13,389 nt of DNA from Proteiniphilum sp. (GTDB lineage Bacteria > Bacteroidota > Bacteroidia > Bacteroidales > Dysgonomonadaceae): NCBI GenBank assembly GCA_012728465.1, contig JAAYFB010000351.1, positions 1 to 13,389 on the forward strand. The letters run 5' to 3'. Position numbers and translations under genes: made by a program. Within the stretch, counting starts at the first letter, position 1; each line of letters opens with the position of its first letter. This document shows, in pieces, positions 1-13,389 of this stretch. The notes below the pieces were generated by a model. It made no database searches and had not been told where the DNA came from. It saw nothing but the letters and a program-made list of their open reading frames with translations.

Positions 1-257
1 ATTCCATAATGATTGAATAGCTTTATTAAACTTAGTCCAATCCAGAAAGCACCGTATGATACAAATGCACTGTATCCAAAGTTATTACCCATCTTTTGTT
101 CTTGAAAGCCAGCAATCATTTGAGCTAAGCCACCAAAAATAATACCCATTGCAATTACCGGACCCCATTCTAGGAGTCCAAGATTGTGAATTTGAAGCAA
201 TAGTGTAGTCATACCAAAACCCGCTAATCCTACAACTGCGGGATTTCCATTTTTCAT
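1..257 (-). CDS. Acetate uptake transporter, GPR1/FUN34/YaaH (SatP) family, C-terminus cut by window edge
   Basis: The minus strand is open from an ATG at 257-255 to the window edge (85 codons). The residues begin MKNGNPAVVGLAGFGMTTLL; the NPAxxGL motif (residues 5-11) is the family signature and lies at the start of the first membrane helix. Further on are FGGLAQMIAG (about 41-50) and NNFGYSAFVSYGAFW (about 58-72), typical of the second and third of the six expected helices. Hydrophobic segments fall near residues 6-27, 32-51 and 62-80. The family (E. coli SatP, formerly YaaH) moves acetate and sometimes succinate across the inner membrane with protons. About 185-200 residues are usual, so less than half is visible. 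The gene is divergent from the leu/ilv operon and probably regulated separately. An A-rich stretch lies just before the ATG, with no Shine-Dalgarno motif. Family assignment is secure; the exact substrate is inferred. Confidence 0.88.
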   Translation of the reverse strand, partial: MKNGNPAVVGLAGFGMTTLLLQIHNLGLLEWGPVIAMGIIFGGLAQMIAGFQEQKMGNNFGYSAFVSYGAFWIGLSLIKLFNHYG

Positions 258-597
258 TTTTTTTCTTGTTTTAATAGTGTTATTTATTCGGAGCGCAAAA
301 ATACACAATATAAGTATCATTTTCTCCTAAAGGGGCACAATTAATGGGTGTGGCAGGATGGTTGTAAATAGTGTTTTCAATAAATTAGAAAATGAAAATA
401 GCTTTGTGGAGATTATAGATATGATTATTTGCGAGGATATTATTTTTTATAGATGGTTTTTATTTGAGTTTATTATCTTTGTTGTTCTTGTTGTGCAAAT
501 TAATAGGTTATTTATCCTTGTTGTCTTATAATTTGATGCAGTAGTTGTTGTATTTGTGTCAAATTGAAAGGAAATTGAAATAAAAACATTCAAAAGT
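258..597. other. AT-rich intergenic region between the divergent transporter and the leu operon promoter
   Basis: No recognisable gene lies in this stretch. It is very AT-rich, with many TTGTTGT-like runs between about 478 and 560. It contains the candidate minus-strand -7 box (296-303), an isolated plus-strand TATCTTTG (474-481) that matches TAnnTTTG but has no TTTG at the right distance upstream, and one open reading frame of 57 codons (358-531) that I do not regard as proven. No tRNA, repeat array or operator palindrome was seen. Confidence 0.6.
296..303 (-). promoter_or_regulatory. Candidate -7 promoter element for the minus-strand acetate transporter
   Basis: Read on the minus strand this octamer is TATTTTTG, an exact match to the Bacteroidota -7 consensus TAnnTTTG. 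It would start transcription near 289, giving an untranslated leader of about 30 bases before the ATG at 257. No TTTG is seen at the expected -33 position (about 322-326), so the call rests on one element in AT-rich DNA. Confidence 0.35.
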
Positions 598-628
598 TTT
601 GCCAATTCAAATATTTACTTTTTCTTTG
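598..628 (+). promoter_or_regulatory. Candidate promoter of the leu/ilv operon (TTTG / TTnnTTTG type)
   Basis: A TTTG at 598-601 is followed, after 19 bases, by TTTCTTTG at 621-628, which differs from the Bacteroidota -7 consensus TAnnTTTG at one base. Spacing matches the -33/-7 arrangement known for Bacteroides. Transcription would start near 635, about 32 bases before the leader peptide ATG at 667, which is the geometry expected for a translated attenuator leader. The start site itself is inferred. Confidence 0.5.
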
Positions 629-666
629 CAAACGAAATAGTTATAAAAGCAAAATCAAACAAAGCA

Positions 667-732
667 ATGAATTATAATAATATTGATATTCTAGTCCTTT
701 CTTCTCTACTTCTGATTCAAATCGGTGGGTGA
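667..732 (+). CDS. Branched-chain amino acid leader peptide (21 codons), leuL-like
   Basis: An ATG at 667 opens 21 codons ending in TGA at 730-732. Ten of the 21 residues are end products of the operon: five Leu, four Ile and one Val, arranged as IDILVL (residues 6-11) and LLLIQI (14-19). All five Leu codons are CTN (CTA, CTT, CTA, CTT, CTG). The frame sits between a candidate promoter and an intrinsic terminator upstream of leuA, and its stop codon lies inside an RNA segment that can form an antiterminator. This is the plan of ribosome-mediated attenuators such as E. coli leu and ilvGMEDA: a ribosome slowed by scarce Leu-, Ile- or Val-tRNA lets transcription read through. The peptide probably has no function after it is made. 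No strong Shine-Dalgarno is present (AAACAAAGCA precedes ATG), which is normal in this phylum. The role is inferred from composition and position. Confidence 0.8.
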   Translation: MNYNNIDILVLSSLLLIQIGG

Positions 733-788
733 GATTGGCATATCAATATTTAAAGTATAAAATAAAAATAAAGATAACCTTTCTCACC
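679..788 (+). promoter_or_regulatory. Protector and antiterminator pairings of the leu operon attenuator
   Basis: Segment 679-689 (AATATTGATAT, inside the leader peptide) pairs perfectly over 11 bp with 740-750 (ATATCAATATT). After a 1x1 mismatch the helix continues with 691-696 against 733-738 (six pairs, two of them G-U). The alternative is the antiterminator: 728-738 (GGTGAGATTGG, containing the leader stop codon) pairs with 778-788 (CCTTTCTCACC) over 7 bp, a 2x2 internal loop and 2 bp. The two structures compete for 733-738. The second also takes the left arm of the terminator at 776-802. Expected behaviour is classical: a stalled ribosome opens the protector and frees the antiterminator, while a ribosome at the stop codon, or no ribosome at all, leaves the terminator to form. 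The pairings are read from the sequence; the mechanism is inferred. Confidence 0.7.
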
Positions 789-812
789 AGTTGAGAGAGG
801 TTTTTCTTTTTT
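776..812 (+). terminator. Intrinsic terminator (attenuator) upstream of leuA
   Basis: The left arm AACCTTTCTC (776-785) pairs with GAGAGAGGTT (793-802) over 10 bp with a single G-U, and A786-T792 can add an eleventh pair. It is followed directly by a U-tract (801-812, twelve bases with one C). It lies after the leader peptide stop and 26 bases before the leuA ATG, so it would stop transcription before any structural gene unless the antiterminator forms. No other gene ends here that it could serve, which supports an attenuator role. Confidence 0.85.
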
Positions 813-838
813 AATACAACAGAGAAAATAAAAATATT

Positions 839-2326
839 ATGGAAAGAGTTTATGTTTTTGACACAACATTACGTGATGGAGAGCAAGTGCCAGGATGTCA
901 GTTGAACACTATTGAGAAAATTCAGATAGCAAAAGAGCTTGAGTTGCTGGGAGTAGATGTTATCGAAGCTGGTTTCCCAATCTCTAGCCCAGGCGACTTT
1001 AATTCTATTGTTGAAATATCAAAGGCTGTTACTTGGCCTACTATTTGTGCGCTAACGCGTGCCGTTGAAAAAGATATTGAAGTGGCTGCAGAATCGCTCA
1101 AATACGCAAAACGTAAAAGAATTCATACAGGAATTGGAACTTCTGATTCGCATATAAAACATAAATTTAATTCTAATCGAGAAGAAATTATTGAGCGTGC
1201 TGTAAAAGCCGTAAAATATGCTCGTCGATTTGTTGATGATGTAGAGTTTTATGCAGAAGATGCTGGTCGAACTGATAATGAATATCTAGCACGTGTAGTT
1301 CAAGCAGTGGTAAATGCTGGTGCTACAGTTGTCAATATCCCAGATACAACAGGTTATTGCTTTCCACATCAGTATGGAGCTAAAATAAAGTATCTGATTG
1401 ACAATGTGGATATGAAAAATTCTATTTTGTCAACACATTGTCACCAAGACTTAGGTATGGCTACGGCTAATACAATTGCCGGAGTTATAAATGGTGCAAG
1501 GCAAGTGGAGGTAACAATTAATGGAATTGGCGAGCGTGCTGGTAATACATCTCTTGAAGAGGTGGTGATGGCACTTAAAAGTCACAAAGACCTTGGGTAT
1601 GATACTAATATTAATACTCAGAAAATATATTCAACTAGTCGCCTTGTATCAACGATGATGAATATGCCTGTGCAGCCTAACAAAGCTATTGTTGGACGTA
1701 ATGCTTTTGCACACTCATCGGGCATACATCAGGATGGTGTTCTTAAAAACGTAGAGACGTATGAGATTATTGATCCTAAGGATGTAGGTGTTGATGAAAA
1801 CTCAATCGTACTAACCGCACGAAGTGGAAGAGCTGCTTTAAAAAGTCGTTTAAATTTATTGGGTGTAGAGGTTGATGAGTCCGAATTGGAAGTAATATAT
1901 GAAAAATTCTTGGCCTTGGCTGATACAAAGAAGGATATTAAGGACGAAGACATTTTGCAATTGGTAGGTAAAGAATATGTTAAGAGACGCATCAAGATTG
2001 ATTATTTGCAAGTTACTTGTGGTATTGGTTTGAGAAATGTAGCTAGTATTGGTCTTGACATTGCTGGTGAGCATTTTGAGGCATCTGCTACAGGAAATGG
2101 CCCTGTGGATGCTGCAATAACAGCTGTCAAAAAGATAATTAGTCGCGAGACTACAATACAAGAGTTCCTTATTCAAGCAATTAATCGTGGTAGCGATGAT
2201 GTGGGTAAGGTTCACATGCAGGTTGAGCACAAAGGGATGCTTTATTATGGTTTTTCTGCTAATACGGATATTGTTTCTGCGTCAGTGGAGGCATTTATAG
2301 ATGCAGTAAACAAATTTGTAGAATAA
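839..2326 (+). CDS. leuA: 2-isopropylmalate synthase
   Basis: This cytoplasmic enzyme condenses acetyl-CoA with 2-ketoisovalerate to give 2-isopropylmalate, the first committed step to leucine. The N-terminal HMGL-like TIM barrel (about residues 4-270) begins with [13 protein letters not shown], where D8 is a predicted metal ligand and R12 catalytic. The other metal ligands are in THCHQD (H200, H202) and GIGERAGN (N236). Residues from about 383 to the end form the LeuA dimer domain, which binds leucine for feedback inhibition in this family and carries [11 protein letters not shown]. At 495 residues it is slightly shorter than the roughly 515-520 of many LeuA proteins, but both domains are complete. 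The ATG at 839 places the first barrel strand immediately after the start and follows an A-rich stretch. It is the first structural gene after the attenuator; leuC follows after 67 bases. Confidence 0.95.
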
Positions 2327-2362
2327 TAATTGGACTAAATTAATAACATCAAAAAAATAGAG

Positions 2363-2378
2363 GCTTTTATTTAAAAGC
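2363..2378 (+). other. Small hairpin in the leuA-leuC gap
   Basis: GCTTTT (2363-2368) pairs with AAAAGC (2373-2378) around an ATTT loop, giving 6 bp. It ends 15 bases before the leuC ATG. No U-tract follows, so it is not a terminator. It may be chance in AT-rich DNA or a minor mRNA structure. Confidence 0.35.
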
Positions 2379-2393
2379 ACGCATTTTATATAT

Positions 2394-3815
2394 ATGAGCA
2401 CAATTGAAAATATATCGCAAAATAATCAAAAAGGGAGAACCCTTTTTGATAAAGTATGGGATGCACACGTAGTAGCAACTGTAGAGGATGGACCTACTCA
2501 ATTATATATCGATAGGCACTTATGTCATGAAGTTACTAGTCCTCAGGCTTTCGCTGGATTGAGAGAGAGAGGAATAAAGGTGTTTCGTCCTAATCAAACA
2601 ATCTTAACAGCCGACCATAATATACCAACTATGGGCCAAGATAAGCCAATAAGAGATGAAGTGTCGCGTTTTCAAGTAGATACTCTTGCTAGAAATGCAA
2701 AAGATTTTGGCTTGACATACTATGGCTTGAAGAATACGAAGAATGGTATTGTTCACGTTATTGGTCCTGAGAATGGATACACTCAGCCAGGTATGACTAT
2801 TGTGTGTGGTGATAGCCACACATCTACTCATGGAGCTTTCGGAGCTATCGCATTTGGTATTGGCACAAGTGAAGTGGAAATGGTATTATCTTCGCAATGC
2901 GTGTTACAAACTCGCCCAAAGACAATGCGTATTAACTTTGAGGGTAAGCTTAATGAAGGCGTAAGCTCAAAAGATATGGCTCTTTACATGATTTGGAAGT
3001 TAACTATGGGTGGTGCAACTGGATATTTTGTAGAATATGCAGGTGAGGCTATCCGCAACCTATCTATGGAGGAGCGAATGACGCTTTGTAATCTAAGTAT
3101 TGAGATGGGTGCTCGAGGGGGATTGATTGCTCCTGATGATACTACATTTAATTATTTGAAAGATAGAGAATTTGCTCCTAAAGGCGAAAAGTGGGATGAG
3201 GCTCTTGCTTATTGGAAAACACTGAAATCTGACGATGAAGCAGCGTTTGATAAGGAAATCACCTTTGATGCATCCGAGATTAAGCAAATGATAACATATG
3301 GAACAAACCCAGGTATGGGGATGCCCATTGATGATACAATTCCAACTCTTGAAGAAATTGAGCCGTCGGGTAAAATATCTTTCGAAAAGTCACTTAACTA
3401 TATGGGATTTAAAGCTGGAGAAAAATTGGAAGGTAAGTCTATAGACTATGTTTTCTTGGGTAGTTGCACTAATGGAAGGATTGAGGACTTTAGAATTTTT
3501 ACTAACTACATTAAAGGCAAGAAAAAGGCCAACAATGTAACTGCTTGGTTGGTGCCAGGTAGTTGGCAAGTACGTAAGCAAATTAAAGAAGAAGGATTAG
3601 ACAAAGTGTTGGAAGACGCAGGATTTGAATTGAGAGAGCCAGGATGTTCTGCTTGTTTGGCAATGAATGATGACAAAGTGCCAGCAGGTATGTATGCTGT
3701 GTCCACTTCTAATAGAAACTTTGAGGGACGACAAGGGCAGGGTGCTCGTACGATATTGGCTAGTCCACTAGTTGCCGCAGCTGCCGCTGTTAATGGTAAA
3801 ATCACAATTCCCTGA
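2394..3815 (+). CDS. leuC: 3-isopropylmalate dehydratase large subunit
   Basis: Together with LeuD this subunit isomerises 2-isopropylmalate to 3-isopropylmalate through dehydration and rehydration. It belongs to the aconitase family and holds a [4Fe-4S] cluster. The three cluster cysteines are visible as GSCTNGR (C358) and CSAC (C418, C421). The aconitase-type motif [13 protein letters not shown] starts near residue 139. The 473 residues match the bacterial-type LeuC (about 465-475). The ATG at 2394 is chosen because the conserved start of the family ([12 protein letters not shown], about residues 16-27) lies just inside. In this operon LeuCD probably also handles citramalate if the second LeuA-like enzyme makes it, as LeuCD does in known citramalate routes. 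The labile cluster fits an anaerobe. A stable hairpin lies in the 79-base gap before leuD. Confidence 0.96.
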
Positions 3816-3845
3816 ACATTTCAATATCACAACAAGTTATAAAAC

Positions 3846-3877
3846 TCACACTTTATGAGGACAATTGTAAAGTGTGG
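3846..3877 (+). other. Hairpin in the leuC-leuD gap
   Basis: CACACTTT (3847-3854) pairs perfectly with AAAGTGTG (3869-3876). The helix can extend outward by one G-U (3846-3877) and inward by four pairs (3855-3858 with 3865-3868, two of them G-U), leaving a six-base loop. A run of six T lies 10 bases past the stem, too far for a typical intrinsic terminator. It could protect or separate message segments or cause partial termination; none of these is shown by sequence. Confidence 0.55.
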
Positions 3878-3894
3878 TAAATATTATTTTTTAA

Positions 3895-4491
3895 ATGGAG
3901 AAATTTATCACAATAACATCAACATACGTTCCACTTCCTATTGAGAATGTGGATACCGATCAAATTATTCCTGCTCGTTTTCTTAAAGCTACTACACGTG
4001 ATGGCTTTGGCGATAATCTGTTTGCAGATTGGAGATACGATAAAGAAGGAAAGCCTAAGGCAGACTTTATTTTAAATAACTCAACGTATAGCGGTGAAGT
4101 GCTTGTGGCAGGCAAGAACTTTGGTAGTGGAAGTAGCCGTGAGCATGCTGCATGGGCAATTGGTGGATATGGCTTTAAAGTCGTAGTTTCAAGTTTTTTT
4201 GCAGATATATTTCGCAATAATGCACTCAATAATGGTATATTACCAGTAGTGGTAAGTGATAGTTTTTTAGCAGAGTTATTTGAATCATCTAATGTTAATC
4301 CGCAATCTACAGTTACTGTTAATCTAATTGAGCAGACAATTACAAATAACGAAACAGGAAAGAGCGAATCATTTGAAATAAACTCATATAAAAAAGATTG
4401 CTTGCTTAGGGGACTTGATGATATTGATTTTTTATTGTCAAATAAAGATAAGATAGAAGAGTACGAGCGCAATAGACCATACACGTACTAA
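3895..4491 (+). CDS. leuD: 3-isopropylmalate dehydratase small subunit
   Basis: LeuD is the swivelling small subunit that completes the active site of isopropylmalate isomerase with LeuC. Conserved motifs are [16 protein letters not shown] (about residues 16-31) and [15 protein letters not shown] (about 75-89), the latter shaping substrate recognition in the family. The length of 198 residues is standard for bacterial LeuD. The ATG at 3895 follows a T-rich and A-rich stretch with no Shine-Dalgarno motif. The next gene begins 30 bases after the stop. LeuD specificity loops decide between isopropylmalate and citramalate-type substrates, but I cannot tell from the sequence which is preferred here. 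Confidence 0.95.
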
Positions 4492-4521
4492 TTATAAAAT
4501 AATTAACAAAAGGTAGCAAAG

Positions 4522-6084
4522 TTGGAGAAATTGAGAACTATAGAGATAATGGATACTACTCTTCGAGATGGCGAGCAGACATCGGGTGTTTCCTTTGCTG
4601 CTCCCGAAAAGCTAAGTGTATTGCGCTTATTGCTCGAAGAACTGAAAGTTGATAGAGTTGAGGTGGCTTCAGCTAGAGTGTCCGAAGGAGAGTTTCATTC
4701 GGTTAAACGTATGACAAAATGGGCAGAAGAGAATGGATATTTAGATCGTATTGAAGTTCTTGGTTTTGTGGATAAAGGCTTATCGCTACAATGGATTAAT
4801 GAGGTTGGTGGCAAGGTCGTAAATTTACTTTGCAAAGGCTCTCTAAAACATTGTAAACATCAGCTTCGAAAGACATCAGAAGAACATATTGAGGATATAA
4901 AAGAGACAATCAGACTTGCCACTAAATTAGGTATTAAGGTTAATATTTATCTTGAAGATTGGTCTAATGGCATGAGGGACTCACGCGATTATGTTTTTCA
5001 AATGGTTGATGGCTTGAAGGATGAACCTATTGTTCGATTTATGCTTCCAGATACATTGGGGATTCTTAATCCAGATGAAACTTTTGAGTTTTGTTCTATA
5101 ATGGTAAAAAAATATCCAGAGCTACATTTTGATTTTCATGCACATAATGATTATGATCTTGCTACAGCAAATGTTTATGAGGCTATAAAATCAGGAATAC
5201 ATGGGATTCATGTTACTATAAATGGACTTGGAGAACGAGCAGGTAATGTGCCTCTGACTAGTGTCGTTGCATTAGTGAATGACCATATGAGTTCAGCAAA
5301 AACAAATATTGATGAATCAAAGCTTTATAATGTAAGTAAGGTTATCGAAATATATTCAGGGATTCGTATCCCCAACAATAAACCTATAATTGGAGATAAT
5401 GTGTTTACTCAAGTTGCAGGAGTGCATGCTGATGGAGATAAGAAAAAGAATCTATACTTTAGTGATTTGATGCCTGAGCGATTTGGACGTTATCGTGAGT
5501 ATGCACTTGGCAAGAATGCGGGTAAATCCAATATTATAAAAAACCTAGAGACTTTAGGTATTGAGCTTGATGAAGAGTCAACGCTGAAGGTTACAAAACG
5601 AATAATAGAGCTTGGAGATAAGAAGGAGCTTGTAAGTCTTGATGAGCTACCATACATCGTTTCAGATGTTTTAAAGAATGGTACAGAAAATAAAGAGATA
5701 GAGATGCTTAATTACTCGATGAGTTTAGCCAATGGGTTGCGACCAACAGCTACAGTTAAGCTCTCAATAAGAGGAGAGGTATTCCAAGAAACTTCAGCTG
5801 GTGGTGGTCAATATCATGCTTTTTCAAAGGCAATGTATAAGATTTATCGAAAACTAAATAAGCCAATCCCTGAACTAATAGACTACGTCGTGGTTATTCC
5901 ACCTGGTGGAAAGACAAATGCTTATGTGCAAACTGTCATTACGTGGAAGTTTGAAGATAAAGTATTTAAAACGCGTGCTTTAGATATCGATCAAACAGTA
6001 GCAGCTATTAATGCAACTATGAAGATGCTTAATATGATAGAAAGTGGAAATATACCAAACTATAAATATATAACAGAGAAATAA
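4522..6084 (+). CDS. Second LeuA-family synthase, probable (R)-citramalate synthase (annotated in relatives as alpha-isopropylmalate/homocitrate synthase)
   Basis: This 520-residue protein has the same fold as LeuA but is clearly divergent. The N-terminal HMGL-like barrel begins [13 protein letters not shown] (metal ligand D11, catalytic R15). The metal-binding HAHND has H206 and H208, and GLGERAGN ends at N242. A LeuA-type regulatory domain spans about 393-510, with GGGQYHAFSKA where LeuA has [11 protein letters not shown]. Possible reactions are acetyl-CoA plus pyruvate to citramalate (first step of a threonine-independent isoleucine route), or isopropylmalate or homocitrate synthesis. Position among leuCD and leuB, and the absence of ilvA nearby, favour citramalate, but this is inference. 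The start is TTG at 4522: an in-frame stop lies at 4504-4506, and the first ATG (4549, residue 10) would remove most of the first barrel strand. An AAAGG lies about 9 bases upstream. It is 25 bases from leuB. Confidence 0.82.
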   Translation: MEKLRTIEIMDTTLRDGEQTSGVSFAAPEKLSVLRLLLEELKVDRVEVASARVSEGEFHSVKRMTKWAEENGYLDRIEVLGFVDKGLSLQWINEVGGKVVNLLCKGSLKHCKHQLRKTSEEHIEDIKETIRLATKLGIKVNIYLEDWSNGMRDSRDYVFQMVDGLKDEPIVRFMLPDTLGILNPDETFEFCSIMVKKYPELHFDFHAHNDYDLATANVYEAIKSGIHGIHVTINGLGERAGNVPLTSVVALVNDHMSSAKTNIDESKLYNVSKVIEIYSGIRIPNNKPIIGDNVFTQVAGVHADGDKKKNLYFSDLMPERFGRYREYALGKNAGKSNIIKNLETLGIELDEESTLKVTKRIIELGDKKELVSLDELPYIVSDVLKNGTENKEIEMLNYSMSLANGLRPTATVKLSIRGEVFQETSAGGGQYHAFSKAMYKIYRKLNKPIPELIDYVVVIPPGGKTNAYVQTVITWKFEDKVFKTRALDIDQTVAAINATMKMLNMIESGNIPNYKYITEK

Positions 6085-6109
6085 TTTATAAATAATCCGA
6101 AATTAAGAA

Positions 6110-7180
6110 ATGAAGGAGTTGAATATAGCCGTATTGGCAGGTGATGGCATTGGTCCTGAAATAATGGAGCAAGCTTTGAAAATAACAAAAGCTGTGTGTA
6201 ATAAGTTTGGACATAAGCTAAACTATAAAGAGGGTTTAACCGGTGCAATAGCTATTGATACTGTTGGAGATCCATATCCTTCGTCAACGCACGAACTGTG
6301 TATGAATAGCGATGCAGTGTTGTTTGGTGCAATTGGTCATCCAAAATTTGATAATGACCCGAGTGCAAAGGTTAGACCCGAGCAGGGACTTTTACGCATG
6401 CGTCAAATGTTAGGGCTATATGGAAATATTCGTCCTGTAATGACTTTTCCTTCACTTATTCATAAATCGCCACTTCGTTCAGATATTGTGGAAGGTGCAG
6501 ACTTTATGTGCATACGGGAGTTAACAGGTGGATTATATTTTGGTCGTCCTCAAGGAAGAAGTGAAGATGGCAACACAGCATATGACACTTGTGTCTATAC
6601 TCGTGAGGAGATAGAGAGAATACTTCATCTTGCGTATAAGTTTGCAGGACAAAGAAATAAAAAAGTTACAGTTGTTGATAAAGCAAATGTCCTAGCTACG
6701 TCACGTTTATGGCGGCAAGTAGCACAAGATATTGCACCTCAATATCCAGATGTAGAAACAGAGTATATGTTTGTTGATAATGCTGCGATGCGTATCATTC
6801 AATGGCCAAAGAGTTTTGATGTATTAGTTACAGAAAACCTATTCGGAGATATTCTTACTGATGAGGCATCTGTAATTACTGGTTCATTAGGATTGTTGCC
6901 TTCAGCTTCAGTAGGTATTCACACTTCATTGTTTGAGCCAATTCATGGCTCATACCCACAAGCTGCAGGGAAAAATATAGCTAATCCTATTGCTATGATC
7001 CTGTCGGCAGCTCTAATGTTTGAGTATGCTTTTAAGATGATGGAAGAGGGTGCTCTCATTCGTGAGGCAGTTAATGCAAGCCTTGAGGCAGGAATTGTTA
7101 CAGAGGATATTGCAGATGGCGGTAAGTCTTATTCTACAAGTGAGGTTGGAGAGTGGATTGTAAATTATATTGAAAAATAA
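6110..7180 (+). CDS. leuB: 3-isopropylmalate dehydrogenase
   Basis: LeuB oxidises 3-isopropylmalate with NAD+ and the product loses CO2 to give 2-ketoisocaproate. It is a member of the isocitrate/isopropylmalate dehydrogenase family with a bound divalent metal. Visible motifs are the N-terminal [25 protein letters not shown] with catalytic Y143, [15 protein letters not shown] with catalytic K191, the metal-binding [14 protein letters not shown], and [18 protein letters not shown] near the coenzyme site. The 356 residues are the usual length. In a citramalate route the same enzyme would oxidise 3-methylmalate to 2-ketobutyrate. The ATG at 6110 is followed at once by AAGGAG, which falls inside the coding region and is not a ribosome-binding site for this gene. 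It is the last leu gene; ilvD starts 30 bases later, joining the leu and ilv blocks. Confidence 0.96.
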
Positions 7181-7210
7181 AGTGCTGAAAAGAGTTCAGT
7201 AGTTGATGAC

Positions 7211-9079
7211 ATGAGTAAAGATTTAAATAAAGATAAATTAAACTTAGGTGCTGATGCCTGGAAGTTGCGTAGTGCAACATCTACGCAAGGACGAAGAATG
7301 GCTGGTGCGCGTGCTCTTTGGCGTGCCAATGGTATGACATCCGAGCAGATGGGAAAACCAATAATCGCTATTGTTAATTCATTTACACAGTTTGTTCCTG
7401 GTCACGTTCATCTTCATGAAATAGGACAACTAGTAAAGAAAGAGATTGAAAAACTAGGTTGCTTTGCCGCCGAGTTCAATACTATTGCCGTTGATGATGG
7501 TATAGCAATGGGACACGATGGAATGTTGTACTCACTTCCATCTCGAGATCTTATTGCAGACTCGGTAGAGTATATGGTGAATGCACATAAAGCGGATGCT
7601 ATGGTATGTATTAGCAACTGCGATAAAATAACTCCTGGGATGCAAATGGCAGCTATGCGATTAAATATACCTGCAATATTTGTATCAGGAGGACCAATGG
7701 AAGCCGGTAATTTAGATGGAGAGCAAGTTGACTTAATAAATGCTATGATAGAGTCGGCTGACGAAAATGTTTCAGACGAACGCATTGAGCAGTTAGAAGT
7801 GTCTGCTTGTCCTACTTGTGGTTCTTGCTCAGGTATGTTTACGGCTAACTCTATGAACTGCTTAAACGAAGCAATTGGTCTCGCATTACCTGGAAATGGT
7901 ACAATCGTTGCAACTCATGCTAATAGAAAGGATTTATTCATAAAGGCTGCACACCAAATTGTGGAAAATGCTAAACGTTACTATTTTCAAGATGATGACA
8001 CTGTGCTTCCACGTAGCATTGCTACACGTCAAGCATTTATGAATGCTATGACACTAGATATTGCTATGGGTGGATCAACAAATACAATATTGCACATTTT
8101 GGCTATTGCAAATGAAGGGGGAGTTGATTTCACTATGGATGACATGGATGCTCTTTCACGTAAAGTGCCATGTGTATGCAAGGTAGCCCCTAATTCTCAA
8201 AAATATCATATCCAAGATGTAAACCGTGCAGGTGGAATATTAGGAATAATAAATGAATTAGCAAAAGGTGGACTAATAGACACAGCTGTTTATCGGGCCG
8301 ATGGCTTAACATTAGCAGAAGCTCTTGCTAAATATGACGTTACGGTTGATGCTCCATCTGTCGAAGCAATAAATATATATTCTTCAGCTCCTGGAAATAA
8401 GAGAAATATAGTGATGGCATCACAAAATACTTTGTATAAAGAGTTAGATACTGATCGTGTAAATGGATGTATCCGTAGTTTGAATCATGCTTACACTAAG
8501 GATGGGGGACTTGCTATTCTTAAAGGAAATATAGCTGAGAATGGATGTGTAGTGAAGACTGCTGGCGTTGACGAAAGCATATGGAAATTTACTGGTCGTG
8601 CTAAAGTGTACCACTCCCAAGATGCAGCATGCGATGCTATATTGAAAAATGAAGTAGTAGCAGGTGATGTAGTGGTTATTGCTTACGAAGGACCAAAAGG
8701 TGGACCAGGCATGCAAGAAATGCTTTATCCTACATCGTATATCAAAGCAAGACATCTTGGTATAGAATGTGCACTAATTACAGATGGTCGTTTCTCAGGA
8801 GGTACATCAGGTTTGTCTATAGGACATGTTTCGCCCGAAGCAGCAGCAGGGGGCAACATAGCTTTAATACGTAATAATGACTCGATTGATATTGATATTC
8901 CCAATCGTAGTATTAACTTGATGATAAGTGATGAGGAGATGGCAAAACGTAGAAAAGAGGAAGAAGCAAAAGGCGATAAATCGTTTACTCCAAATAGAGA
9001 TAGACAAGTTTCAAAAGCCTTACGCACTTACGCCGCATTTGTTAGTTCGGCAGATAAAGGGGCAGTAAGATTAATATAA
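7211..9079 (+). CDS. ilvD: Dihydroxy-acid dehydratase, E. coli-like [4Fe-4S] type
   Basis: IlvD dehydrates 2,3-dihydroxy-isovalerate and 2,3-dihydroxy-3-methylvalerate to the keto acids of valine and isoleucine. It belongs to the IlvD/Edd family and is 622 residues long (E. coli IlvD has 616). Cluster and metal residues are visible in [10 protein letters not shown] (C137, D138, K139) and [12 protein letters not shown] (C200, C203, C206). The conserved active-site loop GRFSGGTSG lies at about 526-534. Near the N-terminus the protein has [14 protein letters not shown], where the [2Fe-2S] plant and mycobacterial type has a cysteine. This places it with the oxygen-sensitive E. coli-type enzyme, inferred from the motif. 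The ATG at 7211 is preceded by a weak hairpin (CTGAA/TTCAG, 7185-7199). ilvB follows after 81 bases. Confidence 0.96.
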
Positions 9080-9105
9080 AATATTTAGTAGAAGAATCTA
9101 ATCAT

Positions 9106-9138
9106 CTAATTATTATAAATGATAGTTTGAGTAATTAG
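9106..9138 (+). other. Inverted repeat in the ilvD-ilvB gap
   Basis: CTAATTA (9106-9112) pairs perfectly with TAATTAG (9132-9138) around a 19-base AT-rich loop. The stem is only 7 bp and almost all A-T, with no U-tract, so it is weak as RNA. It might equally be chance in a low-GC gap. Confidence 0.25.
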
Positions 9139-9160
9139 TAGCAATAATAAAATCAAAAGT

Positions 9161-10885
9161 ATGAAAGAGGAACAAAGTAATTCAATAGTTTCTGGTAGCG
9201 AGGCACTTATTCGGTCGCTAGTAGCAGAGGGAGTTGATACAATGTTTGGGTATCCTGGGGGGGCTATTATGCCGGTTTTTGATGCCTTGTATGATCATAG
9301 GGACAAAGTAAAACATGTTTTGGTACGTCACGAGCAGGCAGCCGTTCATGCAGCTCAAGGATATGCACGTGTATCGCAAAAAGTAGGGGTTGCATTAGTA
9401 ACTTCTGGCCCAGGAGCTACCAATACCATCACAGGATTGACGGATGCTATGATGGATAGTACCCCACTTGTAGTAATTTCGGGTCAGGTTGCATCTAGTC
9501 TTTTAGGTTCTGATGCATTTCAGGAGGCTGATGTTATTGGTATTACTCAACCAGTAACGAAATGGGCTTATCAGGTTCGACGTGTTGAGGATATTCCATG
9601 GGCTATATCTCGTGCGTTTTATATTGCTCGTTCTGGTCGTCCAGGTCCTGTAGTTATTGATATCGCAAAAGATGCACAAGTTAATAAGTGTGAGTTTAAA
9701 TATGAGAAGACAACTTTTCTTCGTAGCTATTATCCTGTGCCTCATCCCGATAAAGAAAAAATTGCGGAGGCTGCAAAGATAATAAATGAAGCAAAGAGGC
9801 CCTTTGCTCTTGTAGGGCAGGGTGTTGTTCTTGGAAAAGCAGAGACTGAATTAAAGTTGTTCTTAGAAAAGAGCGGAATTCCTTTCGCTTCGACTTTACT
9901 TGGATTATCTGCTATGAATAGTGATCATCCATTAAATACAGGAATGTTAGGAATGCATGGCAATATTGGTCCTAACATTAATACTAATAGTTGTGATGTG
10001 TTGATAGCTATTGGCATGCGTTTCGATGATAGGGTTACAGGCAACCTTAACTCGTATGCTAAACAGGCAAAAATCATTCATTTTGATATTGACCCTGGAG
10101 AAATTGATAAAAATGTAAAGACTACTGTCAAGGTACTTGGTAATGCAAAAACTACATTGTCAATGATTACTGAGCTTATAAATTCGAATAATCATAATGA
10201 TTGGTTGAATAAGTTTCGAGAATATGACAAAATTGAGTATGATAAAGTAATAAAGCAAGAGCTTTTTCCTGAAAATGGAGGGCAAATTAAAATGGGGGAG
10301 GTAGTCCATAAGGTTACTGAGGCTACCGGAAATAAAGCAATCTGTGTGAATGATGTGGGACAACATCAAATGATTAGCTCACGATACTTTAAGTTTACAC
10401 AATCTCGTAGTCTTGTAACATCGGGTGGGTTAGGAACAATGGGCTTTGGCCTTCCTGCAGCAATTGGTGCTAAGTATGGTGCACCCGACAGAACAGTTTG
10501 TGTGTTTGTGGGTGATGGAGGTTTACAAATGACAATGCATGAGTTTGGGACTATTCTTGAAACAGGTGTTGATGTGAAAATTATCCTTTTAAATAATAAT
10601 TATTTAGGGATGGTGCGTCAATGGCAAGAGCTATTCTTTGAAGAGAGGTATTCCGAGACTCATTTGAAGAATCCTGACTTCATTAAGGTGGCCGATGCAT
10701 ACAATATTGCTGGGCGAATAGTAACTGAGCGTGCTGAGCTTGATGATGCAATCCAAGAGATGCTTAACCATAAGGGTAGTTTTTTGCTTGAAGTTGTTGT
10801 GGAAACAAAAGGCATGGTGTATCCAATGGTTCCTGCTGGTGGCAGTGTAACAGATGTGATGGTAGGAAAAGGAGAGAAAGTTTGA
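9161..10885 (+). CDS. ilvB: Acetohydroxyacid (acetolactate) synthase, large catalytic subunit
   Basis: This ThDP- and FAD-dependent enzyme joins two pyruvates to acetolactate (valine and leucine), or pyruvate with 2-ketobutyrate to acetohydroxybutyrate (isoleucine). The N-terminal ThDP domain carries FGYPGGAIMPVFDALY and RHEQAAVHAAQGYAR, in which E58 is the conserved cofactor-activating glutamate. FQEADVIGITQPVTKWAYQV follows at about 126-145. The middle domain has PFALVGQGVVLG. The C-terminal ThDP motif runs from GDGG (451-454) to NNNYLGM (478-484). The tryptophan in MVRQWQ (W488) corresponds to the residue that in E. coli AHAS II favours 2-ketobutyrate, so isoleucine formation is supported. 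The 574 residues are normal. The biosynthetic assignment, rather than catabolic acetolactate synthase, is supported by the small-subunit gene 60 bases downstream. Confidence 0.96.
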   Translation: MKEEQSNSIVSGSEALIRSLVAEGVDTMFGYPGGAIMPVFDALYDHRDKVKHVLVRHEQAAVHAAQGYARVSQKVGVALVTSGPGATNTITGLTDAMMDSTPLVVISGQVASSLLGSDAFQEADVIGITQPVTKWAYQVRRVEDIPWAISRAFYIARSGRPGPVVIDIAKDAQVNKCEFKYEKTTFLRSYYPVPHPDKEKIAEAAKIINEAKRPFALVGQGVVLGKAETELKLFLEKSGIPFASTLLGLSAMNSDHPLNTGMLGMHGNIGPNINTNSCDVLIAIGMRFDDRVTGNLNSYAKQAKIIHFDIDPGEIDKNVKTTVKVLGNAKTTLSMITELINSNNHNDWLNKFREYDKIEYDKVIKQELFPENGGQIKMGEVVHKVTEATGNKAICVNDVGQHQMISSRYFKFTQSRSLVTSGGLGTMGFGLPAAIGAKYGAPDRTVCVFVGDGGLQMTMHEFGTILETGVDVKIILLNNNYLGMVRQWQELFFEERYSETHLKNPDFIKVADAYNIAGRIVTERAELDDAIQEMLNHKGSFLLEVVVETKGMVYPMVPAGGSVTDVMVGKGEKV

Positions 10886-10945
10886 TGAGGCACTTTGTGC
10901 ATAAAGTAATCATTATAATAACTCACATAAAATATAAACAAGAAT

Positions 10946-11506
10946 ATGAGTAACAAAACATTATATACAATAACCATTTTCTCTGAAAATGCAGTTGGTG
11001 TTCTTAATCAAATTACAACTATCTTTACCCGCAGACAATTAAATATAGAAACCCTCTCTGTTTCACCATCTGCATTAGAAGGAATACATAAGTTTACAAT
11101 TACGACTTTTGCCGAAGATGAATCTGTGGCAAAAAAAATAGTTCGTCAAATAGATAAGCGAGTTGATATTTTAAAGGCTTTCTATAACACTGATGATGAT
11201 TTAGTGTATCAAGAGCTTGCTCTTTATAAGTTGTCGACAGAGAAAGTGATGGAACATGGATCGGTTGAATATTTAATTCGCAAATACAATATACGTGTGT
11301 TGGAGGTTACAGAAGATAATATTGTTTTCTTAAAGGCAGGTCATTATGAAGAGACTCAAGGGTTGTTTGAAGAGTTAGCAGAGAAGATAGGAGTACTTCA
11401 GTTCGTTCGTTCGGGGCGTATTGCTATCACCAAATCTAAGATAGAACGATTGAGCGATATCTTAGCAGAAAGAGAAGCTCTAGGTCACTGCGAGCAACAA
11501 TTATAA
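10946..11506 (+). CDS. ilvN: Acetohydroxyacid synthase, small regulatory subunit
   Basis: This subunit stimulates the catalytic subunit and gives feedback inhibition, usually by valine. An ACT domain covers about residues 5-76, with NAVGVLNQITTIFTRRQLNI; G18 is the conserved glycine at the amino-acid binding site. A C-terminal acetolactate-synthase small-subunit domain follows (about 95-170). The 186 residues exceed the 163 of E. coli IlvH and the 96 of E. coli IlvN, the latter lacking the C-terminal domain. ilvH is an equally usable name. The ATG at 10946 lies in A-rich sequence without a Shine-Dalgarno motif. Immediately upstream is ilvB. In the 88-base gap to ilvC there are two small hairpins. 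Confidence 0.94.
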   Translation: MSNKTLYTITIFSENAVGVLNQITTIFTRRQLNIETLSVSPSALEGIHKFTITTFAEDESVAKKIVRQIDKRVDILKAFYNTDDDLVYQELALYKLSTEKVMEHGSVEYLIRKYNIRVLEVTEDNIVFLKAGHYEETQGLFEELAEKIGVLQFVRSGRIAITKSKIERLSDILAEREALGHCEQQL

Positions 11507-11514
11507 TATCGTTC

Positions 11515-11576
11515 GATAAAAGAATTTATCATTAATAATAGAATATATAACAGTTGTCGATAATAAGCAATCGGCA
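11515..11576 (+). other. Two tandem hairpins in the ilvN-ilvC gap
   Basis: GATAAA (11515-11520) pairs with TTTATC (11525-11530) around an AGAA loop. TGTCGAT (11555-11561) pairs with ATCGGCA (11570-11576), 7 bp with one G-U. Neither is followed by a U-tract. They lie in the longest gap of the operon, just before the gene with the most distinct codon use, so a processing or stability role is possible but unproven. Confidence 0.4.
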
Positions 11577-11594
11577 CAATAATTAATTACAAAT

Positions 11595-12641
11595 ATGGCA
11601 AAAATGAATTTTGGCGGTGTGGAAGAAAATGTAGTTACCCGCAAGGAATATCCATTGAGCAAAGCTCAGGAAATACTAAAAGATGAAACTGTTGCAGTAA
11701 TTGGTTACGGAGTTCAAGGCCCAGGCCAATCTCTTAACCTTCGCGATAATGGAATTAATGTAATAATCGGACAACGTAAAGACAGCCCTACTTGGGACAA
11801 AGCTATTGCTGATGGATGGGTGCCAGGCGAAACTCTTTTTGAAATTGAAGAGGCTTGCGAGCGTGGTACTATTATTCAGTACCTACTTTCAGATGCTGCT
11901 CAAATCAAACTTTGGGATACAGTTAAGAAGCACCTAACTTCAGGAAAAGCTTTATACTTCTCACATGGTTTTGGAATTACATACAAAGAGCGTACAGGAA
12001 TTATTCCTCCTGCTGATATAGATGTTATTCTAGTAGCACCAAAAGGATCGGGTACTAGCCTTCGTCGTATGTTCCTTGAAGGACGTGGATTGAACTCAAG
12101 TTACGCTATCTTCCAAGATGCTACTGGCAAAGCGTTCGATCGTGCAGTTGCTTTAGGAATTGGTGTTGGTTCAGGGTACCTATTCGAAACTGATTTTAAA
12201 CGTGAAGTATTTTCTGATTTAACAGGTGAACGTGGTACTCTTATGGGTGCTATTCAGGGTATTATGTTGGCTCAATACGAAGTGCTTCGTGAAAATGGAC
12301 ACACACCATCTGAAGCATTCAACGAGACTGTTGAGGAGCTTACTCAGTCGCTTATGCCTCTCTTTGCAGAAAACGGAATGGATTGGATGTATGCAAACTG
12401 TTCAACAACTGCACAGCGTGGTGCGCTTGATTGGATGGGACCTTTCCACAAAGCTACTAAACCAGTTTTCGAAGAGTTATATAGAGAAGTTGCTAACGGC
12501 AACGAAGCTCAACGATCAATCGATAGTAACTCACAAGCAGATTATCGTGTGAAACTTGAAGAGGAGCTACGTGAACTTCGTGAAAGTGAAATGTGGCAAA
12601 CTGGTGCTGTGGTTCGTAAACTTAGACCTGAGAATAACTAA
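11595..12641 (+). CDS. ilvC: Ketol-acid reductoisomerase, class I (short form)
   Basis: IlvC performs the Mg2+-dependent alkyl shift and NAD(P)H reduction of acetolactate and acetohydroxybutyrate. The Rossmann motif is GYGVQGPGQ (37-45). The following GQRKDS loop has R61 and S64 placed to hold the 2'-phosphate of NADPH, suggesting but not proving NADPH preference. ALYFSHGFGI contains H124, the conserved active-site histidine. The C-terminal knotted domain (about 190-330) carries FSDLTGERGTLMGAIQG and ENGHTPSEAFNETVEELTQ, whose acidic residues bind Mg2+. The 348 residues fit class I, and the C-terminus WQTGAVVRKLRPENN closely resembles my recollection of Bacteroides IlvC. The ATG at 11595 was preferred to ATG 11604 because the family N-terminus aligns with it. 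Codon choice is richer in C-ending codons than in leuA (Phe TTC 8 of 14 against 3 of 14), as expected for high expression. It is the last gene of the operon. Confidence 0.96.
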   Translation: MAKMNFGGVEENVVTRKEYPLSKAQEILKDETVAVIGYGVQGPGQSLNLRDNGINVIIGQRKDSPTWDKAIADGWVPGETLFEIEEACERGTIIQYLLSDAAQIKLWDTVKKHLTSGKALYFSHGFGITYKERTGIIPPADIDVILVAPKGSGTSLRRMFLEGRGLNSSYAIFQDATGKAFDRAVALGIGVGSGYLFETDFKREVFSDLTGERGTLMGAIQGIMLAQYEVLRENGHTPSEAFNETVEELTQSLMPLFAENGMDWMYANCSTTAQRGALDWMGPFHKATKPVFEELYREVANGNEAQRSIDSNSQADYRVKLEEELRELRESEMWQTGAVVRKLRPENN

Positions 12642-12681
12642 TAAAGTTATTTGATAATTAATACACAATGTGTGTAAGTTT

Positions 12682-12712
12682 AAGGCATTCTCTTTAGGGG
12701 GAGTGCCTTTTT
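12682..12712 (+). terminator. Intrinsic terminator of the leu/ilv operon
   Basis: AAGGCATTCTC (12682-12692) pairs with GGGAGTGCCTT (12699-12709) over 11 bp with two G-U pairs and a six-base loop. A run of five T (12708-12712) follows. It begins 40 bases after the ilvC stop. A small separate hairpin, TACACA/TGTGTA (12662-12676), precedes it. On the opposite strand the stem is followed by only a short T-rich stretch, so it serves the plus strand mainly. Confidence 0.85.
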
Positions 12713-12756
12713 GCATTGTTCAAAGTCACCTTTCGAGTAAATGCACGTAACGCCAC

Positions 12757-13389
12757 TCACTCCATTCCAACCTCTAGCACTACTACTTCTGATACTGTGG
12801 CTATCCTATGTTGTGGTCCTGCTAGGGCCAATCCTGAAGTTACATATACATTAGTATTGCTCTTCTTTTTGTAGCCATGAGCCACTTCAAACTTCAGAGA
12901 AGTAGCAAGATTGCCAGGAAATACCTGACCATGGTGAGTGTGCCCATACAATGCAATATCAACATTGGCTTTTGCATCCTCATTCAGATCGTAAGGTGAG
13001 TGATTTAGTAGAAAGATTGGCTTGTTTTTATCAACATTATATTTGTTAAGTAGCTGTTCGGTTGATAGTCTATCTTGAATAATCCAATCTTCTCGACCAA
13101 CTACATAGAAGGAACTGTCAACAAGTACTGCCGAATCCATAAGCATCGTTATACCCGATTTGTTTAGATATTCAATCTTACTTTCTCCCTCCTTTCTATA
13201 TTCATGATTCCCAGGGCAAGCATACACGCCTAGTGGAGCTTTTAGTTGCCGTAGAATGCTTCCCATATCTTGCTCAATAAGTGGCTCAAGACTAGCATCA
13301 ATTATGTCGCCTACTAGAAGTATTATATCTGGGTTCTGAACATTAATAAAGTCAACCATTCTCTGTGCTTCATATTTATTTATGGTATA
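12757..13389 (-). CDS. Calcineurin-like metallophosphoesterase, N-terminus cut by window edge
   Basis: The minus-strand frame ends with TGA at 12759-12757 and stays open to the right edge, giving 210 visible residues. Counting from that edge, the dinuclear-metal motifs are in canonical order: LLVGDIID (27-31), CPGNHEYR with N61 and H62, FLLNHSPYDL with H130, and GHTHHGQ (149-155). The visible part starts YTINKYEAQRM, which in relatives follows directly on the first metal motif (DxH), so that motif and the true start lie beyond the window. An internal ATG at 13359 would give 200 residues but would lack that motif. Homologues with this pattern are often 350-400 residues with N-terminal membrane helices (YkuE-like), which cannot be checked here. 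The substrate is unknown. The gene converges on ilvC and is probably unrelated to amino acid synthesis. Confidence 0.88.
   Translation of the reverse strand, partial: YTINKYEAQRMVDFINVQNPDIILLVGDIIDASLEPLIEQDMGSILRQLKAPLGVYACPGNHEYRKEGESKIEYLNKSGITMLMDSAVLVDSSFYVVGREDWIIQDRLSTEQLLNKYNVDKNKPIFLLNHSPYDLNEDAKANVDIALYGHTHHGQVFPGNLATSLKFEVAHGYKKKSNTNVYVTSGLALAGPQHRIATVSEVVVLEVGME

Follow-up and report, generated by a model that had tools for sequence, protein, structure and literature searches.

The window, which is the whole stretch of 13,389 nt that was analysed, carries on its + strand a run of nine genes, leuA-leuCD-cimA-leuB-ilvDBNC. A short frame and a set of mutually exclusive RNA helices lie between this run and a gene on the opposite strand. 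The features are as follows.

3-320, - strand (opposite to leuA): acetate transporter gene
598-628, + strand: promoter-like element of Bacteroidota type (TTTG at 598-601, 19 nt, then TTTCTTTG at 621-628), recognized by eye
667-732, + strand: leader peptide frame MNYNNIDILVLSSLLLIQIGG (ATG at 667, 21 codons, stop codon TGA at 730-732)
679-696, + strand: segment 1, the 5' arm of the protector helix, over leader codons 5-10, from the fold
728-750, + strand: segment 2, comprising the antiterminator 5' arm (728-738, overlapping the stop codon) and the protector 3' arm (733-750)
778-788, + strand: segment 3, the antiterminator 3' arm, of which 778-786 also belongs to the terminator 5' arm
776-812, + strand: intrinsic terminator (776-786 with 792-802, then a T-rich tract at 803-812)
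839-2326, + strand: leuA, 2-isopropylmalate synthase
2394-3815, + strand: leuC
3895-4491, + strand: leuD
4522-6084, + strand: cimA-like gene (best match citramalate synthase CimA, 640.7 bits)
6110-7180, + strand: leuB
7211-9079, + strand: ilvD
9161-10885, + strand: ilvB
10946-11506, + strand: ilvN
11595-12641, + strand: ilvC
12682-12709, + strand: terminator-like hairpin 3' of ilvC, from a pattern scan

The top model for the cimA-like gene is a Leptospira-type citramalate synthase, whose score of 640.7 bits falls below the model cut-off of 950. The hairpin at 12682-12709 is likely the operon end. At the other end, since the acetate transporter gene runs on the opposite strand and the window holds no + strand frame of at least 80 aa upstream of leuA, the terminator at 776-812 has no upstream gene to serve. 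This layout speaks against taking it for the ordinary terminator of an upstream transcript, with a short Ile/Leu/Val-rich frame arising beside it by coincidence in AT-rich DNA. Such a coincidence would draw on the AT-richness of both the region and the Ile, Leu and Val codons, and on a pattern scan for terminators that ran near chance over the window as a whole (10 sites vs. 7.3 expected).

The leader frame has Leu codons at 691, 697, 706, 709 and 712, Ile codons at 682, 688, 715 and 721, and a single Val codon at 694. Direct reading of the sequence thus bears out the initial annotation, which had described a 21-codon frame with five Leu, four Ile and one Val codons, and its coordinates for leader and helices were right when checked by hand. 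A short leader frame rich in codons for the operon's products (5 Leu and 4 Ile of 21) is a mark of the classical ribosome-mediated transcription attenuator. We take the TTTG box of the promoter-like element to be a motif of this promoter type. The downstream box TTTCTTTG agrees with five of the six fixed letters of TAnnTTTG, an element named in the passages of PMC9723704 compared here. A similar promoter-like element, a candidate by sequence, lies within 90 nt 5' of the leader ATG in 95 of the 97 leader loci described below, vs. 115 of 485 shuffles.

Three helices had been proposed for this leader, and each stood up to inspection. The protector helix joins 679-689 to 740-750 by 11 pairs and, past one T-C mismatch, 691-696 to 733-738 by 6 pairs (G-U included). 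The antiterminator has 7 pairs (728-734/782-788) plus 737-738/778-779, and the terminator, which the pattern scan also found, has 11 (776-786/792-802, G-U included) before its T-rich tract. The terminator sits between leader frame and leuA, and the antiterminator excludes it because 778-786 is common to both, as in a classical attenuator. The minimum free energy of 655-820 is -37.7 kcal/mol, vs. a mean of -23.2 (sd 3.3) for 200 dinucleotide shuffles, none of which was as low (z -4.43).

The mechanism that we propose is the following. Transcription would start upstream of 667, and the 21-codon leader would be translated behind RNA polymerase. With charged Leu- and Ile-tRNA ample, the ribosome would reach the stop codon at 730-732 and cover the antiterminator 5' arm, so that the terminator at 776-812 would form and the operon would go unread. 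With Leu or Ile (perhaps Val) short, the ribosome would stall on the control codons, at about codons 6-16, and break the 679-696/733-750 protector helix, leaving 728-738 free to pair with 778-788. That pairing would pre-empt the terminator, and leuA-ilvC would be transcribed. If there were no translation, the protector helix would form and termination would win.

Folding with 33 nt around the stalled ribosome held unpaired agrees with the claim that the helices exclude each other in the order of classical attenuation. In the window, the antiterminator had a probability of 0.99-1.0 for the eight stalls tested within codons 6-16 (transcript ends 790 and 795), vs. 0.00-0.01 when the A site held codon 17, 19, 21 or the stop codon. 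Its ribosome-free value was 0.09-0.11, and the protector helix, as expected of an attenuator, then had 0.86-0.97. Two results count against the model. Merely placing a ribosome at the start codon is enough to free the antiterminator (0.87-0.88). At full length (812) and at equilibrium, seven of the eight stalls within codons 6-16, codon 14 being the exception, still favour the terminator, so the switch must be kinetic, i.e. work by kinetic trapping. The same masking was applied to 95 of the 97 leader loci, two having no recognised arm. The terminator 5' arm was paired upstream at a probability above 0.5 in 89 of the 95 when the stall was placed in the Ile/Leu/Val block; the number fell to 32 when no ribosome was present and to 11 when one stood at the stop codon. 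It stayed at or below 0.5 when stalled in six loci. The stalled value exceeded the stop value by 0.3 in 73 of 95 loci, and exceeded the ribosome-free value by at least 0.3 in only 57. In masked folding, then, with the equilibrium caveat above, ribosome position decides the helix.

Conservation was examined over 108 leuA loci (window included), each with at least 250 nt upstream of leuA. They came from two sources: (i) the best 80 of 353 relatives from named genomes, and (ii) 61 genomes of which 48 had a leuA match, where the matches listed gave 30 loci, one of them the window. Three loci were left out: L001 (the window again), L023 (no gene start) and L039 (130 nt upstream). A leader was scored as an Ile/Leu/Val-rich ATG frame of 14-40 codons with a terminator 10-90 nt after it, within 320 nt before leuA. 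By this measure 97 of the 108 loci (window included) have a leader, vs. 3 of 540 shuffles and none of the 108 reverse strands; the 97 reduce to 90 distinct sequences, since some genomes are present in both sources. Among the 11 loci that failed the script, four have a + strand match to R1, a model built from alignment A1 below (L052, L060, L068 and L082; E 2.5e-6 to 0.018), and the other seven have none. L060, L068 and L082 each contain a readable leader-like peptide, and the match in L052 lies about 440 nt 5' of leuA. None of the nine genes precedes leuA on its strand in any of 96 leader loci; leuC follows leuA in 93 of them, and cimA was seen in 47, the loci being of limited length. A lack of conservation of leader frame and helices among close relatives had been named as grounds for refutation, and the leaders in 97 of 108 loci, with helices kept, did not refute the proposal.

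For covariation, the window and 34 close relatives were aligned as A1 (35 sequences), and 54 of the other 55 distinct sequences as A2 (L105 was left out, the script having taken a wrong frame). Antiterminator cells are paired at 98.7% in A1 and 94.2% in A2; one of nine pairs changed on both sides in A1 and six of nine in A2, the latter matched by 3 of 500 shuffles. For the terminator the paired cells come to 99.7% and 94.1%, and the pairs changed on both sides to 2 of 11 in A1 and 8 of 12 in A2, the latter matched by none of 500 shuffles. By eye, the antiterminator tracks the loop side of the terminator arm from group to group: GGTGAG pairs with CTCACC in close relatives, GGAAGTGAG with CTCACTTCC in Bacteroides-like loci, and GCTCGGAGTGAGAGAGGC with GCCTTTCTTGCTCCGAGC in L054. 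The protector helix is paired in 78.5% of A1 cells vs. 31-44% with its arms slid, though its outermost pairs are mostly broken. Its paired cells and covariation score in A1 are above column shuffles (0/500), and its both-side changes (8 of 17 pairs) are not (182/500).

Over the 97 loci, codon usage differs between the leaders and the leuA genes that follow them. CTA accounts for 40% of Leu codons in leaders vs. 2% in leuA, ATT 84% of Ile codons vs. 35%, and GTC 49% of Val codons vs. 11%; the overall share of Ile, Leu and Val is 41.5% vs. 24.7%. A control codon that is rare would be in line with greater sensitivity, though some of the rare-codon letters may be held by helix pairing. Core codon differences are 299 synonymous vs. 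146 non-synonymous among Bacteroides-like loci; in close relatives they are 72 vs. 112, which counts against the attenuator model. Together with the opposite strand of the upstream gene, the frame and terminator in 97 of 108 loci vs. 3 of 540 shuffles, the covarying antiterminator and the CTA enrichment leave an ordinary terminator beside a chance frame very improbable.

The main reading also has to be weighed against a sensor other than the translating ribosome, with a T-box mechanism, a riboswitch or an RNA-binding protein working through these helices. Switching between antiterminator and terminator is common to such systems, and the CCTTTCTCAC arm (778-787) is strongly conserved, without a change in any of the 35 rows of A1, and might serve as a binding site. 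This arm has two pairing partners, which is enough to explain its invariance without calling on pairing to the 3' end of 16S rRNA. Across its own genome CCTTTCTCAC occurs in 3 places vs. 7 for the backward control, so it is meaningful only in context. No Rfam family, those for T-boxes and riboswitches included, matches the window at E <= 1, nor do the covariance models for the T-box (presumably RF00230) and for Bacteroid-trp (RF01692) at that threshold. Leader codons moreover match the operon that follows (Val before ilvD, His before hisG, Trp before trp, Phe before prephenate dehydratase), and a non-ribosomal sensor, while the least improbable of the alternatives, is hard to credit.

Finally, the leader peptide itself might act, either in trans or by arresting the ribosome in response to free amino acid. 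The block ILVISILLL is kept almost letter for letter in close relatives, and a trans-acting leader peptide, peTrpL, is known elsewhere according to the part of PMC7298713 consulted. The conserved letters, on the other hand, overlap the protector helix, and between genera the peptide varies widely while Ile/Leu content and CTA codons stay. On balance we give an active peptide only a very slight chance.

We therefore read the leader region as a classical ribosome-mediated transcription attenuator of the nine-gene branched-chain operon, with a probability of about 0.93. Computation supplies its anatomy, conservation, covariation, predicted folding order and rare-codon enrichment; from these we infer the start site, the stalling, the termination and the response to amino acids.

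As to what is sensed, the initial annotation had one leader sensing three end products. This is too strong on account of Val, which has one codon in the window and 4.2% of residues across the 97 leuA leaders (Ile 17.9%, Leu 17.6%); in some close relatives (L003, L008, L013) the window's Val codon is replaced by Ile. The near-equal Ile and Leu fit an operon that combines leuABCD with a gene for citramalate synthase. Citramalate synthase together with LeuBCD makes the Ile precursor, which would account for Ile codons in a leuA leader if the cimA-like gene is such an enzyme. Val sensing is the weakest claim, weakly backed by that one Val codon, and Val control is possible in that the joined leu and ilv run has one leader. 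The reading predicts that Leu and Ile supply would switch the whole leu-cimA-ilv operon.

Where ilvD lies apart from leuA, it can have its own leader frame and terminator. Fifteen such leaders were collected (L186-L189, L256-L260, L262, L263, L266, L267, L271 and L272), and 11 of the 15 genes that they precede are 70-81% identical to the window IlvD. Their Val share is 16.4%, about four times the 4.2% of leuA leaders. By eye, the terminator arm contains CCTTTCTCA in 12 of 15 and CCTTTCTC in 14 of 15.

Other amino acid genes gave further leaders. (i) Upstream of hisG, His-rich leaders (e.g. MKVNKLHHHHFHTCNQAS) followed by a terminator-like hairpin were seen in 14 of 15 loci (L241-L253 and L255), about 150-240 nt before the gene. 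(ii) L261 has a Phe/Tyr-rich leader, MAVRFFTYFFFYFYFNR, before a prephenate dehydratase gene (633-1487, - strand). (iii) At RF01692 loci, a leader peptide with WW or WWW and then a terminator was found in 6 of 10, the script having stopped at another frame in the other four.

At E <= 0.01, R1 has a match in 43 of the 61 relatives. Of 46 genomes whose leuA match is strong (E under 1e-100), 37 have, by eye, an R1 match just before leuA, and the nine that have none (G040, G043, G044, G046, G050, G052, G054, G057 and G060) belong to other families of the order. R1 also gives matches at ilvD, trp, phe and his leaders, but the reverse strand of leaders reaches as much as 47.0 bits (E 4.2e-6). We rejected the likeness to trp, phe and his leaders as proof of descent, reverse strands scoring in the same range, and at some R1 places (L268, L269, L270, L274 and L275) no leader is recognisable. 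Given these reverse-strand scores and places without a leader, common descent is plausible for leu and ilv leaders and not settled for trp, phe and his. We suggest tentatively, at somewhat under even odds, one inherited Bacteroidales scaffold with a GTGAG-type antiterminator and a CCTTTCTCA-type arm, placed before leu and ilv operons and possibly also those for phe, trp and his, with control codons rewritten for each operon and a single leader shared where leu and ilv are joined. It would be a modular family of tRNA-charging sensors, of which Rfam holds the trp branch only.

Outside the order, credible leaders were found before ilvD in 7 of 50 loci (L191-L193, L216, L227, L233 and L240; the ambiguous L195, L207, L215 and L232 were not counted) and in L132, L158 and L161 of 60 leuA-centred stretches, L132 and L191 being from the same genome. 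These 60 stretches, covering 9 kb upstream of leuA in more distant genomes, had credible leaders in five loci in all (L125, L126, L132, L158 and L161). About 10 further frame/terminator pairs (e.g. in L126, L128, L140, L147, L151, L153 and L176) were judged to be chance, and the remaining loci outside the order gave no leader by the scripts or were ambiguous. The window IlvD, searched over the class, had a match in 5 of 149 genomes, and IlvD from L132 as query in 54 of 246. In L191-L193, L216, L227, L233, L240, L158 and L161, from families outside the order, the leaders (e.g. MFANIIVVVVVILCTQTV in L240) are Ile/Leu/Val-rich, have a terminator and lie upstream of ilvD or the ilv cluster.

The leader points to an RNA family that has no match in the Rfam search. 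By title and the start of the abstract, in a search that largely covered papers outside subscription, we found no leu/ilv attenuator described in Bacteroidales, and the passages of PMC4833913 and PMC2965389 compared here hold no Bacteroidota leu/ilv leader. The window leader would be an amino acid sensor that is conserved and can be tested directly, in a phylum whose controls of this sort are, as far as the sources compared here go, mostly predicted, and a case of ribosome stalling controlling transcription in bacteria that passages of PMC9723704 say lack Shine-Dalgarno sequences.

The mechanism is classical, and the leader family is conserved in many Bacteroidales and little catalogued. The enterobacterial leu and ilv attenuators leuL and ilvL are classical leader-peptide attenuators. 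The window leader has in common with them a leader with control codons, a protector, an antiterminator and a terminator, and a stop codon placed so that a finishing ribosome blocks the antiterminator; with leuL it also shares the rare CTA as Leu control codon. It differs from both in phylum, in promoter type and in setting one leader before a joined leu-cimA-ilv operon; the likeness is one of anatomy. Branched-chain leader-peptide control outside Proteobacteria is represented, in the parts of PMC1262725 and PMC11857589 compared, by the ilvBNC and leuA attenuators of Actinobacteria, again another phylum. Within Bacteroidota, the initial annotation had considered experimental examples few; some precedents exist. 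Bacteroid-trp RNA, whose table row in PMC2864571 is marked y for RNA and y for cis-regulatory, likewise precedes an amino acid operon in Bacteroidota as a leader RNA; RF01692 is a Trp leader, whereas the window leader, which has no RF01692 match at E <= 1, would sense Leu and Ile. Small ORFs of B. thetaiotaomicron are described in the passages of PMC7366714 as reminiscent of leader peptides. A further precedent is the prediction for Flavobacterium psychrophilum, of the same phylum and another order, in which strong clues are reported by PMC9723704 that operons for amino acid biosynthesis are preceded by leader-peptide attenuators, the operons not being named in the text compared.
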